Positions 1 to 64,000 of a DNA stretch of 64,000 nucleotides are shown in pieces. Below the pieces are notes generated by a model. That model was given only the letters and a program-made list of their open reading frames with translations, was not told where the DNA came from and made no database searches. A program made the position numbers and the translations under genes. Position 1 is the stretch's first letter. Each line of letters opens with the position of its first letter. This DNA is from Elusimicrobia bacterium CG_4_9_14_3_um_filter_62_55 (lineage in GTDB: Bacteria > Elusimicrobiota > Elusimicrobia > UBA1565): the NCBI GenBank assembly GCA_002790095.1, contig PFUL01000011.1:1-64000 (forward strand). Direction: 5' to 3'.

Positions 1-10
1 GAGAGCAACC

Positions 11-36
11 TAGGTCCGAGGACCTACGCAGGCCTG
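11..36. repeat. Palindromic intergenic element A
   Basis: A perfect inverted repeat, TAGGTCC (11-17), GA, GGACCTA (20-26), is followed by the 8-bp palindrome CAGGCCTG (29-36). It lies just upstream of the promoter of the first secreted-protein gene. The word GGACCTA/TAGGTCC or a close variant recurs in the intergenic elements near 26.6, 45.4 and 48.8 kb. Function unknown: it could be a transcript-end hairpin of an upstream gene outside the window or a mobile palindromic repeat. Confidence 0.6.
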
Positions 37-72
37 CGCCTCCGGCCCCCCGACGAGTCCCGGAGTCTCCTC

Positions 73-78
73 TATAAT
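73..78 (+). promoter_or_regulatory. -10 element (TATAAT), likely leaderless start
   Basis: A consensus TATAAT ends 5 bases before the ATG at 84, so transcription should begin at or next to the start codon. No Shine-Dalgarno sequence fits in the gap. No good -35 hexamer is visible at the right spacing. Confidence 0.65.
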
Positions 79-83
79 GAACC

Positions 84-572
84 ATGCGCTTTCTGCGCGT
101 CCTTCTGTGCGCCGCCGTCGCGAGCGGATCCCTCCCGGCCGCCTCCGAGCCGGCGGCGGGTCCTGCCGTCGAGCAACTCGGTTCGATTCATAATACAAGG
201 AGCGCGCGCGAGGCCTACGACGGGGGGAAGGTCGACCCGGCGGGCGCGGTGAAGCTAGGCAGCAAGACGCCGGGGACGAAGGCGCGTCCCGCCGTCACGG
301 CGGCACGCGTTGAAAGCGGCGAGCGCCGGGCGGTGATCGAGCCCGTTCCCGAAGTGGCTGCGGCCAAGAGCAAGCTTCCTCCCGGCACCTACGGCGCCGA
401 AGCGCCCGAGATGGGTTGGGACTGGGACCGGACGGTATTCTCCGCCGGGACCGCGCTCGCGGGCGCCGCGATAGGATTCATGGTCGGCGGACCGATCGGC
501 GCGGCGATGGGATTCGTCGCCGGCTTCTTTCTCGGCGCCCTCGCCTCCAAGGCGATGGGCATCGGGACCTAA
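84..572 (+). CDS. Small secreted glycine-zipper protein, unknown function
   Basis: This is a 162-residue protein that I do not recognise. It begins with a Sec signal peptide of about 20 residues. A polar, Ala/Pro-rich middle region follows. The C-terminal ~45 residues form a Gly/Ala-rich hydrophobic segment with repeated GxxxG spacing (glycine-zipper type), which could insert into or associate with a membrane. The start is set by an ATG 5 bases after a TATAAT box. The gene converges on the glycosyltransferase-like gene and shares 4 bases with its end. The envelope location is inferred from the signal peptide; no enzymatic role can be proposed. Confidence 0.7.
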   Translation: MRFLRVLLCAAVASGSLPAASEPAAGPAVEQLGSIHNTRSAREAYDGGKVDPAGAVKLGSKTPGTKARPAVTAARVESGERRAVIEPVPEVAAAKSKLPPGTYGAEAPEMGWDWDRTVFSAGTALAGAAIGFMVGGPIGAAMGFVAGFFLGALASKAMGIGT

Positions 573-2146
573 TCCTTCCGTTCCACCACGATCACATCGT
601 AGAGCTGACCCGGGCCGAGCGCGAACGGGGTCACGCCGTAAAGAGAGCTGTAGAATCCCGCCTTCCCCTCGACTGGACTCATCGTCGCGACGCCCCAGGG
701 ATTGGGGACGGGAGTCAGCGATACGCGGGAAACCGGAACCGGGAGCGGCGCCGAGCCCGAATTGTTGACGGAAACGACCACCCTGTCGCCGGTTGCGAGT
801 TTTGGTTTCGCGTAATCGTACGCCGCGGCGCCCGCCCTCTCCATGTAGTATTGAAATCCCCAGTGGCCGATGAAGCGCACGCCCGCGCCGCCTTCGCGTT
901 GGGCCGCGGCCCGCTGTGCGCGGGCGATCCCCTGATCCGCCGCGCCGAGCCACAGGGAGAAAACTGCGGCGGCGGCGGCGCCTGCCGTGAGAACGGTCAT
1001 GGCGCTTCGCCGTCGTTCAAAGCCCAAAGAATCGGTCCAGCGGAGCACGAGAACGGCCAAGGGAAGGCCGGCGGGCAACAGCGAGCGCGCGTTGATGGAC
1101 CAGTTTAGCCCGACCGCGTAGACGAGAACGCCGCCGAGCCATAACACCGCCAGCAAGACTTCGGGGAAATCGTCGCCCGCGTCGCGCGCTCCGAGCGCGG
1201 CGAGCGTCAGCGCCGCTAAACCCCCGGCGGCCAAAACAGCCCACAATCCCCCGGCGCCGATCCAAAGCCAAAGCCCGGCGAATGCCGCGGCCGCGGTTCC
1301 GGAGGCCTTCCGCGGCGTCCAGGCCAAAAGCGGCAGGCAGAAGACGGGCCAGATCAGCACGCCGCCTAAGAACGCCGCGGCGACGGGAAGTTTCGGGGCG
1401 AGTTGCAGTTCCGGCTTCGCCGCGTAGCCGCCCGCGGCGAACGGGTGGAAAAAGCCCGCGTGCCTCAGGGAATAAATCCCCCAAAGAGCGACGGCGGCGA
1501 GCGGGAGAAGCAGCCAGAGCGTTTGCGCGCTCCATCGCCCCCGCTTTGCGCGCCAGTAGACCGCGAGCAGGGGGATCAACGCGAGGCCGAGGTAGGTGCT
1601 CAGCGCCGCGCCAGCGACGCAGAACCCCGCGGCGGCGGCCCAGCCCTGTGCGCGTTTTCCATCGGCGTGCGCGGCTTCGACGCCCGCGGCGATCGCCCCC
1701 ATCCAAAAGGCGTAATGGGTGAGATCGTGCATCGCGTTCGTCGCGCCGAGGACGAAGGCCGGGGCCGCCGTCGCGAGCAACGCGGCGAGGGCGGGGTTCT
1801 TGGAGAGTCGTTTCGCGACGGTTCCCGCGCAGAACGCCGCAAAAAGCGCGCGCGGAAGCAGCGCCGCGTGCGCGGCGAACTCCCCCGAACCGAACAGCCC
1901 CCGTATCGCCGCGAGCCCGTAGCCGTGAAGCGGCGGGTGCAGGTTCGTGCGCCAGATCGGAAGCGGGGTTCCGCTCCAGTTAAAGGCGAAATCATAGGGG
2001 GCGAGCGGGAATTCGGCGATTCGCGCCGCAACCGCGAGCCAGAACGCGTCGTCGATGTGGAAGGGCTTCCACAGAAACGGAATCAGCAGTAAGAGCGCCG
2101 TTGCGACCGCGGCGCGGGGTGCGCTCAGCAAAGCGCCCCGATCCAT
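569..2146 (-). CDS. GT39/ArnT-like integral membrane glycosyltransferase
   Basis: This is a 525-residue polytopic membrane protein. Near its N-terminus it has the acidic pair of HIDDAFW after the first hydrophobic helix, and then LHPPLHGY. This arrangement is typical of GT39/ArnT/PMT-like GT-C enzymes, which transfer sugars from polyprenyl-phosphate donors on the periplasmic side. About ten hydrophobic segments follow, then a soluble C-terminal tail of about 90 residues. The start ATG overlaps the stop of the upstream TVP38 gene in TGATG, which points to translational coupling. The open frame continues far upstream, but that part is only the antisense-type shadow of the TVP38 gene. Donor and acceptor are unknown. 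Its operon partners (cyclase-RDD, HEAT protein, TVP38) suggest an envelope role. Confidence 0.72.
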   Translation of the reverse strand: MDRGALLSAPRAAVATALLLLIPFLWKPFHIDDAFWLAVAARIAEFPLAPYDFAFNWSGTPLPIWRTNLHPPLHGYGLAAIRGLFGSGEFAAHAALLPRALFAAFCAGTVAKRLSKNPALAALLATAAPAFVLGATNAMHDLTHYAFWMGAIAAGVEAAHADGKRAQGWAAAAGFCVAGAALSTYLGLALIPLLAVYWRAKRGRWSAQTLWLLLPLAAVALWGIYSLRHAGFFHPFAAGGYAAKPELQLAPKLPVAAAFLGGVLIWPVFCLPLLAWTPRKASGTAAAAFAGLWLWIGAGGLWAVLAAGGLAALTLAALGARDAGDDFPEVLLAVLWLGGVLVYAVGLNWSINARSLLPAGLPLAVLVLRWTDSLGFERRRSAMTVLTAGAAAAAVFSLWLGAADQGIARAQRAAAQREGGAGVRFIGHWGFQYYMERAGAAAYDYAKPKLATGDRVVVSVNNSGSAPLPVPVSRVSLTPVPNPWGVATMSPVEGKAGFYSSLYGVTPFALGPGQLYDVIVVERKD

Positions 2147-2838
2147 CACCGGGAGGATCCGTCCTCTGATGCTCGATTTTCGAACTCGAGCAAATCGTGC
2201 CCGAGCCGCGAGCGCTTGATCACGGCGGCGAGAACGAGGCTCGCGCCGAAGAGAGCGGCGGAAATCGCGAGGTTGCGCGGCTCGTTCCAGGCGCTGCCGA
2301 ATAGAACGCACACGACCGCTCCGGGGACGATGCCGAGGGCGGTTCCGATCGCGTAATCCAGATAGCGCATCTCGGTCAGGCCGCAGACGAAATTTGTGAT
2401 GTCGAAAGGAAGCAGGATCAAGCGCATCAGCAGCACGGTCGGGACGCCGTGTTCCAGCAGATGGCGGTCTATCCGTTTGACCAGCGCGTGTTGTCGGTAG
2501 CCCGCCAGCCAGTGGCGGCCCAGCCAGCGAGCGGTAACAAACGTGCATCCGGCGCTGAAGTTCTCTCCGGCGAGCGTCAACAGGAGTCCGTACGCCGGGC
2601 CCCACAGCATGCCCGCGGCCGCCGCCGGGATAGAGGCCGGAAGAATCGTCAGGGGGCGGATCGCGTAGGCGGCGATGAACAACCACGGGCCCCAGACTCC
2701 CATCCCGGAGGTCCAATCCCGCAGTGCCTCGGGAATCTTCGCCATCGGGAGGTCGAGCCGAAGGAACCATAGGACGGAGGCAGCGATCATCGCGCCCCAA
2801 AGACCCAGCAGGACGATTCGGCGCTTATTTCCCGGCAT
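2146..2838 (-). CDS. TVP38/TMEM64 (DedA-superfamily) membrane protein
   Basis: This is a 230-residue membrane protein of the SNARE-associated/VTT family. The family core is visible: a hydrophobic hairpin with Pro-rich ILPASIPAAAAGMLWGP followed by GLLLTLAGENFSAG and the ARWLGRHW segment, then further helices. Relatives are proposed to act in lipid scrambling or proton-coupled transport across the inner membrane; the substrate here is unknown. It overlaps the HEAT-repeat gene by 14 bases upstream and the glycosyltransferase gene by one base downstream, so it is the third gene of a four-gene operon. A lipid-carrier flipping role for the adjacent GT39-like enzyme is tempting but only inferred. 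Confidence 0.82.
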   Translation of the reverse strand: MPGNKRRIVLLGLWGAMIAASVLWFLRLDLPMAKIPEALRDWTSGMGVWGPWLFIAAYAIRPLTILPASIPAAAAGMLWGPAYGLLLTLAGENFSAGCTFVTARWLGRHWLAGYRQHALVKRIDRHLLEHGVPTVLLMRLILLPFDITNFVCGLTEMRYLDYAIGTALGIVPGAVVCVLFGSAWNEPRNLAISAALFGASLVLAAVIKRSRLGHDLLEFENRASEDGSSR

Positions 2839-4024
2839 CGCTCGAGCGCGTCGCTTCGTTCATGAGATAGTGCGAGAAGGCTTGCCGGGCGGACGGCGTT
2901 CCGATTCGCCCCAGCGCGACGGCCGCGCTGTAGCGGACGTCGGCGCTGGGATCCTTTAGGGCGCGCTTCAATTGCTCCAGGGCGCCTTCCGCGGGACCGC
3001 CGATATTTCCGAGCGCGAGCGCCGCGCTCCCGCGCACACGGGGGGATTCGTCGCGCAGCGCGATGATCAAAGATCCCACGGCGCGGCCCGCCTTCGCCCC
3101 AAGCCAACCGAGTTCGTCGGCGGCCCGGGCGCGGATCGGAGGAAATTCGTTTTCGAGCGATTCGAGCAGGGCAGGGATCGGATCGTGCTCCGGCGGACGA
3201 TCTTCTCCCTCTAAGATTCTCGCGGTCGCGGAAACCCGCTGATCCCGTCGTTCGCCGGGTCCCTCGGGGGGACTTAGGCGTTCCGGTTCTCCGAACAGGC
3301 GTTTTATTTCGCGTTCGGTCTCCGCTCGGGAGATCGGCCGTTTGAACTGCTCCCGGCGGGCGAGAGCGGCTTTGGCGACCATGCTTTCCGGCGAGTCGGA
3401 AGGGTTCGGGGGAGAGGGGGGAGCGGCGGACGCGGCGTCGGGAGACGGATTCTCCGCGGCGGGGAACTCGAACCGGGGTAAACCCGCCGTGAAGCGCAGA
3501 GGGAGAACGCTTCGTTTGCACTCGCTCAGTTCCTCGCCGGGATTGGATTCCGGCTCTGCGGCGCGATCGTTGTTTTCAAGCTTGCGGATCCAATAGCGGT
3601 CCGTCATTCGAACCACGCCGCTCTCATCGAGCAGCGCCTCCTCCAGCGACGGCAGCGCGTCGGGCCCGAGACTGCCGAGCCAGTGCACTGCGTTGAGGCG
3701 GACGAGACGGCACGGATCCTCCCGGAGCGCGGCGCTCAGCGACGGGATCGAGACGACGCCCTGGCGGCCCAGCCAGTGAACCGCGGTGAAGCGGACCTGC
3801 CAATCGGCGTCCCGCAGCGCTGACGCGAGAGGTTTCTGCGCGTAGGGACCCATCGCGCCGAGACGATTGACCGCGTTGATGCGCTCGTTCCAGTTTCCGT
3901 CTTTGAGCATACGTTCCAGGCGGGGACGTTCCGAACGGGGAGTCGGAGTGAGTCCCCCGGGGTACGAGGATTCGCCGTAAGTGTTCGCCGTGAGGAATAA
4001 AAGCGCGGCCAGGATTCTAGTCAC
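2825..4024 (-). CDS. Secreted HEAT-repeat protein
   Basis: This is a 399-residue protein with a short N-terminal signal peptide (cleavage likely after about residue 18). Two blocks of HEAT/PBS-lyase-type repeats, at about residues 25-130 and 275-395, carry the repeating pattern of an amphipathic helix with AVxxLG or AAxALGxIG. A low-complexity Pro/Ser/Glu-rich linker of about 100 residues separates them. HEAT solenoids are protein-binding scaffolds, and no catalytic motif is present. Its start lies 8 bases inside the end of the cyclase-RDD gene and its end overlaps the TVP38 gene. It may be a periplasmic adaptor for its membrane neighbours, but the partner is unknown. Confidence 0.75.
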   Translation of the reverse strand: MTRILAALLFLTANTYGESSYPGGLTPTPRSERPRLERMLKDGNWNERINAVNRLGAMGPYAQKPLASALRDADWQVRFTAVHWLGRQGVVSIPSLSAALREDPCRLVRLNAVHWLGSLGPDALPSLEEALLDESGVVRMTDRYWIRKLENNDRAAEPESNPGEELSECKRSVLPLRFTAGLPRFEFPAAENPSPDAASAAPPSPPNPSDSPESMVAKAALARREQFKRPISRAETEREIKRLFGEPERLSPPEGPGERRDQRVSATARILEGEDRPPEHDPIPALLESLENEFPPIRARAADELGWLGAKAGRAVGSLIIALRDESPRVRGSAALALGNIGGPAEGALEQLKRALKDPSADVRYSAAVALGRIGTPSARQAFSHYLMNEATRSSDAGK

Positions 4025-5351
4025 GAACGACGCGGGTTTTCGCGATCAGGTCGTGCCACGTCCTTTGATCCTTCGTGAAAACTCCCCAGAGGTAGCCGAT
4101 CATCAGCATCACTCCGGAAAAGACGGAGACGAGCGAGCGCAGCGCGGACATCTTCCAGTCCAACGGCGCGGCGACGGGCGCGTCGGAGGGGACGACGCGC
4201 AGGCCTAAAATCCGCTTTCCGGGCGTGGCGCTCCAGATCGTCAAAAAGAAGGTTCCGTACAAAAACCAGAGGAGGGGGAACGCGGGCTTGCGGCTCGGCG
4301 GACGGGAGCGGGGAGGCTCCGACTCGAAGACGTCTTCGACGGCCTGCTCGAGGTCCACGGCCGCCTCTTCGACGTTTCCGCCGGCGTCGGAATCCGGGGA
4401 CTTCTTCACCTTGATGTCCACCGCGTTGCCGATCTTGACGCGGTCTTCGGTGATCTGGATCCCGCCTTCGAAGCGAACGCCGTTCTCGTCGACGGACAGG
4501 TCCTTCCCGTGGATCCCCTTGTTCGAGAGTTCGACGCCGCCGATTCTCACCCTGTTCTCTTCAATGTGCACGCCGCTCTTGGCGAGTTTCTGCTTCAGTT
4601 TCTGCTCCGCGCGGCGATGGTCGGCGCGCGAGGCGCGCTCGTGGCCGGACGCGTCGAAGAAGGTGTTGAAGATGAGACTGCAAAGCAAAAAGTCGATGAC
4701 CAGCGCTCCGCCGCGCCGCCAAAGCGGCGTCGGCCTCTCCAGGGGCATGACTGGGGGTGGGAGCGTTTCTTTGGTCTTGGGCGCATCGGGCTCGTCGTCA
4801 ATTCTCTCGGCTGGGAGCGCTTCGACGGGGATTTCGCGCTTGACCTTGTACAGCTTGATCTCGTCGGCGATGCCTTTGAGTTTGCGAAAGCCGATTTCGC
4901 TGGTCGGGACTTCCCGTTTGTTCATCGCGAGATACACGCCCTCCGAGAAATAGACTTCCCCGGCTTCTGCGATCGCCTCGATGCGCGCCGTGATGTTGAC
5001 GGGTTCCCCGAAGACGTCGTCGTCGGTCAAATTGACCTCGCCGACATTGATCGCGATCCGGACGTCCAGGCGGTCGTCGCCGGTCTTGCCCTCGTTGTAG
5101 GCGAGGAGCGCTTCCTGCACCTCGACCCCCGAGAGCACCGCGTCGGTCGGGCTTTCGAACACCATTAGAAACGCGTCGCCGATGGTCTTGATGAGTTTCC
5201 CGCCTCGGTTTTCCAGAACCGGAAGAACGATCTCCTTGTGCTTTTCCAGCATCGCGAGTACTTCCGAGCGGGACTTCCGTGAAGTTTTCTCGGTGAATCC
5301 CTTGATGTCGGTGAGCAGGATCGTCAGGTTCCGGGTAGAGGGGGAGGCCAT
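4017..5351 (-). CDS. Class III adenylate/guanylate cyclase fused to an RDD membrane domain
   Basis: This is a 444-residue fusion. Residues ~8-185 are a class III nucleotide cyclase domain. It has the metal-binding Asp in LLTDIKGFT, a Lys and the second Asp in LIKTIGDAF, and the VNITAR Asn/Arg transition-state pair, so it looks catalytically competent. After a Pro-rich linker comes an RDD-type membrane domain (WRRGGALVIDFLLC ... GKRILGLRVV ... RTWHDLIAKTRVV). This domain is split by a hydrophilic insert of ~110 residues containing short repeats such as VRIGG and VKIGN. It is the first gene of the cyclase-HEAT-TVP38-GT39 operon and has TATCAT 6 bases before its ATG. Cyclic nucleotide production at the membrane is inferred; whether the product is cAMP or cGMP cannot be told. 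Confidence 0.83.
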   Translation of the reverse strand: MASPSTRNLTILLTDIKGFTEKTSRKSRSEVLAMLEKHKEIVLPVLENRGGKLIKTIGDAFLMVFESPTDAVLSGVEVQEALLAYNEGKTGDDRLDVRIAINVGEVNLTDDDVFGEPVNITARIEAIAEAGEVYFSEGVYLAMNKREVPTSEIGFRKLKGIADEIKLYKVKREIPVEALPAERIDDEPDAPKTKETLPPPVMPLERPTPLWRRGGALVIDFLLCSLIFNTFFDASGHERASRADHRRAEQKLKQKLAKSGVHIEENRVRIGGVELSNKGIHGKDLSVDENGVRFEGGIQITEDRVKIGNAVDIKVKKSPDSDAGGNVEEAAVDLEQAVEDVFESEPPRSRPPSRKPAFPLLWFLYGTFFLTIWSATPGKRILGLRVVPSDAPVAAPLDWKMSALRSLVSVFSGVMLMIGYLWGVFTKDQRTWHDLIAKTRVVRD

Positions 5352-5357
5352 ACAAGG

Positions 5358-5363
5358 ATGATA
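5358..5363 (-). promoter_or_regulatory. -10 element (TATCAT) before the cyclase gene
   Basis: TATCAT lies 6 bases upstream of the cyclase ATG on the minus strand. No Shine-Dalgarno sequence lies between them, so this fits the leaderless pattern seen across the window. Confidence 0.55.
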
Positions 5364-5410
5364 GCAAAGCCAAGCGGATTCCGCCTGCGCTTTGCTTCCC
5401 TATTTCCCTT

Positions 5411-5866
5411 TTAAATACTGAACTTTTCGAAGCCTGTCAGCATCTTTACGTCCGCGCCGTCGAGTTTCTTGGAGAGTTCCTCGAGCAGCCCGGCGGACGC
5501 CTTCTCCTGCGGGAGTTCGACGCTGTAGGTAAGAACGCGTTTGCCGGCAAGCGTCTCCGAGCTTAACAGCACGGCGCCTTTCGAGAGCTCCGAGACCGCT
5601 GCGTCCACCCGCGAGGCAGGCCCTTCACCTTCGGCGAGCGAAAAGCGCAGCAGCCGCTCGTCGGCGCGGGAGGTTCCGAACTGAGTCTTCTCCAAAATCA
5701 TCAAAATCACGGAGGCCAGTCCGGTGAACAGAACGGCTTGGCCGTAGAGGCGCACGCCGCAGGCCATGCCGACGGCCATCGTTATGCTCAGTGCGAATTC
5801 GGCATAGGTGAAGCTCGCGAGGCTTTCCGTTGATTGGACCGAGATTTGCTTAAGCAGTTCATCCAT
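5411..5866 (-). CDS. Small membrane protein, DUF4956-like, paired with VTC gene
   Basis: This is a 151-residue protein. Two adjacent hydrophobic helices (about residues 22-60) are followed by a soluble domain of about 85 residues predicted to be alpha/beta. The size, the position right after a VTC gene and the helical hairpin resemble DUF4956 proteins, which often sit with VTC and CotH genes. The match is by context more than by motif, and fewer helices are visible than usual. I chose the ATG at 5866, which overlaps the VTC stop by 8 bases, rather than the longer frame starting at 5941. It is the last gene of the methyltransferase-CotH-VTC operon. Confidence 0.6.
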   Translation of the reverse strand: MDELLKQISVQSTESLASFTYAEFALSITMAVGMACGVRLYGQAVLFTGLASVILMILEKTQFGTSRADERLLRFSLAEGEGPASRVDAAVSELSKGAVLLSSETLAGKRVLTYSVELPQEKASAGLLEELSKKLDGADVKMLTGFEKFSI

Positions 5867-6578
5867 TCGAATCGATCTCCGTGATGGGCGGCTCTTGGCC
5901 GATCCATCGATGCACGCTCCGTACATATTTCGAACAATCACGCGGCGTCAGTTCAAGTTCCCGCGTCAGTCGCGCCGTCCAACGGGGAATCTTCGAGGAA
6001 AATTTCAATTCGAGAACCGCCGCTCCAGGGGGGAGCGCTCGCGGTGATTCAATGTCGGGTCCTCGGGCGAACATTTCGGGCGGGCCGCAACGCAGGTCGA
6101 AATCGAGGGTTAAACGCAGGTCCGAACCGAGAATATCCTCGAGCGCAATCCTATCATAAGAAAGGGCGACGACGGCGGAGCGGGGGCGACGGGCCAGGCG
6201 TTCGGCGAAAACGGCGCATGGACCCGGCAAGGGACGCCCGAACGGATCTTCGACGAAGGATGCCGCGGTCTCGGGATCCGCCTCTTCGCGCGTCTTCGCG
6301 ACGCTGCGGTTATAGCGCGACTTGACCTCAAAGAAGCAACGGCGATCCGAGCCGTAGCGGCGCAGGCGGAATTTCGTCTTCGTGATCTGTCCGTCATAAA
6401 CTTCCCGGCAGCTCTCGAAATCGAGCGTGTCGAAGTAGAGCGAGTGGACGAGGTAGCGTCCCCCCGGGCCGGCGTGCGCGTCAAAGCGCATCCAGTGCGA
6501 CGCGGCGTCTAGAACCCGTTGGGCCTCGTCGCGCCCGAGCAGGTACTTGATCTCAAAGCGGGCGTCGCGCGGGTTCAT
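5859..6578 (-). CDS. VTC-domain protein (polyphosphate polymerase-like triphosphate tunnel fold)
   Basis: This is a 239-residue protein matching the VTC/CYTH-like triphosphate tunnel family. It has the opening RFEIKYLL strand, the YLVHSLYFDT strand, and the basic KTKFRLRRYG and FFEVKSRYNRSVAK strands that line the tunnel with Arg/Lys and Glu. In yeast, Vtc4 uses this fold to make polyphosphate from ATP. Bacterial stand-alone VTC proteins are less characterised and may instead help phosphorylate surface proteins together with CotH kinases. Its ATG overlaps the stop of the CotH remnant in ATGA, so the pair was translationally coupled before the CotH gene broke. The family call is firm; the exact product is not. 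Confidence 0.82.
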   Translation of the reverse strand: MNPRDARFEIKYLLGRDEAQRVLDAASHWMRFDAHAGPGGRYLVHSLYFDTLDFESCREVYDGQITKTKFRLRRYGSDRRCFFEVKSRYNRSVAKTREEADPETAASFVEDPFGRPLPGPCAVFAERLARRPRSAVVALSYDRIALEDILGSDLRLTLDFDLRCGPPEMFARGPDIESPRALPPGAAVLELKFSSKIPRWTARLTRELELTPRDCSKYVRSVHRWIGQEPPITEIDSNG

Positions 6579-8195
6579 CGGGCTAAATCCTTGAGATCCG
6601 GGTCGACGCGGCAGAGCGTGCAGGCCTTCAGCGTTTTCCTAGCCGCCGCGCGAAGTTCGTCCGGGCCCGGGGTTCGAACCGCGGGGGGCGTCCCTTCCTC
6701 CAGGCGCATCGGGGTCTCATTCCCGCCGAGATAGGCGCTGCCGGAGATCGAGCCGGGCTTCGCGTTCGGGTTCAGCTTCTTGTACAGACTCAATCCGATC
6801 GAGTTGCCGACGATCACCGGGCGGTCCATCTGCAGAGAGCGCACCCGCGCGTTCGAGAGCGGAATGTCCCCGGAGTTGTCGATGTCGCGGAGAACGGCTC
6901 CGATCGTGTTTCTCGTCATATACATCGTATCGCCGTCGTAAGGCCGCTCGATGTCGTTGCGTTCGACGATAAGTTCCGTTGCAAAGAAGCGTCCGTTCTC
7001 GCAGCGCCCTGCCTCGGTCCAGGGGCCGGTATGGGCGCGGATTTTCAGGACGGCCCCGTCCGGGCAGGCACCGGCGGCCTTGAAGCGCAGCGCGTACAGC
7101 CCCAGTCCCTCGATGACGCCTTGACTGCGCCGCTCATTTCACCATCCGGAGCGCAGCCTCATGCGGGGGGACAGGTAGCCGCGGCGTAAAAACGCCAGGC
7201 GCCGCCGCACCGGCTCCCGCATCGGGTTGATCTCCCGCCATTGCGCGGTGGTCTTGAGGTCGGGATAGTAGGTCAGTGAGGCGCCTTCCTTAAGATCGCG
7301 CGCAATGAACGGTTCCTATGATTACCAGCGCCGCGTAGTAATTGACGAACTGACCGAGGTTGACGCGGCGCAGGAAGGCGTCGCCCCCGTTGAGGACGCT
7401 TTCGCGCACCGAGTCGTTGAAGTCCTCCAAGTCGGACCAGTCCGCCTTTTGCAAAGCGTTTTTCTTCCACAGATCGCGGATTTCCCCGGCCCAAAGGTAT
7501 TCACGCCCTATCTTCGCGTGCTCGCGTTCGCGGTAGATCGCGCCTTTGGGCAGCGTTTGGGATTCGAGCAGGTCCATATCAAGATTTTCGACCACTTGCC
7601 GCAAACCGTCGTAGCGGCCGTTGAGATCGACGGTGGCGAGACCGACCCGGCTGCTCACGCCGCCGGAGCGGTGGAGCACTTCGCTGGCCCATATTTCGAA
7701 GAAGAAAGGATCGGTGGAAAGAGCGGTGAGGTTCAGAGTCCGGTGGCCGCGAACTTGCCGGTCCTTGTCCGTCTGCACCTTGATCGACTTTTGTCGGAAG
7801 GCCCAATGGAGGTGACCGTAGCCGCGGTAGCGGGCGGTGTTCGGACCGGGGACCGGGTTTCCGTCGATAGCGAAGGACTCTACCGGGACCTTCTTGTAGC
7901 GGACCTTGCTGAAGCGCACGCCCTTGGGTACGGCCGCGTTCAGAGCTCGGATAAACTCCGGACGGATCTTCAGCGTGAAGTGCGGGAGCGGCTTGCCGGG
8001 CTTCGGGTAAACGAAAAGCGAATGAGGATCCGTCGGGGGGCGGAACGGAATGTCCTGGATCGCGGGACGCTCTCCTTGGGGGCGGTCCGGCGGTAAGGGC
8101 AGCAGCAGGAGTGCGGTCACGGCGACCGCGGCGAACAGGCCCGCCTCGGCGCGCCGCGGCGCGCGCCTACTTTTCCACGACGATTTCGAAATCAT
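6575..8195 (-). pseudogene. CotH-family kinase gene, broken by a frameshift/deletion and a stop
   Basis: The 5' part (8195 to about 7310) encodes an N-terminal membrane anchor and a CotH-like region. The latter includes a YRGYGHLHWAFRQKSIKV segment, a RTLNLTAL segment and NYYAALVIIGTVH. CotH homologues phosphorylate secreted proteins. Near 7300-7318 the frame is lost. The adjacent frame continues with EPFIARDLKEGASLTYYPDL, but CotH relatives normally carry additional residues between these points, so a small deletion plus shift is likely. This second frame then hits TGA at 7139-7141 and stays coding-like to 6575 (for example ELIVERNDIERPYDGD). The gene lies between an overlapping methyltransferase and the VTC gene. 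A sequencing or assembly error would explain it equally well. Confidence 0.65.
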
Positions 8196-9108
8196 AACCC
8201 CAGGTCAGGCCGGGCAGGCGCCACAGACGACGGTAGGTCGACTTGAGAAAATAGGAATTCCACGACGGTGCCGCTCCGATGCGCTCTTTGAGCAGCTCTA
8301 AAGGCATCGCCTCGCTTTCGTCCTTAGGCGCCGGCGGCAACTCGGCGGCGAACAGCTTCCAGGCGCCGGGCTTGAGACCGCGGGCCTTGAGGCCGGACTG
8401 GAAGTGGAAGTTGCGAAAGCTCAGGATGCGCAGGCCGACGCGCTCGAGCAGCGCCTCGAGCGCGGTGCGCGGCAGAAAAAACAGGTGCCCTCCGTGCCGC
8501 GTGATGCGCGGTTTTCCGTCGCGCTCGTAGAGGGCTCGGGTCGGGTACAAATCGACGGGACCGTTGGGGAGGGTTAAATGGAGCCGCCCGCCTGGTTTCA
8601 GGCGCTTCGCCGCGGCTTGCAGGGCGCCGAGCGGGTCCGCTTCGTGTTCGAGCACGTTGTTCATGTGCACGTAATCGAGGCTCTCGGGGGGGATCGGGGA
8701 ATGCCCCAGCGATCCGGGATGGATCGCAACGCCGTTAAGTTCGGCGCCGGCCTTTGCCGCGGCGGGCGAGAATTCCACGCCCACGACCTTCCAGTCGCTG
8801 TTGTCTCGGACTCCCTTGAGGAAGGTCCCCAGGGCGCAGCCGACGTCGAGTAAGGTGCCGTAGGGTTTCCACGCGAGAAGGGCGCGGGAAAGGAAGCGTC
8901 CCTTATAATAGTCTTTCCAATATTGTCTGAAAAAATCACCAAAATACGCGTGCGGATAGCAGCGCGCGATTTCCTCGTGAGGGGGCACCGGATCATAGTA
9001 GGCGGCTTTGCAGCGCGGGCAGGCGACGATCGTCATCACCTTTCCCGGATACAACTGCGCCTCGCATAAAAACTTCGGGGATCCTTTGGCGCAGACCAAG
9101 CAGTTCAC
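8167..9108 (-). CDS. Class I SAM-dependent methyltransferase with N-terminal zinc-finger
   Basis: This is a 313-residue protein. An N-terminal CxxC...CxxC pair (NCLVC at the start and ACPRC near residue 30) suggests a small zinc-binding module. A class I methyltransferase domain follows, with the SAM-binding motif LLDVGCALGTFLKG and later LKPGGRLHLTLPNG. This domain arrangement is common in methyltransferases acting on sugars or polyketide-like substrates in cell-surface biosynthesis clusters. The start is GTG, 6 bases after a TAGAAT -10 hexamer. It overlaps the broken CotH gene by 29 bases and heads the minus-strand operon with CotH, VTC and the small membrane protein. The substrate is unknown. 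Confidence 0.8.
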   Translation of the reverse strand: MNCLVCAKGSPKFLCEAQLYPGKVMTIVACPRCKAAYYDPVPPHEEIARCYPHAYFGDFFRQYWKDYYKGRFLSRALLAWKPYGTLLDVGCALGTFLKGVRDNSDWKVVGVEFSPAAAKAGAELNGVAIHPGSLGHSPIPPESLDYVHMNNVLEHEADPLGALQAAAKRLKPGGRLHLTLPNGPVDLYPTRALYERDGKPRITRHGGHLFFLPRTALEALLERVGLRILSFRNFHFQSGLKARGLKPGAWKLFAAELPPAPKDESEAMPLELLKERIGAAPSWNSYFLKSTYRRLWRLPGLTWGYDFEIVVEK

Positions 9109-9114
9109 CCCGGA

Positions 9115-9120
9115 ATTCTA
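9115..9120 (-). promoter_or_regulatory. -10 element (TAGAAT) before the methyltransferase gene
   Basis: TAGAAT lies 6 bases before the GTG start at 9108. It sits inside a perfect 12-bp palindrome (AATTCTAGAATT, 9114-9125) that also presents TAGAAT on the plus strand, toward the divergent gene at 9168. Confidence 0.6.
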
Positions 9121-9153
9121 GAATTTTCTATGGCGCGCCGAGGGGCGCCCTGT

Positions 9154-9159
9154 TACTCT
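9154..9159 (+). promoter_or_regulatory. Possible -10 element (TACTCT) before the kinase-like gene
   Basis: TACTCT lies 8 bases before the ATG at 9168. An AAGGA sequence directly abuts the start codon and is too close to act as a normal ribosome-binding site. Confidence 0.4.
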
Positions 9160-9167
9160 CATAAGGA

Positions 9168-11261
9168 ATGAGACCCCTCGCGCCGCTTCTGCTGCTCCCG
9201 CTTTGGGGCGGGATTGCGTCTTTGGGATACGCCGCCGGATCGACTCGCGTCGCCGTTGAGGGGCGGGTGCCGAGCGGCACGCAGGGAGGGCTCCCCGGTT
9301 CCCCGAGCGCGTCGGGGGGCAGCGCTCTGTCGGGGGCGGGCCCCGCCCCGGCGATGCTCCCGTCGAGTCTTCCGAACCCTATTGATCCGGTCCTCTTGAA
9401 GGACGCCGAGTCGGTCGGCGTCGAACCGCGCGCGCTGGCGCGTTCTCCCGCCGTCGATCCCGCCGCGGCGATGGCGGGTCCCGCCCGCGTCGCGCCGGCG
9501 CTGCTTGTCCCGGCCGCGGAAACGGTGAGGCTTCCTGCTTCGGCGGTGCGTCCGGGATCCGTCGAACCCAGAATCCCCGGCGTTTCCGGTACGCTCGCCG
9601 GGGAAAGGCGAATGAACGGGGCCGACGAAGCGCCGGGCGCCGAGACCTCCGATTCGCCGCAAGCGCTCAAGACGGGCGCGGGGAGCGGGAGCCTTTTATT
9701 CGACGGCGCGCGGAAACTCGGCCGCGGTTTGCTGGGGCCGCTTCGGGGCGCCTTTCATCGGCTGCGAAGAGGGTTTCAAGGCGAGGACAAGGTTCCCGGT
9801 TTTCCCGGAGCGGTCGGTGAGTCGGTTCGCCTCGGCGCGAAGCGCTATCGCTTGGAGAAGGCGTTGCCGGCTCCCGAGGGGCAGGCGCTCTTCATGGATC
9901 GAAGCGCGAGTCACGAGCCGACCTTCCTTCGCTTCTACTCGGCCGAAGAAGCGGGCCGTTACGAACTTCAGCGCCAGGCCCTTTTGGATCTTGCCAAGAC
10001 CGACATTCCTCATGCCCGGTTGGTCGCGGCCCACGACGCCGGCCGCCTGCTCGTCCAGGAAACGTTCGAAGAGAACGAGTCGTTCCGGCTCGTATCCGGC
10101 AAGCCGATGTCCTACGGTCAGCGCAACGCGTTCGGGGACTTGTTCTATAAGCTTGTCGCTCTGGGGAAAACGGTAGACCTTTCTCCTGCGAATCTAAAGT
10201 GGAGCCATTGGCGCGGGCATTGGGCTCTCAAGGACGCGGAATCCTACGAGGACGGCGCGGCCTGGGACGCGCTCGGGCAATGGCTTTTCGACGGACGCGC
10301 CGAGGCGCACGGGGCGGATCCGGTCGAGCTTCTGGCGGGGCTGCGGGGTCGGTTTGGGCCGGACGCCCCCGCCTGGAAGCGGATCGTGGAGGAAGGCCGA
10401 AGCATCTCCGCGGCGAAACGGCTGCTCGACGCGCTGGGCCGTCGCGACGCGGCGCGCGCGCCGCCCCCCTCTCTCTCGTTTAAATCGGCTCGCGCGCCCA
10501 ACGAGTGGCTGCGGGACGCGCTCATCGATGAAAGCGAGATGCGACGGCGATTTGGTTTCTACCCGCTCAAGCAGAAGGGCGTGAATCTTCATTTCGACAA
10601 GGGAAAGCTGAATACGAGCATCATGCAGATCGGATCGGAAGGGTCTCCGTGGGTTCGCAAGATCGCGAGCCAAGAGATCATTCGCAACGAGCTTTTCATG
10701 CGGAAGGTGGTTCATCGCTGGTTCGGGGAATATTTCGACGCGCCGTGGTCGGTGGCGCGCTACAACGGCTACGATTCCTACATGATGATGGAGAAGGTGG
10801 ACGGGAGTCATTGGGGACGCGGACGCATGGGCGTGGAGCAGCGCGTTGCGCTCGCGATCCTGATGAACACCTTCGGGGTCGGCGACGTCAATCTCGGAAA
10901 TATCCTGTCTTCGCGGAGCTCAAAAAAACCGGTATTGATCGACTTCGAGCAGGCGCTGAGCCGCTCCCATCCCGTAACCAACCGGATTCCCGACGAGGGG
11001 ATCTTGACCGAAATGCCGTGGGTGGACGCGCGCGGCCCGGTCGAGTCCGAGGAGTATCAGGCCGGCATCGCTCATTGGCGGGAATTGTTCTCCTCCCCTG
11101 CTGCGAGGGCGGAATTACGGATGATGCTGCGGGAAGTCGGGTTCACCGATCCGGAGACGGCGGCGATGGAGCGCCGCTTCGAAGAGAACGTCCGCAATCT
11201 CCCCTACACGCTGCAGGCGGACGTCGAGTTCGCCAATTACTTCCATCGTGACCGCCGCTGA
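9168..11261 (+). CDS. Secreted protein with two kinase-like regions
   Basis: This is a 697-residue protein with a clear signal peptide (~residues 1-23). An Ala/Pro/Val-rich low-complexity stretch runs to ~170, and two related-looking regions follow. The C-terminal region (~440-690) ends with GVGDVNLGNIL, a short spacer and VLIDFEQAL. That layout matches the catalytic-loop Asp/Asn and the metal-binding Asp of atypical (HipA/PI3K/Fam20-like) kinases. The middle region (~205-400) has a weaker copy, VDLSPANLKW then ALKDAESY, and could be a degenerate kinase domain. If correct, this is a periplasmic or exported kinase. Its 3' end overlaps nth by 14 bases. The fold call rests on motif layout only, so an unrelated fold remains possible. 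Confidence 0.6.
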   Translation: MRPLAPLLLLPLWGGIASLGYAAGSTRVAVEGRVPSGTQGGLPGSPSASGGSALSGAGPAPAMLPSSLPNPIDPVLLKDAESVGVEPRALARSPAVDPAAAMAGPARVAPALLVPAAETVRLPASAVRPGSVEPRIPGVSGTLAGERRMNGADEAPGAETSDSPQALKTGAGSGSLLFDGARKLGRGLLGPLRGAFHRLRRGFQGEDKVPGFPGAVGESVRLGAKRYRLEKALPAPEGQALFMDRSASHEPTFLRFYSAEEAGRYELQRQALLDLAKTDIPHARLVAAHDAGRLLVQETFEENESFRLVSGKPMSYGQRNAFGDLFYKLVALGKTVDLSPANLKWSHWRGHWALKDAESYEDGAAWDALGQWLFDGRAEAHGADPVELLAGLRGRFGPDAPAWKRIVEEGRSISAAKRLLDALGRRDAARAPPPSLSFKSARAPNEWLRDALIDESEMRRRFGFYPLKQKGVNLHFDKGKLNTSIMQIGSEGSPWVRKIASQEIIRNELFMRKVVHRWFGEYFDAPWSVARYNGYDSYMMMEKVDGSHWGRGRMGVEQRVALAILMNTFGVGDVNLGNILSSRSSKKPVLIDFEQALSRSHPVTNRIPDEGILTEMPWVDARGPVESEEYQAGIAHWRELFSSPAARAELRMMLREVGFTDPETAAMERRFEENVRNLPYTLQADVEFANYFHRDRR

Positions 11262-11910
11262 ACTGCCCGCGGCCCTGCGCCTGCTGCGGCGCGAGATCCG
11301 GCGCTGGAAAGAACCGGCCGTCGGCGTCGTGCAGCACGCCACCCGCAAGCCCGATCCGTTCCTGATCCTCCTTTCGACGGTGATCAGTCTGCGCACGAAG
11401 GACGCGGTGACGGGCGCCGCGTCCGAGCGCCTCTTCGCGCTCGCCCGGTCTCCCGAGGCCCTGGCCGCCAGGACGGAATCGGAAATCGCGAGGGCGATTT
11501 ATCCGGCGAGTTTCTACCGGGTGAAAGCCCGGACACTGAAGGGAATCGCCCGGGACCTGCTTGACCGTTTCAACGGTAAAACGCCCGGCACGCTCGATGA
11601 ATTGCTGACGCTCAAGGGAGTCGGCCGGAAAACGGCGAATCTCGTGGTGACCCTCGGCTTCAATAAACCGGGAATTTGCGTCGATATCCACGTGCATCGG
11701 ATTTCCAACCGATGGGGATACATACGAACGAAAACCCCGGAAGAGAGCGAGTCGGCCCTGCGCAAAAAGCTTCCGAAGCGGTATTGGATCGAATACAACG
11801 ATCTTCTCGTTCCGTTCGGACAGAACCTGTGCGCGCCGGTTTCTCCGCGCTGTTCGCAATGCAAGTTGACGCGATTTTGCGACCGGGTCGGTGTGGTCAA
11901 AAGCCGTTAG
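11248..11910 (+). CDS. nth: Endonuclease III (DNA glycosylase/AP lyase)
   Basis: This is a 220-residue base-excision repair enzyme that removes oxidised pyrimidines and cleaves the abasic site. The helix-hairpin-helix LKGVGRKTANLVV contains the catalytic Lys. The catalytic Asp is in VDIHVHRISNR. The 4Fe-4S cluster loop is complete at the C-terminus with C-x6-C-x2-C-x5-C spacing. The length is normal for the family. The start lies 14 bases inside the preceding kinase-like gene. No functional link with that neighbour is evident, so coupling probably reflects genome compaction. Confidence 0.95.
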   Translation: MTAAELPAALRLLRREIRRWKEPAVGVVQHATRKPDPFLILLSTVISLRTKDAVTGAASERLFALARSPEALAARTESEIARAIYPASFYRVKARTLKGIARDLLDRFNGKTPGTLDELLTLKGVGRKTANLVVTLGFNKPGICVDIHVHRISNRWGYIRTKTPEESESALRKKLPKRYWIEYNDLLVPFGQNLCAPVSPRCSQCKLTRFCDRVGVVKSR

Positions 11911-11914
11911 TTGG

Positions 11915-11920
11915 TACAGT
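11915..11920 (+). promoter_or_regulatory. -10 element (TACAGT) before the ceramidase-like gene
   Basis: TACAGT lies 6 bases before the ATG at 11927, immediately after the nth stop codon. The interval AGGGGG could serve as a weak ribosome-binding site but is too close to the ATG. Confidence 0.5.
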
Positions 11921-11926
11921 AGGGGG

Positions 11927-13296
11927 ATGCGGGCTCTGGCGCTTCTATTTTTCATTTCCCTCCCGGCCGAGGCGGGTTATTTCGCCGCCGCGGGGAAGAC
12001 GGACATCACGCCCGATCCGTCGGTGGAAAGCGTCTACCTCGCCGGCTACGGGGCCTGGTCGTTTCCGACGGGACTTCCACGGCGGCTCTCGTCTCGCTGG
12101 ATTTGATCGGTCTCTACCGCAACGATGTGCTCGATCTTCGTTCCCGCACGACGATTCCGGTTTTCGTGACCGCGACGCACACCCATTCGGGACCGGACAC
12201 GCTCGGCCTATGGGGGCCGATTCTCGGCATGTCGGGCGTGCGGAGCGCGTACCAGGAACGCGTAAAGGCTTCGGTGGCGGCGCTGATCGCCGAACTCAAC
12301 GGGAAGCTCGACCCCGCCGAACTCTTCGCCGCGCGAGAGAGCGTGGACCCGAGCCGTCTGTGCCGGGATCGCCGCGACCCCGCCGCCTTCGATCCGGATC
12401 TCGACGTGCTGTCGGTCCGCCGCGGCAACGGACAAACGATCGCGACGGGCGTGCGATTTTCCTGCCACGCGACGGCTCTCGGACGGACGCGGGAGAGAAT
12501 CAGCGCGGACTACCCGGGGGCACTCTGTTCCGTAATCGAGAAGGCGAAGGGAGGGACCTGCCTGTTCTTCCCCGGTTCGATCGGTGGGCATATCGTCCCG
12601 GCCGTGGAAATCGGAGCGACGCTGGAAGAGCAGGATCGCGCGATGGAAGATTTGGGAGCCGCGCTGGCATCGACGGCGCTGGGAGCCCGGTACCGGCCCC
12701 TGTCGCCGGGAAGCATCGCTTTCTCGAGCGCGGTCGTGTCGCTTCCGGTCGAAAACTCGCGCTACCTGACCTTCCTTCCGAGCTTGGCGTTCGGCCATCG
12801 ACTGTTCGATTCCGCCGGCGTGGAATTGCCGTTCTGGAAGCGCTGGTGGATTCCGCTGAGGCACGCGATTTTTTTCCCGCTTCCCGCCGCGCTTCGCCCT
12901 TGGGTAGAGACCGAGGTCTCGCGGGCGGATCTCGGGCCGTTGAAAATCCTCGGCATCCCTGGGGAATCTTTTCCTGAACAGGCGATCGGCGGATACGGCG
13001 GAGAACATCGCTACGCTCAGGCGTTGATCGCGCCCGACAGCGAGAACCCGCCGGTTCTCGAGCGCGCACCGAAGCCGCCGTACTTGCGTGAGTTGCTCTC
13101 GGCCGAGTACGCGTGGATCGTCAATCTCGCGAACGATGAAATCGGCTACACGATTCCCGCGTACGACTTTCAGGCGGCCGAAACCAGGACGATGCGTCCG
13201 CGTCCGAAGGGGACGCATTATGGGGAAACCAATTCGATCGGTCCGTCGGCGACCGAGATCGTGATGGACGCCGCCCGGGAGCTCGCCTCTCGGTGA
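11927..13296 (+). pseudogene. Neutral ceramidase-like secreted hydrolase, frameshifted
   Basis: The first ~40 codons encode a signal peptide and AAAGKTDITPDPSVE, a start typical of neutral/alkaline ceramidase-like hydrolases. The frame is lost around 12050, just after YLAGYGA. The +2 frame then continues VVSDGTSTAALVSLDLIGLY and THTHSGPDTLG, ending normally at 13296. Family members normally have some 15-20 residues (a Gly-Arg-rich stretch and an HDP-like motif) between these two segments, so about 50 bases plus a frame change appear to be missing. The downstream part alone could start at the TTG at 12103 but would lack the signal peptide. Members cleave N-acyl bonds of ceramides or act on other small amides. 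An assembly error is possible. Confidence 0.65.
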
Positions 13297-15413
13297 AAGG
13301 GTTTATGCTGACCGCCCTGCTCGCCTCCGGCGCGTCGGCGGCCCCGATGCGAGGCGTCCTCGAAGGATTTTACGGGCGGCCTTGGAGTTGGAGCGCGCGG
13401 CGATCGATGGTCGCCTGGATGTCTTCTGCGGGCTTCGACTTGTTCGTGCTCGCCCCCAAAGACGAGGCAGAGAACCGTCTCGCGTGGCGCGATCCGCTCA
13501 AACGCGAATATCTGGAAGGACTCTTGGGACTGCTCCGAGAGGCGGATCGTTTCGGCGTCTCCGTGGCGTGGGGACTGCAGCCGATCGGCGTTGATTTCGA
13601 TGATCCCGAAGAGGTTCGCGCCGCCGCTGATAAGATTCGGTCCGTCGCGACTCTCGGCGTCGGTGAAATTCTACTGGCGTTCGACGATTTGGAGCCGGAC
13701 TCCCGTCATTTTTCGTTCGCCAACCGCGTGCGCGAACGCCTGCGTGAGGGTTCGGGTTCTCTGCCTCGGCTGACCTTCGTCCCCGCTGTTTACTGGGGGC
13801 GGGGGGAGGATCATCCGTACCTGAAAAAAATAAGACGGTCGCTGCACCGAGAATTTCGCGTTGCGTGGACGGGTCCGAGTATTCTTTCGAGTTCGATCCG
13901 AGCCGAGGATGCGGCGGCCTTCGCCCGCGCGGTCGGACATCCCTTGGTGATGGGCGACAACTATCCCGTGCAGGACAGATTGGTGGACGCGGGACGGCTG
14001 TTTTTGGGGCCGGTCGGGGGGCGCGAAGCCGGAGCGGTAGAGTTCCATGAGGCCTGGGTCGCGAACGGCTCGCCGCTGGCCGAGACTTCGAAATTCGGGT
14101 TGTACACGACGGCTGATTTCTTGAGCGACCCTGTGCGCTACGAACGCTGCGCATCGATGCGGCGAGCGGCGCATTCCCCCGGGGGTCTCGGCGCGTCGCC
14201 GGGTTTGCGGATGTTCGTTTGGGAAAATGCGTCTTCGTGGCTGGACGCCGGTGCGGATCCCGGCTGCGGCGGGCGCTTGGCGGACGCGCTGCGCGCGTAC
14301 CGCCCGGGGAACGGGCGAAACGAGGCGCTGGCAAAGCTCCAAGAGGTCTCGCGTTCCGCCACGCGTCTGGTCCGCGACCTGCGGTTTCAGCCCGATCTGC
14401 GGCGGGAACTCGAACCGTGGACGCGTAAGTTGGCCGACGAGACGCAAGCCGCCGCCGCCGCGCTGGAGCTGTCGGGCGGGGGGCTTTCGGAACGCAGGGA
14501 AGCTCTGCTCAAGCGTTTGCTGAAGACTTCGAAGGGGGCCGCGGAGAGAAACCCCGCGATCGTTTCCAACCAGGAGATCACGCGATTTTTAAACCGCCTT
14601 GAGGCGTTCGGACGGGGAGAACCCTGGAGTGATCCCGTTCCGTTGAACGAGCGTCTGCGGCAATTCGCCCGGAAAGAGATCGGCCCGGCGCCTGTATCGG
14701 CGGCGTTGACCCGGTACGAGGAACTGCCGCATGAGGAATTGGTTCCTTGGCTCGAAGCCTTCTCGATGAGCGCTCGCCGCGCCCGGAAACGCTGGGACGG
14801 CGGCTCCGGACTTCCGGAGACGCTTTGGCGCTGGAAGGTCCGCCTACGGTTTCTTCCTCTGCTCGCCGCGCGGTCCTTAATGGAAGAATTTTTCTCCTCA
14901 GAAGAACGCGGATGGGGGGCGCGGGAGCATCGCGCGCGGGTCCCGTTCGCTCTTAAGGCCTGGCTTTTGTGGCGCTCGTGGACCGTTCCGGAATCGTTTT
15001 CGGCACGGTTATGGAACGCTCTCGAAAATTATCGCCGGACTCGAGACGCGTCGAAGCTCAAGCGATTGTTCAACGAATTGGCCGTGTTCCCGGAGGAGAT
15101 GCGCGAGCGATTCGGGTCCCGCATACCGGTCGAAGTTCTGCCGTGGATCGACCGCGTCGGCGATTACGGCCGCTTAGGGCTACGGGCCATCCGGCTGTCG
15201 GCGTTGGCCCGTCAGGGAATTACGATTCACGGCGCGGAGAGAGAAGATTGGGAGCGTCTGCGCTGGCGGATCGCTTCCGGCAACGGGCTCGAGCTCGCCC
15301 TCGAAACCAAACTTCATCTCGACGCCTTCGGCCGCTGGGCGCTGCTTCCCGCGCTCAGGCGTCCGAAAGAACTCGATCTCGCGCTCCCCGCGAACGCGGC
15401 GGAAGTTCTCTAG
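13293..15413 (+). CDS. GH84-family beta-N-acetylglucosaminidase (O-GlcNAcase/hyaluronidase-like), secreted
   Basis: This is a 706-residue protein with a short signal peptide (~16 residues). The mature N-terminus GVLEGFYGRPWSW matches the first strand of GH84 enzymes. The catalytic acid pair is visible at about D131-D132 in ILLAFDDLEPD, as expected for the substrate-assisted mechanism. The GH84 barrel covers roughly residues 18-300. The remaining ~400 residues are a helical region of unknown role. GH84 enzymes remove beta-linked GlcNAc from glycans or glycoproteins. The GTG start overlaps the ceramidase-like stop in GTGA, so the two secreted hydrolases were co-expressed. The natural substrate is unknown. 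Confidence 0.82.
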   Translation: MKGFMLTALLASGASAAPMRGVLEGFYGRPWSWSARRSMVAWMSSAGFDLFVLAPKDEAENRLAWRDPLKREYLEGLLGLLREADRFGVSVAWGLQPIGVDFDDPEEVRAAADKIRSVATLGVGEILLAFDDLEPDSRHFSFANRVRERLREGSGSLPRLTFVPAVYWGRGEDHPYLKKIRRSLHREFRVAWTGPSILSSSIRAEDAAAFARAVGHPLVMGDNYPVQDRLVDAGRLFLGPVGGREAGAVEFHEAWVANGSPLAETSKFGLYTTADFLSDPVRYERCASMRRAAHSPGGLGASPGLRMFVWENASSWLDAGADPGCGGRLADALRAYRPGNGRNEALAKLQEVSRSATRLVRDLRFQPDLRRELEPWTRKLADETQAAAAALELSGGGLSERREALLKRLLKTSKGAAERNPAIVSNQEITRFLNRLEAFGRGEPWSDPVPLNERLRQFARKEIGPAPVSAALTRYEELPHEELVPWLEAFSMSARRARKRWDGGSGLPETLWRWKVRLRFLPLLAARSLMEEFFSSEERGWGAREHRARVPFALKAWLLWRSWTVPESFSARLWNALENYRRTRDASKLKRLFNELAVFPEEMRERFGSRIPVEVLPWIDRVGDYGRLGLRAIRLSALARQGITIHGAEREDWERLRWRIASGNGLELALETKLHLDAFGRWALLPALRRPKELDLALPANAAEVL

Positions 15414-15417
15414 CGCC

Positions 15418-16200
15418 TCAGGCTAAATTCGGGACGCCGACGATGCTGTAGCCGGCGTCGACGTAGATGGTTTGGCCGGTGATCATTCGCGAGTCGTCCG
15501 AGGCGAGAAAGGCCGCCGTGGTGGCGACGTCTTGCTGGGTGACGTTTTCGCGAAGCGGCGCGACCGACTTATTGTAGTCCAGCATCAGTTCGAAGTCGGG
15601 GATGCCGGAGGCGGCGAGGGTATTGATCGGTCCGGCCGAGATCGCGTTGACGCGGATCTTTTGGGGTCCGAGATCGGACGCGAGTTCTCGGACATAGGCT
15701 TCCAGCGTCGCCTTCGCGACGCCCATCAACTTGTAGTTCTGGCAGACGCGTACACCGCCCAAATAGGACAGCGCCATCGCGGAGCCGCCGTTGGGCATGC
15801 GGTCCTTGGCCTTGTTCATCACCTTCGTCAGGGAATGCGCGGAAATCTGCAAAGCCATCGAGAAATCGTCCTGAGTCGTTTCGACGATGCGTCCTTGAAA
15901 CGCGGTGGCGGGCGCGAACGCGATCGCATGGACCACCGTGTCGATGGGAACCTTTACCTCGTTGAAGAAGGAATCCAGTTCTTCGTCCTTCATGATGTCG
16001 CAGCGGTGAAAACCCAAGAGATTGGGCAAAGTGGGGGCGAGGTCCTTGATCCGGCTGTGGTAGCGGAACTGATATCCGATCAGAATATTCGCGCCGCGCT
16101 TGGAGAGTTCTTGGGCGATCGCCCAGGCGATCGAGGTGTCGCTCGCCACGCCAAGCACTAAGGCCGTCTTCCCCTTAAGGGGGGTTCCCGCGTCGCTCAT
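15418..16200 (-). CDS. fabI: Enoyl-[acyl-carrier-protein] reductase (NADH), FabI
   Basis: This is a 260-residue short-chain dehydrogenase-fold enzyme that reduces trans-2-enoyl-ACP in the last step of each fatty-acid elongation cycle. The FabI-type cofactor motif is GVASDTSIAWAIA. The active-site pair lies in SYLGGVRVCQNYKLMGVAKA, where the spacing Tyr-x6-Lys distinguishes FabI from other SDRs. I used the ATG at 16200, which overlaps the FIST gene stop in ATGA, rather than the longer frame. It is the last gene of the minus-strand cNMP/AI-2E/FIST/fabI run. It is a triclosan-type target in other bacteria. Confidence 0.95.
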   Translation of the reverse strand: MSDAGTPLKGKTALVLGVASDTSIAWAIAQELSKRGANILIGYQFRYHSRIKDLAPTLPNLLGFHRCDIMKDEELDSFFNEVKVPIDTVVHAIAFAPATAFQGRIVETTQDDFSMALQISAHSLTKVMNKAKDRMPNGGSAMALSYLGGVRVCQNYKLMGVAKATLEAYVRELASDLGPQKIRVNAISAGPINTLAASGIPDFELMLDYNKSVAPLRENVTQQDVATTAAFLASDDSRMITGQTIYVDAGYSIVGVPNLA

Positions 16201-17396
16201 GATTTCGTCTCCATCGGGCGGAATATCCCGAAGCACGACGTGAAGCCGTGCAAATAGGTGCTGCCGTCCACCGGTCCGATCTCCCCGTTGCAGAAGAAGC
16301 CGCCGACCGGTACGGCGCCGAACTCTTCAAGAAACATTTCCGTGTCGTGGTTCGGTTCACGGTACAGGTTTTCGCCGCGCCCTAGACAGGAGAACAGAAG
16401 CGCCCCCTGAGGGCGTCCGGGTTGGTGTTTTTTCCGGTAGCGCGTCAGGCGTTCTTTGAGGTCGTCCGCGGAGGTCTTGCGGTCGCGCAAATGAAATTGA
16501 ACCGTTTGTCCCGGCCGGACGTACGCGCCCACGGCCAGGATCCCGTTTTTGGGATCGAGTCCCACTAAGTTGCGAATCAGGTAGTCGCGTTTCGATTCTC
16601 CCGATTTCGTCGCGTCGTTGACCACGCCGATAAACAGGGAAGTCCTCGCCAATTCCTGATCTTCGGGCGGGAGGTTTTCGATCAATCCCTCGAGTACGTC
16701 GAGGGTGCGTTTCTCGTCCAGTTCGATCAGGAGATTGCGTTCGCACTTGGTGATCTGAAGCGGGTCGCCGATAGGGCGGCAGCCCTGCGCGACGATCGGA
16801 TCTACCACGATGTTTCCGGTGAGGGCGACGCCGACCCCGCCCCGATCGTATCGGCGCAGACCGCAGAAGAGGGCGTTTCCACCCGGCTGCATCATGCCGC
16901 TGGCCAATCCGCCGACCTTAACCGCGCCCGGGTAGGCGAAATCCAGTCCTTGCGCCAGTTCCTCGGCGTTAACGCTGAACGGATCGGTCAGAATGACGAA
17001 GGAAGGAATCGAGTCCGCGGAGGTCACCGGGACTCCCGTCCATTCCCGCCAGGCCTTGGGCGGCGCGTCCGGGTCCGGCATCGTTTCCTGGGTCACGTGA
17101 AACGTTTTCACCTCAACTCCCGGAAGCCAAGCCGCGATCAGGCCCAGCGCGCGGCGGTGTTCGATCTCCCGGCCTCCTCCGATGATCCCTCCGCCGGAGC
17201 ACCCGACGACGTTTTTCGCGCCGATCGCCTTTTTCAGAAGCTCGGGCATCCGGTCGTAGTGTTCGGCGTGATGCGGACTCGGGAAGGCGAACAGCAGGTC
17301 CGGCGGCCCTCCGGATCCGTCCCGAAGCTTCGCCGCGCATTCCTCGAGGGCTTTGTGAAAGTCGCCCTTTTCCGATAGGGCCGAGACCCAGCGCAT
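16197..17396 (-). CDS. FIST-domain sensory protein
   Basis: This is a 399-residue soluble protein with FIST_N (~residues 30-200, including VVGCSGGGIIGGG) followed by FIST_C (~210-390, ending in FFCNGEIGPVDG ... GFTSCFGIFRP). FIST domains are thought to bind small ligands, perhaps amino acids, and often occur with signalling domains. Here the protein consists of FIST domains only. It has its own -10 hexamer, TAGAAT, 6 bases before the ATG, and its stop overlaps fabI. Upstream on the same strand lies an AI-2E-family exporter gene. The ligand and output are unknown. Confidence 0.85.
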   Translation of the reverse strand: MRWVSALSEKGDFHKALEECAAKLRDGSGGPPDLLFAFPSPHHAEHYDRMPELLKKAIGAKNVVGCSGGGIIGGGREIEHRRALGLIAAWLPGVEVKTFHVTQETMPDPDAPPKAWREWTGVPVTSADSIPSFVILTDPFSVNAEELAQGLDFAYPGAVKVGGLASGMMQPGGNALFCGLRRYDRGGVGVALTGNIVVDPIVAQGCRPIGDPLQITKCERNLLIELDEKRTLDVLEGLIENLPPEDQELARTSLFIGVVNDATKSGESKRDYLIRNLVGLDPKNGILAVGAYVRPGQTVQFHLRDRKTSADDLKERLTRYRKKHQPGRPQGALLFSCLGRGENLYREPNHDTEMFLEEFGAVPVGGFFCNGEIGPVDGSTYLHGFTSCFGIFRPMETKS

Positions 17397-17402
17397 CCGC
17401 CG

Positions 17403-17408
17403 ATTCTA
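17403..17408 (-). promoter_or_regulatory. -10 element (TAGAAT) before the FIST gene
   Basis: TAGAAT lies 6 bases before the ATG at 17396, in the 30-base gap after the exporter gene. It suggests that FIST-fabI has its own promoter and a leaderless start. Confidence 0.55.
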
Positions 17409-17426
17409 CTAAATCGGGGGGAGGGG

Positions 17427-18683
17427 CTATATTAAGGAATAAGCCCGTAGTTCTTTGAACAAAGTCGCGAAGACGACCTTTACCACGACGATAACCGGAA
17501 TCGCGAGCAGCATGCCGGCCACGCCGAAGACGATGGATCCGCCCATCACGCCGAAGATGACCAAAAGCGGCTGCAGATCCACGGCCTTTCCCAACACAAT
17601 CGGCTGGAAGTAGACGTTGTCCAACGTTTGAGCGATCGCGACCGTCACGAGAACGCCGACGAGGAGATTGTCCAGCGTGATAAACGGCAGAATCGGATGG
17701 ATCTCCTCGGCGATGATGCCGTAGGAGGCCCCGATGACCAAGCCGATCGCAGGTCCCAGAAACGGAATCGCGTTGGCCGCGCCCGCGATCGCGCCGATCG
17801 CCAGGCAGACTTTCAGGTCGATCCCGCAGAGCCAGAGGCAGACGACGAAGGTCAAGCCGACGAGCCCGCATTCGAGCGTCACTCCCCGCAAATAGGCGCC
17901 GAGCGCTTTGTCCACATTGTGAATCACCGTCAGCGTCACCTCGAAATAACGGTTTGGGACCAGTCCGACAAGGCTCTTGAGAGTCTCGCCCTGATCGAAG
18001 AGGAGAAATACGAACACGAACGGCATGACGATCCATAAAGACAGGATCCCGACGGCGCTGAGCAGGAACGATTCGTTTACCGCGGCGTCGGGGGCGGTTT
18101 CAGGCGCGGCGCGCGCGGATTTCGCGAGGCGGCGCCTCTCCCGGCTTTCCTCCGTCAGAAGCGCGCGCACGTGCGTTTCATTCTTCTGCCGATAGGCCCG
18201 ATAGCGATCGGCGTCGTCGGCGTCGAGAGTCTTCATCGTTTCCTCGAAAACGCCGGACTCGCGCTCCGAAAGCGCGAGCCGTTTATTGAGATCCCGCAGC
18301 AGCGGCTCGGCTTCGACAAGAACCCATTTTGGGAGATTCTGTTTGAACGCCGCATAGCGCTCGTTGATCTTGAACTGTCCCCGAACCCGCAGTTCGACCA
18401 GGCTGCTTTCATCGGTCAGAAACGAGCGGGCCTCCCCGATGACGCGGCCGATGCCGATCATGAACGCCCCAAGGAGAATCAGGACCGCCAGTTTGTGCGG
18501 AATGTGCCAGCGTCGCGCCTCACGCAGCAGGGGGCGGCATAGATACGCGCTCAGCGCACCGATGAGGGTCGGAACGATCAGCGCCCGCATCGCCCATACG
18601 AGGTAGAGGGACAACAAGGCGCCGATCCCTCCGGTGACCGAGTAGAGGACGGCGGCTCTAAAGCGCTGCTGTTCGTCTCTCAC
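17427..18683 (-). CDS. AI-2E/PerM-family transporter
   Basis: This is a 418-residue membrane protein of the AI-2E family (PF01594). Hydrophobic helices at the N-terminus (IGALLSLYLVW, LIGALSAYL, LAVLILLGAF) are followed by a long soluble segment rich in charged residues (~110-220). A C-terminal block of helices follows, including GAIAGAANAIPFLGPAIGLVIGA, the conserved motif of this family. Members export small molecules or act as Na+/H+ antiporters, so the AI-2 label does not establish the substrate. The start is the GTG that overlaps the stop of the cNMP-binding gene in GTGA; the much longer frame upstream is only the shadow of that gene. Confidence 0.85.
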   Translation of the reverse strand: MRDEQQRFRAAVLYSVTGGIGALLSLYLVWAMRALIVPTLIGALSAYLCRPLLREARRWHIPHKLAVLILLGAFMIGIGRVIGEARSFLTDESSLVELRVRGQFKINERYAAFKQNLPKWVLVEAEPLLRDLNKRLALSERESGVFEETMKTLDADDADRYRAYRQKNETHVRALLTEESRERRRLAKSARAAPETAPDAAVNESFLLSAVGILSLWIVMPFVFVFLLFDQGETLKSLVGLVPNRYFEVTLTVIHNVDKALGAYLRGVTLECGLVGLTFVVCLWLCGIDLKVCLAIGAIAGAANAIPFLGPAIGLVIGASYGIIAEEIHPILPFITLDNLLVGVLVTVAIAQTLDNVYFQPIVLGKAVDLQPLLVIFGVMGGSIVFGVAGMLLAIPVIVVVKVVFATLFKELRAYSLI

Positions 18684-19213
18684 AAGTTCTTCGCGTTCCC
18701 GTTCTTTTCCGTCAGCTTTTGCAATTGCGCGTTCGTCGCACGCAGGCGCGCGCCGATGATCGTGGAGAGCGTCCGGTAAATCTTGCTTCCGATAAAGGGT
18801 TCCGATTCCAGGAGTTTGTGCAGATCCTCCCGGAAAAAGGCGAGCGCCCGTGTTTTCTTTGAGGCCACGGCCGAAGCGGAGCGGGGTGAAGCGTCGAGCA
18901 GGGCCAATTCCCCGACCGAGAGGCCTTCGCCGATCGTCGCGAGTTTCAGCGGGTCGGCTCCGTCCTGGGGGACGATGATGTCGAGCTCGCCTTCCATGAC
19001 GATGAAGAACGCCGCGCCGGGCTGGTCCATCAGGAAGACAGCCTCGCCGCGCTCGTATTCGCGTTCGTGGATGATATCGGAGACCCGTCCAAGTTCTCGG
19101 CGGGAAAGCCCGGCGAACAACGGGATTTTCTTCAGCACGCTCATGCGGCTGGCGGACCCGGAATCGGATTCCGGCTTGAAGATGTTTCCCCAAAGCGTGT
19201 TTGTATTCTCCAT
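18680..19213 (-). CDS. Cyclic nucleotide-binding domain protein
   Basis: This is a 177-residue protein made almost entirely of one cNMP-binding domain. It has the beta-roll start FAGLSRRELGRVSDI, the RGEAVF strand and the phosphate-binding cassette VGELALLDASPRSASAVA with the expected Gly-Glu ... Arg-Ser layout. No DNA-binding helix-turn-helix is seen. The C-terminal ~40 residues form a possible coiled coil. It overlaps the AI-2E-family gene by 4 bases, which suggests it regulates that transporter in response to cAMP or cGMP. A class III cyclase that could supply the ligand is encoded at 4017-5351. That link is inference. Confidence 0.88.
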   Translation of the reverse strand: MENTNTLWGNIFKPESDSGSASRMSVLKKIPLFAGLSRRELGRVSDIIHEREYERGEAVFLMDQPGAAFFIVMEGELDIIVPQDGADPLKLATIGEGLSVGELALLDASPRSASAVASKKTRALAFFREDLHKLLESEPFIGSKIYRTLSTIIGARLRATNAQLQKLTEKNGNAKNL

Positions 19214-19220
19214 AAAGGAG

Positions 19221-19226
19221 AGGATA
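19221..19226 (-). promoter_or_regulatory. -10 element (TATCCT) before the cNMP-binding gene
   Basis: TATCCT lies 7 bases before the ATG at 19213 on the minus strand. It is placed back-to-back with the plus-strand promoter at 19234-19262. Confidence 0.5.
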
Positions 19227-19233
19227 CCGCTTC

Positions 19234-19262
19234 TTGACGTCCGGAGGACCTCCCGCTACCCT
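19234..19262 (+). promoter_or_regulatory. Sigma70-type promoter TTGACG-N17-TACCCT
   Basis: A -35 hexamer TTGACG (19234-19239) and a -10 hexamer TACCCT (19257-19262) are separated by 17 bases. The -10 ends 7 bases before the GTG at 19270, so the transcript would start at the start codon. This is one of the few leaderless candidates here with a convincing -35. Confidence 0.65.
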
Positions 19263-19269
19263 CGTAGGC

Positions 19270-21111
19270 GTGAACTGCCCGCGCTGCCGCGTGAATCTGA
19301 GGGAGTTTCAATTCCCCGGATCGTCCTTGATGCTCGATGCCTGCCCGAAATGCGGGGGAAACTGGTTCGATCGCGGCGAGATCGAGCGGATGAACGAACT
19401 GCTCGGCATGCGGACCGAGGCGCGGCTGTGGCGGCCGAAAACGGCGTCTCGCGCGGACGGTTCTTGGCGGGAGGCCATCGGCGCCCCGCTGGCGTCCTTG
19501 CCGAGCCTGTGGCTGCGCTCGGCCGGAGTGCTGGCCGCGCTCTACGGGATGTTGGTCGCGTTCCTCTTCCTTCTCGCGGCTCTGGGCGTGATGACGTCCG
19601 ACACGGCGATCGCGATGGGCGTCGGCGCGATCCTCTTCCAGTTCTTCGTCGGTCCGGTGCTGATGGATTGGTCGCTGGCGTGGCTGCATTCGCTTAAGTG
19701 GGTGTCGCCCGACGAACTGCCGAGCGACCTGCGCAACTTTCTCCGCGATCTCTGCGCCAAGGAAGGGATTGTGTCCCCGAAACTGGGGATCATCGAGGAC
19801 GGCAACCCGAACGCGTTTACGTACGGACGCACGCCGCGCGACGCGCGCTTGGTGTTTACCCACGGGTTGTTCGCCGTGCTTGAGCCGGCCGAACTCCGCG
19901 CGGTCGCCGCTCACGAGATGGGCCATATCGTGCATTGGGACATGGCGGTGATGACCGCGGCGTCTCTGGTGCCGCTCATCCTTTACTACCTCTATCGGGT
20001 TTGCATGCGCTCTTCGCGGTCTTCGTCCTCGAATAAGAAGGGAAATCCTCTCCCGGCGATCGGTCTGGCGGCCTTCCTTCTTTACTGGATTTCAGAATAC
20101 TTCGTGCTCTGGCTCGGGCGCGTGCGCGAGTTGTACGCCGACCGATATTCCGGACATGCGACGGGGGAGCCCAACGACCTAACATCGGCGCTGATCAAGA
20201 TCGCGTACGGGCTGGCCGGACGACGCGAAAGGATCGACGGAGAGGCCGCGCCCGCTTCGATGGAAAACGCGGCGGCCAAGCATCTGGGCATTTTCGATGC
20301 GGGCTCGGCGAAGGGGCTCGCGGCGGTTTCCTCGGCTTCGGGCGGCGGGCTCAGCGCCCTCAATATGCTCGGGGCGATGCAGTGGGACCTGTGGAACCCC
20401 TGGGCGGTCTACTACGAACTCCACTCGACGCACCCGCTGCCGGCTCGACGCATCGAACTGCTCGGGCGCCAATCCGCGCATTTAGGCAAGCCGCCGCTGA
20501 TCCTCTTTGATTTGGAAAAGCCGGAGAACTTCCTCGATGAGTTCCTCGTGGATATGTTTTTCATGTTCCTTCCGCTGATCGCGGCGGGAGCGGCGTTCGC
20601 CGCCGCGTTCGCGTTTCAGGGGGTTCCGGGTCCGTTATGGGCCGCCGCGCTGGGGGCGGGGGCGATCGGGTATATGGGAAAGTTGGCCTTCTCGTACCGG
20701 GGGGGCTCCTATCCCGATACGACCGTCGCGTCGGTGCTCAAGCGCGTGAAGGTATCGGGCGTACGAGGCGTCCCGGTTCGTCTGGAAGGGACGATCATCG
20801 GACGCGGCTCCCCGGGCTTCGTACTCTCCGAGGACATGGTGCTTCAGGATGGCACCGGCTTCGTTCTGCTCGACTACGAGCAGCCGCTCGCGCTGTTCAA
20901 CTGGGGATTTGCGATATCCAAGGTGCCCGGCTTGATCGGCCGGACGATCGCCGTCGAGGGGTGGTATCGCCGCGCGCCGGTGCCGTATATCGAGCTGCGG
21001 GCGCGCTATGAGGGAGGGCGTCGAGTCGTCTGCCGCGCGCTCGAGGCTAAGATCGTTTTCGCCTTCGCGCTGCTCGCAGGCTCGGTCGCCGCGCTCGCCG
21101 GACTGTTTTGA
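19270..21111 (+). CDS. M48-family membrane metallopeptidase with N-terminal zinc ribbon
   Basis: This is a 613-residue protein if read from the GTG at 19270. It begins with a TFIIB-like zinc ribbon (CPRC ... CPKCGGNWFDRGE). Two membrane helices follow, then an M48 (HtpX/Ste24-like) peptidase domain with the zinc site HEMGH near residue 215 and the third ligand in RELYADRYSGH. Further helices and an unassigned C-terminal beta-rich region (RLEGTIIGRG ... YRRAPVPYIELR) complete it. HtpX-type proteases degrade misfolded membrane proteins. The frame could also start at the TTG at 19234, but that codon is part of the promoter's -35 hexamer. The C-terminal extension is longer than in HtpX and may be a regulatory or substrate-binding module. 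Confidence 0.85.
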   Translation: MNCPRCRVNLREFQFPGSSLMLDACPKCGGNWFDRGEIERMNELLGMRTEARLWRPKTASRADGSWREAIGAPLASLPSLWLRSAGVLAALYGMLVAFLFLLAALGVMTSDTAIAMGVGAILFQFFVGPVLMDWSLAWLHSLKWVSPDELPSDLRNFLRDLCAKEGIVSPKLGIIEDGNPNAFTYGRTPRDARLVFTHGLFAVLEPAELRAVAAHEMGHIVHWDMAVMTAASLVPLILYYLYRVCMRSSRSSSSNKKGNPLPAIGLAAFLLYWISEYFVLWLGRVRELYADRYSGHATGEPNDLTSALIKIAYGLAGRRERIDGEAAPASMENAAAKHLGIFDAGSAKGLAAVSSASGGGLSALNMLGAMQWDLWNPWAVYYELHSTHPLPARRIELLGRQSAHLGKPPLILFDLEKPENFLDEFLVDMFFMFLPLIAAGAAFAAAFAFQGVPGPLWAAALGAGAIGYMGKLAFSYRGGSYPDTTVASVLKRVKVSGVRGVPVRLEGTIIGRGSPGFVLSEDMVLQDGTGFVLLDYEQPLALFNWGFAISKVPGLIGRTIAVEGWYRRAPVPYIELRARYEGGRRVVCRALEAKIVFAFALLAGSVAALAGLF

Positions 21112-21114
21112 GCC

Positions 21115-21753
21115 TTACGGCTTCTTCTTTCCGTCTCCGAAGAACTTTTTCATAGACGGATCGAGATTTCGGTTCAGGGATTTGTTGTATTCGTCGGCGT
21201 GTTTCTTGAGGGTGCCGGCCGGGTTCAGCAGGCTGCCGGTCTTGTGCCTGGGCAGGTCGAGGCCGGATTTCCGCGCCGATTCCAGAACGCTTTTGAGCGA
21301 TCGAGAGGCTTCGAGTTCCGCCGCCGTTCCTCCCGGGTTCCCGGGTTTCGCGGCGCCTGGTGCGAATCCAAGCATCCCGGAGACCTTCTCCTTGGCCTGT
21401 CCGAAGTAAGCGGTCAGCATTTCCAGAATTCCGCCGGCCTGTTCCTGATCCGTCTTTTGACCGGGAGGCGTCTCGGGCTCCGAGAATGACGCGAGTTCCG
21501 GGTGCGCGGCCAGGTAACCCCGCACTTCCTCCCGCTGCAGTTGATCGACGCGCTCAGCGAGCCAGATTTCGTCTTCCGGCGGCCGTTTCTTGAAATTAGC
21601 GGCGAAGACGCGTTCGCGGGCCGCCTTTTGGCAGGCGGTGACCGCATCGAGCGAGGGGAGCGTTCCGTCCTTCACCTTTGCCGTGCAGAGGGGCAAGTCA
21701 AGCGCGGCGGCGGGCACGACAAGCGCCGTGAAAAGCAAAGATATCGCGCTCAT
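21115..21753 (-). CDS. Secreted protein, unknown function
   Basis: This is a 212-residue protein I do not recognise. A signal peptide (~17 residues, ending AAALD) precedes a mostly helical, charged body. A Cys pair (PLCTAKVKDG and TACQKAARER) lies near the mature N-terminus and could form a disulfide. The C-terminus is rich in Lys and ends GDGKKKP. No domain or catalytic motif is visible. The gene converges on the M48 gene, which ends 3 bases away. Upstream, a weak -10-like CATACT sits 6 bases before the ATG. A monocistronic secreted protein is the safest description. Confidence 0.65.
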   Translation of the reverse strand: MSAISLLFTALVVPAAALDLPLCTAKVKDGTLPSLDAVTACQKAARERVFAANFKKRPPEDEIWLAERVDQLQREEVRGYLAAHPELASFSEPETPPGQKTDQEQAGGILEMLTAYFGQAKEKVSGMLGFAPGAAKPGNPGGTAAELEASRSLKSVLESARKSGLDLPRHKTGSLLNPAGTLKKHADEYNKSLNRNLDPSMKKFFGDGKKKP

Positions 21754-21841
21754 CGGGTTAGTATGCGCTCGGGCGGGGAGGAAATCAAGCCGCGAACGCC
21801 GGCGGCGATTTCGGTTCGCAGCGGCGGCCGGGTCATGGGGC

Positions 21842-22681
21842 TCAGCGGCCCATCAAAAAGGACCGGATGAGGTTGCGGGAAACCTGGAGGCGATATTCGC
21901 GCGTCGAGCGGATATCGTCGATCGGATGGATGTCGCCGGGCAACAGCCGCAGAGCGGACTCGATCGTCTTTCCATCCAGCGCGCGTCCCGTGAGATGCGT
22001 TTCGACATGCCGCAGTCGTTTCACCGTGGGCGCGACGCTGCCGAGAGCGAGTTTCACGTCGTCTACGACCTTGTCCTTGCCGAGCCAGAGTTGTCCCGCG
22101 AAGACGGTTTTGGAGATCGCTTGCGCCGCGCGGGTTCCGACTTTGCGAAATCTCCAGCGGGAGGGCGGGTTGGGGGGCGTTTGGAGTTCGACGCCCTCGA
22201 TGAGTTCGCCCGCCTTCAAATGGGTCTTCTTCACTCCCGCGAATATCTCATCGATGGGCATGACGCGCCGGTCGTTGTCCGAGACCGTATGCACCAGCGC
22301 CGCGTAGACGGCGAGCGCGGGGAAGGTGTCGCCCGCAGGAGAAGCGTTGGCGATATTGCCGCCGAGCGTGCCCCGGTTTTGGATTTGACGCCCTCCGACG
22401 GTGCGGCATGAGTCGACTAAGAGCGGGAAGCGTTCGCGGATCGCGGGATGGGTGCGGATTTCGGCATGGGTCGCGAGGGCGCCGATCCAGACCCCTTTGG
22501 GCGTTTCGCGGATGCGGGACCAATCCCTGAGCCCGGAGAGATCCAGAATGGTTTTCTTGTTGAGCAGGCCGGCGTTCCAGAGCACCATTAAATCCGTTCC
22601 CCCCGCGAGCGGAAAAGCGTCCGGGTTCCGCCTGTACAACCGCAGAGCGTCGCGCTCATCGCGCGGCGTGAGCACCTTCAT
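21842..22681 (-). CDS. Molybdenum hydroxylase FAD-binding (medium) subunit
   Basis: This is a 279-residue protein of the CoxM/XdhB type. FAD-binding loops are visible as FPLAGGTDLMV near the N-terminus and RGTLGGNIANASPAGD near residue 110, followed by the CO-dehydrogenase flavoprotein C-terminal domain. It passes electrons from the 2Fe-2S subunit to an acceptor such as NAD+ or a quinone. The ATG at 22681 lies 17 bases after the stop of the 2Fe-2S gene. It is the last of three consecutive genes forming one heterotrimeric hydroxylase. The longer open frame upstream is a shadow of the neighbouring gene. Confidence 0.9.
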   Translation of the reverse strand: MKVLTPRDERDALRLYRRNPDAFPLAGGTDLMVLWNAGLLNKKTILDLSGLRDWSRIRETPKGVWIGALATHAEIRTHPAIRERFPLLVDSCRTVGGRQIQNRGTLGGNIANASPAGDTFPALAVYAALVHTVSDNDRRVMPIDEIFAGVKKTHLKAGELIEGVELQTPPNPPSRWRFRKVGTRAAQAISKTVFAGQLWLGKDKVVDDVKLALGSVAPTVKRLRHVETHLTGRALDGKTIESALRLLPGDIHPIDDIRSTREYRLQVSRNLIRSFLMGR

Positions 22682-22698
22682 CGAGCGGGGGTCCCCTC

Positions 22699-23178
22699 TC
22701 ACTTCGCCTTGCTCCCCGTCTTCGGTTTCGTTCCGAGCGCGCGTGCGACGGAATCGACGATTTGCTGGTATCCGGTGCAGCGGCAAAGGTTTCCGGCGAG
22801 TTGTTCGCGGATCGCTTCCGGAGAAGCGTCCCCGCCCGCTCTCAAATAGGCGACGGCGCTCATCAGCATTCCCGGCGTGCAAATGCCGCACTGCGTGCCG
22901 CCTTCGCGCAGAAACGAGTCCTGCAGGGGGTGAAGTTTCTCCGGAACCCCGAGAGATTCGACCGTTTCTATTTTTGCGCCGTTGATTTGGCAGACCGGGA
23001 TCAGGCAGCTGTTGACCGGTTTCCCGTCGATCAGCACCGAGCATGCGCCGCATTCCCCTTCGGAGCATCCCTCCTTCGTCCCGGTCAGTCCGAAATCCTC
23101 GCGGAGAACATCGATGAGGCGCTTGAACGGCGGCCCCGAAAAGGTCCGGGTCTTGGCGTTGACGGTAAAGCGGATCAT
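22699..23178 (-). CDS. Molybdenum hydroxylase 2Fe-2S (small) subunit
   Basis: This is a 159-residue iron-sulfur subunit of the CoxS/XdhC type. Both clusters are intact. The plant-ferredoxin-type N-terminal motif is CSEGECGAC ... C, and the C-terminal four-helix motif is CGICTPGM ... CRCTGY. It relays electrons from the molybdenum site to the flavin subunit. The ATG at 23178 overlaps the stop of the large subunit gene by 4 bases (ATGA), consistent with equal production. No signal peptide is present, so the complex is cytoplasmic. Confidence 0.92.
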   Translation of the reverse strand: MIRFTVNAKTRTFSGPPFKRLIDVLREDFGLTGTKEGCSEGECGACSVLIDGKPVNSCLIPVCQINGAKIETVESLGVPEKLHPLQDSFLREGGTQCGICTPGMLMSAVAYLRAGGDASPEAIREQLAGNLCRCTGYQQIVDSVARALGTKPKTGSKAK

Positions 23179-25394
23179 TTCTTTCTCCGCAGCGCTTCGG
23201 CGATTGATTCCGGGGTGACGGGAATCTCCGGGAAGAGCAGCCCGGTCGCCTGGCGGATCGCGGCGCAAACAGCGGGAGCGGGAATGTCCATCGGCATCTC
23301 TCCGACCCCCTTCGCCCCGAACGGGCCGCGCGAGTAAGGCTCTTCCACAAGGACGACGTCCATCGCAGGCGCGTCCATAGCCGTTGGAATAATGTAGTTC
23401 GTCAGTTGGTTGTTGATCATTGCGCCGTTTTTGTAGACCGGCTTTTCCAGCAGCGCCCAGCCGAGGGCCTGTAGGGTGCCCCCCATGATCTGTCCTTCGA
23501 CGATCTTGGGATTGATTGCCTTGCCGATGTCCTGTGCGGTCCAGACCTTCTTCACGGAAACCTCGTAGGTGGTGCGATCCACTTCGAGGTCCACGGCCAG
23601 GGCGGCGTAGCCGTAGGAACCGTAGGCGTCTCCCCGATAGGTCTTATCGTCGAATTCGATGTCGGTGTTCTTCTCGAATCGGCGGGTGAAGCGCAGAGGT
23701 CCCTTGGCCGCCAGTGCTTTCGCCGCGGCTTGAAGTTCAGTCTCCGTCTTCGGAAACTTCTTCGTCTTCGCCAGAATCGCCGCCTTGAGATCCCGGGCGG
23801 CAGCGTGAAGCAATCCCCCGACAACCATGCAGGTCCGCGAGGCGACCGTCGGGCCGCTGTCCGGAACCCTGCGGGTGTCGTTGACTTCGAGATCGATCCA
23901 CTCGTAGGGGACGCCCAGGGCGTCGGCAACGATCTGGCTGAGAGTGCTCATCGAGCCTTGCCCGATTTCCGAGGCAGCCGCTTCGATGCGGAAGCGTCCG
24001 CGTTTCGTCAGCGAAAGAGACGCGCGGCTTTTTAGGAACACCTCCCCGTTGCCGGTGAAGCCGGAGCCGTGGTGCACGGCCGCGAGGCCGATCCCTCGCC
24101 AGGTGGGGGCGGTCTTCTTCTTGTTCCAGAGCGCGTGTTCTTTGCGGCGCTTCGCGTAGGCGCTGCGCTTGACGACAACCTCAAGGCACTTCTTCAATCC
24201 CACCGATTCTTTGAGAATCTGCCCGGTCGAGAGTTCCGAACCGATCTTCACGAGATTGCGTTCCCGCAGGGTCAGGGAATCGATCTTGGACGCCTCCGAG
24301 AGATTTTCCCACTGGAGTTCGGCGGCGAAGAGGGTTTGCGGGGCGCCGAAGCCGCGATAGGCGCCGTTCGGAGGCGTGTTGGTCGCGACGCAGCGCGCGC
24401 GGATGTCGACGTCGGCGCACGTGTAGGGTCCGGAGGCATGGAGAACACCGCGGGATAAGACGACCGGCGACAAAGTCAGGTAGGCGCCGGCGTCCATGAC
24501 CACGTCGATGTCCAGCGCGACCAGTTTGCCTTTGCGGTCGATGCCGGCCCGGTGGCGGACGACGGCGGGGTGCCGTTTCGTCGTGACGGCCATGTCCTCG
24601 TGGCGATCGTAAATCATTTTGATCGGTCGTTTCGCCTTGCGCGCGAGCAACGCTGCGTGCCCGGCGATCATGTTCGGATATTCTTCCTTCCCGCCGAAGC
24701 CGCCCCCGGTCACTGCCTGGACCACGCGGATCTTCTCTTCGGGCAGTCCGAAAATGGGCTGCATCGCCTTCACGATGTAGTACGGGCACTGCAGCGAGCC
24801 GAGCAGAACCAAGGTTCCGTCCTTTTCAAACCAGGAGACCATCCCCTGCGGCTCGATGTAGGCTTGCTCCTGATGGGGAACCCGGAAGACGGTGTCGACG
24901 GTCTTCCATGCTTTCTTCATCGCCTTCGCGGCGTCTCCCTTCTTTATCCTGAATTGCTTGAAGACGTTGTCGGATCCGCGGAGAATCGCCTTCTTCCTCA
25001 AACTCTCTTCGATCGTCAGGGCCGCCGGCAGAGCTTCATACTCGATTTCGACGAATTTAAGGGATTCGTAGGCGGCGGACCGATCCGGATGGGCGATGAG
25101 GGCGACCGGTTCGTGGACGTGGCGTGTGATTGCATCCGCGAGCAGCGGCTGATCGTCTTCGATCAGGCGGACGCAATTGATTCCGGGAATGTCCGCAGCG
25201 GTGACGACGACGGCCTGCTTCCAGGGGAAGCCTTTGAGAAAGCGAATGTCCTTGATCCGCGCGTGAGGAACCGTCGAGCGCACGGTCACGCCGTGCCAGG
25301 CGCCTTTGACGGGGATATCGTCGACGTAAAGCGCCGCTCCTGTGAGCTTCTTGGGCCCCTCTTTTCTCAGCTTGTCCTGGCCGACGGCGGGCAT
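23175..25394 (-). CDS. Molybdenum hydroxylase large subunit (xanthine dehydrogenase/aldehyde oxidase family)
   Basis: This is a 739-residue molybdopterin-binding subunit. Family signatures include VTGGGFGGKEEY near residue 250, AYRGFGAPQT near 345, a Gly-Gln-Gly pterin loop (SEIGQGSM), and the catalytic Glu in GAKGVGEMP near the C-terminus. The family hydroxylates purines, aldehydes, CO, nicotinate or similar compounds. The conventional AYRGFG loop argues against a CO-dehydrogenase, but the substrate cannot be named. TAGAAT lies 7 bases before its ATG at 25394, making it the first gene of the unit (large-small-medium order). No molybdopterin maturation gene is in the window. Confidence 0.9.
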   Translation of the reverse strand: MPAVGQDKLRKEGPKKLTGAALYVDDIPVKGAWHGVTVRSTVPHARIKDIRFLKGFPWKQAVVVTAADIPGINCVRLIEDDQPLLADAITRHVHEPVALIAHPDRSAAYESLKFVEIEYEALPAALTIEESLRKKAILRGSDNVFKQFRIKKGDAAKAMKKAWKTVDTVFRVPHQEQAYIEPQGMVSWFEKDGTLVLLGSLQCPYYIVKAMQPIFGLPEEKIRVVQAVTGGGFGGKEEYPNMIAGHAALLARKAKRPIKMIYDRHEDMAVTTKRHPAVVRHRAGIDRKGKLVALDIDVVMDAGAYLTLSPVVLSRGVLHASGPYTCADVDIRARCVATNTPPNGAYRGFGAPQTLFAAELQWENLSEASKIDSLTLRERNLVKIGSELSTGQILKESVGLKKCLEVVVKRSAYAKRRKEHALWNKKKTAPTWRGIGLAAVHHGSGFTGNGEVFLKSRASLSLTKRGRFRIEAAASEIGQGSMSTLSQIVADALGVPYEWIDLEVNDTRRVPDSGPTVASRTCMVVGGLLHAAARDLKAAILAKTKKFPKTETELQAAAKALAAKGPLRFTRRFEKNTDIEFDDKTYRGDAYGSYGYAALAVDLEVDRTTYEVSVKKVWTAQDIGKAINPKIVEGQIMGGTLQALGWALLEKPVYKNGAMINNQLTNYIIPTAMDAPAMDVVLVEEPYSRGPFGAKGVGEMPMDIPAPAVCAAIRQATGLLFPEIPVTPESIAEALRRKK

Positions 25395-25401
25395 CGGGGC
25401 G

Positions 25402-25407
25402 ATTCTA
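25402..25407 (-). promoter_or_regulatory. -10 element (TAGAAT) before the molybdenum hydroxylase operon
   Basis: TAGAAT lies 7 bases before the ATG at 25394, in the 28-base gap behind the EEP hydrolase gene. Confidence 0.55.
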
Positions 25408-25422
25408 TGACAATTATTCCGG

Positions 25423-26562
25423 TTAGGGAAGGCGGGCTTGGGGGGAGGGGGCGGCGTCGGCGTACCGAGGCTGCGGGAAGCACGCGCGTTCCGTGGTGCT
25501 GGGACCGGCATCGGGCGAGATCGGCTTGCCGTCGTTGCCGAGGCCGGAGGAGAAGAACCCCGCTGAAACCGGCAGATGATCGGAGACGTAGACGTCGTTT
25601 TCCCGCTCGATGGATTCCAGCAAACGCGGGGTGACGGCTCCGGCGGAGCCATCGACGTATTCCTCGAAAAAGACGTCGCCCGTCATGATGAAGTGATCGT
25701 AATTGTTCACCGGTACCCCGCGCGAGCGGGAGGTCGGCTCCTCGATGAGCGCGATCAGCATCGAGGATTTGGGAACGACCTGACCCTGCTCGTCGTACTC
25801 GTAGCGGAATTGGGGCCATTGCTGGACGACCGCCCGAAGGGTATTCGCGTCGAGATTGAAATCTCCCGAAATAATGACGTCCGGGTCGCTGTCCGGGTCC
25901 GCGAAATAATCCGAGAGCCAGGCCAAAACGTGCTGGAACTCGCCGATCGAAGCATTCGAATCGCCTCCCTTGAAGGTGAGATGCAGGTTTACCAGCGTGA
26001 AATCGAAGCTGCCCATTTGCATGTGGGAGACGCGGACGGGGTGTTTGATCCGGTCCGGATCGGAGCGCCAGCGGCCGTCCTCGCCGCGCTTGGCGTACAT
26101 GAACTGCTCGCAATGCACGCCGACCTGGCGCTGGGTGAAGAATCCGTTGTCCATCGAGGAATTGGTGTTCTGAAACGACGGATTCCAGCGGTCGGCGCCG
26201 CCGGGGAGGTTCTTGGAGAAGGTGTTCGCGCCGGCCTCGTTGGCGAGTTCCTGAACCGCGAGGATTTTAGAGGAGCGAGAACCCGAGAACATGTGATCGA
26301 GCAGTTGACCGTAGGCCTTCTCCCGGGCGGGGCTGATGTTCCCCCCGAAGGTCTGCACGTTCCAACTGATGATCCGAAAGATCTGCCGCCGCTGCAGTGG
26401 TTTGAATTGCGCCGCGGTTCCGTCGATAGACGAAGCGGCTTCCTTCGTCTCAAGGCTCAGCGCGCGGTAGCTCTCCGAGAACTCCGTCCCGGTCGCCGCG
26501 CTCGCCGCGAGGGCAAAAGCCATCACGGCGGGCGCGCTGAGCAGCCCCCTCCACCACCTCAC
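25423..26562 (-). CDS. Secreted endonuclease/exonuclease/phosphatase-family hydrolase
   Basis: This is a 379-residue protein with an N-terminal signal peptide and a DNase I-like EEP domain. Catalytic landmarks are present in order: ISWNVQTFGG (Asn), VQELANEA (metal-binding Glu), LVNLHL, SGDFNLDA (Asp and Asn) and VSDHLPV (Asp-His). The C-terminal ~45 residues are Pro/Ala-rich and unstructured. It could be an extracellular nuclease used for DNA scavenging, or a phosphodiesterase. I chose the GTG at 26562 because TATGGT lies 6 bases upstream; the in-frame TTG at 26580 would place the -10 inside the gene. Palindromic element B lies directly upstream. Confidence 0.82.
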   Translation of the reverse strand: MRWWRGLLSAPAVMAFALAASAATGTEFSESYRALSLETKEAASSIDGTAAQFKPLQRRQIFRIISWNVQTFGGNISPAREKAYGQLLDHMFSGSRSSKILAVQELANEAGANTFSKNLPGGADRWNPSFQNTNSSMDNGFFTQRQVGVHCEQFMYAKRGEDGRWRSDPDRIKHPVRVSHMQMGSFDFTLVNLHLTFKGGDSNASIGEFQHVLAWLSDYFADPDSDPDVIISGDFNLDANTLRAVVQQWPQFRYEYDEQGQVVPKSSMLIALIEEPTSRSRGVPVNNYDHFIMTGDVFFEEYVDGSAGAVTPRLLESIERENDVYVSDHLPVSAGFFSSGLGNDGKPISPDAGPSTTERACFPQPRYADAAPSPQARLP

Positions 26563-26568
26563 ATCATC

Positions 26569-26574
26569 ACCATA
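26569..26574 (-). promoter_or_regulatory. -10 element (TATGGT) before the EEP hydrolase gene
   Basis: TATGGT lies 6 bases before the GTG at 26562. It supports the GTG over the upstream TTG. Confidence 0.5.
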
Positions 26575-26581
26575 GCCCAAA

Positions 26582-26650
26582 GGACCGGGTCCCGCAGGGG
26601 CCCTAGGGTCCCTGCAGATATAGGCCTAAAGGCCTATGATATAGGGACCT
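26582..26650. repeat. Palindromic intergenic element B
   Basis: Stacked inverted repeats: GGACC-G-GGTCC (26582-26592); GCAGGG ... CCCTGC (26594-26615), enclosing the palindrome CCCTAGGG; and ATAGGCCT-AA-AGGCCTAT (26620-26637), which is bracketed by AGGGTCCCT and AGGGACCT so that the whole could fold into one long hairpin. It lies between two minus-strand secreted-protein genes. It lacks a T-run, so a simple intrinsic terminator is not supported. It resembles the elements at 11, 45381 and 48758. Confidence 0.65.
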
Positions 26651-26654
26651 GTTG

Positions 26655-27506
26655 TCAGCGGCGGCGGGGGCGTGTGCTTTTTTGCGTGAGGACTTCAAAC
26701 TTCGCCAGAGCGGCGTTGAGGCGGTCGGCGAATTTTCCAGTGAGCAGGCGGGCGGTTTTCTCGAACTCGCTATGGAACCACTCGGGGTCCAGTTCGTTTT
26801 TGCCGCGCAGCCAGTAGAGGCTGTCGGTTTCCAGGACCCGGTAGACCTCTTCGTAGCGGGGGTAGCGTTCGCCGGGGACGTGTCCCGCGATCGCCCGGTC
26901 CAGCCCGCGCTCCCCGACCTTCTCGACGTCGCGGACGCCGACCAAGGTTCCGGTGGCGGAGAAGAGTTTTTTGCCGCGCTTGTCGTCCTTCACCTTTTCA
27001 AAGAGGCTGATCGCCGCATACGGTCCGAAGGGATCGATCCAGAGATAGTCCTCTTCCATTTCGTAGTTCGTGAGAACGTAGACGGCCTCGCGGGGTTTAT
27101 CCGCGCGTCCGAGTTTCGCTTCCAAATAGAAATCGCAATCCATCGCGATCGTGTTGTAGACGCTGTATGACAGTCCCCGCCCCTGCGCGGTTCGCTTGTA
27201 TTTCTCCGGAACGATCACCACCTTGTCGGCGCCGAACAATGCTTTTGCCTTTTCGAGAAGATCCGCGTTGAACTTCCTAAAGACGGCCGGGTCGGCCACC
27301 GTCTTTCGCGTTCGCTCGATGTTTCCGCCGGATCGCCGCGATCCTTCGCGCCTTTCCAATACCACCTCGTAGGGGGTCTCGTCCACCGGAATCACGAAGA
27401 TTTTTTTCGCGACGGCCAGGCGTTCGACCAGAGAGGGACCCCGCGCGGCGCGCGCGGGCGAGGCGAACAGAAGCGGCAGCAGAAGAAGGGAGAAGCGGGC
27501 GGTCAC
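26655..27506 (-). CDS. Secreted protein, unknown function
   Basis: This is a 283-residue protein with a signal peptide (~20 residues, ending SPARA). The body looks globular with mixed alpha/beta character: KKIFVIPVDETPYEVVLE, ADKVVIVPEKYKRT and MDCDFYLEAKLG suggest successive strands. The start and overall layout recall periplasmic proteins that build a value from subunits, but I find no named family. The C-terminus is basic. The start is a GTG 6 bases after TAAATT. It lies 9 bases downstream of the MFS transporter gene on the same strand and could be co-transcribed or separately initiated. Confidence 0.68.
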   Translation of the reverse strand: MTARFSLLLLPLLFASPARAARGPSLVERLAVAKKIFVIPVDETPYEVVLERREGSRRSGGNIERTRKTVADPAVFRKFNADLLEKAKALFGADKVVIVPEKYKRTAQGRGLSYSVYNTIAMDCDFYLEAKLGRADKPREAVYVLTNYEMEEDYLWIDPFGPYAAISLFEKVKDDKRGKKLFSATGTLVGVRDVEKVGERGLDRAIAGHVPGERYPRYEEVYRVLETDSLYWLRGKNELDPEWFHSEFEKTARLLTGKFADRLNAALAKFEVLTQKSTRPRRR

Positions 27507-27512
27507 CGGAAT

Positions 27513-27518
27513 AATTTA
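27513..27518 (-). promoter_or_regulatory. -10 element (TAAATT) before the secreted unknown gene
   Basis: TAAATT lies 6 bases before the GTG at 27506 and overlaps the stop codon of the MFS gene. Confidence 0.45.
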
Positions 27519-28739
27519 ACGGGCCTGGGCCTCGATGTCAATTTCGCGACGGAGTTCCGCGGGAGAGGTCCACGCCAAAGCGGCCAGCCATGCGGCGCCG
27601 AAAGCGCCCATCGCGAGCAGCATTTTGGAAAGAACTTGGGGCGCGGTGTCGGCGCCGGGTCCCGCCCACCAGGAAAGCGCGCCCAGCGAGGCCGAAAACG
27701 CGAGACGCCCCGCGAGGCTTTGCAGCGATAGGTAGGTGGCGCGGATGCGGGAACCGATGCGGGGATGGATGGCCGCGTTCATGACGGTTTCCCCGAGTCC
27801 GTGGGCGACCTGGCGTCCCAACAGAAGCACGACGACGATCCAGTGTACCCACAGCCCCATCAGCAGGATCAACGCGGTCACGACGCCGTTCACGAAGAGC
27901 AGCACGCGGGCGGTTCCCCAGCGCGCCGCCGCGCGGGACGCGCGCGTCGCGATGTAGGCGGAGACGAATTTCGTCAGCGCCAAATGCGCGCCGGCCGCCA
28001 GCGCGATCCATTGATGGGGAACGACGAATGAGAGGTAAGGCTGAAAGAATTCGTAGGGGATGTGCTCGAAAACGGTGCGTCCCACGTAGAACGCGAAGAT
28101 CCAAAGGAGCGCCCTTTCGCGCATCGCTCGGACGCAAACCCCGAGTTGGGCCAGCATCGTTTTTTCCGGGGGTTGGCCGGTCATCGGCGGCTCGGTAAAG
28201 CGGCAGGCCAACAGGGCCGCCCCGGCGTAGGTCGCTCCGGAGATGAAGTAGACCGTCCTGAATCCCCCGAAGTAGGCGGCGGTTCCCGCGCAGATCGCGG
28301 CGAGCGCGCCGAAAAAGAAGGACTTCGAGTGAGCGTCCGCCTCGACATCGAGCATTTCGGCCTCGCGGCCCTCCGCCTTGAGCGAATCATAAAGCAAAGA
28401 GGTATCGCTGCCCGAATTGAAGGCCATGAACACTGCGTACAGCACCTGGGCGCCGGCGAAGGCGGCGAAGGTGCTGCAGGTCGCGAAGACCATCCCGGAG
28501 AAGGCCCCGGCGATCGCGGCCGTGACGAGCGTGAGTTTCCGACCGAAGCGGTCCGAGAAATAGCCCGAGGGAACCTCGAAGAGGACAACGGCCGCGTAAT
28601 AAATCGCTTCCAGGGCGAGCACGCGATCGAGCGAGAACATTCGGGCGAAATACAGGAAAAAGACCGGCATCCAGAAATCGAGCCGGATCAGAACGAGGTA
28701 CGCTCGGAAGTAGCGGATGTTGAACGACACGGCTTCCAT
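27516..28739 (-). CDS. MFS transporter
   Basis: This is a 407-residue polytopic protein with about 12 hydrophobic helices. The major-facilitator loop signature is present after helix 2 (GYFSDRFGRKLTL). It probably exports or imports a small molecule by proton coupling; the substrate is unknown. The annotated ATG at 28739 overlaps a perfect TATAAT (28738-28743). If that is the -10 box, the real start is the in-frame GTG at 28730, 7 bases beyond it, giving a protein three residues shorter. The neighbour downstream is a secreted protein of unknown function. Confidence 0.87.
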   Translation of the reverse strand: MEAVSFNIRYFRAYLVLIRLDFWMPVFFLYFARMFSLDRVLALEAIYYAAVVLFEVPSGYFSDRFGRKLTLVTAAIAGAFSGMVFATCSTFAAFAGAQVLYAVFMAFNSGSDTSLLYDSLKAEGREAEMLDVEADAHSKSFFFGALAAICAGTAAYFGGFRTVYFISGATYAGAALLACRFTEPPMTGQPPEKTMLAQLGVCVRAMRERALLWIFAFYVGRTVFEHIPYEFFQPYLSFVVPHQWIALAAGAHLALTKFVSAYIATRASRAAARWGTARVLLFVNGVVTALILLMGLWVHWIVVVLLLGRQVAHGLGETVMNAAIHPRIGSRIRATYLSLQSLAGRLAFSASLGALSWWAGPGADTAPQVLSKMLLAMGAFGAAWLAALAWTSPAELRREIDIEAQAR

Positions 28740-28743
28740 TATA
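28738..28743 (-). promoter_or_regulatory. -10 element (TATAAT) overlapping the MFS start
   Basis: The consensus TATAAT contains the A and T of the ATG at 28739. Read with the pattern of its neighbours, it places initiation at the GTG at 28730, 7 bases away. Confidence 0.5.
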
Positions 28744-28777
28744 GGTCAAAGGCTCTTCGCTGCGCTCGAGAAAGGAG

Positions 28778-28783
28778 TAAAAT
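28778..28783 (+). promoter_or_regulatory. -10 element (TAAAAT) before the lipoprotein phosphatase gene
   Basis: TAAAAT lies 5 bases before the ATG at 28789. An upstream AAAGGAG sequence (28772-28777 region) would be outside the transcript if this is the -10. Confidence 0.5.
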
Positions 28784-28788
28784 AAGGG

Positions 28789-29331
28789 ATGAAGCGTTTC
28801 CTGATGGCCTTCCTATTTTTGCCGCTTGCGTCCTGCGCCGGGCCCCGCGCGCCTAAGGGGGTTGTGTTTCCGGCCGGGACCGCAGTGCAGTTCGGACTCC
28901 CCTCCGGGGCGGTTCCCAGCGATGATTTAATTACCGGCGGGGAACCCAACGGCTTCACGATCGTCGGAGCGGCGAAGGCGGGGGTCCGGTCCGTCGTGAA
29001 CCTCCAGACCGAGCGCGAATCGCCGCATCCCGGCCTGGTTCGTCAATGGGCGAAGAAGAGCGGTCTTGAATTCTTCCACCTGCCGATCGACGGAACGGCG
29101 GGGGTGACGCGGGAAAACGCCGACCGTCTCGACGCGGTTTTGCGGCGGGCCCCGAGACCGGTGTTGGTTCATTGCGCGTCCTCCAACCGGGTCGGAGCGC
29201 TTTTGGCGCTGCGGGCTTTCTATGTGGACGGACTTTCTGCCGAGGAGGCCGTCGCCTACGGAAAGCGGGCGGGTCTTACCCGGCTCGAGAAGCACGTTCG
29301 GCGGCTTCTTGTTCAAGGCGCTCTTAAATAG
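28789..29331 (+). CDS. Lipoprotein with dual-specificity/DUF442-like phosphatase domain
   Basis: This is a 180-residue protein. The N-terminal signal sequence ends in a lipobox (LPLASC), so it is probably lipid-anchored. The remainder resembles cysteine-based phosphatases of the DSP/beta-lactamase-hydrolase-like group: SVVNLQTERE, FFHLPIDG and the C-x5-R active site in VLVHCASSNRVG, followed by an all-helical end. Such enzymes dephosphorylate proteins or small molecules. An extracytoplasmic location is unusual for the class and makes phosphorylated envelope proteins possible substrates. It lies between the divergent MFS gene and the histidine operon. Confidence 0.78.
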   Translation: MKRFLMAFLFLPLASCAGPRAPKGVVFPAGTAVQFGLPSGAVPSDDLITGGEPNGFTIVGAAKAGVRSVVNLQTERESPHPGLVRQWAKKSGLEFFHLPIDGTAGVTRENADRLDAVLRRAPRPVLVHCASSNRVGALLALRAFYVDGLSAEEAVAYGKRAGLTRLEKHVRRLLVQGALK

Positions 29332-29341
29332 CGGAAAGCGG

Positions 29342-29370
29342 TTGACGGGAATGTTATAGTGTGCTAACAT
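29342..29370 (+). promoter_or_regulatory. Promoter of the histidine operon
   Basis: TTGACG (29342-29347), a 17-base spacer and TAACAT (29365-29370) form a good sigma70-type promoter. The -10 lies inside the palindrome at 29361-29378, so a bound repressor would block RNA polymerase. Unlike most first genes here, this transcript has a leader and a strong Shine-Dalgarno sequence (GGAGG, 29387-29391). Confidence 0.75.
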
Positions 29371-29383
29371 ATTAGCACGCTAA
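29361..29383. promoter_or_regulatory. Operator: GTGCTAA-CATA-TTAGCAC palindrome
   Basis: Perfect 7-bp arms GTGCTAA (29361-29367) and TTAGCAC (29372-29378) have a 4-base centre. A third half-site GCTAA (29379-29383) pairs with the second arm to make an overlapping palindrome. It overlaps the -10 of the operon that starts with a TrpR-family gene, so autoregulation by that protein is likely. Binding has not been shown. Confidence 0.7.
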
Positions 29384-29395
29384 TACGGAGGCGTC

Positions 29396-29695
29396 ATGCC
29401 CGACACGAAACCCGCAGCGAATAGAGCCGTAATGGAACTTTGTGAGGCCCTGATCAGTCTTAAGTCGGTCGAATCCATGAAGGCGTTTCTCGATGATCTG
29501 CTCACCCCCGCCGAGGCGCGTGCGGTCTCGGAGCGATGGGGGGTTGTTCTCCGGCTCGATCGGGGAATTCCATACCGAAAGATTTACGAAGAAACGGGCG
29601 TCAGCACCGCGACGGTGACGCGGGTGGCCCGGTGTTTGAGCGCGGGTTCCGGCGGGTATCGCTTGGCGCTTAAGCGCAAGGGGAAAAAGCGATGA
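29396..29695 (+). CDS. TrpR/YerC-family repressor, likely histidine-operon regulator
   Basis: This is a 99-residue DNA-binding protein of the TrpR/YerC family (PF01371). It has the N-terminal helical part (ELCEALISLKSVESMKAFLDDLLTP) and a helix-turn-helix PYRKIYEETGVSTATVTRVARCL, with the LTPAEARAVSERWGVVLRL segment between. YerC-like members have been linked by comparative genomics to histidine genes in Firmicutes. Here the gene leads a complete his operon and sits directly after a palindrome overlapping the promoter. Its stop overlaps hisG in ATGA. Histidine or a pathway intermediate as corepressor is inference. Confidence 0.85.
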   Translation: MPDTKPAANRAVMELCEALISLKSVESMKAFLDDLLTPAEARAVSERWGVVLRLDRGIPYRKIYEETGVSTATVTRVARCLSAGSGGYRLALKRKGKKR

Positions 29696-30576
29696 CCGCC
29701 GCGAAGCGACTTCGCATCGCGATTCAAAAGAGCGGGCGCCTAACCGAGAAAACGGTCTCGCTGCTTGAACGCTGCGGGCTTGAGTTCGAGTGGAGCAAGG
29801 ACCGGTTGTTTTCCAATTGCGAAAATTTGGCCGTCGATCTGATGCTGGTGCGCGATGACGACATTCCGGGATACTTGAAGGACGGTGTCTGCGACCTTGG
29901 CGTCGTGGGGCTCAATACGGTGAAGGAGAGCCGGATCGAGGAAACCGCGTCCGCCTCCGTGCTGCGCGAACTCGGTTTCGGGCATTGCCGCCTGGCGCTT
30001 GCCCATCCCAAGGCGCGGCCTTACGAGGGAGCCGCCGGTTTGGAGGGGACGAGGATCGCGACTTCGTATCCGAACACGCTTTCGCGATTTCTGGAAGAGG
30101 CGGGGGTCCGCGCTCGGATCGTCGAACTCTCGGGTTCTGTGGAAATCGCGCCGACGCTCGACGTCGCGGACGCGGTGTGCGACCTCGTTTCCACGGGAAG
30201 AACCCTGCGATCCAACGGCCTCGAAGAGGTCGAGACGATTCTGGAGAGCCAGTGCGTGCTGGTTCGAGGAAGCACCGTGCTCGACGCGGCCCAGGCGCGC
30301 ACGTTCGAGCGCCTGCTGCAGCGGCTCGACGGGGTCCTTCGCGCGGAAGACGCTAAATACGTGATGATGAACGCTCCGCTGGATGCCGTCGATCGGATTC
30401 GCGAGGTGCTTCCGGGCCTGGAAGAGCCGACCGTGATCCCGCTGGCGTCGAAGGACGGGAAGGTCGCGATCCACACCGTGGCGCGGGAGCCTGTTTTTTG
30501 GGAGACCATCGAGAAACTCAAAGCGGCGGGCGCGAGTTCCATCCTCGTGGTTCCGATCGAGAAGATGATCGCATGA
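29692..30576 (+). CDS. hisG: ATP phosphoribosyltransferase (long form)
   Basis: This 294-residue enzyme catalyses the first and committed step of histidine synthesis, ATP + PRPP to phosphoribosyl-ATP. The N-terminal sequence RIAIQKSGRLTEKTVSLLERCG and the PRPP-binding region DLVSTGRTLRSNGLEEVE are clear. The length and the C-terminal domain (IHTVAREPVFWETIEKLKAAG and following) mark it as the long, HisZ-independent form with its own ACT-like histidine-feedback domain. Feedback inhibition by histidine is thus expected. It overlaps the regulator gene by 4 bases. Confidence 0.95.
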   Translation: MTAAKRLRIAIQKSGRLTEKTVSLLERCGLEFEWSKDRLFSNCENLAVDLMLVRDDDIPGYLKDGVCDLGVVGLNTVKESRIEETASASVLRELGFGHCRLALAHPKARPYEGAAGLEGTRIATSYPNTLSRFLEEAGVRARIVELSGSVEIAPTLDVADAVCDLVSTGRTLRSNGLEEVETILESQCVLVRGSTVLDAAQARTFERLLQRLDGVLRAEDAKYVMMNAPLDAVDRIREVLPGLEEPTVIPLASKDGKVAIHTVAREPVFWETIEKLKAAGASSILVVPIEKMIA

Positions 30577-30586
30577 GCGCGCTGCG

Positions 30587-31906
30587 ATGCTGAAGCGTCT
30601 GTCTTGGTCCGAGGCGGGGGCAGCCGAGCGTCGGGCGGCGCTGCGGCGCCCGGCGCTGAGCGAAGTCCCCGAGCGCGCCGCGCGCGTCGCCGCGATCATG
30701 GATTGCGTCCGGCGGGAAGGCGACGCCGCCGTGCTGCGGTGGACCGAAGAATTGGACGGCGTCAAACCGGAGTCGCTTGAGGTCTCCCGCGAGGACATCG
30801 ACCGGGCCTGGTCGGGCTTGGACGCGGCCCTTCGCGCGGTGATGACGGTCGCGGCGGAGCGGATTTCGAAGTTTCACGAATTGCAGAAGCCGCTGGAGAT
30901 CCGTCTCGACTTCGGCGACGGGACCGTCCTGCGCAGAAAACCCGTCGCCCTTTCCAGCGTCGGGCTTTACGCTCCGGCCGGAAGCGCGCCGCTTCCCTCC
31001 ACGGTCCTGATGACGGCGATTCCGGCGGCGATCGCGGGATGTCCTCTCAAATCGCTCGCAGCCCCGCCCGGACCGGACGGAAAGATCGCGTCCGCGATTC
31101 TCGCGGCGGCCCGACTATGCGGCATCGACCGGGTGTTCCGGATGGGCGGGGCTCAGGCGATCGCCGCGATGGCGTACGGAACGGAAACGGTTCCGAAGGC
31201 CGATAAGATCTTCGGCCCGGGAAACGCATGGGTGGCCGAAGCGAAGAGGCTCGCGGCGCAGGACCCGGGCGGAGCCGCCGCGGACATGCCGGCCGGGCCC
31301 TCCGAGGTCATGGTCGTCGTCGACGCGGAAAGCGATCCGGAATTTGCCGCGGCGGATCTGCTGTCGCAGGCGGAACACGGCGCCGATTCCCAGGCGGTGC
31401 TCGTCGCTCTCGACGCGGGAGCCGCGGGGGCCGTGGACGAAGCCGTTCTCCGGCAGATTGAAGGGCTGCCGCGGAGGAAGATCGCCGAACGGGCGTTGTC
31501 GAAATCGCTTTGCGTGCTGGTGGACGACGAGGATGCGGCGCTCGAAGTCATCGAGGCATACGCCCCGGAACACCTGCTGCTGCAGTCTTCCGGCGCGCGG
31601 GCGCTTTCCGAACGCGTCCGGTCGGCCGGATCGGTTTTCGTCGGGCCCTATTCTCCCGAGGCCGCCGGTGATTACTGCGCGGGGACCAATCACGTGCTGC
31701 CGACCTACGGGGCCGCGCGCTCCTTCTCCGGTCTCGGGGTCGAGTCGTTCATGCGCTGGATCAGTTTCCAGGAATCGACGCCCGCGGGTCTCGAGGCGAT
31801 CGCGGACCCGACCGAAGTCCTCGCGTCCTGCGAGGGCCTCGAAGGGCATCGACGCGCCGTCGCGATTCGCCGGGCGTCCTCGCCGGTGAGGAAGGCGCGG
31901 CGATGA
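30587..31906 (+). CDS. hisD: Histidinol dehydrogenase
   Basis: This 439-residue zinc enzyme carries out the last two oxidations, L-histidinol to L-histidine with NAD+. Characteristic stretches are visible: GLYAPAGSAPLPSTVLMTAIPA, the catalytic region DMPAGPSEVMVV, QAEHGADSQAVL with zinc ligands, and AGDYCAGTNHVLPT near the C-terminus. The length is normal. The ATG at 30587 is 10 bases after the hisG stop, one of the few gaps in the operon. The end overlaps hisC by 4 bases. Confidence 0.96.
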   Translation: MLKRLSWSEAGAAERRAALRRPALSEVPERAARVAAIMDCVRREGDAAVLRWTEELDGVKPESLEVSREDIDRAWSGLDAALRAVMTVAAERISKFHELQKPLEIRLDFGDGTVLRRKPVALSSVGLYAPAGSAPLPSTVLMTAIPAAIAGCPLKSLAAPPGPDGKIASAILAAARLCGIDRVFRMGGAQAIAAMAYGTETVPKADKIFGPGNAWVAEAKRLAAQDPGGAAADMPAGPSEVMVVVDAESDPEFAAADLLSQAEHGADSQAVLVALDAGAAGAVDEAVLRQIEGLPRRKIAERALSKSLCVLVDDEDAALEVIEAYAPEHLLLQSSGARALSERVRSAGSVFVGPYSPEAAGDYCAGTNHVLPTYGAARSFSGLGVESFMRWISFQESTPAGLEAIADPTEVLASCEGLEGHRRAVAIRRASSPVRKARR

Positions 31907-32970
31907 AGCCTTGGCTCGAGCGTTTGATTCGTCCCGCTGTGTCGACGATGAGCCCTTACGCCTCCGCCCGCTCCCTCGCGGCTCCGGGAGAGAATGAAAT
32001 TCTCCTCGACGCCAACGAGAGTCCGTGGCCGGGATTCGGGGTCCGCTCCAACCGCTATCCGGAACCGAAGCCGGGGAAACTGGTCGCGAGGCTGGCGCGG
32101 CTTTACGGCGTCGCCGCCGAGCGTCTATTTCTCGGAAGAGGCTCGGACGAGGCGATCGACTGCTTGCTGCGCTGCTTCTGCCAGTCGGGAGAATCCAGCG
32201 TCGTGACGCCGAGTCCGAGCTACGGGGTTTACGAAACGGCGGCCCGGATTCAGGGGGCGCGACTTCTGCGCTCGGAACTCGACGAGGCCGCGGGGTTTCC
32301 CGTTGAGGCCGATCGGATCCTCGCGGCCGTCGAAGCGGATACGCGCCTGGTTTTTCTCTGTTCGCCGAATAATCCGACGGGGCGCTCGGTCCCCTCGACC
32401 GTCGTGCGGGTGATCTGCGAGGGCCTCTCCGGGCGGGCCCTCGTCGTCCTCGACGAGGCGTACGTTGAATTTTCGGACGCGCCCTCTCTCGCGTCCGAAG
32501 CCGGGACGATCGAGAACCTGGTCGTACTGCGGACGCTTTCGAAAGCATGGGGGTTGGCGGGATTGCGTTTGGGGGCCGCCGCAGCCGACGCGGAAATCGT
32601 CGCATTGCTCGACCGGGTTCGGGCCCCATATCCGCTCGCGGAACCCGTGATCGCCGCGGGGGTCGAAGCCTTGAGCGATGAACGCGGGATGCTTGAGCGC
32701 GTCGCCCGAATTCGCGGCGAGCGGGAACGGCTTCTCGCCGCGTTTTCCCGATCGGACTCGGTCGAAACGGCGTTTCCTTCCGACGCGAATTTTCTGCTGC
32801 TTCGGCTGAAATCCCTCTCGGGGGGCGCGGCGGCGGAGCGGCTGCGCCGCAAGGGCGTCGTCGTTCGGGCGCGTGATCCGTTCCTGAGGATCAGCGTGGG
32901 ATCTCCGGAGGAAAACGACCGCCTGCTCGAAGCGTTTGAGCGGATCGGGGAGGACGGATGCGCAAAATAG
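31903..32970 (+). CDS. hisC: Histidinol-phosphate aminotransferase
   Basis: This is a 355-residue PLP-dependent class I/II aminotransferase that converts imidazole-acetol phosphate to histidinol phosphate. It has the ILLDANESPWPGFG substrate segment, LFLGRGSDEAIDCLLRCF, LCSPNNPTGRSV, VVLDEAYVEFS, and the PLP-binding Lys in LRTLSKAWGLAGLRLG. It overlaps hisD upstream and hisNB downstream (13 bases). Paralogues of this fold can act on other substrates, but the operon position makes the assignment secure. Confidence 0.95.
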   Translation: MKPWLERLIRPAVSTMSPYASARSLAAPGENEILLDANESPWPGFGVRSNRYPEPKPGKLVARLARLYGVAAERLFLGRGSDEAIDCLLRCFCQSGESSVVTPSPSYGVYETAARIQGARLLRSELDEAAGFPVEADRILAAVEADTRLVFLCSPNNPTGRSVPSTVVRVICEGLSGRALVVLDEAYVEFSDAPSLASEAGTIENLVVLRTLSKAWGLAGLRLGAAAADAEIVALLDRVRAPYPLAEPVIAAGVEALSDERGMLERVARIRGERERLLAAFSRSDSVETAFPSDANFLLLRLKSLSGGAAAERLRRKGVVVRARDPFLRISVGSPEENDRLLEAFERIGEDGCAK

Positions 32971-34016
32971 CCTTCGTGGACCGGGACGGAACCTTGATCG
33001 AGGAGCCCGCCGACGCGCAAATCGATTCTCTCGAGAAATTGCGTCTCGTAAAGGGCGTGATTCCCGCGATGCTGAGGCTGCGCGACGCGGGGTTTCGCTT
33101 TGTGATCGTCACCAATCAGGACGGCTTGGGGACGGACGCGTATCCGCGCGCCGCTTACGATCTCGTTCAAGCGAGGCTCGAGGAGCTTTTCTCTTCGCAA
33201 GGGATATTGTTCGACGCGACTTTGGTGTGTCCGCACAAGCCGGAGGATCGCTGTACCTGCCGCAAGCCGCACCTCGGCTTGGTCCGCGGCTTGTTGACCG
33301 AGCATGCGGTGGACTTGGAGGCTTCTGTGGTGATCGGCGATCGGGAAAGCGATCTTGCGCTGGCCGAGAATATGGGCCTGCGCGGCTACCGGCTCGGCGC
33401 GATGGACTGGGAGCGCATTTCGGACGAGATCCTCGGGGAACCCCGCCGCGCGTCCCGCGAGAGAAACACGCGGGAGACGGAAATTCGCGCGACGGTCGAT
33501 CTGGACCGGCCCGGAATCGCCTCCGTATCCACGGGCATCGGGTTCCTCGACCACATGCTCGAGCAGTTGGCCAAACACGGCGGCTTTTCGCTTTCGCTTT
33601 CCGTGAAGGGAGACCTGGAAGTGGACGCCCATCATACGGTCGAAGACGCCGCGTTGTGTCTTGGAGAAACGATGCGGGCCGCGTTGGGAGACCGTTTCGG
33701 AATAGGCCGCTACGGGTTCCTGCTTCCGATGGACGAGGCGCGCGCGACCGTGGCGCTCGACCTTTCCGGGAGGGCCTTCTGCCGCTTCGACGTGAATCTC
33801 ACCTCCGAACGGGTCGGGGAACTGCCGACTGAAATGGTCGGTCATTTCTTCCGCTCCCTGGCGGATTCGCTCGGAGCGACGCTGCACATCTCGGTCGAAG
33901 GGGAGAACGATCACCACAAGGTGGAGGCCGCGTTCAAGGGGGTCGGGCGCGCGTTTCGCGCCGCGGCGGCGAAAACCGGGGAGGCCTCCCTTCCCTCGAC
34001 GAAGGGGGTCTTGTGA
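32958..34016 (+). CDS. hisB: Bifunctional histidinol-phosphatase / imidazoleglycerol-phosphate dehydratase
   Basis: This is a 352-residue two-domain enzyme. Residues 1-~165 form a HAD/DDDD-type histidinol-phosphate phosphatase: FVDRDGTLIEE nucleophile, IVTNQDGLG, the zinc loop CPHKPEDRCTCRKP and VIGDRESD. Residues ~170-352 form IGP dehydratase, with GIGFLDHMLEQLAKH, DAHHTVEDAALCLG and a third metal/active-site cluster ENDHHKVEAAFK. The two reactions are not consecutive: the dehydratase feeds hisC and the phosphatase acts after it. The fused form is best known from enterobacteria and some other phyla. It overlaps hisC and hisH. Confidence 0.95.
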   Translation: MRKIAFVDRDGTLIEEPADAQIDSLEKLRLVKGVIPAMLRLRDAGFRFVIVTNQDGLGTDAYPRAAYDLVQARLEELFSSQGILFDATLVCPHKPEDRCTCRKPHLGLVRGLLTEHAVDLEASVVIGDRESDLALAENMGLRGYRLGAMDWERISDEILGEPRRASRERNTRETEIRATVDLDRPGIASVSTGIGFLDHMLEQLAKHGGFSLSLSVKGDLEVDAHHTVEDAALCLGETMRAALGDRFGIGRYGFLLPMDEARATVALDLSGRAFCRFDVNLTSERVGELPTEMVGHFFRSLADSLGATLHISVEGENDHHKVEAAFKGVGRAFRAAAAKTGEASLPSTKGVL

Positions 34017-34612
34017 TCGCGATCGTCGATACCGGAGGAGCAAACATCGGTTCGGTCGCCGACGCGTTCGCTCGCCTGGGAATCGACGCGCGTCTGAGCG
34101 CCGACCCCGGCGAGATCGAAAACGCCGACGGCGTGGTGCTGCCCGGGGTCGGAGCCGCCGCCGACTCGATGTCCCGGATTCACGCGAAGGGATTGGCGGG
34201 AACGCTTCGCTCTCTTAAGCGTCCGGTGCTCGGCATCTGTTTGGGGATGCAGCTTCTCTTCGAGCGTTCCGAGGAGGGCGGCGTCGACTGCTTGGGAATC
34301 CTGCCCGGAACGGTGAAGCGGCTCGCGAGCGGTCCCGGGGCGCGCGTCCCGCACATGGGTTGGAACCGCGTACGCGTGACGGTTCCGAGTCCGCTGTTCG
34401 ACGGAATCTCGGACCGCGCCTGGTTCTACTTCGTCCATTCCTACGCCGCTCCCGAGGGGGAATTCACGCTCGCGCAAAGCGAGCACGGGACATCGTTTCC
34501 CGCGGCCGTCGCGCGAGGCGGCGTTTTCGGCGTACAATTCCATCCGGAGCGGTCCGGCGCCGATGGGGCGTCTTTGTTGAAGAATTTCGCGGAGGTCCTC
34601 CGATGCAATTGA
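34013..34612 (+). CDS. hisH: Imidazole glycerol phosphate synthase, glutaminase subunit
   Basis: This 199-residue class I glutamine amidotransferase releases ammonia for HisF. The nucleophile Cys is in VLGICLGMQLLFE, and the His-x-Glu pair is in VQFHPERS near the C-terminus. The N-terminal IVDTGGANIGSVADA is typical. The GTG start overlaps the hisB stop in GTGA. The gene for its partner HisF lies two genes downstream, after hisA, in the same transcript. Confidence 0.95.
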   Translation: MIAIVDTGGANIGSVADAFARLGIDARLSADPGEIENADGVVLPGVGAAADSMSRIHAKGLAGTLRSLKRPVLGICLGMQLLFERSEEGGVDCLGILPGTVKRLASGPGARVPHMGWNRVRVTVPSPLFDGISDRAWFYFVHSYAAPEGEFTLAQSEHGTSFPAAVARGGVFGVQFHPERSGADGASLLKNFAEVLRCN

Positions 34613-35331
34613 TTCCGGCGATCGACCTGCTGAACGGCGCCGTCGTTCGTCTGTTGAAAGGCGACTTCGAAAAGGTGACGCGCTACACCGACGATCCGGT
34701 GGCGCTGGCCCGGGACTGGGCGCTGGCCGGAGCGAAGCGTCTGCATGTCGTGGATCTCGAAGGCTCGCGGACGGGCGAGCCCCGGGAAGCGGAGTTGGTC
34801 GCCGATTTATTCGCGCGGACCCGGCTTCCGATTCAGGTCGCGGGGGGGATCCGCTCCGCGGAGGCGGCGAAGCGGTGGCTCGATGCCGGGGCCGACGCCG
34901 TGGTCATCGGCAGTCTTGCCGTTAAGGATCCGGACGCGGTAGGCAAGATGGTCTCTGCATTCGGAGCGGACAGGGTCGTCGCCGCGGTCGACGCCCGCGT
35001 CGCCCTCGACGGATCGACGCGAGTCGCCGTCTCGGGATGGACCGAAGACGGCGGCGTCTCGGTGGAGCAGGCCTTGGCGGCGTTGTGCGACCGCGGCGTG
35101 CGCCGCGCTCTGTGCACCGACATCGGCCGCGACGGAACCAAGGACGGCCCCAACGACGCGCTGTACCGGAGGCTTAGGGAACGATTTCCTGATTTGGAAA
35201 TCCAGGCGTCCGGAGGCGTCGGTTCGCTGGAGAATTTGGCGAGGCTGAAAACAGTCGGGGTCGCGGGTGCGATCGTCGGACGCGCGCTGCTCGACGGCGT
35301 CTTTTCGATCGACGAGGCGTTGGGGGTCTGA
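34603..35331 (+). CDS. hisA: Phosphoribosylformimino-5-aminoimidazole carboxamide ribotide isomerase
   Basis: This 242-residue (beta/alpha)8-barrel enzyme isomerises ProFAR to PRFAR. The catalytic Asp near the N-terminus is in LIPAIDLLNGAVVRL. Phosphate-binding loops are VAGGIRSAE and ASGGVGSLEN. The second catalytic Asp region is TDIGRDGT. The ATG at 34603, 10 bases inside hisH, gives the normal family length; the longer open frame upstream is a shadow of hisH. Confidence 0.95.
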   Translation: MQLIPAIDLLNGAVVRLLKGDFEKVTRYTDDPVALARDWALAGAKRLHVVDLEGSRTGEPREAELVADLFARTRLPIQVAGGIRSAEAAKRWLDAGADAVVIGSLAVKDPDAVGKMVSAFGADRVVAAVDARVALDGSTRVAVSGWTEDGGVSVEQALAALCDRGVRRALCTDIGRDGTKDGPNDALYRRLRERFPDLEIQASGGVGSLENLARLKTVGVAGAIVGRALLDGVFSIDEALGV

Positions 35332-35335
35332 GCCC

Positions 35336-36103
35336 GTGTTGAGCCGACGCATCATTCCCTGCTTGGATGTCCTCGGCGGCCGCGTCGTGAAGGGCGTGCG
35401 TTTTCGCGGTCACGAGGATTTGGGCGCCGTCGGCGACTTCGCCGCGCGCTACCGCTTGCAGGGCGCCGATGAACTCGTTCTCTATGATATCGCGGCGAGC
35501 GCCGAAGGGCGCTCGGCGGACCGCGCGTGGGTGCGCGAGGCCGCCAAGCAACTCGACATCCCTTTTTGCGTCGCCGGCGGCATCCGTTCGGTCGAAGACG
35601 CGCGGGCGGTGCTGGGGGAGGGGACCGACAAGATCTCGATCAACTCCCCGGCGCTCGAGAGGCCCGGCCTCATCGACGAACTCGTCTCGGCGTTCGGCCA
35701 GCAATGCGTCGTCATCGGAGTGGATTCCCGAAAAGTCGAGGGAGAATTCCGGACCTACCTCTATACAGGATCCGAGGCCAAGACGCGCGAAAGCGGGCGA
35801 GCGACGACGGCATGGCTGAAGGAAGTCCAAGAACGCGGGGCCGGGGAGATCGTGCTCAACTGCATGGACCAAGACGGGACCGGGGACGGCTACGATCTAG
35901 AGCAGCTGCGCGCGGCGCGCGCGGTCGTTTCCGTTCCGCTCGTCGCTTCGGGCGGCGCGAAGCGCGTCGAAGATTTTGAACGCGTCTTTAAAGAGTCCGA
36001 CGCGGATGCGGCGCTGGCCGCGGGGGTGTTTCACCGCGGGGAATTGACCGTCGGGCAAGTGAAGCAATATCTCGCCGAGCGCGGCGTGGAGGTGAGGAGA
36101 TGA
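35336..36103 (+). CDS. hisF: Imidazole glycerol phosphate synthase, cyclase subunit
   Basis: This 255-residue (beta/alpha)8-barrel uses ammonia from HisH to convert PRFAR to imidazole glycerol phosphate and AICAR. The N-terminus [19 protein letters not shown] carries the catalytic Asp. [12 protein letters not shown], the second catalytic-Asp segment [11 protein letters not shown] and the phosphate loop [11 protein letters not shown] are all present. The GTG at 35336, four bases after the hisA stop, gives the standard N-terminus. The 3' end overlaps hisIE by 4 bases. Confidence 0.95.
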
Positions 36104-36729
36104 ACACGCCGAAGCCGGACGAACTCGATTGGGGGAAGGGAGGAGGGCTTATCCCGGCGATCGCGCAGGACGCGCGATCGGGAAAAGTCCTGATGGTCGC
36201 GTACATGAACGCCGCGTCGTACGCGCGCACGCTCGAAGAGGGCGAGGCGGTGTTCTTCAGCCGCAGCCGCAGTGAATTGTGGCGCAAGGGAGAGACCTCG
36301 GGAAATATTCTTAAGGTCCGTTCGATCGCGAAGGACTGCGATGGGGACGCGCTGCTGCTTTCGGTCGACCCGGCCGGTCCGGCCTGCCACGAGGGGAGCG
36401 AAACCTGCTTTAAGGGCGACGCGGGACCCGCTTTGTCGTTTCTTACCGATCTCGACCGCCTGATCGAGGCTCGCGCCTCGAACCCGCCCAAGGGTTCCTA
36501 CACCGCGAAGTTGCTCGCCGACAAGGGGAAGCTCGCCTCCAAAAAGGTGGGCGAAGAGGCCGTCGAACTGGCGTTGGCCGCGCAGGGAGAGTCCGATGAG
36601 CGCGTCGTCTCGGAGGCCGCCGACTTGTTCTACCACGCGATGGCGCTATTGCGGGCGCGCGGCTTGGGACTTTCGGAGGTCGCCGGGGAGTTGGCCCGCC
36701 GGCATTCCGGGGCGAAAGAGGAATCCTGA
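36100..36729 (+). CDS. hisIE: Bifunctional phosphoribosyl-AMP cyclohydrolase / phosphoribosyl-ATP pyrophosphatase
   Basis: This is a 209-residue fusion. The HisI part (residues ~1-120) has [32 protein letters not shown] and the metal-binding Asp/Cys set DCDGDALLL ... CHEGSETCF. The HisE part (~125-205) has [29 protein letters not shown] with the EExxE metal motif and [13 protein letters not shown]. It catalyses steps two and three of the pathway. It is the last gene of the his set and closes a complete pathway. A lipoprotein gene continues the transcript with a CTGA overlap. Confidence 0.95.
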
Positions 36730-38396
36730 GGGGTCTGCGCGCTCTTTCCACAACGACGGCGCTGCTGCTCGCCTCGGGCTGCGCATGGGGCCGCGTCTCG
36801 GCGGCGCCGCGATCGGAGCCGCAGCGCGCGGCGCTGCGGCGTGCCGCAGCCGACGCCGCGTGGAGTGTAAAATATTATCTCGGACGCTACGGACTCGCGC
36901 CCGAATTCGCCGATCGGATCGATCCCGCCGCGTCCGCGGCCGGCTCCGGCAACCCCACGATCCGCGAACTCGTCGCCGATGTCGAGGCCGGGCTCGCCGA
37001 GCGCGCGGATCCGCGGGAGCGCGCCGCCCTCGCTGAGGCGGCGCGGCGGACGGTGCGCTATTTCGGCCGCGCGGACGACCGGCTCTTCGAGCCGATCCGC
37101 GAAGCCGGGGCTGCACGCGCAGAGCTGCGCTCCGGCTGGCCGGAGGAACTCGCAGGCGTCGCGCGCGACGCTCTGACGATGGAGGATGCTCGGGGATATG
37201 CGGATACCCGTTTGGGCGCTCTTGGCGCGCTGGCCGCCGCGGCGGCCGACGAGGGACTGGAACTATCGGCCGCCGCAGGGACCGAAGTCCCCTGGCCCGC
37301 GTCCTGTACCCCGCACGCGGCGTGGCGTCTGAATTTCCCCGGGACGACGAACGGATTTCGCGCCCGATTCGCCCGCTGCGCGCAAGGCGGCTACGCGCTG
37401 GCATTGGACCGATTTTGGAACCGATCGCTGTTTCTGCACGAACTCGCGCTGCTCAAAATATTGCTCGAGACTTCGCCCCTGCGCGCCGTGTTCTCCGACT
37501 CCGAGGGGGCGGGCGTTCGCGACGACCTGCTGCTGGCGGCGTTTTCCGGCGCGAGCGCGCTGCCGCGAGAATTCAACGCGCTGGCGCTCGGCTATTACGA
37601 CGAGTTGAAGGAGGAATTTTCCCCGCGGGAGGAATCCCTCGGAGGCCCCTGGCGGGGTTTCTCGACCCGGGTCGGCACGACGACGCTCGTCGCGCTGGCC
37701 ATCGAGGACAGCTGGTACGGGGAGACGCTCGGCGCGTCGGTCGCGCGTCTGCTGGATTCCGGCGTCTCGTTTCAAACCGTCTATTTCGCCGGGTCGGCCG
37801 GCGCGCTGGTCTACCGCCCCCCTTACTCGCTGGCCCACCCTAAGTGCTACCTCTCGCGCGCCGGCGGGAGAATCGATCTTCTCAACGAGTTTTCCGGCGC
37901 GCCCCGCTCGGCGTGCCATTTAGCCGTCGCCAGTCCGCTGGTCGAGACGCACGCCTTGCTCGACTGGGCGGAGACCGCTGCTGAGACCGTCGACGTGGAG
38001 GGCTTTGAGTTGGCGCGGGCCGCCGCGGCGCGGGGGGTGCGCCTGGGAACCGCGTATTTGGCGACCGATTATCCGCGCCCGGCACCGGTTTTGGCGAAGC
38101 ACCGGCTCGCCGAGACGAGGACCGCGCTGCGGCGCGCCGGGGCGCGCGCGTACGCCCGGCTGCTGCGGCGTCGCTTGGAGACCGGGGCGCGCGCCTACCG
38201 GCACCCGATCGAAGAGGCCCTTCAAGGCGCGCTGGGGCCGTTTTCCGCCGAGGCGGCCCGGACGGCGCGCCGCGCCCTCGGGGACTTGAGCGAATTGGAG
38301 TGGAGGCTGTTCGATCGGATCGCGGCCTCCGTTCCGCCGGTGTGGTTCCGGACTCGCCCGGCCCGGCCCGGCCCGGCTCGCCTTCGCCGTGCTTGA
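36726..38396 (+). CDS. Lipoprotein with a possible nucleoside-phosphorylase-like C-terminal region
   Basis: The frame is open back to the end of hisIE but has no ATG, GTG or TTG before 37053. A CTG at 36726 overlaps the hisIE stop (CTGA) and follows an AGAGGA sequence at 36717-36722. Reading from it yields a signal sequence with lipobox LLLASGC, giving 556 residues. The region around residues 310-455 has [32 protein letters not shown] and [22 protein letters not shown]. This order resembles PNP/MTA-nucleosidase folds, where an equivalent Glu contacts the ribose. The fold call is weak. It could instead start at the ATG at 37053 (447 residues) and be cytoplasmic. Confidence 0.6.
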
Positions 38397-39018
38397 CGGG
38401 CTCGCGCTCTCACCGGTGCAGGTCGACGCGCTCAAGGAATCGAATTCCGCCGCGACGGCCCGTACTCCGGTCGGAGAGGATCAGCTCTACGGCGCGCGCG
38501 ACTATCTCTTCGCCGGAGCCGGACAAAACGACGAGGCGGCGTTGTACGGCTCGGTCTCGGTGCTGCTCTCAAACGCGGCGTGGCAGGATTCGTTCGCGAC
38601 CCGCGCTTCGGGGGCGGCGCTGTTGGTCCGCGAAGGAATCGACCCTCGCGGGGAGTTGCCTCCCGGGCGTCTGGCCGGGCTGCGGCGAAATTTTGTCCAA
38701 GACGCCGCGGTTCCCGCAGATTACGGAGCGCGTCTGGCCGCGCTCGCCGTGGCCCAGTACCCGCTCTTGGGACCGGAGCGCGGGGAAAGGCGGGTCCGGG
38801 AGCTGCTGGCCGCCGACGACGCCGGGATGTGGCGGATGATCGACGAGGACACCGACGCCTACCTCGAAGTGAAGATTCCCCGGTTTTTTCCGCTGGACGC
38901 GATTCTTTGCGTGGAAATTTCCGAGGCGGACCGCTCCGAGTTCGTCGAGCGCGCGGGCGCCCGGGCCGCCTTGCTTTTGCCGCTGCGCCCGCTCGGCGGA
39001 TGCCGCGGAAGTTTGTAG
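38389..39018 (+). CDS. Protein of unknown function, coupled to the lipoprotein gene
   Basis: This is a 209-residue soluble protein that I do not recognise. It has no signal peptide or membrane segment. The sequence is Ala/Leu/Arg/Asp-rich with the [12 protein letters not shown] a helical globular domain. Visible stretches include EDQLYGARDYLFAGAGQNDE and MWRMIDEDTDAYLEVKIPRF. The GTG start lies 8 bases inside the preceding lipoprotein gene, so the pair is probably translationally coupled and functionally linked. It ends 9 bases before a BtuF-like gene. Confidence 0.6.
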   Translation: MLDGLALSPVQVDALKESNSAATARTPVGEDQLYGARDYLFAGAGQNDEAALYGSVSVLLSNAAWQDSFATRASGAALLVREGIDPRGELPPGRLAGLRRNFVQDAAVPADYGARLAALAVAQYPLLGPERGERRVRELLAADDAGMWRMIDEDTDAYLEVKIPRFFPLDAILCVEISEADRSEFVERAGARAALLLPLRPLGGCRGSL

Positions 39019-39027
39019 GCTCTCGCG

Positions 39028-39810
39028 GTGACCGGCCCGCGCCGCATCGTCTGCTTGACCGAGGAAACCACCGAGACCCTGTACCTGCTCGGGGAGCAGA
39101 AGCGCATCGTCGGCATCAGCGCCTATACGGTGCGCCCGCCGCAGGCGAAGAAGCGGCATCCGGTCGTCAGCGCCTTCATCGGCGGATGCATCTCCAAAAT
39201 CAAGACGCTCAAGCCCGATCTCGTGGTCGGCTTTTCCGACGTTCAGGCGGAGTTCGCCCGCGGCCTTGTCGCGGAGGGCTTGAACGTCCTGATTACCAAC
39301 CAGCGTTCGCTTAAGGAAATTTTAGAGACGATCCGCCTGATCGGCAATATCGTCGGAGCGGGGGGGAAGGCGAAACGCCTCGCCGCGTCGTTCGAGCGGC
39401 GTCTCGTGCGGGCGGAAACCGAAGCGAAGCGGCTTGCGCGCCACCCGCGCGTGTATTTTGAAGAGTGGAACGAACCGCGCATCACCGCGATCCGCTGGGT
39501 CAGCGAGCTTATCGCTTTAGCCGGGGGGCGCCCCCTGTTCGCGAAGAAGTCGAAGAGTCCTTCCTCCAAGGGTCGCGTCGTCTCCGACGCCGAGATCCTG
39601 AAGGCGGACCCCGAGGTCGCGATCGCGAGTTGGTGCGGCAAACCGTTCGACAGGAGAGCGTTTGAATCGCGTCCCGGATACGCCGAAATGAGCGCCGTGC
39701 GATTTGGACGAGTGCATGAGTTGGAATCGAGTCTGATCCTGCAGCCGGGCCCGGCGTGTCTCACCGACGGGCTCGACGCGCTCCGGCGAGCGATCAGTAG
39801 ACGAGCGTGA
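39028..39810 (+). CDS. BtuF-like (cobalamin/iron-chelate) binding protein without signal peptide
   Basis: This is a 260-residue protein of the helical-backbone periplasmic binding family. It has RIVCLTEETTETLYLLGEQKRIVGIS, LKPDLVVGFSDVQ and a C-terminal RPGYAEMSAVRFGRVHEL ... PGPACLTDGL, all typical of BtuF/FhuD-like proteins. It starts directly at the first strand and has no signal peptide, like a set of cytoplasmic cobalamin-binding homologues. No permease or ATPase gene is adjacent. It probably binds a corrinoid or metal chelate in the cytosol or is a vestige. The GTG at 39028 follows the unknown gene by 9 bases. Confidence 0.8.
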   Translation: MTGPRRIVCLTEETTETLYLLGEQKRIVGISAYTVRPPQAKKRHPVVSAFIGGCISKIKTLKPDLVVGFSDVQAEFARGLVAEGLNVLITNQRSLKEILETIRLIGNIVGAGGKAKRLAASFERRLVRAETEAKRLARHPRVYFEEWNEPRITAIRWVSELIALAGGRPLFAKKSKSPSSKGRVVSDAEILKADPEVAIASWCGKPFDRRAFESRPGYAEMSAVRFGRVHELESSLILQPGPACLTDGLDALRRAISRRA

Positions 39811-39864
39811 GACCGAACTCGGGACCGTGCAGCGTGCGCGCACGGCACCGTAGCCGAAGACGCG

Positions 39865-40224
39865 TCATCGAGCGCGTTCGATGCGGACGGTGACCCGGGC
39901 CGTTTTCGGCATCAGTTTCGGGGTCTTATGCGCCGCGATTCGGACCAAGGTGATGCGGGCGTCGAACGCCAAGGCGGCGGAGGCGAGGTCCTCGGCAAGC
40001 GATTCCAACAATTTCCGCTCGCCGCGTTCGGCGACGGCCCGAAGCGTCGTTTCCAGCGCGTGGTAGTCGATCGATCCGCGCAAATCGTCGGAGCGGCCGG
40101 CCCGCCGCAGCGGCGCCTCCGCTTCGAGATCGATCAGAATCTTTTGGCGAGTTTTGCGTTCCCAGGCGGGAACGCCGATCCGGCAGCGGCACGACACGCC
40201 GGAGAGTTCGAGCCGGTCCTTCAT
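39865..40224 (-). CDS. folB: Dihydroneopterin aldolase
   Basis: This 119-residue enzyme of folate synthesis cleaves dihydroneopterin to 6-hydroxymethyl-dihydropterin and glycolaldehyde. The family's N-terminal GVSCRCRIGVPAWERKTRQ, the substrate-binding SIDYHALET, the Glu of KLLESLAEDLA, and the catalytic Lys in AHKTPKLMPKTARVTVRI are visible. It overlaps the RND pump gene (ATGA), so it is co-transcribed with an efflux operon. That is an unusual setting with no obvious functional link. FolC is encoded separately at 59621. Confidence 0.93.
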   Translation of the reverse strand: MKDRLELSGVSCRCRIGVPAWERKTRQKILIDLEAEAPLRRAGRSDDLRGSIDYHALETTLRAVAERGERKLLESLAEDLASAALAFDARITLVRIAAHKTPKLMPKTARVTVRIERAR

Positions 40225-43200
40225 GCGTCCGCCAGGCCGAACCAGGCCTTCATGCGGTTGAGAGTCGCGTACATCACCGGGACCAAGTATAGCGTGATTA
40301 CCGCGGTGAAGAGGAGCCCCCAGCCGAAGGTTAACGCGACATGTTCGAGGAACGGCTCTCTTCCGCCGATGCCGTAGCCCAAGGGGGCGACCCCGAAGAA
40401 GGTCGTTACGCTGGTCAGGACGATCGGACGCAGGCGCTGTTTCCCGGCCGTGACGACCCGTTCGGTGAATTCGAGGTTCGGCATTTCGACCTTGAGCCGT
40501 CCCATCGCCTCGACGAGCAGAATCGAGTTATTGACGACGACGCCCATGAGCCCGGTCAGTCCGATGAGAACCAGCATCGAGAGCGGGAGCCCGTGCATCA
40601 AAAGCGTGAGGAACACGCCGATGAACGCGAACGGGATCACCGACATCACGATGATCGGAAGCAAAAATGAGTTGAATAAAGTCGCCATCAGGGTGTAGAT
40701 CACCAGGCAGGCGAGCGCCATCGCCTTAATGAGGGAGGAGACCGTTTCGATGCGATCCTTTTCCTCGCCCACGAATTCCCAGCCGATGCCGGGATGCTTC
40801 GCGACGAGCTCTTCGAGGAATTTTCCGAAGGCCTTGTTCACGATTCCGGAGCTGGTCTGTTCCTGATCGAGGTCGGCCTGTACGGTGATCGTGCGCTTTC
40901 CTTCCGCACGAGGGATGAATAGATACCCCTTTCCCTTTTTGGTGCTGACCAACTGGGAGAGCGGGACGAGGTGACCGCGCGGATTTGTGATCCGCGTGCG
41001 CTCGATCGTATCGTCGCGGCCGCGCGCAGCCTCCGGAAGCTTCACCAGAACCTCGATGTTCTCGTCGGCGTCCGCGCGCTGGATTTCGGTCGCGATTTCC
41101 CCGTCGAAGGCCGCACGAACGACTTGAGCGACGCGAGCGGGACTCAATCCGGCGCGCGCGACCGCGGGAACGTCGACCTGCAGGAGCAATTCTTCCTTTC
41201 CAGGCGTGAAATCGTCCTTTATCCCGAACACCCCATTCTGCGTTTTCAGCCATTCTTGCGCTTCGTCGGAGAGCTTGGAGAGCGCGTCGAAGTCGTCCCC
41301 GGAGAGGCGGACCTCCACGGCTTTCCCGCCGGGCGGCCCCGCCCGGCGCTGCGTGATTTCGAGAGTAACCGCGCCGATGCGCTTCGCGGCGGCTTCCATG
41401 TCCGGTCGGATTTCCTTCAGAATGACGGCGCCGTCGCGCGTGCGCTTTCCGGTGTTGTCGAGCACGATGCGCGATTGCGCGAAGTGCGTTCCCCGTCGGC
41501 GTTGGTTCTCGTCACCGATGATCCCGATTTCGGTGATGATCGATTCCACCTCCTCCTTCGGAAGCGCCAACAGCAATTTCTCGATCGATTCCATCGCTTC
41601 GCTCGTTGTGTCGAGACTGCTGCCGATCGGCATTTCGATGGAAACGAAAAACTCATCGACGGAGACCGGGAACATGTGAAATTTGAGCAGAAGGGCGGAG
41701 GCGCCCAGAGAAGAGGCGAGAAGGACGATGAATAGGAACGAACTCGCGATCGGGCGGAGTACGAGGGTGCGCACGATCGGGACGTAGCCATCTTCGAGCA
41801 GCGTAATCAGACGCGGTCCGAACGCGCGGGCGCGCTCGACCCATGCGGGAAAGCGGATCCTGGGGGAGAAAAGCGCCAGATGGCTGGGAAGAACGAACAG
41901 GCATTCAATGAGGTCGACGGCGAGCACGAGCACGACGACGATCGGGAACTGCCGGAGGAACTTCCCCATAATCCCCGAGACGAAGGCGAGCGGGCAGAAG
42001 GCGACGATCGTGGTCAAGACGGAGACGGTGACCGGAATCGCCATCTGGGAGGTCGCGACGACGGCGGCCTTGAACGCGGGAAGTCCTTCCTCCCGTTTCG
42101 CCTCGTAGAATTCGCTGATGACGACCCCGTCGTCGACCAGCATGCCGCTGACGAGGATGAAGGAAAACATCGTCAGCAGGTTCACCGTGTAGCCGAGCGC
42201 CTGCATGCAGATCAGCCCGCCGAGAAAAGCGAACGGAATCGCCATCGTCGTAAAAACGGCGCTGACCGGCGAGAGGAAGAAAAACAGGCTGACCAAAACG
42301 AGAACGATGCCGGACATGCCGTTGTGCAGGAGAACGTCGAGTCTGCGCTTGATGTAGAAGGTTACGTCATCGGAGTATGAAAACGCGACGTCGGGGTAGC
42401 GGACTCGGTATTTGTCGACCAGCTCGCGGGTCCTCTCGGCGACATCGAGGGAGTCTCCGGACGGCTTTTTAAGGACGCGGACCTGCAGCGATTTAGTCCC
42501 GTTGACCCGGGTAAACTCGGATTCGCGCCGATAGGTTTCGCGCACGACGGCGACGTCCCCCACGCGGATGCGCTCCCCCTCGACGTTGGAGCGAACGACG
42601 ACGTTTTCGACGTCGCGTGCGGTTTGAAGGCGCCCGATTGTCCGGACCAGAATCTCCTGGCCGTCCTTGAGCATCCGGCCGCCGGGGGAGGTGTGATTCG
42701 ATGCGCGGATCGAATCGATCAAGTCGACCAAGGAGAGATGCAGCGCGTCGAGACGGGATTCGTCCGCTTCGACCCAGACCTGTTCGGAGCGGTATCCTTT
42801 CTTCGAGGCGAGCGCGACCCCTTCGAGTTCGACCACGTCGTCCGCGAGGGCATAGGCGACTTCCCGAAGCCGGTTTTCCGGCGCTCCGGAAAGATCGATG
42901 TTCAGCACGGGTTGGTTGTGCGTGATCTCGGTGACGGTCGGCTCGTTTCCGTCCTCCGGAAGCTCCGAGTTGCGAACTTGATCGACGGAGCGCTCGACGT
43001 CTTTGAGGGTCTTCTTCTTGTCGGGATGGTCGGGGTCTATTCTGAGGAGAATGACCGAATTCCCCTCGACCGACCAACTCTCCATCTTGTCGATGCCGTC
43101 GACGCCTTTAATTGCGCGTTCGATCGGAACGGTGACGAGCTGCTCGACTTCTTCGGGGACCGCTCCGCGGAAGGGGGTCGACACGATGATCATGTCGAAC

Positions 43201-43367
43201 TCGATCTGGGGAAAGGCCTCTTTCGTGATCGTGAAGGCTAAGAATCCCCCGACAAGGAGAACAATGGCGGTCACGAGATTCGTGAAGACGTGGCGGCCGG
43301 CGAAATAGCGGAAGAGCGCGATCTCCCGAGGGTCGCGGTCAAGGTCGGACGGGGCGTCTCGCTTCAT
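40221..43367 (-). CDS. RND-family efflux pump (AcrB/HAE1-type inner-membrane transporter)
   Basis: This is a 1048-residue RND transporter with 12 predicted helices and two large periplasmic domains. Typical stretches include PQIEFDMIIVSTPFRGAVPEEVE, VTNLLTMFSF-like helix 4 (VNLLTMFSFILVSGMLVDDGVV, with the two essential Asp residues) and GLTGLMGVVVNNSILLVEAM in the second half. It uses proton motive force to extrude drugs, metals or lipophilic compounds. The gene follows the MarR-TolC fusion with a 4-base overlap and precedes folB. No membrane-fusion (HlyD-type) adaptor gene is next to it, although most RND pumps need one. Confidence 0.93.
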   Translation of the reverse strand: MKRDAPSDLDRDPREIALFRYFAGRHVFTNLVTAIVLLVGGFLAFTITKEAFPQIEFDMIIVSTPFRGAVPEEVEQLVTVPIERAIKGVDGIDKMESWSVEGNSVILLRIDPDHPDKKKTLKDVERSVDQVRNSELPEDGNEPTVTEITHNQPVLNIDLSGAPENRLREVAYALADDVVELEGVALASKKGYRSEQVWVEADESRLDALHLSLVDLIDSIRASNHTSPGGRMLKDGQEILVRTIGRLQTARDVENVVVRSNVEGERIRVGDVAVVRETYRRESEFTRVNGTKSLQVRVLKKPSGDSLDVAERTRELVDKYRVRYPDVAFSYSDDVTFYIKRRLDVLLHNGMSGIVLVLVSLFFFLSPVSAVFTTMAIPFAFLGGLICMQALGYTVNLLTMFSFILVSGMLVDDGVVISEFYEAKREEGLPAFKAAVVATSQMAIPVTVSVLTTIVAFCPLAFVSGIMGKFLRQFPIVVVLVLAVDLIECLFVLPSHLALFSPRIRFPAWVERARAFGPRLITLLEDGYVPIVRTLVLRPIASSFLFIVLLASSLGASALLLKFHMFPVSVDEFFVSIEMPIGSSLDTTSEAMESIEKLLLALPKEEVESIITEIGIIGDENQRRRGTHFAQSRIVLDNTGKRTRDGAVILKEIRPDMEAAAKRIGAVTLEITQRRAGPPGGKAVEVRLSGDDFDALSKLSDEAQEWLKTQNGVFGIKDDFTPGKEELLLQVDVPAVARAGLSPARVAQVVRAAFDGEIATEIQRADADENIEVLVKLPEAARGRDDTIERTRITNPRGHLVPLSQLVSTKKGKGYLFIPRAEGKRTITVQADLDQEQTSSGIVNKAFGKFLEELVAKHPGIGWEFVGEEKDRIETVSSLIKAMALACLVIYTLMATLFNSFLLPIIVMSVIPFAFIGVFLTLLMHGLPLSMLVLIGLTGLMGVVVNNSILLVEAMGRLKVEMPNLEFTERVVTAGKQRLRPIVLTSVTTFFGVAPLGYGIGGREPFLEHVALTFGWGLLFTAVITLYLVPVMYATLNRMKAWFGLADA

Positions 43368-45328
43368 CGCAGGGTCTCCACGGCCGCGCCCGGCGCGACT
43401 CCGATCTTCAGCAGCAATACGCCTTCCGCCGAGAACGCCTCGATGCGGCGCTGAGCGAATTCCGCCTCGGCCGTAAGACGCGCGCTGCGCGCGTTCAGCG
43501 CGATGTTGGCGTCGCGCAGGCGATCCTGGCTGGCGATCCGGCCTTGGGAATACTTCTTTTTGGAAAGTTCGAGCACCTCTTCCTGCATCGTTTCAAGCCG
43601 GCGAAAGACGCGTACCCTCTCGGCGGCGACGCTAAGCCGGCGAATCGAGTTCTCGACTTCGCGGCGGACGCGCCGCTCGAGCGCGGCGTCGCGGGCGTCG
43701 GAGAGGATCTTCGCGGCGGCCGCGTCACGCTCGGCCGCGCGGTCGGCGCGCGCGCCGAAGGGATAGGAGAAGTCGAGACCCAAACTCCAAGTCCGGTAGC
43801 CGAAGCGGCCGAGCTGCGAATAGCTTTCGGAGGCGGAGTTTTTCAGTCCGGCCCATCCCAAGGAACCTTTCAGCGCCAGCCGCGGAAGACCGGCTCCCGC
43901 CTCCGCCGAGGCGAGCGCTTCGGCGTCCCGCCGCAGGGCCGCTCTCGCCGAGGCAACGTCCGCGCGCGCGGCGAGCGCGGAGGCGATGACGGCGGATATT
44001 TCTCCGGGGTTTTCCGGCTCCGGGGGGGATTCGAGCGCGGCTTCCTCGATGCGGCTCGGATCGCCGCCCGCGGCTTCCGCGAGCTCGACGGCGCGCTCAA
44101 CGGCGCTCTCCCCCGCATCCAGCACCTCTAATTGCTTGGCGAGGAGGTCCGCTTCGGCGCGGAGTTCGTCGTCGCGCTCCGCTTCGAATCGTTTGCGCAG
44201 CCGCCGCGTGGTTTCGAGAAATTCCCGAGCCTCTTCAGCGGAGCGTCGATAGACCGCGACGGCTTTGCGCGCCCGCCAAAGCCGCCAGTAACCTCCGGCC
44301 GCTTCCGCGGCCGCGGTTTCCGCGGCCCGATGAAGCGCGGCGCGCGCCGAGGCTGCCGCGTATTCCGAAGCGCGCAGGGCCGCGCGTTCGGGCGTTCCGA
44401 TCATCCCCCTCAGCAGCGGTTGACGGAGGGTCAGATCGAGTCCGCTCCGGTGGCGGGGGTTGAATGAGAAGGTGCTGGAGACGTCATCGTTCTCCTTCGC
44501 GACGTTGGCCGCGAGGGTTGCGTCCGTCCCCAGCGAGAAGTGCTTCGCGAGAGAGGCCGAACCGCTGTCGGTGACGGTTCGGGCGGTTTGAAAGATGAAG
44601 GTCGGAGGGGTTTTCGCGTCGAGACGCTTGACGCTTGCCGCGAGCGACGGATCGTAGGCGCCCAACAGCCGCATCTGCGAGGCGAGGGCCGCGTCGACGC
44701 CGCGTCGGGCTTCAGCCACGCCGGGGTGAACAGCCAGCGTTTCCAAAACGCAATCCCGGACGGTCCAGGTGCTTGCGCGCGCGGGGAGGGCGGCGGCGGC
44801 GAAGAAAAACGCCGCGCCCAGCAGCGGCAAGAGCCGTTCGCGGATTTTCTCCAAGGCGCCGTTCAACGCCTTCGCTTCCTTGGGTTTTAGGTCGCGGTAG
44901 AGGGAATGCAGCAGCGAAAAATAGTCGGGGGCGATTTTCTCAAGAATTTTCTTCCCGCGCGGCGTGATCGAGACAAGGGAAACGCGTCGGTCGTCGGGGT
45001 CCGGAAGGCGTTCGACCGCCGCGCGCTTCTCGAGCGTGTCGATGATTCCGGTGATATTCGCCTGTGTGACTGCGAGTTCGCGGCTGATCTCGTTCATCTT
45101 CAACGGGCGTAGGGCGCTGTCGAGCATGATCAGGACGCCCAGCGCCGGCGGGCTGAGATCGTGCCGGCGCAGATGCTTGCGCATCGCCCGCCACAGCATG
45201 TCGGCCGTTCGGATGATGCCGAGGTGAGCGGAAACGGAGGCTCCGTCGAAATCCGGAAATTTCCGACTGATGTAGTCGAAGCGGTGCCTATAGTGTTCGG
45301 CGAGTTGTTCCCTCTTTTCGGGAGGCAT
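43364..45328 (-). CDS. MarR-type regulator fused in frame to a TolC-family outer-membrane channel
   Basis: One uninterrupted 654-codon frame. Residues 1-~160 are a MarR repressor with a winged helix (MNEISRELAVTQANITGIIDTLEKR, then PDPDDRRVSLVSITPRGKKIL). Residues ~167-186 form a signal-peptide-like helix ending LPARAS. Residues ~187-654 are a TolC-type channel with two long coiled-coil halves. A separate TolC could start at the TTG at 44830 but no ribosome-binding site is visible there. The MarR part normally ends near residue 160, yet no stop occurs. Either this is a genuine fusion, a membrane-tethered repressor, or a stop was lost. TAGAAT lies 6 bases before the ATG. Confidence 0.82.
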   Translation of the reverse strand: MPPEKREQLAEHYRHRFDYISRKFPDFDGASVSAHLGIIRTADMLWRAMRKHLRRHDLSPPALGVLIMLDSALRPLKMNEISRELAVTQANITGIIDTLEKRAAVERLPDPDDRRVSLVSITPRGKKILEKIAPDYFSLLHSLYRDLKPKEAKALNGALEKIRERLLPLLGAAFFFAAAALPARASTWTVRDCVLETLAVHPGVAEARRGVDAALASQMRLLGAYDPSLAASVKRLDAKTPPTFIFQTARTVTDSGSASLAKHFSLGTDATLAANVAKENDDVSSTFSFNPRHRSGLDLTLRQPLLRGMIGTPERAALRASEYAAASARAALHRAAETAAAEAAGGYWRLWRARKAVAVYRRSAEEAREFLETTRRLRKRFEAERDDELRAEADLLAKQLEVLDAGESAVERAVELAEAAGGDPSRIEEAALESPPEPENPGEISAVIASALAARADVASARAALRRDAEALASAEAGAGLPRLALKGSLGWAGLKNSASESYSQLGRFGYRTWSLGLDFSYPFGARADRAAERDAAAAKILSDARDAALERRVRREVENSIRRLSVAAERVRVFRRLETMQEEVLELSKKKYSQGRIASQDRLRDANIALNARSARLTAEAEFAQRRIEAFSAEGVLLLKIGVAPGAAVETLR

Positions 45329-45334
45329 GCGGCC

Positions 45335-45363
45335 ATTCTATTACTTAATGGCTAAAGTATCAA
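45335..45363 (-). promoter_or_regulatory. Promoter TTGATA-N17-TAGAAT of the MarR-TolC/RND operon
   Basis: On the minus strand, TTGATA (45358-45363) and TAGAAT (45335-45340) are separated by 17 bases, and TAGAAT ends 6 bases before the ATG at 45328. The -35 and -10 are both good, giving a well-supported leaderless candidate. Confidence 0.75.
45343..45358. promoter_or_regulatory. Putative MarR operator (imperfect palindrome in the promoter spacer)
   Basis: ACTTAATGGCTAAAGT is an imperfect 16-bp palindrome (ACTT ... AAGT arms with inner matches) lying between the -35 and -10. MarR proteins usually bind 16-20 bp palindromes in their own promoters, so autoregulation is plausible. Confidence 0.5.
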
Positions 45364-45380
45364 ACCCTTGAGGATGAATT

Positions 45381-45412
45381 TCCCCGGGCCGGGCGAATCG
45401 CCCGGGGGACCT
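45381..45412. repeat. Palindromic intergenic element D
   Basis: CCCGGGCC is followed by the perfect inverted repeat CCGGGCG-AAT-CGCCCGG (45389-45405) and GGGGACCTAC. It lies in the 183-base divergent region between the MarR-TolC and M50-S8 genes. The rest of that region (to 45511) carries TACACT at 45483-45488 as a possible -10 and a Shine-Dalgarno sequence before 45512. Confidence 0.55.
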
Positions 45413-45511
45413 ACAAATCGATGGGCCGAATACGGACGCGATTTTGGGACTTCCGGCTCATTCCTATTCCGGTGGAACGCAATACACTCCATTAATAGGA
45501 GGAGCACCCGT

Positions 45512-48500
45512 ATGAATCGCTCAACATTTCGATCCACTCTCTCCATTTTCCTCGCCGGCGCTCTGATCGCGCTGTCTCCGGGTTGGGGCGCCTATGAGGC
45601 CGCCGCCCGCACCGTCGGAGTCGCCGCGACAAACACGGGAATCGCACCGGTCGGTTCCATGGCAGGATTCCAAGCGATGCCGCTCGCGGGTCCTTCCCTC
45701 AATGTCGGTTCGCTCGCCCCGGCGTCGTTGACCGGTTCTCTCCCGACGCTCGCTCCGATGGCGCAAATCGGTTCGGTCGAAGCGTCCCCGGCCGCGGTTC
45801 GCGCCGTCGATCCTGGAAAATCCGTCTCTGCCCCCGCGGCCGTTTCCGCTCCGCTTTCCGCCGCGATTCGCCTTCCGGCGGCGGCCGCCGCCGTCGAACG
45901 CGCCCCCGCGCGGACGGCTCCCGTCCGATCCGGGATCGAGTCGCGCGCGCCGCCTGCGGCCCGCGCGCCAAAAGGCCTTCTCGCGACTCTGAGTCTCGCG
46001 CTTCCGGATTTTAAATCGATGGGCTCGGCCGCGGCGAAAGACGCCGCCGCCTCCGACTTCGCGGCCCGCCTCGGCGGAGGACTTATCCGCGGCTCGGACT
46101 CCGCCGCGGTCAACGCGGCCGATGCCGCGAAAGGCAAAACGTTGCGCGGACTCGCGCTTCAGTCTTCAAAGAAGGACATGCCCGACAGCGCCGACGACCG
46201 TTCGCGTCGCGGCGGTCCCAACGATACGGGCGATATCGACGAAATAGGGAACCCCCGCCGCCGGGGAGGGGAAGGCGGACCGGACGATTCCAGCGATCCC
46301 GACTACGGCGGGGACCGCGGCGGCAACGACGGCTATATCGGGGGAATGCCGTTGTTCGCGGCCGCGGCGCCGGTCTTTCTGGCCGCGTCGGCGATGTTCA
46401 TGGGCGGCGCCTTTATCGACGGTTCGCTGGCCGCGAAGCTCGTCTTCGTTCCCCTTTACCTCGGTCTGATGATCCCGGCGTTCATTCTTCACGAAATGGG
46501 ACACGCCTGGGCGGCGAAAAGGCTCGGCGATCCGGGACCGGCGTTGAAGGGCCGTTTAAGCTTCAAGCCCAAGAACCTGATGACTCATATCGATCCGATT
46601 TGGACCCTGGCGGTTCCGATCGGTCTGTTTTTGACCACCGGATTCCTGTTCGGCGGCGCGCGCCCCATCGAGACGAACGCCGACCGTTTCGCGCGGCCCG
46701 ATCGCGACAGCGCTTTGGTCGCCTTGGCGGGTCCCGCCGTCAACTTCGGCCTCGCCGCGCTCGGCGCCGTCGCGTTTGCCGCGGCGACGGCCCTCGGCGC
46801 CCCGGCGCTGGTCGGAACCTTGGCGGCGTCGTTCGTCTTCTTCAACGTGCTGCTCGGGGTATTCAATCTGATCCCGGTCGCGCCTCTCGACGGACATCAC
46901 ATCTCGCGATGGTTCCTGTCCGATGTGCTGGGGCGCCCCGATTGGGGAAGAAAAGCCGCCGCGCTTCCTCAGATTCAATACGGGCTTTTGATCGCGGCGT
47001 TCCTCGGGGTCAATATGCTGTTTCCCGGCGCGATCCTCGGCGCGCTGCAGACGGTGACCGGGTGGTTCCTCGGCGTTCCGTTGATGGCGCTCGGGGCCGC
47101 GGGCGTGAGCGTGGCCGCCGCCGGTACCGGCGCGGGCATGATGGCCGGGATGGTGAAGGGACGTTCCTCGGATCGCAGTCTGCCTCCAAATTCTCTGGAG
47201 GCCGGGGTTCCGGTCGTCAATGATCGAATCGACTTTCCGGCGGCCAAAACCTTCATCGTTCAATTCGAAGGAGCGGGGACTCAGATCGCCCAGGACGCGC
47301 ATTTGGGCGCGGTCGACGTCAACTCCGCGGGGGGAATGGGACTCTTCCGCCGGACTTCGCAGGCGATGACCGCTCAACTCGCCGGCATGGGGCTCACGCT
47401 GCAGGCGCTCGGTCGCTTCGGCGCCGCTCCGGTGGCCACGTATAAGCGGATCAACGCCGCGACGATCCAGGTCGCCGAAACGCGAGTCGCCGATTTTAAA
47501 GCGGACATGCAAGCGCGCGGTTACCGCGTGTTCGAGAACGAGCGGCGCGACATCATCACTCCGATCGAAGACGATCCGTCGATCACGATTCCTGAGTCGG
47601 CCGAGCCGCGTTGGGGCAAGGCGACTATCGACGAGACGAAGGCGCTTTCGACGATGGACAAGGTTCACGAAATCGCCCGCAAGCGTTGGGGTTCCCCGGA
47701 CGGGACCGGCATGCGGGCGAAGATCCTCGCGGCCGTGCTCGGACTGCTCGGGGTCGCGATTCCGCAACCGTTGATCGGCGTCATCGACACCGGCATCGAG
47801 CCGACGCATAAGGCGATCGCCGTGGGTCTCAAGGCCGCCAAGGACGTCCGTCCCAACGGCGACGGGGTCGATGTGAACGGGCACGGCACCTGGACGCATG
47901 GAATGGTCAATCTTTACGCCCCGTGGCTGAAGAACTCGATGACGCACTATAAGGCGTTCTCCAACCAGGGCGCGACGCTCGACGACGTGCTGAAGGCTCT
48001 GACGATGTCGGCCAACGACGGCAATTTGGTTGTCTCCAACTCCTGGGGATCCAACGACGGCAATCCGGAGAGCCCCGACTCGCAGATGGTGAAGAAGATC
48101 GCCGAAGAAGGGCGGATCATGGTCTTCGCCGCGGGCAACAACGGGTATTCGGGCCGCAACACGATCGGTTCTCCGGCGATCACCGTGCACAAGGCTCCCA
48201 ACGGCGCCCCGCGCGTGATCGCGGTCGCGGCCACCGATTCGAATAAGAAGGTCACGAGCTTCTCCTCGAAGGGTCCCGGCAGCCGGATCACCAGTCGCGG
48301 AGGCAAATGGGAAAACTACCCCCGCCGTCCGGACATGGCCGAGCAGGGCAACGACACCGAAGGCCCGTGGCCGTCCTTTAAAAATCCGACCCGAGTCGAT
48401 GAGAAGTACGGTCCCGTTCGCGCGATCTCCGGAACCTCGATGTCGACCCCGAAGGTTGCGGGAACCATCGCGATGCTCGCGCAGCTGTTCGGCGTGACCC

Positions 48501-48754
48501 AGGTGGGCGAAGCGCTCGATCGGATCGCCTGGGCGGTCATGGACTCGCTCGATAAGAGCACCGGGCAAGAGGATTGGCAGGTCGGAGACGGCTTCTCGGT
48601 CGCCCTTGCGGCGTACGAGAAGCTCACGGCGGCCGGCATGCGGGCGGTACGCCCGAACTGGATCGTGCGTTTGGCGATCTGGCTGCTCGACAAGTCCCCG
48701 GCGCGTTCCGGTCCGCCGAACCCGGCGCCGGCGGCGCCCCCGAGCCCGTGGTAA
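45512..48754 (+). CDS. Fusion protease: M50 site-2 intramembrane protease plus S8 subtilase
   Basis: This is a 1080-residue protein. It has a signal peptide, then a long Ala/Pro/Val-rich stretch (~35-200) and a Gly/Asp/Arg-rich linker. An M50 metalloprotease domain lies at ~270-540: HEMGH zinc motif at residue ~327 and NLIPVAPLDG at ~452, both within membrane helices. After a possible I9-like propeptide region (~590-700) comes an S8 subtilisin domain with the full triad: Asp ~759 (VIDTGIEP), His ~791 (NGHGTWTH), Ser ~976 (GTSMSTPKVAG), plus the oxyanion Asn ~876. The ATG at 45512 follows AGGAGGA. It would join a membrane-embedded and an extracytoplasmic protease in one chain. The substrate is unknown. 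Confidence 0.85.
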   Translation: MNRSTFRSTLSIFLAGALIALSPGWGAYEAAARTVGVAATNTGIAPVGSMAGFQAMPLAGPSLNVGSLAPASLTGSLPTLAPMAQIGSVEASPAAVRAVDPGKSVSAPAAVSAPLSAAIRLPAAAAAVERAPARTAPVRSGIESRAPPAARAPKGLLATLSLALPDFKSMGSAAAKDAAASDFAARLGGGLIRGSDSAAVNAADAAKGKTLRGLALQSSKKDMPDSADDRSRRGGPNDTGDIDEIGNPRRRGGEGGPDDSSDPDYGGDRGGNDGYIGGMPLFAAAAPVFLAASAMFMGGAFIDGSLAAKLVFVPLYLGLMIPAFILHEMGHAWAAKRLGDPGPALKGRLSFKPKNLMTHIDPIWTLAVPIGLFLTTGFLFGGARPIETNADRFARPDRDSALVALAGPAVNFGLAALGAVAFAAATALGAPALVGTLAASFVFFNVLLGVFNLIPVAPLDGHHISRWFLSDVLGRPDWGRKAAALPQIQYGLLIAAFLGVNMLFPGAILGALQTVTGWFLGVPLMALGAAGVSVAAAGTGAGMMAGMVKGRSSDRSLPPNSLEAGVPVVNDRIDFPAAKTFIVQFEGAGTQIAQDAHLGAVDVNSAGGMGLFRRTSQAMTAQLAGMGLTLQALGRFGAAPVATYKRINAATIQVAETRVADFKADMQARGYRVFENERRDIITPIEDDPSITIPESAEPRWGKATIDETKALSTMDKVHEIARKRWGSPDGTGMRAKILAAVLGLLGVAIPQPLIGVIDTGIEPTHKAIAVGLKAAKDVRPNGDGVDVNGHGTWTHGMVNLYAPWLKNSMTHYKAFSNQGATLDDVLKALTMSANDGNLVVSNSWGSNDGNPESPDSQMVKKIAEEGRIMVFAAGNNGYSGRNTIGSPAITVHKAPNGAPRVIAVAATDSNKKVTSFSSKGPGSRITSRGGKWENYPRRPDMAEQGNDTEGPWPSFKNPTRVDEKYGPVRAISGTSMSTPKVAGTIAMLAQLFGVTQVGEALDRIAWAVMDSLDKSTGQEDWQVGDGFSVALAAYEKLTAAGMRAVRPNWIVRLAIWLLDKSPARSGPPNPAPAAPPSPW

Positions 48755-48757
48755 CGA

Positions 48758-48819
48758 GCTAGGTCCTTTGGGCCCCTTGGGATAGGGCCTCAGGGCCTGG
48801 CGCGGCCGGGGCCCCGGCC
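48758..48819. repeat. Palindromic intergenic element C
   Basis: A TAGGTCC word and a GGGCCC palindrome, two copies of AGGGCCT, and a perfect 16-bp palindrome GGCCGGGGCCCCGGCC (48804-48819). It lies just after the M50-S8 gene. It could end that transcript, but there is no T-run after the hairpin. The element ends 1 base before the -10 of the receiver gene. Confidence 0.6.
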
Positions 48820-48820
48820 C

Positions 48821-48826
48821 TACACT
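48821..48826 (+). promoter_or_regulatory. -10 element (TACACT) before the receiver gene
   Basis: TACACT lies 5 bases before the ATG at 48832. No -35 match is visible because the palindrome occupies that position. Confidence 0.5.
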
Positions 48827-48831
48827 GGAGT

Positions 48832-49227
48832 ATGAAGATGGAGACGGCAACCCAAACGAAGATTCTGGTCGTCGATGACGACGACCACTTCCGCGAGACG
48901 CTCAGCGACGCCATGTCGCTTAAGGACTGCTCGGTGACGGGCGCGGTGTCGGCCAAGGACGCCTTCTCCAGCCTCTCGACGACCAAGCCTTCTGTGATTT
49001 TGCTGGATGTGCAGTTGCCCGACGCGAACGGCGTCGATTTGTGTCGAAAAATAAAGGCGGATAAGCGCTACCAGGGCGTCCCGGTGGTGCTTTTGTCCGC
49101 GAAGTTTACGGAACCCGCGGACCGAGCCGAAGGGCTTCTCGAGGGCGCGGATGCGTATTTGTCGAAGCCGGTTCAGCTCGACAGCCTCTGGGAAGAGATT
49201 CGTTATCTTCTTGACAGGCCCTCCTGA
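48832..49227 (+). CDS. Stand-alone response-regulator receiver protein
   Basis: This is a 131-residue CheY-like receiver. It has the acidic pocket (VVDDDDHF), the phospho-accepting Asp at about residue 59 in ILLDVQLPD, the Thr/Ser position (VVLLSAKF) and the invariant Lys in YLSKPVQL. No output domain is attached, so it probably acts by protein contacts or as a phosphorelay sink. The cognate kinase is not in the window. It ends 83 bases before trxA; the trxA promoter overlaps its 3' end. Confidence 0.92.
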   Translation: MKMETATQTKILVVDDDDHFRETLSDAMSLKDCSVTGAVSAKDAFSSLSTTKPSVILLDVQLPDANGVDLCRKIKADKRYQGVPVVLLSAKFTEPADRAEGLLEGADAYLSKPVQLDSLWEEIRYLLDRPS

Positions 49228-49240
49228 ACCCTGCTACCCT
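49211..49240 (+). promoter_or_regulatory. Promoter of trxA (TTGACA-N18-TACCCT)
   Basis: A consensus -35 TTGACA (49211-49216) and TACCCT (49235-49240) are 18 bases apart. The -35 lies within the last codons of the receiver gene. The transcript would have a leader of about 65 bases and an AGGAG sequence 7 bases before the ATG. Confidence 0.7.
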
Positions 49241-49310
49241 ATCTTTGTCGTCGATGCATAATCGTATTCCGCCCCATATTCCCCACTTTCAATAACGCAG
49301 GAGACCCCCG

Positions 49311-49637
49311 ATGGCTGAACTCCAGCTTACGGACGATAACTTCGAGAAGGAAGTATTACAGGCGACCGAACCCGTTTTGGTCGATTTTTGGGCGCCCTGG
49401 TGCGGCCCGTGCCGGATGTTGACCCCGATCGTCGAAGAATTGGCCGGCGAATATGAGGGCAAGGTCAAGGTTGCGAAGCTGAACACCGATGACAATCCGA
49501 ACGCCGCGACGCGCTTCAATATTTCGGCGATCCCTACGATTCTCTTTTTCAAAGGCGGAAAAGTTGAGCAGCAGCTGGTCGGCGTCCACTCGAAAGCCGA
49601 CATCAAGAAGACCCTCGACGAACTGGTCGCGGCTTAA
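49311..49637 (+). CDS. trxA: Thioredoxin
   Basis: This 108-residue cytoplasmic disulfide reductant has the canonical active site FWAPWCGPCRM and the cis-Pro segment ISAIPTILFFKGG. The length is normal. It has its own promoter and a good ribosome-binding site. The next gene encodes a TlpA-like lipoprotein whose frame begins inside trxA, so the two redox proteins are linked transcriptionally. Confidence 0.97.
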   Translation: MAELQLTDDNFEKEVLQATEPVLVDFWAPWCGPCRMLTPIVEELAGEYEGKVKVAKLNTDDNPNAATRFNISAIPTILFFKGGKVEQQLVGVHSKADIKKTLDELVAA

Positions 49638-50133
49638 CTCTTTCGCCGCCGCCGCGCTTGCTGCGGCGCTTGCGGGGGCCGGCTGCGGCGGGGGCGGAGC
49701 CGCCTCCGGCGGAAGGAAGGCTCCGGATTTTTCCCTAAAGGATTTATCCGGGCGCGCCGTCGGTCTCACCGATTTTGCCGGGAAGGTCGTGTTGATTGAT
49801 TTTTGGGCGACCTACTGCATCCCCTGCGCGGACGCGATTCCTGAAATCCAAAAACTCTACGAGACGCATCGCGAGAAAGGATTCGAGGTCGTCGGGATCA
49901 GTGTCGACCCGTTCGTGAAGAATGTACCGTCGTTCGTAAAGGAATTGAAGGTCGGATATACGATCGTTTTAGACCCGGACGCGAAGGCGCAGGACGCCTA
50001 CCGCGTTCGGGGACTGCCGGAGACGTTCCTCGTGGGGCGCGACGGCGCGCTTCTCGAACACTGGATCGGATACGATGAGGAACTTAAAGCCGAGATTAAG
50101 AACGCGGTCGAATCCGCTCTCCGCGCTTCGTAG
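49564..50133 (+). CDS. TlpA/ResA-like thioredoxin-fold lipoprotein
   Basis: An AhpC/TSA-TlpA-type thioredoxin domain (~130 residues) follows a hydrophobic signal with lipobox ALAGAGC. The domain has APDFSLKDLSGRAV, the catalytic FWATYCIPCADAIPE (active-site pair Cys-Ile-Pro-Cys) and GLPETFLVGRDG with the cis-Pro region. It probably reduces disulfides in the periplasm, for example during cytochrome c maturation. The start is uncertain: no ATG or GTG precedes the signal, and the TTG at 49564 inside trxA gives a 189-residue preprotein. Its end lies 5 bases before polA. Confidence 0.82.
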   Translation: MSSSWSASTRKPTSRRPSTNWSRLNSFAAAALAAALAGAGCGGGGAASGGRKAPDFSLKDLSGRAVGLTDFAGKVVLIDFWATYCIPCADAIPEIQKLYETHREKGFEVVGISVDPFVKNVPSFVKELKVGYTIVLDPDAKAQDAYRVRGLPETFLVGRDGALLEHWIGYDEELKAEIKNAVESALRAS

Positions 50134-50137
50134 CGCC

Positions 50138-52789
50138 GTGCCGAAAAATACCCGAAAAACCCTTTATCTCATAGACGCCCACGCCTATCTGCATCGGGCG
50201 TATCACGCGCTTCCGCCGCTGACAACGAAAAACGGGGAACCGGTCGGGGCGCTTTTCGGCTTCGCGCGGATGCTTCAGTCGCTGCGCAAGTCCAAGAGAC
50301 CCGATTACATCGCGGTCTGCTTCGACACTCCCGAGAAAACCTTCCGGCACGAGAAATTCGAGGACTATAAGGCGACGCGCGTCGAGATCGACGCGGATTT
50401 GATCGCGCAACTGGAGATCGCCGAGGAATTGACCCAGGCGCTCGGTCTTCCGACGGTCGCCGCTCCCGGGTTCGAGGCCGACGATCTGCTCGCCACGCTC
50501 GCGCGCCGCGGAGTTCGCGAAGGAATGAGCGTCGTTCTCGTCACCGGAGATAAGGACGCGCTGCAGCTCGTTGACGGCGATATTCAAGTGTGGAACGAAG
50601 CCCGGCAAAAGCTCTTTGACGCCGACGCCGTTTTCGAGAAATTCGGCGTGCGGCCCGATCAGATCGTCGACTACCTGACGATCGTGGGAGATAGTTCCGA
50701 CAATGTCCCCGGCGTTCCCGGCATCGGCGCAAAGGGCGCCGCGAAGTTGCTCGCGGAGTTCGGGACGCTCGAGAAACTCGTAAAGGCGGCGCACAAGGGG
50801 CATGCGGGTCTGAAGCCCAAAGCGGCCTTGTCCTTGGTCGAAAACGAGAAGCAGACGCTGGCGAGTCGGGAACTCATCGTCCTCCATGAGGAGGTCCCCA
50901 TCTCCTTGCTTCCGACGGAATGCGTCGTGGAGATGCGCGATCCCGCGGCCGCCGAAAAAATACTCACCCGTTTGGAATTTCACAGCCTGCGCCGTGAACT
51001 CTTGGGTCAGGAGACCGAGTCGGCCGAGGCGGGGGGGGGGCGCGCGCCCGTTCCGTCCGCGCAGCCCGCCGACGCGGTCGGCATTACCGTTTCGTTCAAG
51101 AAATCCGATCCGAAAAAGATTTTGGAGGCCGCGCTCAAAGCCAAGCGCGTGACTCTTTCGGTCGAGCCTCCGGCGCAAGCGGATCTGCTCAGCGCCGGAA
51201 TGCCGGTCGTCGCCGTCGCACTGGCAGACGGTCGCGCCGCGTCGTTTACCGACGAGGATTTCGCCAAGCATCGCAAGGGTTTGGAGGCGTTTTTCCGAGC
51301 CGAGCGGCCGCTCAAGGACGGTTTCGATTTGAAGACCGCGCGCCGCCGTCTGGCGGAAGCCGGACTGGAATTGGAGGGGCTCGGAGACGACGCCTATGTG
51401 CTGGCGTATTGTCTCGACCCGTCCCGGGGATCCTACACGCTCGAGGCCTGCTGTGCCGCGCGCGGGGTCGGGGAGTCTCCGGTGGAAGTCGGCGAAGCCG
51501 CGTGCTGGCGGGCTGCGGCGGCGGGTGCGCTTTGCGAAGGGCTGCTGGAGGAGGTCCGCGCTGCGGGGCTCGAAAAGCTGTACCGGGAAATAGAGCTTCC
51601 GATGGTTCGCGTACTCTCGGACATGGAGAGGCGCGGCGTCTATATCGACGCGCGCTACCTGAAGAAGCTTCGCGTCGAATTCGAGGCCCTGATTTCCGGA
51701 TTGCAGAAAGAAATCGATCGCCTTGCCGGCGTCGAGATCAATCTACGTTCCACCAAACAGTTGGGAGAATTACTCTACGACACGCTCGGCCTGCCGGTCG
51801 CTCATAAAACGAAAAAGGGCGGCCGCTCCACGGATGAGGAAACGCTCCGGGGCCTGGCAGAAGCGCACCCCATCCCCGCCAAGATCATCGAATTCCGGGA
51901 AGTGACGAAGCTTCAGTCCACCTACGTCGTCGCGCTGCTGGAAAAAATCGACTCGAAAACGGGCCGGGTGCATTCCCATTTCAATCAGGGCGGCACGGCG
52001 ACCGGCCGCCTGTCGAGCACCGATCCGAACCTGCAGAATGTCCCGGTGCGCACGGAACTCGGGCGTAAAATCAGGGCCGCGGTGCGCGCCGAAAAGGGGA
52101 AGGTCCTTCTCGCCGCGGATTACTCGCAAATCGATTTGCGGGTGCTCGCGCACCTCTCCGGCGACGAGGCGCTATGCGCGTCTTTCCGCTCCGGCGGGGA
52201 CATTCACCGCCGGACGGCCGCCGAGGTGTTCGGCGTGGAACCCGAGCTCGTGGACAAGGAAATGCGGCGGCGCGCGAAAGCCGTCAATTTCGGGATCGTT
52301 TACGGGCAAAGCGCCCACGGGTTGGCCGTGGAACTCGGCATCACGCGTCCCCAAGCGGCCGATTTCATCAAGAAATATAAGGAACGCTATCCCGGCGTCA
52401 CGCGGTGGATGGCCGCAACCCTGGAGGCGGCCAAGCGCGACCGTGCGGTCAGGACGCTTCTGGGCCGGGTCCGGCCTCTTCCCGATATCGCCGCGAAGAA
52501 TTTTCAAGTGCGCGCGTTCAATGAGCGCGTCGCGATCAACACTCCGATCCAAGGGACTTCGGCCGACATCATCAAGGCGGCGATGCTGGCGATCTACGCG
52601 GAGCGCCCGGAGGCGGGGCTGGTGCTGCAGGTTCACGACGAGTTGGTATTCGAACTTCCTAAGAAGGAAGCGAAGGCCTTCGGCGTGTGGGTGCGCGCCG
52701 CGATGGAAAACGCCGTACACTTGTCCGTCCCGGTCGTTGTCGACGTGAAAATCGGGGAGGATTGGAACTCGATGGAGGCAGCCTCATGA
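50138..52789 (+). CDS. polA: DNA polymerase I
   Basis: This 883-residue repair and Okazaki-fragment polymerase has the 5' nuclease domain (~1-290; LIDAHAYLHRAYHA, PGFEADDLLATLA, GDSSDNVPGVPGIGAKGA) and a polymerase domain (~500-883) with motif A DYSQIDLRVLAHLSGD, motif B RRRAKAVNFGIVYGQSAHG and motif C QVHDELVFE. Between them the 3'-5' exonuclease domain is shortened: the first motif reads SVEPP where DxE is expected, and no clear second or third acidic motif is found. Proofreading is therefore probably absent, as in Taq polymerase. The GTG at 50138 gives the standard N-terminus. The gene overlaps the rhomboid gene. Confidence 0.95.
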   Translation: MPKNTRKTLYLIDAHAYLHRAYHALPPLTTKNGEPVGALFGFARMLQSLRKSKRPDYIAVCFDTPEKTFRHEKFEDYKATRVEIDADLIAQLEIAEELTQALGLPTVAAPGFEADDLLATLARRGVREGMSVVLVTGDKDALQLVDGDIQVWNEARQKLFDADAVFEKFGVRPDQIVDYLTIVGDSSDNVPGVPGIGAKGAAKLLAEFGTLEKLVKAAHKGHAGLKPKAALSLVENEKQTLASRELIVLHEEVPISLLPTECVVEMRDPAAAEKILTRLEFHSLRRELLGQETESAEAGGGRAPVPSAQPADAVGITVSFKKSDPKKILEAALKAKRVTLSVEPPAQADLLSAGMPVVAVALADGRAASFTDEDFAKHRKGLEAFFRAERPLKDGFDLKTARRRLAEAGLELEGLGDDAYVLAYCLDPSRGSYTLEACCAARGVGESPVEVGEAACWRAAAAGALCEGLLEEVRAAGLEKLYREIELPMVRVLSDMERRGVYIDARYLKKLRVEFEALISGLQKEIDRLAGVEINLRSTKQLGELLYDTLGLPVAHKTKKGGRSTDEETLRGLAEAHPIPAKIIEFREVTKLQSTYVVALLEKIDSKTGRVHSHFNQGGTATGRLSSTDPNLQNVPVRTELGRKIRAAVRAEKGKVLLAADYSQIDLRVLAHLSGDEALCASFRSGGDIHRRTAAEVFGVEPELVDKEMRRRAKAVNFGIVYGQSAHGLAVELGITRPQAADFIKKYKERYPGVTRWMAATLEAAKRDRAVRTLLGRVRPLPDIAAKNFQVRAFNERVAINTPIQGTSADIIKAAMLAIYAERPEAGLVLQVHDELVFELPKKEAKAFGVWVRAAMENAVHLSVPVVVDVKIGEDWNSMEAAS

Positions 52790-53628
52790 GCCGCGAATTC
52801 GGCCACGGACCCATGAATTTCGCAATGATGTCGCCGACGATCAAGGCGCTGATCATCGTGAACGTCGCCGTATTCGTCCTGTCGCTCCTTGTCGGAAGCC
52901 AGTTTATCACGCTCTTCGGATTGGTTCCCGCGAAGGTCATCCACGAGCGGTGGATCTGGCAGCCGCTGACCTACTTGTTCCTGCACGCGAATCTTTTTCA
53001 CATTCTGTTCAACCTGTTCGCCCTATGGATGTTCGGCATGCCCGTCGAGGCTCAATGGGGCCCGCGGCAGTTCGTGAAGTACTACCTGATTTGCGGCGTG
53101 GGCGCCGGCATCGTGAACGTGTTCCTGACGCCCGACTCCCTGTCTCCGATCATCGGCGCGTCGGGGGCGATTTACGGGCTGCTCGTCGCATTCGCGATGC
53201 TCTATCCGGACGCGGTCGTGTACCTGTACTTCTTCTTTCCGATCAAGGCGAAGCATATGGCGATTCTTTTCGGGCTCGTTGAGTTCATCGCCGGAACCTC
53301 GTCGAGCAGCCCCGCCGTCGCGCGATTCGCTCATTTGGCGGGAATGGCGATCGGTTTCGTTTACATCAAATGGTGGTGGGCGATCAAAATGAAGGCCATC
53401 GGAACGCTTCGCCGTTTCGTAAAAACGGATCCGGGCGAGGAGGCCGCCGAGGAACCTCGGCGCCGGAAAGCGCGGCCGGTCGTCTCCGGAAAGGGCGTGT
53501 CCGACGAAATGGCGGAGGTCGACCGCATCCTTGATAAAATTTTAGAAGGCGGGGAACAGTCGTTGACCGACCGCGAGCGCGAAATTCTGCGCAGGCAGGC
53601 GAAACGGCCGCCGGAGGGGCACGCGTGA
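52786..53628 (+). CDS. Rhomboid-family intramembrane serine protease
   Basis: This is a 280-residue membrane protein with six predicted helices. It has the [18 protein letters not shown] segment, the catalytic Ser in [11 protein letters not shown] and the catalytic His in [12 protein letters not shown] soluble, charged C-terminal region of ~85 residues follows, ending in a short conserved-looking helix ([23 protein letters not shown]) often seen in such rhomboids. It cleaves transmembrane substrates; none can be named. The ATG overlaps the polA stop (ATGA) and the end overlaps coaE. Confidence 0.92.
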
Positions 53629-54257
53629 CGCGCCGGAGGGGGCCTTTGCGGGTCGCTTTGACCGGCGGGATCGGGAGCGGCAAGAGCGCCGCCCTCGCCG
53701 CGTTCGCAGCGGAAGGCGCCGCGACGCTTTCCGCCGATGCCGTCGTGCACGAGTTGTCGGCGCCTGGAAAACCGGCCTATCGCGCAATCGTAAAGGCGTT
53801 CGGCTCCGGGGTCCTGGCGACGGATGGGGCCCTCGACAGGGCGGGACTTGGAGAAAAGGTTTTTCGCAGCGCGTCGATGCTGCGCAAGCTCGAGCGGATC
53901 GTTCACCCCTTGGTGCGCCGGGAGATGAGGCGCCGCGTATCGGCGGCGCGCCGCCCCGTTGTGGTGGTGGACGTCCCGTTGTTGTTCGAGAACGGTCTCG
54001 AGACCGAATACGATTTGACCCTCGTCGTTTCCGCGCCGCGACCGCTGCGCTTAAAGCGCGTGATGCGCCGGGACGGACTCTCGAAGGCCTCGGTGGAGCG
54101 GCGTATGCGCGCCCAGCTTCCGCCGGGGGAAAAGGAGAAACGCGCGGACATCGTGCTCCGGAACACGGGGTCTTTGACCTCGCTTCGCCGTTCGGTGCGC
54201 GAGTATCAGCTCGCGTTCGATTTGATCGGACACAGCTTGAGGAGGAGTACCCGATGA
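53625..54257 (+). CDS. coaE: Dephospho-CoA kinase
   Basis: This 210-residue P-loop kinase performs the last step of coenzyme A synthesis. The Walker A is [13 protein letters not shown]. The conserved DAVVHEL substrate segment, [14 protein letters not shown] and the lid region [23 protein letters not shown] are present. The GTG start overlaps the rhomboid stop; the 3' end overlaps rho by 4 bases. Confidence 0.95.
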
Positions 54258-55708
54258 ACCAAACCGCCAAGGCCGCGAAGCAGGACGACGGCAAGGATAA
54301 AAAGGACGAGAAGGAGCGCAAGGAGAAAGCCCCCCGCACCGAGGAGCGCAAGAACGGGAAGGCTCCTGAGAAGGCGCCGGAAGCCGTCGCGGCGCCTTTC
54401 GAGCCCGTCTCCCCTCCCAAACCAGAAGGCGGTTTCGGCGCGAAGCAACTCAACGTCGCGCAGCTCGCCCGCAAGAAGATTGCGGAACTGCTCGTCGTCG
54501 CCGCCGAGATGGGGCTTGAGGGCATTTCGGGCCTTCGCAAGCAGGAACTGATCGTCAAGATACTGGAAGGCCAGGCGAAGCGGAACGGGACGATTTTCGA
54601 CGAAGGCGTCCTCGAGGTTCTTCCCGACGGTTTCGGGTTTCTTCGCTCCTCCAGCTACAATTACCTCCCCGGTCCCGACGACATCTACGTTTCGCCGTCG
54701 CAGATCAAGAAATTCGGCTTGCGCAAGGGCGATACCATCGCCGGGAACGTGCGCCCACCGAAGGACGGCGAACGCTTTTTCGCCCTGCTTCAGGTCGTGA
54801 GCATCAACGGTGAGGCTGTGCAGTCACGCAAGCCGCGGACGGTATTCGAAAATTTGACGCCGCTTCATCCTGAGGAGACCTTCAAGCTCGAGACGGCGCA
54901 AAGCGAGCTGACCACGCGCACGATGGACCTGATCTCCCCGATCGGAAAGGGGCAGCGCGCGCTGATCGTCGCCGCCCCCAAAACGGGTAAGACGGTGATG
55001 ATGCAGAAGATCGCCAACGCGCTGACGGAAAACCATCCGGACATCGTGCTGATCGTGCTGCTTATCGACGAGCGCCCCGAAGAAGTCACCGACATGCAGC
55101 GTTCCGTGAACGGCGAGGTCGTGGCCTCCACGTTCGACGAACCGGCCGACCGTCACGTTCAGGTCGCCGAAATGGTCATCGAAAAGGCGAAGCGTCAGGT
55201 CGAGCTCGGCAAGGATGTCGTCATTCTGCTCGATTCCATCACGCGTCTGGCCCGCGCCTACAACACGATCGCCCCGTCTTCCGGACGGGTTCTTTCCGGC
55301 GGTTTGGAAGCGACCTCGCTGCAGCGGCCGAAACGCTTCCTCGGTGCGGCCCGCAACATCGAAGAAGGCGGAAGCCTCACGATTTGCGCCACCGCCCTGG
55401 TTGAAACCGGAAGCCGTATGGACGAGGTTATCTTCGAGGAATTCAAGGGTACCGGCAACTCGGAAGTCGTTCTGGACCGCAAGCTGGCGGACCGCCGCCT
55501 GTTTCCGGCCGTGGACATCAACCGTTCGGGGACCCGTAAAGAGGAACTCCTGCTGGACGAGGACACCCTCAACAAGGTGTGGATCCTGCGCAAGGTCCTC
55601 TCGCCGCTGAGTTCGGTCGACGCGATGCAGCTGCTCTACGACAAACTGCTCGCCACCAAATCCAACAAGGATTTCCTCAAATCCATGGAACTCTCCAGCA
55701 TGGGTTGA
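54254..55708 (+). CDS. rho: Transcription termination factor Rho
   Basis: This 484-residue RNA-dependent ATPase has a Rho N-terminal helical domain ([28 protein letters not shown]), the RNA-binding OB fold ([31 protein letters not shown]), Walker [11 protein letters not shown], Walker [18 protein letters not shown], and the Q-/R-loop region up to SSMG. An extra N-terminal stretch of ~75 residues is rich in Lys, Glu, Ala and Pro, a type of extension seen in several GC-rich lineages. It overlaps coaE. The termination factor may matter here because few intrinsic terminators are visible in the window. Confidence 0.97.
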
Positions 55709-55729
55709 TTTGGGGCCTGTCCCTGGCGG

Positions 55730-55757
55730 TTGTCCGTAACGGTAAAATTGCTACAAT
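55730..55757 (+). promoter_or_regulatory. Promoter of rpmE (TTGTCC-N16-TACAAT)
   Basis: TTGTCC (55730-55735) and TACAAT (55752-55757) are separated by 16 bases in the 82-base gap after rho. A ribosome-binding sequence AGGAAG lies 6 to 11 bases before the ATG at 55791. Confidence 0.7.
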
Positions 55758-55790
55758 GACGTCTAATCTCTGACGAATCAGGAAGTCTCG

Positions 55791-56144
55791 ATGAAAGCCA
55801 ATACGCATCCCAATTACTATATCACCCAGGTCAGTTGCGCCTGCGGCGAAGCCTTCACGACCCGGTCCACCCGCAAGGAGATCAAGGTCGAAATCTGCTC
55901 CGCCTGTCATCCGTTCTTCACCGGCAAGCAGCGTCTCGTCGACACGGCCGGCCGCGTCGAGCGCTTCCAGAAGCGATTCTCGAAGACCGAGGGTAAGACG
56001 ATCGCGCGTAAGCCGAAGACGACGGTCAAGAAGATCGCGTCGCACGCGGCGAGCCGCAAGCGTCCGAAGACCTTGTCGACGGCCATCAAAGCCGAGGACA
56101 AGAAGGACGACAAAAAGGGAAAGAAAGCCGCTAAGAAGGACTAG
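55791..56144 (+). CDS. rpmE: Ribosomal protein L31 with basic C-terminal extension
   Basis: This is a 117-residue protein. The first ~70 residues are a zinc-type L31 of the 50S subunit: [47 protein letters not shown], with the four-Cys/His zinc set intact. A Lys-rich tail of ~45 residues follows (ending [10 protein letters not shown]) that is absent in typical L31. Its stop codon TAG is the third to fifth base of the first copy of the 50-bp repeat, so the tail runs up to the repeat array. Confidence 0.94.
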
Positions 56145-56290
56145 CGGGGCGGATGCCCCGCTGTGCTGGGCGCTCGGGCAGTGCGCAGTGCTAGCGGGGC
56201 GGATGCCCCGCTGTGCTGGGCGCTCGGGCAGTGCGCAGTGCTAGCGGGGCGGATGCCCCGCTGTGCTGGGCGCTCGGGCAGTGCGCAGTG
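56141..56290. repeat. Three identical tandem copies of a 50-bp hairpin unit
   Basis: Copies at 56141-56190, 56191-56240 and 56241-56290 are identical. Each contains the perfect hairpin AGCGGGGC-GGAT-GCCCCGCT followed by a GC-rich arm that includes GTGCGCAGTG. The first copy contains the rpmE stop codon. There is no spacer between copies, so it is not a CRISPR array. The exact identity implies recent duplication or strong constraint. Each hairpin could act in transcript ending or processing between rpmE and prfA. Confidence 0.9.
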
Positions 56291-56305
56291 CCAACAAGGT
56301 TTCCC

Positions 56306-56340
56306 GAGGCCCCGGTGCGGAGCACGCCCGGGGCCTCTTT
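56306..56340 (+). terminator. Hairpin with short T-run between the repeat array and prfA
   Basis: The 10-bp stem GAGGCCCCGG (56306-56315) and CCGGGGCCTC (56328-56337), with a 12-base loop, is followed by TTT. The T-run is short, so termination may be partial or the hairpin may instead be an attenuator. It lies 23 bases before prfA. Confidence 0.5.
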
Positions 56341-56362
56341 GCGTCCGGAGGGGACGGAAAGG

Positions 56363-57421
56363 ATGAGCGCCTACCAGAAACTTCTCGACGAATTCTCCTT
56401 GGTGGAGACCAGACTCTCTTCGGGACCGCCGTCCGATGAGATCAAGGCCTTGTCGCGCCGTCACGCCGAACTCGCGCCGATCGTCGCGTTCGTGCGCGAG
56501 CACGGGACGCTGGCCTCCCAACTGGAGCAGGCGCGTCAGATGCTCGCCGGCGACGACGCCGAGATGAAGGAACTCGCGGAAATGGAGGTCGGGGAACTCT
56601 CCGCGAAGATTCAGGCGCTCGAGGATAAGATCAAGCGCGCGCTCCTGCCGAAGGACCCCGACGCGGACAAGGACGTCTACCTCGAACTGCGTTCCGGCGC
56701 GGGGGGCGACGAGGCGGCGCTGTTCGCCGCGGAACTCGTGCGCGCCTACACGCGCTTCGCGGAAGCTCGCGGCTGGAAGGTTGAGATCGTCGAGTTCTCG
56801 CGCACGGGTCTGAAAGGAGCGAAGCAGGCCGTGCTGCATATCGTCGGGACCGGCGCGTTTTCGTGGCTCAAATTCGAGGGGGGCGTACACCGGGTGCAGC
56901 GCGTTCCGCAGACCGAATCTTCCGGGCGCATTCACACCTCGACGATCACCGTCGCCGTGATGGCCGAGGCCGAGGAAACCGAGGTCGAAATCAACCCGAG
57001 CGATCTTCGCATCGACACCTACCGGGCCGGCGGCGCCGGCGGCCAGAACGTCAATAAAGTGGAAACGGCCGTGCGCATCACGCACAATCCGAGCGGCGTC
57101 GTCGTCGCCTGCCAGGAGGAGCGTTCCCAACTGCACAACCGGATGCGGGCAATGGCCCTTCTGCGCGCGAAACTTTTGATGGCGCAGCGCGAGAAAGATG
57201 CGCGCGAGCACGCCGATGCGCGCAAACGGCAGGTCGGCACCGGCGACCGCTCCGAAAAAATCCGCACTTACAATTTTCCGCAGAACCGCATTACCGATCA
57301 CCGTATCGAGCAGAGCTGGCACAACCTCCCGCTGGTGATGGAAGGCGAGTTCACCGCCGTGTTCGAGGCGCTTCGTCTCGAAGAGGAGAACGGGCTGATC
57401 GAGGCCTCGGCGAACGGATGA
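56363..57421 (+). CDS. prfA: Peptide chain release factor 1
   Basis: This 352-residue release factor recognises UAA and UAG. The catalytic GGQ is in [20 protein letters not shown]. The stop-recognition PxT tripeptide is in [19 protein letters not shown]. The ATG at 56363 follows a GGAAAGG sequence, and the length is normal. The open frame extends upstream through the 50-bp repeats but that part is not coding. It overlaps prmC, the gene for its methyltransferase, by 4 bases. Confidence 0.96.
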
Positions 57422-58293
57422 AAACCGACGGCATCACTGTCGCGGAGTGGCTCCAGAAGGGCGGCGACTATCTCGAGGGCCGCGGAGTGCCGGAGGCGCG
57501 GGCCAATTGCGAGTTTCTTCTGGCGGAGGTGCTCGGCGTCGGACGCGCCGAGACCGTGCTTCAAGGCGATCGCGAACTTTCCTGGAAGCAGGGTTCCCAC
57601 TACTGGGAATACATTAAGGCGCGCGGCAAGCGATTGCCGTTGGCCTACGTACTCGGGACGCAGCCCTTCTGCGGGATATCGGTGAAGGTGAATCCGTCCG
57701 TTTTGGTTCCCCGCCCGGAGACCGAAGGACTCGTCGAAGAAGTCGTCCGCGTGGCCGAGACCGACTATCCGATTTCCGCGAACCTTCATATCGTCGATGT
57801 GGGAACGGGATCCGGCTGCATCGCCGTTGCGCTGGCTTCCAAGCTTCCGAAAGCCATGCTCTACGCCACCGATCTATCGGACGCGGCACTGAAGCTCGCC
57901 GAGGAAAACGCCTCGGCGCACGGTCTTTCGCATCGGATTCGCTTTCTGCGCGAGGACTTGTTCAAGCCGCACTCGGGCGGTTCTCCGTGGGCGGATATCG
58001 TCGTCTCCAACCCGCCTTACATCCCCAGCGCCGAGGTCCAATCGCTTTCTCCGGAGGTTCGTCAGGAACCGGCGATGGCGCTGGACGGGGGCAAGGAGGG
58101 TCTCGACGCGATCAAGGCGATCGCGGCGGACGCTCCTCGAATCCTGAAGCCGAAAGGCTTTTTGCTCATGGAGTTCGGCATGGGTCAGGGGGCGGCCGTG
58201 AAGGGCTCGCTTGAGAGCTTGGGGTTCGAAGAGGTCCGCCTCGAAAAGGATTTGCAGGGCATCGAACGGGTCGTGGTCGCCCGTCGGGCGTAA
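57418..58293 (+). CDS. prmC: Release-factor glutamine methyltransferase
   Basis: This 291-residue enzyme methylates the Gln of the GGQ motif in release factors. The N-terminal helical domain and a class I methyltransferase domain with [16 protein letters not shown] and the substrate-binding NPPYIPSAE are clear. It directly follows prfA with a 4-base overlap, the classic pairing. [10 protein letters not shown]-type sequence ([15 protein letters not shown]) further supports the assignment. Confidence 0.96.
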
Positions 58294-58370
58294 GAAGCGG
58301 CCGTCGGCTTTCGTAGCCCCTTTAGGGGGATGCGATGGCCGAAAATGATAGAATACAAAAGCCTTTTCCT

Positions 58371-59624
58371 ATGGACGCCTTCATCATCCACGGCGGCCGC
58401 CGCCTCAGGGGCACGGCCCGCATCAACGGCTCTAAGAACGCCGCGCTGCCGATCCTGATCGCCTCTCTGCTGACCGACGAGCCGTGCGTGATCCAAAACG
58501 TTCCGAATCTTCGGGACATCAACACGACCTACCGGCTTCTCGAAGAGTTGGGAAAAACGGTGACCGTCTCCGGAAAGAGCGTTACCGTCGGATTTCGCCG
58601 CAAGCTTAAAACCAAGGCCCCCTACGAAATCGTCAAACAGATGCGGGCGTCGATCCTCGTCGCTGGTCCTTTGCTCGCGCGCTTCGGAAACGTGCGGGTC
58701 TCCCTGCCCGGCGGCTGCGCGATCGGACTTCGGCCGATCGACATCCATTTGAAGGGCTTTGAGGCGATGGGTGCCGAGTCGCATACCGAGCAGGGCGACG
58801 TCGTGCTTGCGACCGAAGGACTCGCCGGGCGCACGGTGCGGTTCTCGTTTCCGAGCGTCGGCGCGACCGAGAACGTGATGATGGCCGCCGCGGCGACCGA
58901 GGGCGTGACCTCGATCGAGAACGCCGCGCGCGAGCCCGAGATCGAGGATCTCGCCGATTTCCTCAATAAAATGGGCGCGACGGTGACCGGGGCCGGCGGA
59001 AAGCGTATCCGCATCGAGGGCGCCGCGCGGCTTTCCGGCGCGAAACACCGGGTAATTCCCGATCGCATCGAAACCGGAACCTATCTCTGCGCGGTGGCGG
59101 CCGCCGGCGGGGACGTCACGCTTAAAGAAGCCGTCTACGAGCATCTCGAAGCGCTGATCGCGGCGATGCGGAAAGCCGGCGCGAAGATTACGAAAGTCCC
59201 CGGAGGGATTCGAATCGTTTCCTCCGGGAGGCCGAAGCCGGTATCGATTCTGACCAAGCCGCATCCCGGCTTTCCGACCGACGTTCAGGCCCCGTGGATG
59301 GCGTACATGGCTTTGTGCCGAGGAAAGGCTAAGGTGCGCGAGACGATCTTCGAGAATCGGTTCATGCACGCGGCGGAGATGCTGCGTATGGGCGCCTCCA
59401 TCGTCGTCAACGGCAACACCGCGACGCTGCGGGGAGTTCCGGACCTCTCGGGCGCGGAGATCATGGCCTCCGACATCCGCGCCGGGGCGGGACTCGTCGT
59501 GGCGGGGCTCGCGGCGCAGGGAACGACGAAGATCCAGCGGGTCTATCACATCGATCGCGGCTACGAGCGCATCGAGAGCGTTTTCCGCCGACTCGGCGCG
59601 AACATCCTGCGCGTCAAGGAATGA
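58371..59624 (+). CDS. murA: UDP-N-acetylglucosamine 1-carboxyvinyltransferase
   Basis: This enzyme (417 residues from this ATG) starts peptidoglycan synthesis by adding enolpyruvate from PEP to UDP-GlcNAc. It has the N-terminal INGSKNAALPILIASLL. The active-site Cys is in LPGGCAIGLRPIDIHL, so a fosfomycin-sensitive type is expected. VGATENVMMAAA and HPGFPTDVQAPWMAYMAL are also visible. The frame could start 12 residues earlier at the ATG at 58335, but MDAFIIHGG is the usual MurA beginning. Its end overlaps folC. Confidence 0.95.
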   Translation: MDAFIIHGGRRLRGTARINGSKNAALPILIASLLTDEPCVIQNVPNLRDINTTYRLLEELGKTVTVSGKSVTVGFRRKLKTKAPYEIVKQMRASILVAGPLLARFGNVRVSLPGGCAIGLRPIDIHLKGFEAMGAESHTEQGDVVLATEGLAGRTVRFSFPSVGATENVMMAAAATEGVTSIENAAREPEIEDLADFLNKMGATVTGAGGKRIRIEGAARLSGAKHRVIPDRIETGTYLCAVAAAGGDVTLKEAVYEHLEALIAAMRKAGAKITKVPGGIRIVSSGRPKPVSILTKPHPGFPTDVQAPWMAYMALCRGKAKVRETIFENRFMHAAEMLRMGASIVVNGNTATLRGVPDLSGAEIMASDIRAGAGLVVAGLAAQGTTKIQRVYHIDRGYERIESVFRRLGANILRVKE

Positions 59625-60895
59625 CTTTCGAAGAGGCGCTGAAGCTGCTCGAGCGCCGCCAAGAGGCCAAGTGGAAGCTTGGCCTCTCGCGCATAGAGTC
59701 CCTGCTTGGGGCCTTGGGAAACCCCCAGGACGCGACGGCCGTCGTTCATGCGGCGGGCACCAACGGCAAGGGGAGTTTCTGCGCGATGCTCGCCTCCATC
59801 CTCTCCGCCGCCGGACACCGCACGGGGCTGTTCACCTCCCCGCATCTGGTCAGTCCCCGCGAGCGGATTCAAGTGGACGGGGTGATGATTTCCGAAGAAG
59901 ACTTCGGCCGCGCGATCAAAGAGGTCGTCGCCCGAGAGCCGGAGAAGGCGACCTACTTCGAACTGATGACGGCGGCAGCGTTTCTTCATTTTAAACGCGC
60001 CGACTCTGATTTCGCGGTCGTCGAGGTCGGGATGGGCGGGCGTCTCGACGCGACCAACGCGATCGCCAAGCCCGCGCTGACCGCGATCACTTCGATCGCG
60101 CACGATCACGCCAAGCATTTGGGCTCCACGCTTGCCGAGATCGCCGGCGAAAAATGCGGGATTTTGAAAGCGGGCGTCGTCTGCATCACCGGGGAACTCG
60201 GCTTCGAACCGCTGGAGACGATCCGTCGCCGCGCTTACGAGGCGGCGGCGCCGCTGATCGTGCATCGCGACGCGCTCGAACCGATCGATTCCGATTGGTC
60301 GGGTGGAACGCAGACGGTGCGCGCCTGGACCGGTGAGCGCTTGACCCTCGGAATGCTCGGCGCGCCCGCGAGGATCAACGCGGCGCTCGCGCTGCGCGCG
60401 GTCGAAGAGCTTCGCGCGCAGGGAACACCGATCTCCGAGGAGGCCGTTGAAAAGGGGCTTCGCGCCGCGCGCTGGCCGGGCCGCTTTGATGTCCGCCGCG
60501 AGGGGGAACGCTTTTTGATCGTCGATGGAGCGCACAACCCGGCCGCGATGGCGGCCTTCTGCGCGGACTGGGAGCTTTCCCCGTTCTCGAAAATGGACGC
60601 GTGCTTTATTGTTTCGATTTTGGGGGACAAGGACATAGACGCGGTTTTGCGGCATCTCGCTCCACGCGTGCGCCGGGCGATTTGCTGCACGCCGCCGTCG
60701 CCGCGGGCCTTGCCGGCCGCCGAGACGGCGGCGCGTTTAAAGCGCCTCGGCGTCGGTGAGATTTCCGTCGTGGAAGATCCCGCCGCAGCGGTCGCCGCCT
60801 GGCGTGCGGGAAGTTCTCGGGTGGGCGCGGCGGTCGGGTCATTTTATTCGGCGGGGCGGATCCTGGCGGACGGCGCGAAGGAGACGGCCGCGTGA
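59621..60895 (+). CDS. folC: Bifunctional folylpolyglutamate synthase / dihydrofolate synthase
   Basis: This 424-residue Mur-ligase-fold enzyme adds glutamate to folates. The P-loop VHAAGTNGKGSFCAML, the DHFS signature FTSPHLVSPRERIQVDG, VVEVGMGGRLDATNA and the C-terminal LIVDGAHNPAAM are all in place. The ATG overlaps the murA stop by 4 bases. Its 3' end overlaps the ROK kinase gene. Confidence 0.95.
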   Translation: MTFEEALKLLERRQEAKWKLGLSRIESLLGALGNPQDATAVVHAAGTNGKGSFCAMLASILSAAGHRTGLFTSPHLVSPRERIQVDGVMISEEDFGRAIKEVVAREPEKATYFELMTAAAFLHFKRADSDFAVVEVGMGGRLDATNAIAKPALTAITSIAHDHAKHLGSTLAEIAGEKCGILKAGVVCITGELGFEPLETIRRRAYEAAAPLIVHRDALEPIDSDWSGGTQTVRAWTGERLTLGMLGAPARINAALALRAVEELRAQGTPISEEAVEKGLRAARWPGRFDVRREGERFLIVDGAHNPAAMAAFCADWELSPFSKMDACFIVSILGDKDIDAVLRHLAPRVRRAICCTPPSPRALPAAETAARLKRLGVGEISVVEDPAAAVAAWRAGSSRVGAAVGSFYSAGRILADGAKETAA

Positions 60896-61809
60896 AGGCG
60901 GGGCTGGGCATCGACGCGGGGGGTACTTTGACGAAGTTGGTCGCGGTGTCCAAGTCCGGCCGTACGCTTAAGGAGGCTTCCTTCCCGACCTTTGTTTCCG
61001 CCGGACCCAAGGATTTCGTCGCGCGCCTGGCGGCGGAGGTTCGCGCTTTTGAGCGCGGACTCGGGGGTCTTTCGGGACCGGCCGGCATGGCCATCGCCGG
61101 CGACGTCGACCCCAAGGCCGGCCGCATCCGGCGTTCGCCGAATCTCACATCGTTCGAGGGCTATCCGCTGCGGGCGGCCGTGCGTCGGGCACTGCGCCGT
61201 CCCGTCGAGATGCACAACGACGCGAACATGGCCGCCTACGGCGCCTATGCGTTGGAATTCGGACGCCGTAAAGAGCATGTCGCCGTGGTCACGCTCGGGA
61301 CCGGCGTCGGGGGCGGGGCGGTTTCCCACGGCCGATTGATAGAGGGAGGCTCCGGCTCGGCGCTGGAGCTCGGCCACACGCGCGTGGAGAATCCCGGGGG
61401 ACGGCGCTGTTCCTGCGGCGCTCGGGGACATCTCGAGGCCTACGCCGGAAGCTACGGCATTCTCGGGCTCTACAAGGATCTCTCGAAAAAAACGGCGCAC
61501 GAGCCCAAGGAGGTCGCGGAAGCCGCCCGACGGGGCGAACGCGCGGCCAAGGCGGTTTGGAACCAGGTCGGCGAGGCGCTCGCGGTGGGCGTGGGCAATC
61601 TCGTCTATCTGTTCAACCCTGATGCGGTCGTTTTCACCGGAGGGGTCGCCGAGGCCGGAGAGTTGTACTTGGAGCCGCTTCGCGCCGCGTTCGCGCGGGA
61701 AACCTTCCGCGGGCCGTTCGGCCGTGTGCGCGTGAGCGTCGCGCGCCGGCGCGGACTCGGGGCGTCGGGGGCCGCCGCGTATGCGTTGGACGCTGCTCGC
61801 CGCCTGTAG
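60892..61809 (+). CDS. ROK-family sugar kinase (glucokinase-like)
   Basis: This is a 305-residue protein. The N-terminal phosphate loop LGIDAGGTLTKLVAV, the second sugar-binding segment VEMHNDANMAAYGAY, the adenosine loop VTLGTGVGGGAVSHG and a metal-binding CSCGARGHLEAYAG are typical of ROK kinases. One of the usual zinc Cys positions reads His here. Glucose, mannose or N-acetylmannosamine are common substrates and cannot be told apart from the sequence. No DNA-binding domain is present, so it is an enzyme rather than a repressor. The GTG start overlaps folC; its end overlaps the lptD gene by 29 bases. Confidence 0.87.
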   Translation: MKAGLGIDAGGTLTKLVAVSKSGRTLKEASFPTFVSAGPKDFVARLAAEVRAFERGLGGLSGPAGMAIAGDVDPKAGRIRRSPNLTSFEGYPLRAAVRRALRRPVEMHNDANMAAYGAYALEFGRRKEHVAVVTLGTGVGGGAVSHGRLIEGGSGSALELGHTRVENPGGRRCSCGARGHLEAYAGSYGILGLYKDLSKKTAHEPKEVAEAARRGERAAKAVWNQVGEALAVGVGNLVYLFNPDAVVFTGGVAEAGELYLEPLRAAFARETFRGPFGRVRVSVARRRGLGASGAAAYALDAARRL

Positions 61810-63877
61810 CCTTTTCCTCACCGGGACCGCGGCAGCCCAAGAGGCGGACCTGCCGCTTCCCCCGCCGCCGGTCTCGACCGCCGCGGTTTATTTCGCCGAT
61901 CACTTCGAATATGAAGGCAGCACGTCCGGCGTGGACGCCCGTATTTCGCTTCGGGGCTCCGTGGAACTTAAAGACAGTTCCTGGACTCTGCGCGCCGACA
62001 CCCTCCGTCTCGACATGACCCGCCGCAGCGCGCGCGCCGAGGGCGTCTTCGAACTCGACGACGGACTGACCGTGCTGCGCGGAGAAAGCGGCACCTTCGA
62101 TTTCGAGGATAAGAGCGGCACCGTCGACACCGTGCGCGCCGAATATCACCCGTGGCGCGTTTGGGCGCGCTCCGGGCGGTTGGAGTCGAATCGGAAAGGA
62201 CATTTCAAAAGCGCGCTCTTCACATCCTGCAGCGGGAATCCTCCGGATTATCACTTTCGATCTTCGGGTCTGCACATTAAGCCGGGAAAATATCTGATCG
62301 CGACGAATGTTCGGTTTTACGCCGGTCCCATCCCTCTTTTTTACACGCCGATTCTGTGGAAGTCGCTGAACCCGAATCGGCTTCTGCGCGCACGCACGAT
62401 TCCCGGCTACGACCGGAGAAACGGACCCTCTCTGCGCACGCATACGATGTTCAGTCCCGTCGTCTGGATGCAGGGAAAGCTCTTTCTCGACTACTACGGG
62501 GCGCAAGGTTTCGCTCAGGGCGCCGAGATGGGGTTTGCCCCGTCGGAAGATTCGCGCGGAGGTCTTTACGGTTATCGCATCCGCGAAAAGCACTCCGGCA
62601 AGCAGCGCTGGACGGTGATCGGCAACACCTACGACGCGATCAATTCGAGCTATTCGGTTCAGGGCCGCCTTCAGGCGCAGGGGGATCCGGAGGTCAACAA
62701 CCACTACGTCCGTTCGAACGCGTTTCGCGTGACCCCGGAACTGATCAACACGGGCGCGCTGACGCGGCGCACCCAAAAAACGACCACGCGAATCGCCTAT
62801 TCGCGAAGGGATGTCCGCAATCCTCTCGGAGACGGCTTCCGACTCGAGCGTGAAAGCCTGCCTCGGATCGAGTTTCAAACCGCCCAGATGTCCGTGCGGC
62901 GGCTGCCCGCGCTGTTTACCGCCACCGCGTTCGCCGACAATAGTTTCGAAGCCGCGCGCGACTTCCAGCGGAAGTCGGCCGGCATCGGACTCGAAGCGAC
63001 TCAGACGAAGGTGCTCCTTCCCGGGGTCAGTCTGACGCCTCGCGCCGCGTACCGCGAGGAATTCGAGGACAAACGCGAGACGCTCAATACCTACCTCTCG
63101 ACTCAGACGATGCGCGACGTTTTTATCGGCTACTACGAGTTCGGAAGCAATTTGCGCTTCGACACTCCGATCGGGGACTGGGACGCCCGCTACGCCTTCA
63201 CCCAGCGTCTGAAGCCGCAGTCGCTGCAGGACGACTCGGGGGCCCTCGATCACGGCGTCGAAAAAAACCTTGTCACCCTGCAGAACACGATCCGCCCCCG
63301 CCGCCGTGTGTTCATGCGGGTTTCGAGCGGCTACGATCTTCGCGTGTTTCGCAACGCGTCGATGGGATTTCGCCGGCGCGTGAACCCGTTCACAACCGAC
63401 TTGAATTTCGATTTGCGCAACCGACTCTCGCTGTCCTTGCGCGACGCGTATTCGCTCGACCGCGGCAACGAGGCGTTCTTGGCCCAACTCGACTGGGGCG
63501 AGCGCGACGAGACCTTCTTCTCGGCCGGTCTTACCCAGACGCGCGACCGCGCCGAGAGCTATTTCGCGTCGACCGAGGCCGGTTGGGCGCCCGCGGATTC
63601 AAAGTGGGGGACGCAGGGGGCGCTGCGCTATCTGGTCAACACCCCCGGCGGTTTCGACACCCGCGGGTTTAGGATTTTCGAGAAGGAAGTCTCATTCACG
63701 TACAAGTTCCACGACTTCTTCACGAAATTACTCGCGCGCTTTAGACCCGGCGGAGTCGCCGAAGTGCAGCTGCGCGTCGAACTGCGCACCGACCGTCCGG
63801 CGATCCTGCGCAAGGCGGCAAAGCGGTGGGAAAAGGAATGGTTCCCTTGGCGCGGCAAGGACGCGGACCGGGATTAG
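61781..63877 (+). CDS. lptD: LptD-like LPS-assembly outer-membrane protein
   Basis: This is a 698-residue protein with a signal peptide (~20 residues). A periplasmic OstA-like beta-jellyroll (~residues 35-150: FADHFEYEGSTSGVDARISLRGSVEL, RADTLRLDMTRRSARAEGVF) precedes the LptD C-terminal barrel, recognised from the segment around PIPLFYTPILWKSLNPNRLL and many aromatic-flanked strands to the end. LptD inserts lipopolysaccharide into the outer leaflet. This indicates an outer membrane bearing LPS or a similar lipid. It is shorter than Escherichia coli LptD (around 780 residues). It overlaps the ROK gene by 29 bases and converges with the partial gene beyond. Confidence 0.87.
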   Translation: MRWTLLAACSLFLTGTAAAQEADLPLPPPPVSTAAVYFADHFEYEGSTSGVDARISLRGSVELKDSSWTLRADTLRLDMTRRSARAEGVFELDDGLTVLRGESGTFDFEDKSGTVDTVRAEYHPWRVWARSGRLESNRKGHFKSALFTSCSGNPPDYHFRSSGLHIKPGKYLIATNVRFYAGPIPLFYTPILWKSLNPNRLLRARTIPGYDRRNGPSLRTHTMFSPVVWMQGKLFLDYYGAQGFAQGAEMGFAPSEDSRGGLYGYRIREKHSGKQRWTVIGNTYDAINSSYSVQGRLQAQGDPEVNNHYVRSNAFRVTPELINTGALTRRTQKTTTRIAYSRRDVRNPLGDGFRLERESLPRIEFQTAQMSVRRLPALFTATAFADNSFEAARDFQRKSAGIGLEATQTKVLLPGVSLTPRAAYREEFEDKRETLNTYLSTQTMRDVFIGYYEFGSNLRFDTPIGDWDARYAFTQRLKPQSLQDDSGALDHGVEKNLVTLQNTIRPRRRVFMRVSSGYDLRVFRNASMGFRRRVNPFTTDLNFDLRNRLSLSLRDAYSLDRGNEAFLAQLDWGERDETFFSAGLTQTRDRAESYFASTEAGWAPADSKWGTQGALRYLVNTPGGFDTRGFRIFEKEVSFTYKFHDFFTKLLARFRPGGVAEVQLRVELRTDRPAILRKAAKRWEKEWFPWRGKDADRD

Positions 63878-64000
63878 TCCTTTAGCTCGAACGATTTGAC
63901 GAAGCGCAAAAAGCGCGCGTAGCGCTCGGTGTCCAACCCCGCCTCCCGGCCGAGATCGAAGTGAAAATCGATGCGCCGGCCGTCCGATTTCGACGGGCGG
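63874..64000 (-). CDS. 3' end of an unidentified gene (partial)
   Basis: An open frame on the minus strand runs in from the window edge to a TAA at 63874-63876, encoding at least 41 residues including RRIDFHFDLGREAGLDTERY and ending VKSFELKD. It overlaps the lptD stop by 4 bases, a convergent arrangement like others in the window. Codon usage looks normal. Too little is present to name a family. Confidence 0.55.
   Translation of the reverse strand, partial: RPSKSDGRRIDFHFDLGREAGLDTERYARFLRFVKSFELKD

Follow-up and report, generated by a model that had tools for sequence, protein, structure and literature searches.

In regulated intramembrane proteolysis (RIP), whether carried out by DegS/RseP or by the eukaryotic site-1 and site-2 proteases (S1P/S2P), one soluble-type protease is coupled with one of the site-2 type. 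In eukaryotes, the site-1 protease belongs to the subtilases, and the active site of site-2 proteases usually lies close to the cytosolic side of the membrane. Among the described groups of site-2 proteases, group I carries a PDZ and group III a CBS domain, and groups II and IV are described without extra domains (PMC10202637). The M50-S8 protein that we describe here is similar to the PDZ-less M50 proteases MjS2P (3b4r) and SpoIVFB in its HExxH and NxxPxxxLDG motifs, its helical core and its fold but, instead of the PDZ or CBS domains of groups I and III, it possesses a pro-domain and an S8 domain. It also shares the Asp/His/Ser triad, the oxyanion Asn and the pro-domain fold of pro-subtilisin and the S8 family, from which it differs by the membrane protease domain that precedes S8 in the chain. 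As in RIP, a soluble-type and an S2P-type protease are combined, but in one polypeptide, the halves of which are separable by gene loss; the obligatory coupling of both protease types characteristic of RIP does not hold for it, given the existence of S8-only and M50-only orthologs. Its closest relatives in the phylum, with about 33–46% identity, are the stand-alone M50 proteins of other Elusimicrobiota (mostly 210–240 aa) and a paralog in the same genome (L002), which lack the leader, linker and S8 domain that the fusion has. In the group scheme of S2P, PDZ and CBS are the extra domains described, so that this combination of two known peptidase families is, as far as checked, a new architecture there. 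The preliminary description named no system with this pair in one chain, and the open-access papers searched yielded no M50-S8 chain either.

An M50-S8 fusion in a single chain

The window (the whole stretch of 64,000 nucleotides analysed) lies on contig 185 of a 4.3 Mb, 95% complete metagenome-assembled genome (MAG; G000). An uninterrupted open frame of 1080 aa runs from an ATG at 45512 to a TAA at 48752–48754 and codes, in this order, for a signal-peptide-like leader, a disordered linker, an M50 domain with 6–7 helices, a subtilisin-type pro-domain and an S8 domain (Table 1). The linker has two conserved motifs, D-E-I-G-N-P-R-R and GGPDDxSDPD (GNPRR...GGPDDxSDPD in many rows), which S8-only orthologs keep as well. 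The start first proposed, at 45512, is retained, because both the leader alignment and the ribosome-binding site fit it and disfavour an upstream in-frame TTG at 45368.

Table 1. Features of the M50-S8 locus (positions in the window; residues of the fusion protein)
Feature	Position	Strand	Evidence
Ribosome-binding site GGAGGAG	45498..45504	+	sequence
M50-S8 fusion gene, 1080 aa, stop included	45512..48754	+	sequence, Pfam
Signal-peptide-like leader, residues 1-32, AxA site after A32	45512..45607	+	alignment, leader searches
Linker, Ala/Pro-rich then acidic, residues 33-274	45608..46333	+	alignment, model
M50 site-2-protease-type membrane domain, residues 275-530	46334..47101	+	Pfam, models
HEMGH zinc motif, residues 327-331	46490..46504	+	sequence, alignment
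NLIPVAPLDG second motif, residues 452-461	46865..46894	+	sequence, alignment
Subtilisin-type pro-domain (beta-alpha-beta-beta-alpha-beta), residues 577-690	47240..47581	+	model, fold match
S8 subtilase, residues 745-1042; D759, H791, N876, S976	47744..48637	+	Pfam, phmmer, alignment
Single-domain response regulator	48832..49227	+	ortholog directly after fusion or variants in f1, f3
Thioredoxin (trxA), conserved neighbour	49311..49637	+	locus comparison
DNA polymerase I (polA), conserved neighbour	50075..52789	+	locus comparison

The claim that this frame holds two complete active sites is borne out by both Pfam matches and invariant residues. The M50 part matches PF02163 (Peptidase_M50; 1.1e-12, 48.2 bits against a curated cut-off of 27.2), and its HExxH and (L/F)DG motifs are invariant in 21 of 21 M50-bearing rows of the alignment. 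A model of this part (mean pLDDT 81) contains the three-helix intramembrane catalytic core and finds its best fold match in MjS2P (3b4r; probability 1.00, E 4.4e-3), with SpoIVFB also matching; the M. jannaschii site-2 protease was likewise a weak phmmer match of the fusion in the PDB. Helix 1 is modelled with low confidence, and the matches of stand-alone relatives start at the HExxH helix. Neither a PDZ nor a CBS domain was found in the fusion, as Pfam searches up to E 1 gave M50 and S8 only.

The S8 part matches PF00082 (Peptidase_S8; 2.5e-31, residues 753–993, 109.5 bits against a curated cut-off of 21.8), and phmmer aligns PDB subtilases over about 747–1001. The triad D759, H791 and S976 and the oxyanion N876 are invariant in every readable S8 row of 27. 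In the whole-chain model, built from 27 sequences (mean pLDDT 69, with low values over the linker), helices occupy 282–529, a beta-alpha-beta-beta-alpha-beta domain occupies 578–681 and the S8 fold is present. Its best fold match is unprocessed pro-subtilisin E, with about 480 columns aligned across pro-domain and S8, and the S1P ectodomain (9csd) is among the other matches. The pro-domain corresponds to that of pro-subtilisin in fold and position, with no I9 match in Pfam, which makes it a possible I9-type domain; judging by the pro-subtilisin-like model, the fusion would probably process itself at this domain. Ka/Ks values between close pairs are low (0.25–0.39 for M50 and 0.13–0.24 for S8), as expected of domains under purifying selection. 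Both enzymes look active.

An assembly error, which the preliminary description had named as a possible refutation, or an annotation artefact joining two genes can be safely dismissed: the same frame is present in independent MAGs and in a closed nanopore chromosome, CP096137.1 (G024/L013/L076), and no evidence favouring such a join was found. This chromosome, sequenced at 47x, comes from a bacterium that its authors describe as diderm and place in GTDB order UBA1565 / SILVA Lineage IV (PMC9476967). The M50-S8 fusion in a single chain is thus real and conserved.

Distribution and a modular operon slot

Of the 56 genomes searched of the GTDB order UBA1565 (Elusimicrobiota Lineage IV), at least 23 have M50 and S8 in a single frame, and they represent all three of its families (f1, f2 and f3). 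Among the matches listed in a scan of 341 genomes of the phylum, those outside the order were stand-alone M50 proteins of about 210–310 aa. Across 84,980 species genomes, all matches with at least 36% identity came from Elusimicrobiota-type MAGs, and the remaining ones were S8-only proteins (25–35% identity), mainly from Actinobacteria and Chloroflexi. Spread by plasmids found no support: coverage of the query stays below 80% in every plasmid record, and the best rows are S8-only or M50-only with less than 40% identity. On the S8 tree, with its deep forks unresolved, the M50 state must have changed at least twice; given the three families, one M50 insertion with two losses would be the simpler reading.

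Directly downstream of the fusion, f1 and f3 have a single-domain response regulator, the gap often being shorter than 25 bases, and usually trxA and polA come next. An ortholog of this regulator (43–80% identity) exists in about 50 of the 56 genomes of the order; in f2, fusion and regulator lie apart, on different contigs. The slot itself varies in content. In genera g11 and g19 it holds a leader-linker-pro-S8 protein without M50, in genera g12 and g18 a leader-linker-M50 protein without S8, with the regulator next in each, and in genomes where neither half is present in the slot it is occupied by MFS, M48, ABC proteins or other genes. The gene thus occupies a modular operon slot, newly described here. 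Upstream, among the loci examined, those of f3 have an M48-MFS fusion, or the M48 or MFS part alone, and an f2 genome (G002) has an M48 membrane peptidase. In three loci (L057:771-5642, L054:3-5864 and L141:9773-14845), leader, M48 and MFS are joined in one chain of 1600–1950 aa upstream of the M50-S8 or M50-only gene. Elsewhere in the window (43364-45328, minus strand), a MarR regulator and a TolC-like outer membrane efflux protein are read in one frame of 654 aa, inside which a stretch resembles a signal peptide; a sister genome has this frame too (L051:2624-4552).

A common leader and the topology of the M50 core

The leader of the fusion, which shows AxA-like sites in most aligned rows, recurs on other large proteins of the order. 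This common N-terminal element consists of a hydrophobic stretch, SPG and then an AxA-like site, and a search at E<=1e-4 detected it in 50 of the order's genomes, in 10 further genomes of the class and in none of the remaining phylum genomes searched. It occurs mostly on large proteins of up to about 5400 aa (M50-S8, M48, MFS/ATP-grasp, ABC exporter and S8-HEAT), with copies in the source genome on contigs C185, C61, C69, C21 (2), C123, C188, C125 and C142. Among its bearers are giant proteins of 1830–3365 aa with M50 and two Walker A motifs in Clp-like spacing (L035:92-10186, L036:614-9451, L037:2109-9353, L039:4795-12753, L040:5352-12215 and L041:4337-9826), in which a single polypeptide combines an M50 protease with a Clp-like unfoldase; Pfam confirms ClpB-type AAA+ in L035, L039 and L041, and a copy in the source genome (L004:1965-5570) is cut by the contig end. 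In the same genome, MFS and ATP-grasp/L-amino-acid-ligase-like domains occur together in a leader-bearing protein of 2091 aa (L162:471-6743). Another leader-bearing open frame, of 5405 aa (L165:379-16593), shows no HExxH, GTS or Walker A motif.

Leaders on MFS, ABC and AAA+ proteins are puzzling for topology: since these domains need a cytosolic side, the leader is perhaps something other than a normal signal peptide. An outside N-terminus combined with an even helix count would entail an inverted M50 core, so that an M50 domain with six helices of the M. jannaschii type would be inverted unless helix 1 does not span the membrane. The loop charges disagree with leader and helix count, as the net-positive loop after HEMGH follows the usual cytosolic pattern, and hydropathy and loop charge together point to no single topology.

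Possible roles of the two halves

As the best explanation, we tentatively propose that the fusion is a dual protease anchored in the membrane, that it works in envelope proteolysis and that it is specific to order UBA1565 of the Elusimicrobiota. The leader would place the N-terminus outside the inner membrane and the S8 half would mature via autocleavage of its pro-domain; once mature, it could cut exposed stretches of membrane or exported proteins, and the M50 half would cut membrane segments in the same place, for instance stubs or the remnants of signal peptides. Both would mostly work side by side, their expression or activity being possibly tied to the neighbouring response regulator. Sequential cutting of one substrate might occasionally occur, but it would not be required because either half can be lost. 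Reciprocal losses of M50 and S8 in one slot are more easily reconciled with parallel work than with an obligate relay.

Such a relay would amount to single-chain RIP, in which S8 as site-1 and M50 as site-2 protease act on one dedicated substrate in signalling with the adjacent regulator. Both sites are invariant in every fusion, the regulator lies directly downstream in f1 and f3, and the subtilase nature of the eukaryotic site-1 protease, together with the 9csd match, points in the same direction. However, the two halves are separable, as S8-only and M50-only orthologs share the slot, which argues against an obligate relay; moreover, the source genome has a separate full-length RseP-type M50 for canonical signalling, the regulator consists of nothing but a receiver domain and thus has no DNA-binding domain, and no sigma/anti-sigma pair was recognised next to the gene. 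We therefore consider this relay unlikely, and a little less likely still that the protein is the first single-chain site-1/site-2 protease, a bacterial counterpart of eukaryotic S1P/S2P that performs both RIP steps linked to the lone regulator. Should the leader indeed direct the N-terminus outward and helix 1 cross the membrane, this reading would add an inverted M50 core. Thus, of the idea put forward in the preliminary description, the resemblance to a site-1 subtilase and a site-2 M50 protease stands, with two complete conserved sites, and the proposed purpose, both cuts on one substrate, is weakened by the S8-only and M50-only orthologs and the separate RseP-type enzyme.

Alternatively, the M50 half might mainly anchor, activate or release the subtilase: after insertion of the chain and maturation of S8, cleavage in the linker or membrane part would free S8, so that the protein would be a zymogen with its own release factor. 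The location of the pro-domain between M50 and S8 is consistent with this, as are S8-only orthologs that have the leader and no anchor, and the conserved basic NPRR motif of the linker, which M50-free orthologs also keep. Yet M50-only orthologs in the same slot need another role, and the Asn/Pro of the second M50 motif and the Asp/Gly of LDG are as strictly conserved as the zinc site; we consider this explanation about as unlikely as the relay. Quite improbable, finally, is the processing and export of small RiPP- or pheromone-like peptides by M48, MFS, M50 and S8 together. It would agree with the M48-MFS neighbour, with the leader-bearing ABC exporters and MFS/ATP-grasp ligase-like protein of the order, and with a weak match of the M50 part to the NCBIfam daptide protease model (9.2e-7, well below cut-off), but no conserved small precursor gene was found among the common neighbours (frames of at least 90 aa), and the gene lies next to trxA and polA, which are housekeeping genes, and has been inherited along with the order.

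The fusion brings together two protease classes normally encoded by separate genes, and the M50-only and S8-only orthologs in the same slot represent natural controls. They make it testable how tethering affects substrate handling and which half the regulator depends on. More generally, the locus draws attention to the leader-bearing fusions of membrane proteases and transporters in uncultured Elusimicrobiota, a set that is specific to the order and has been little studied.
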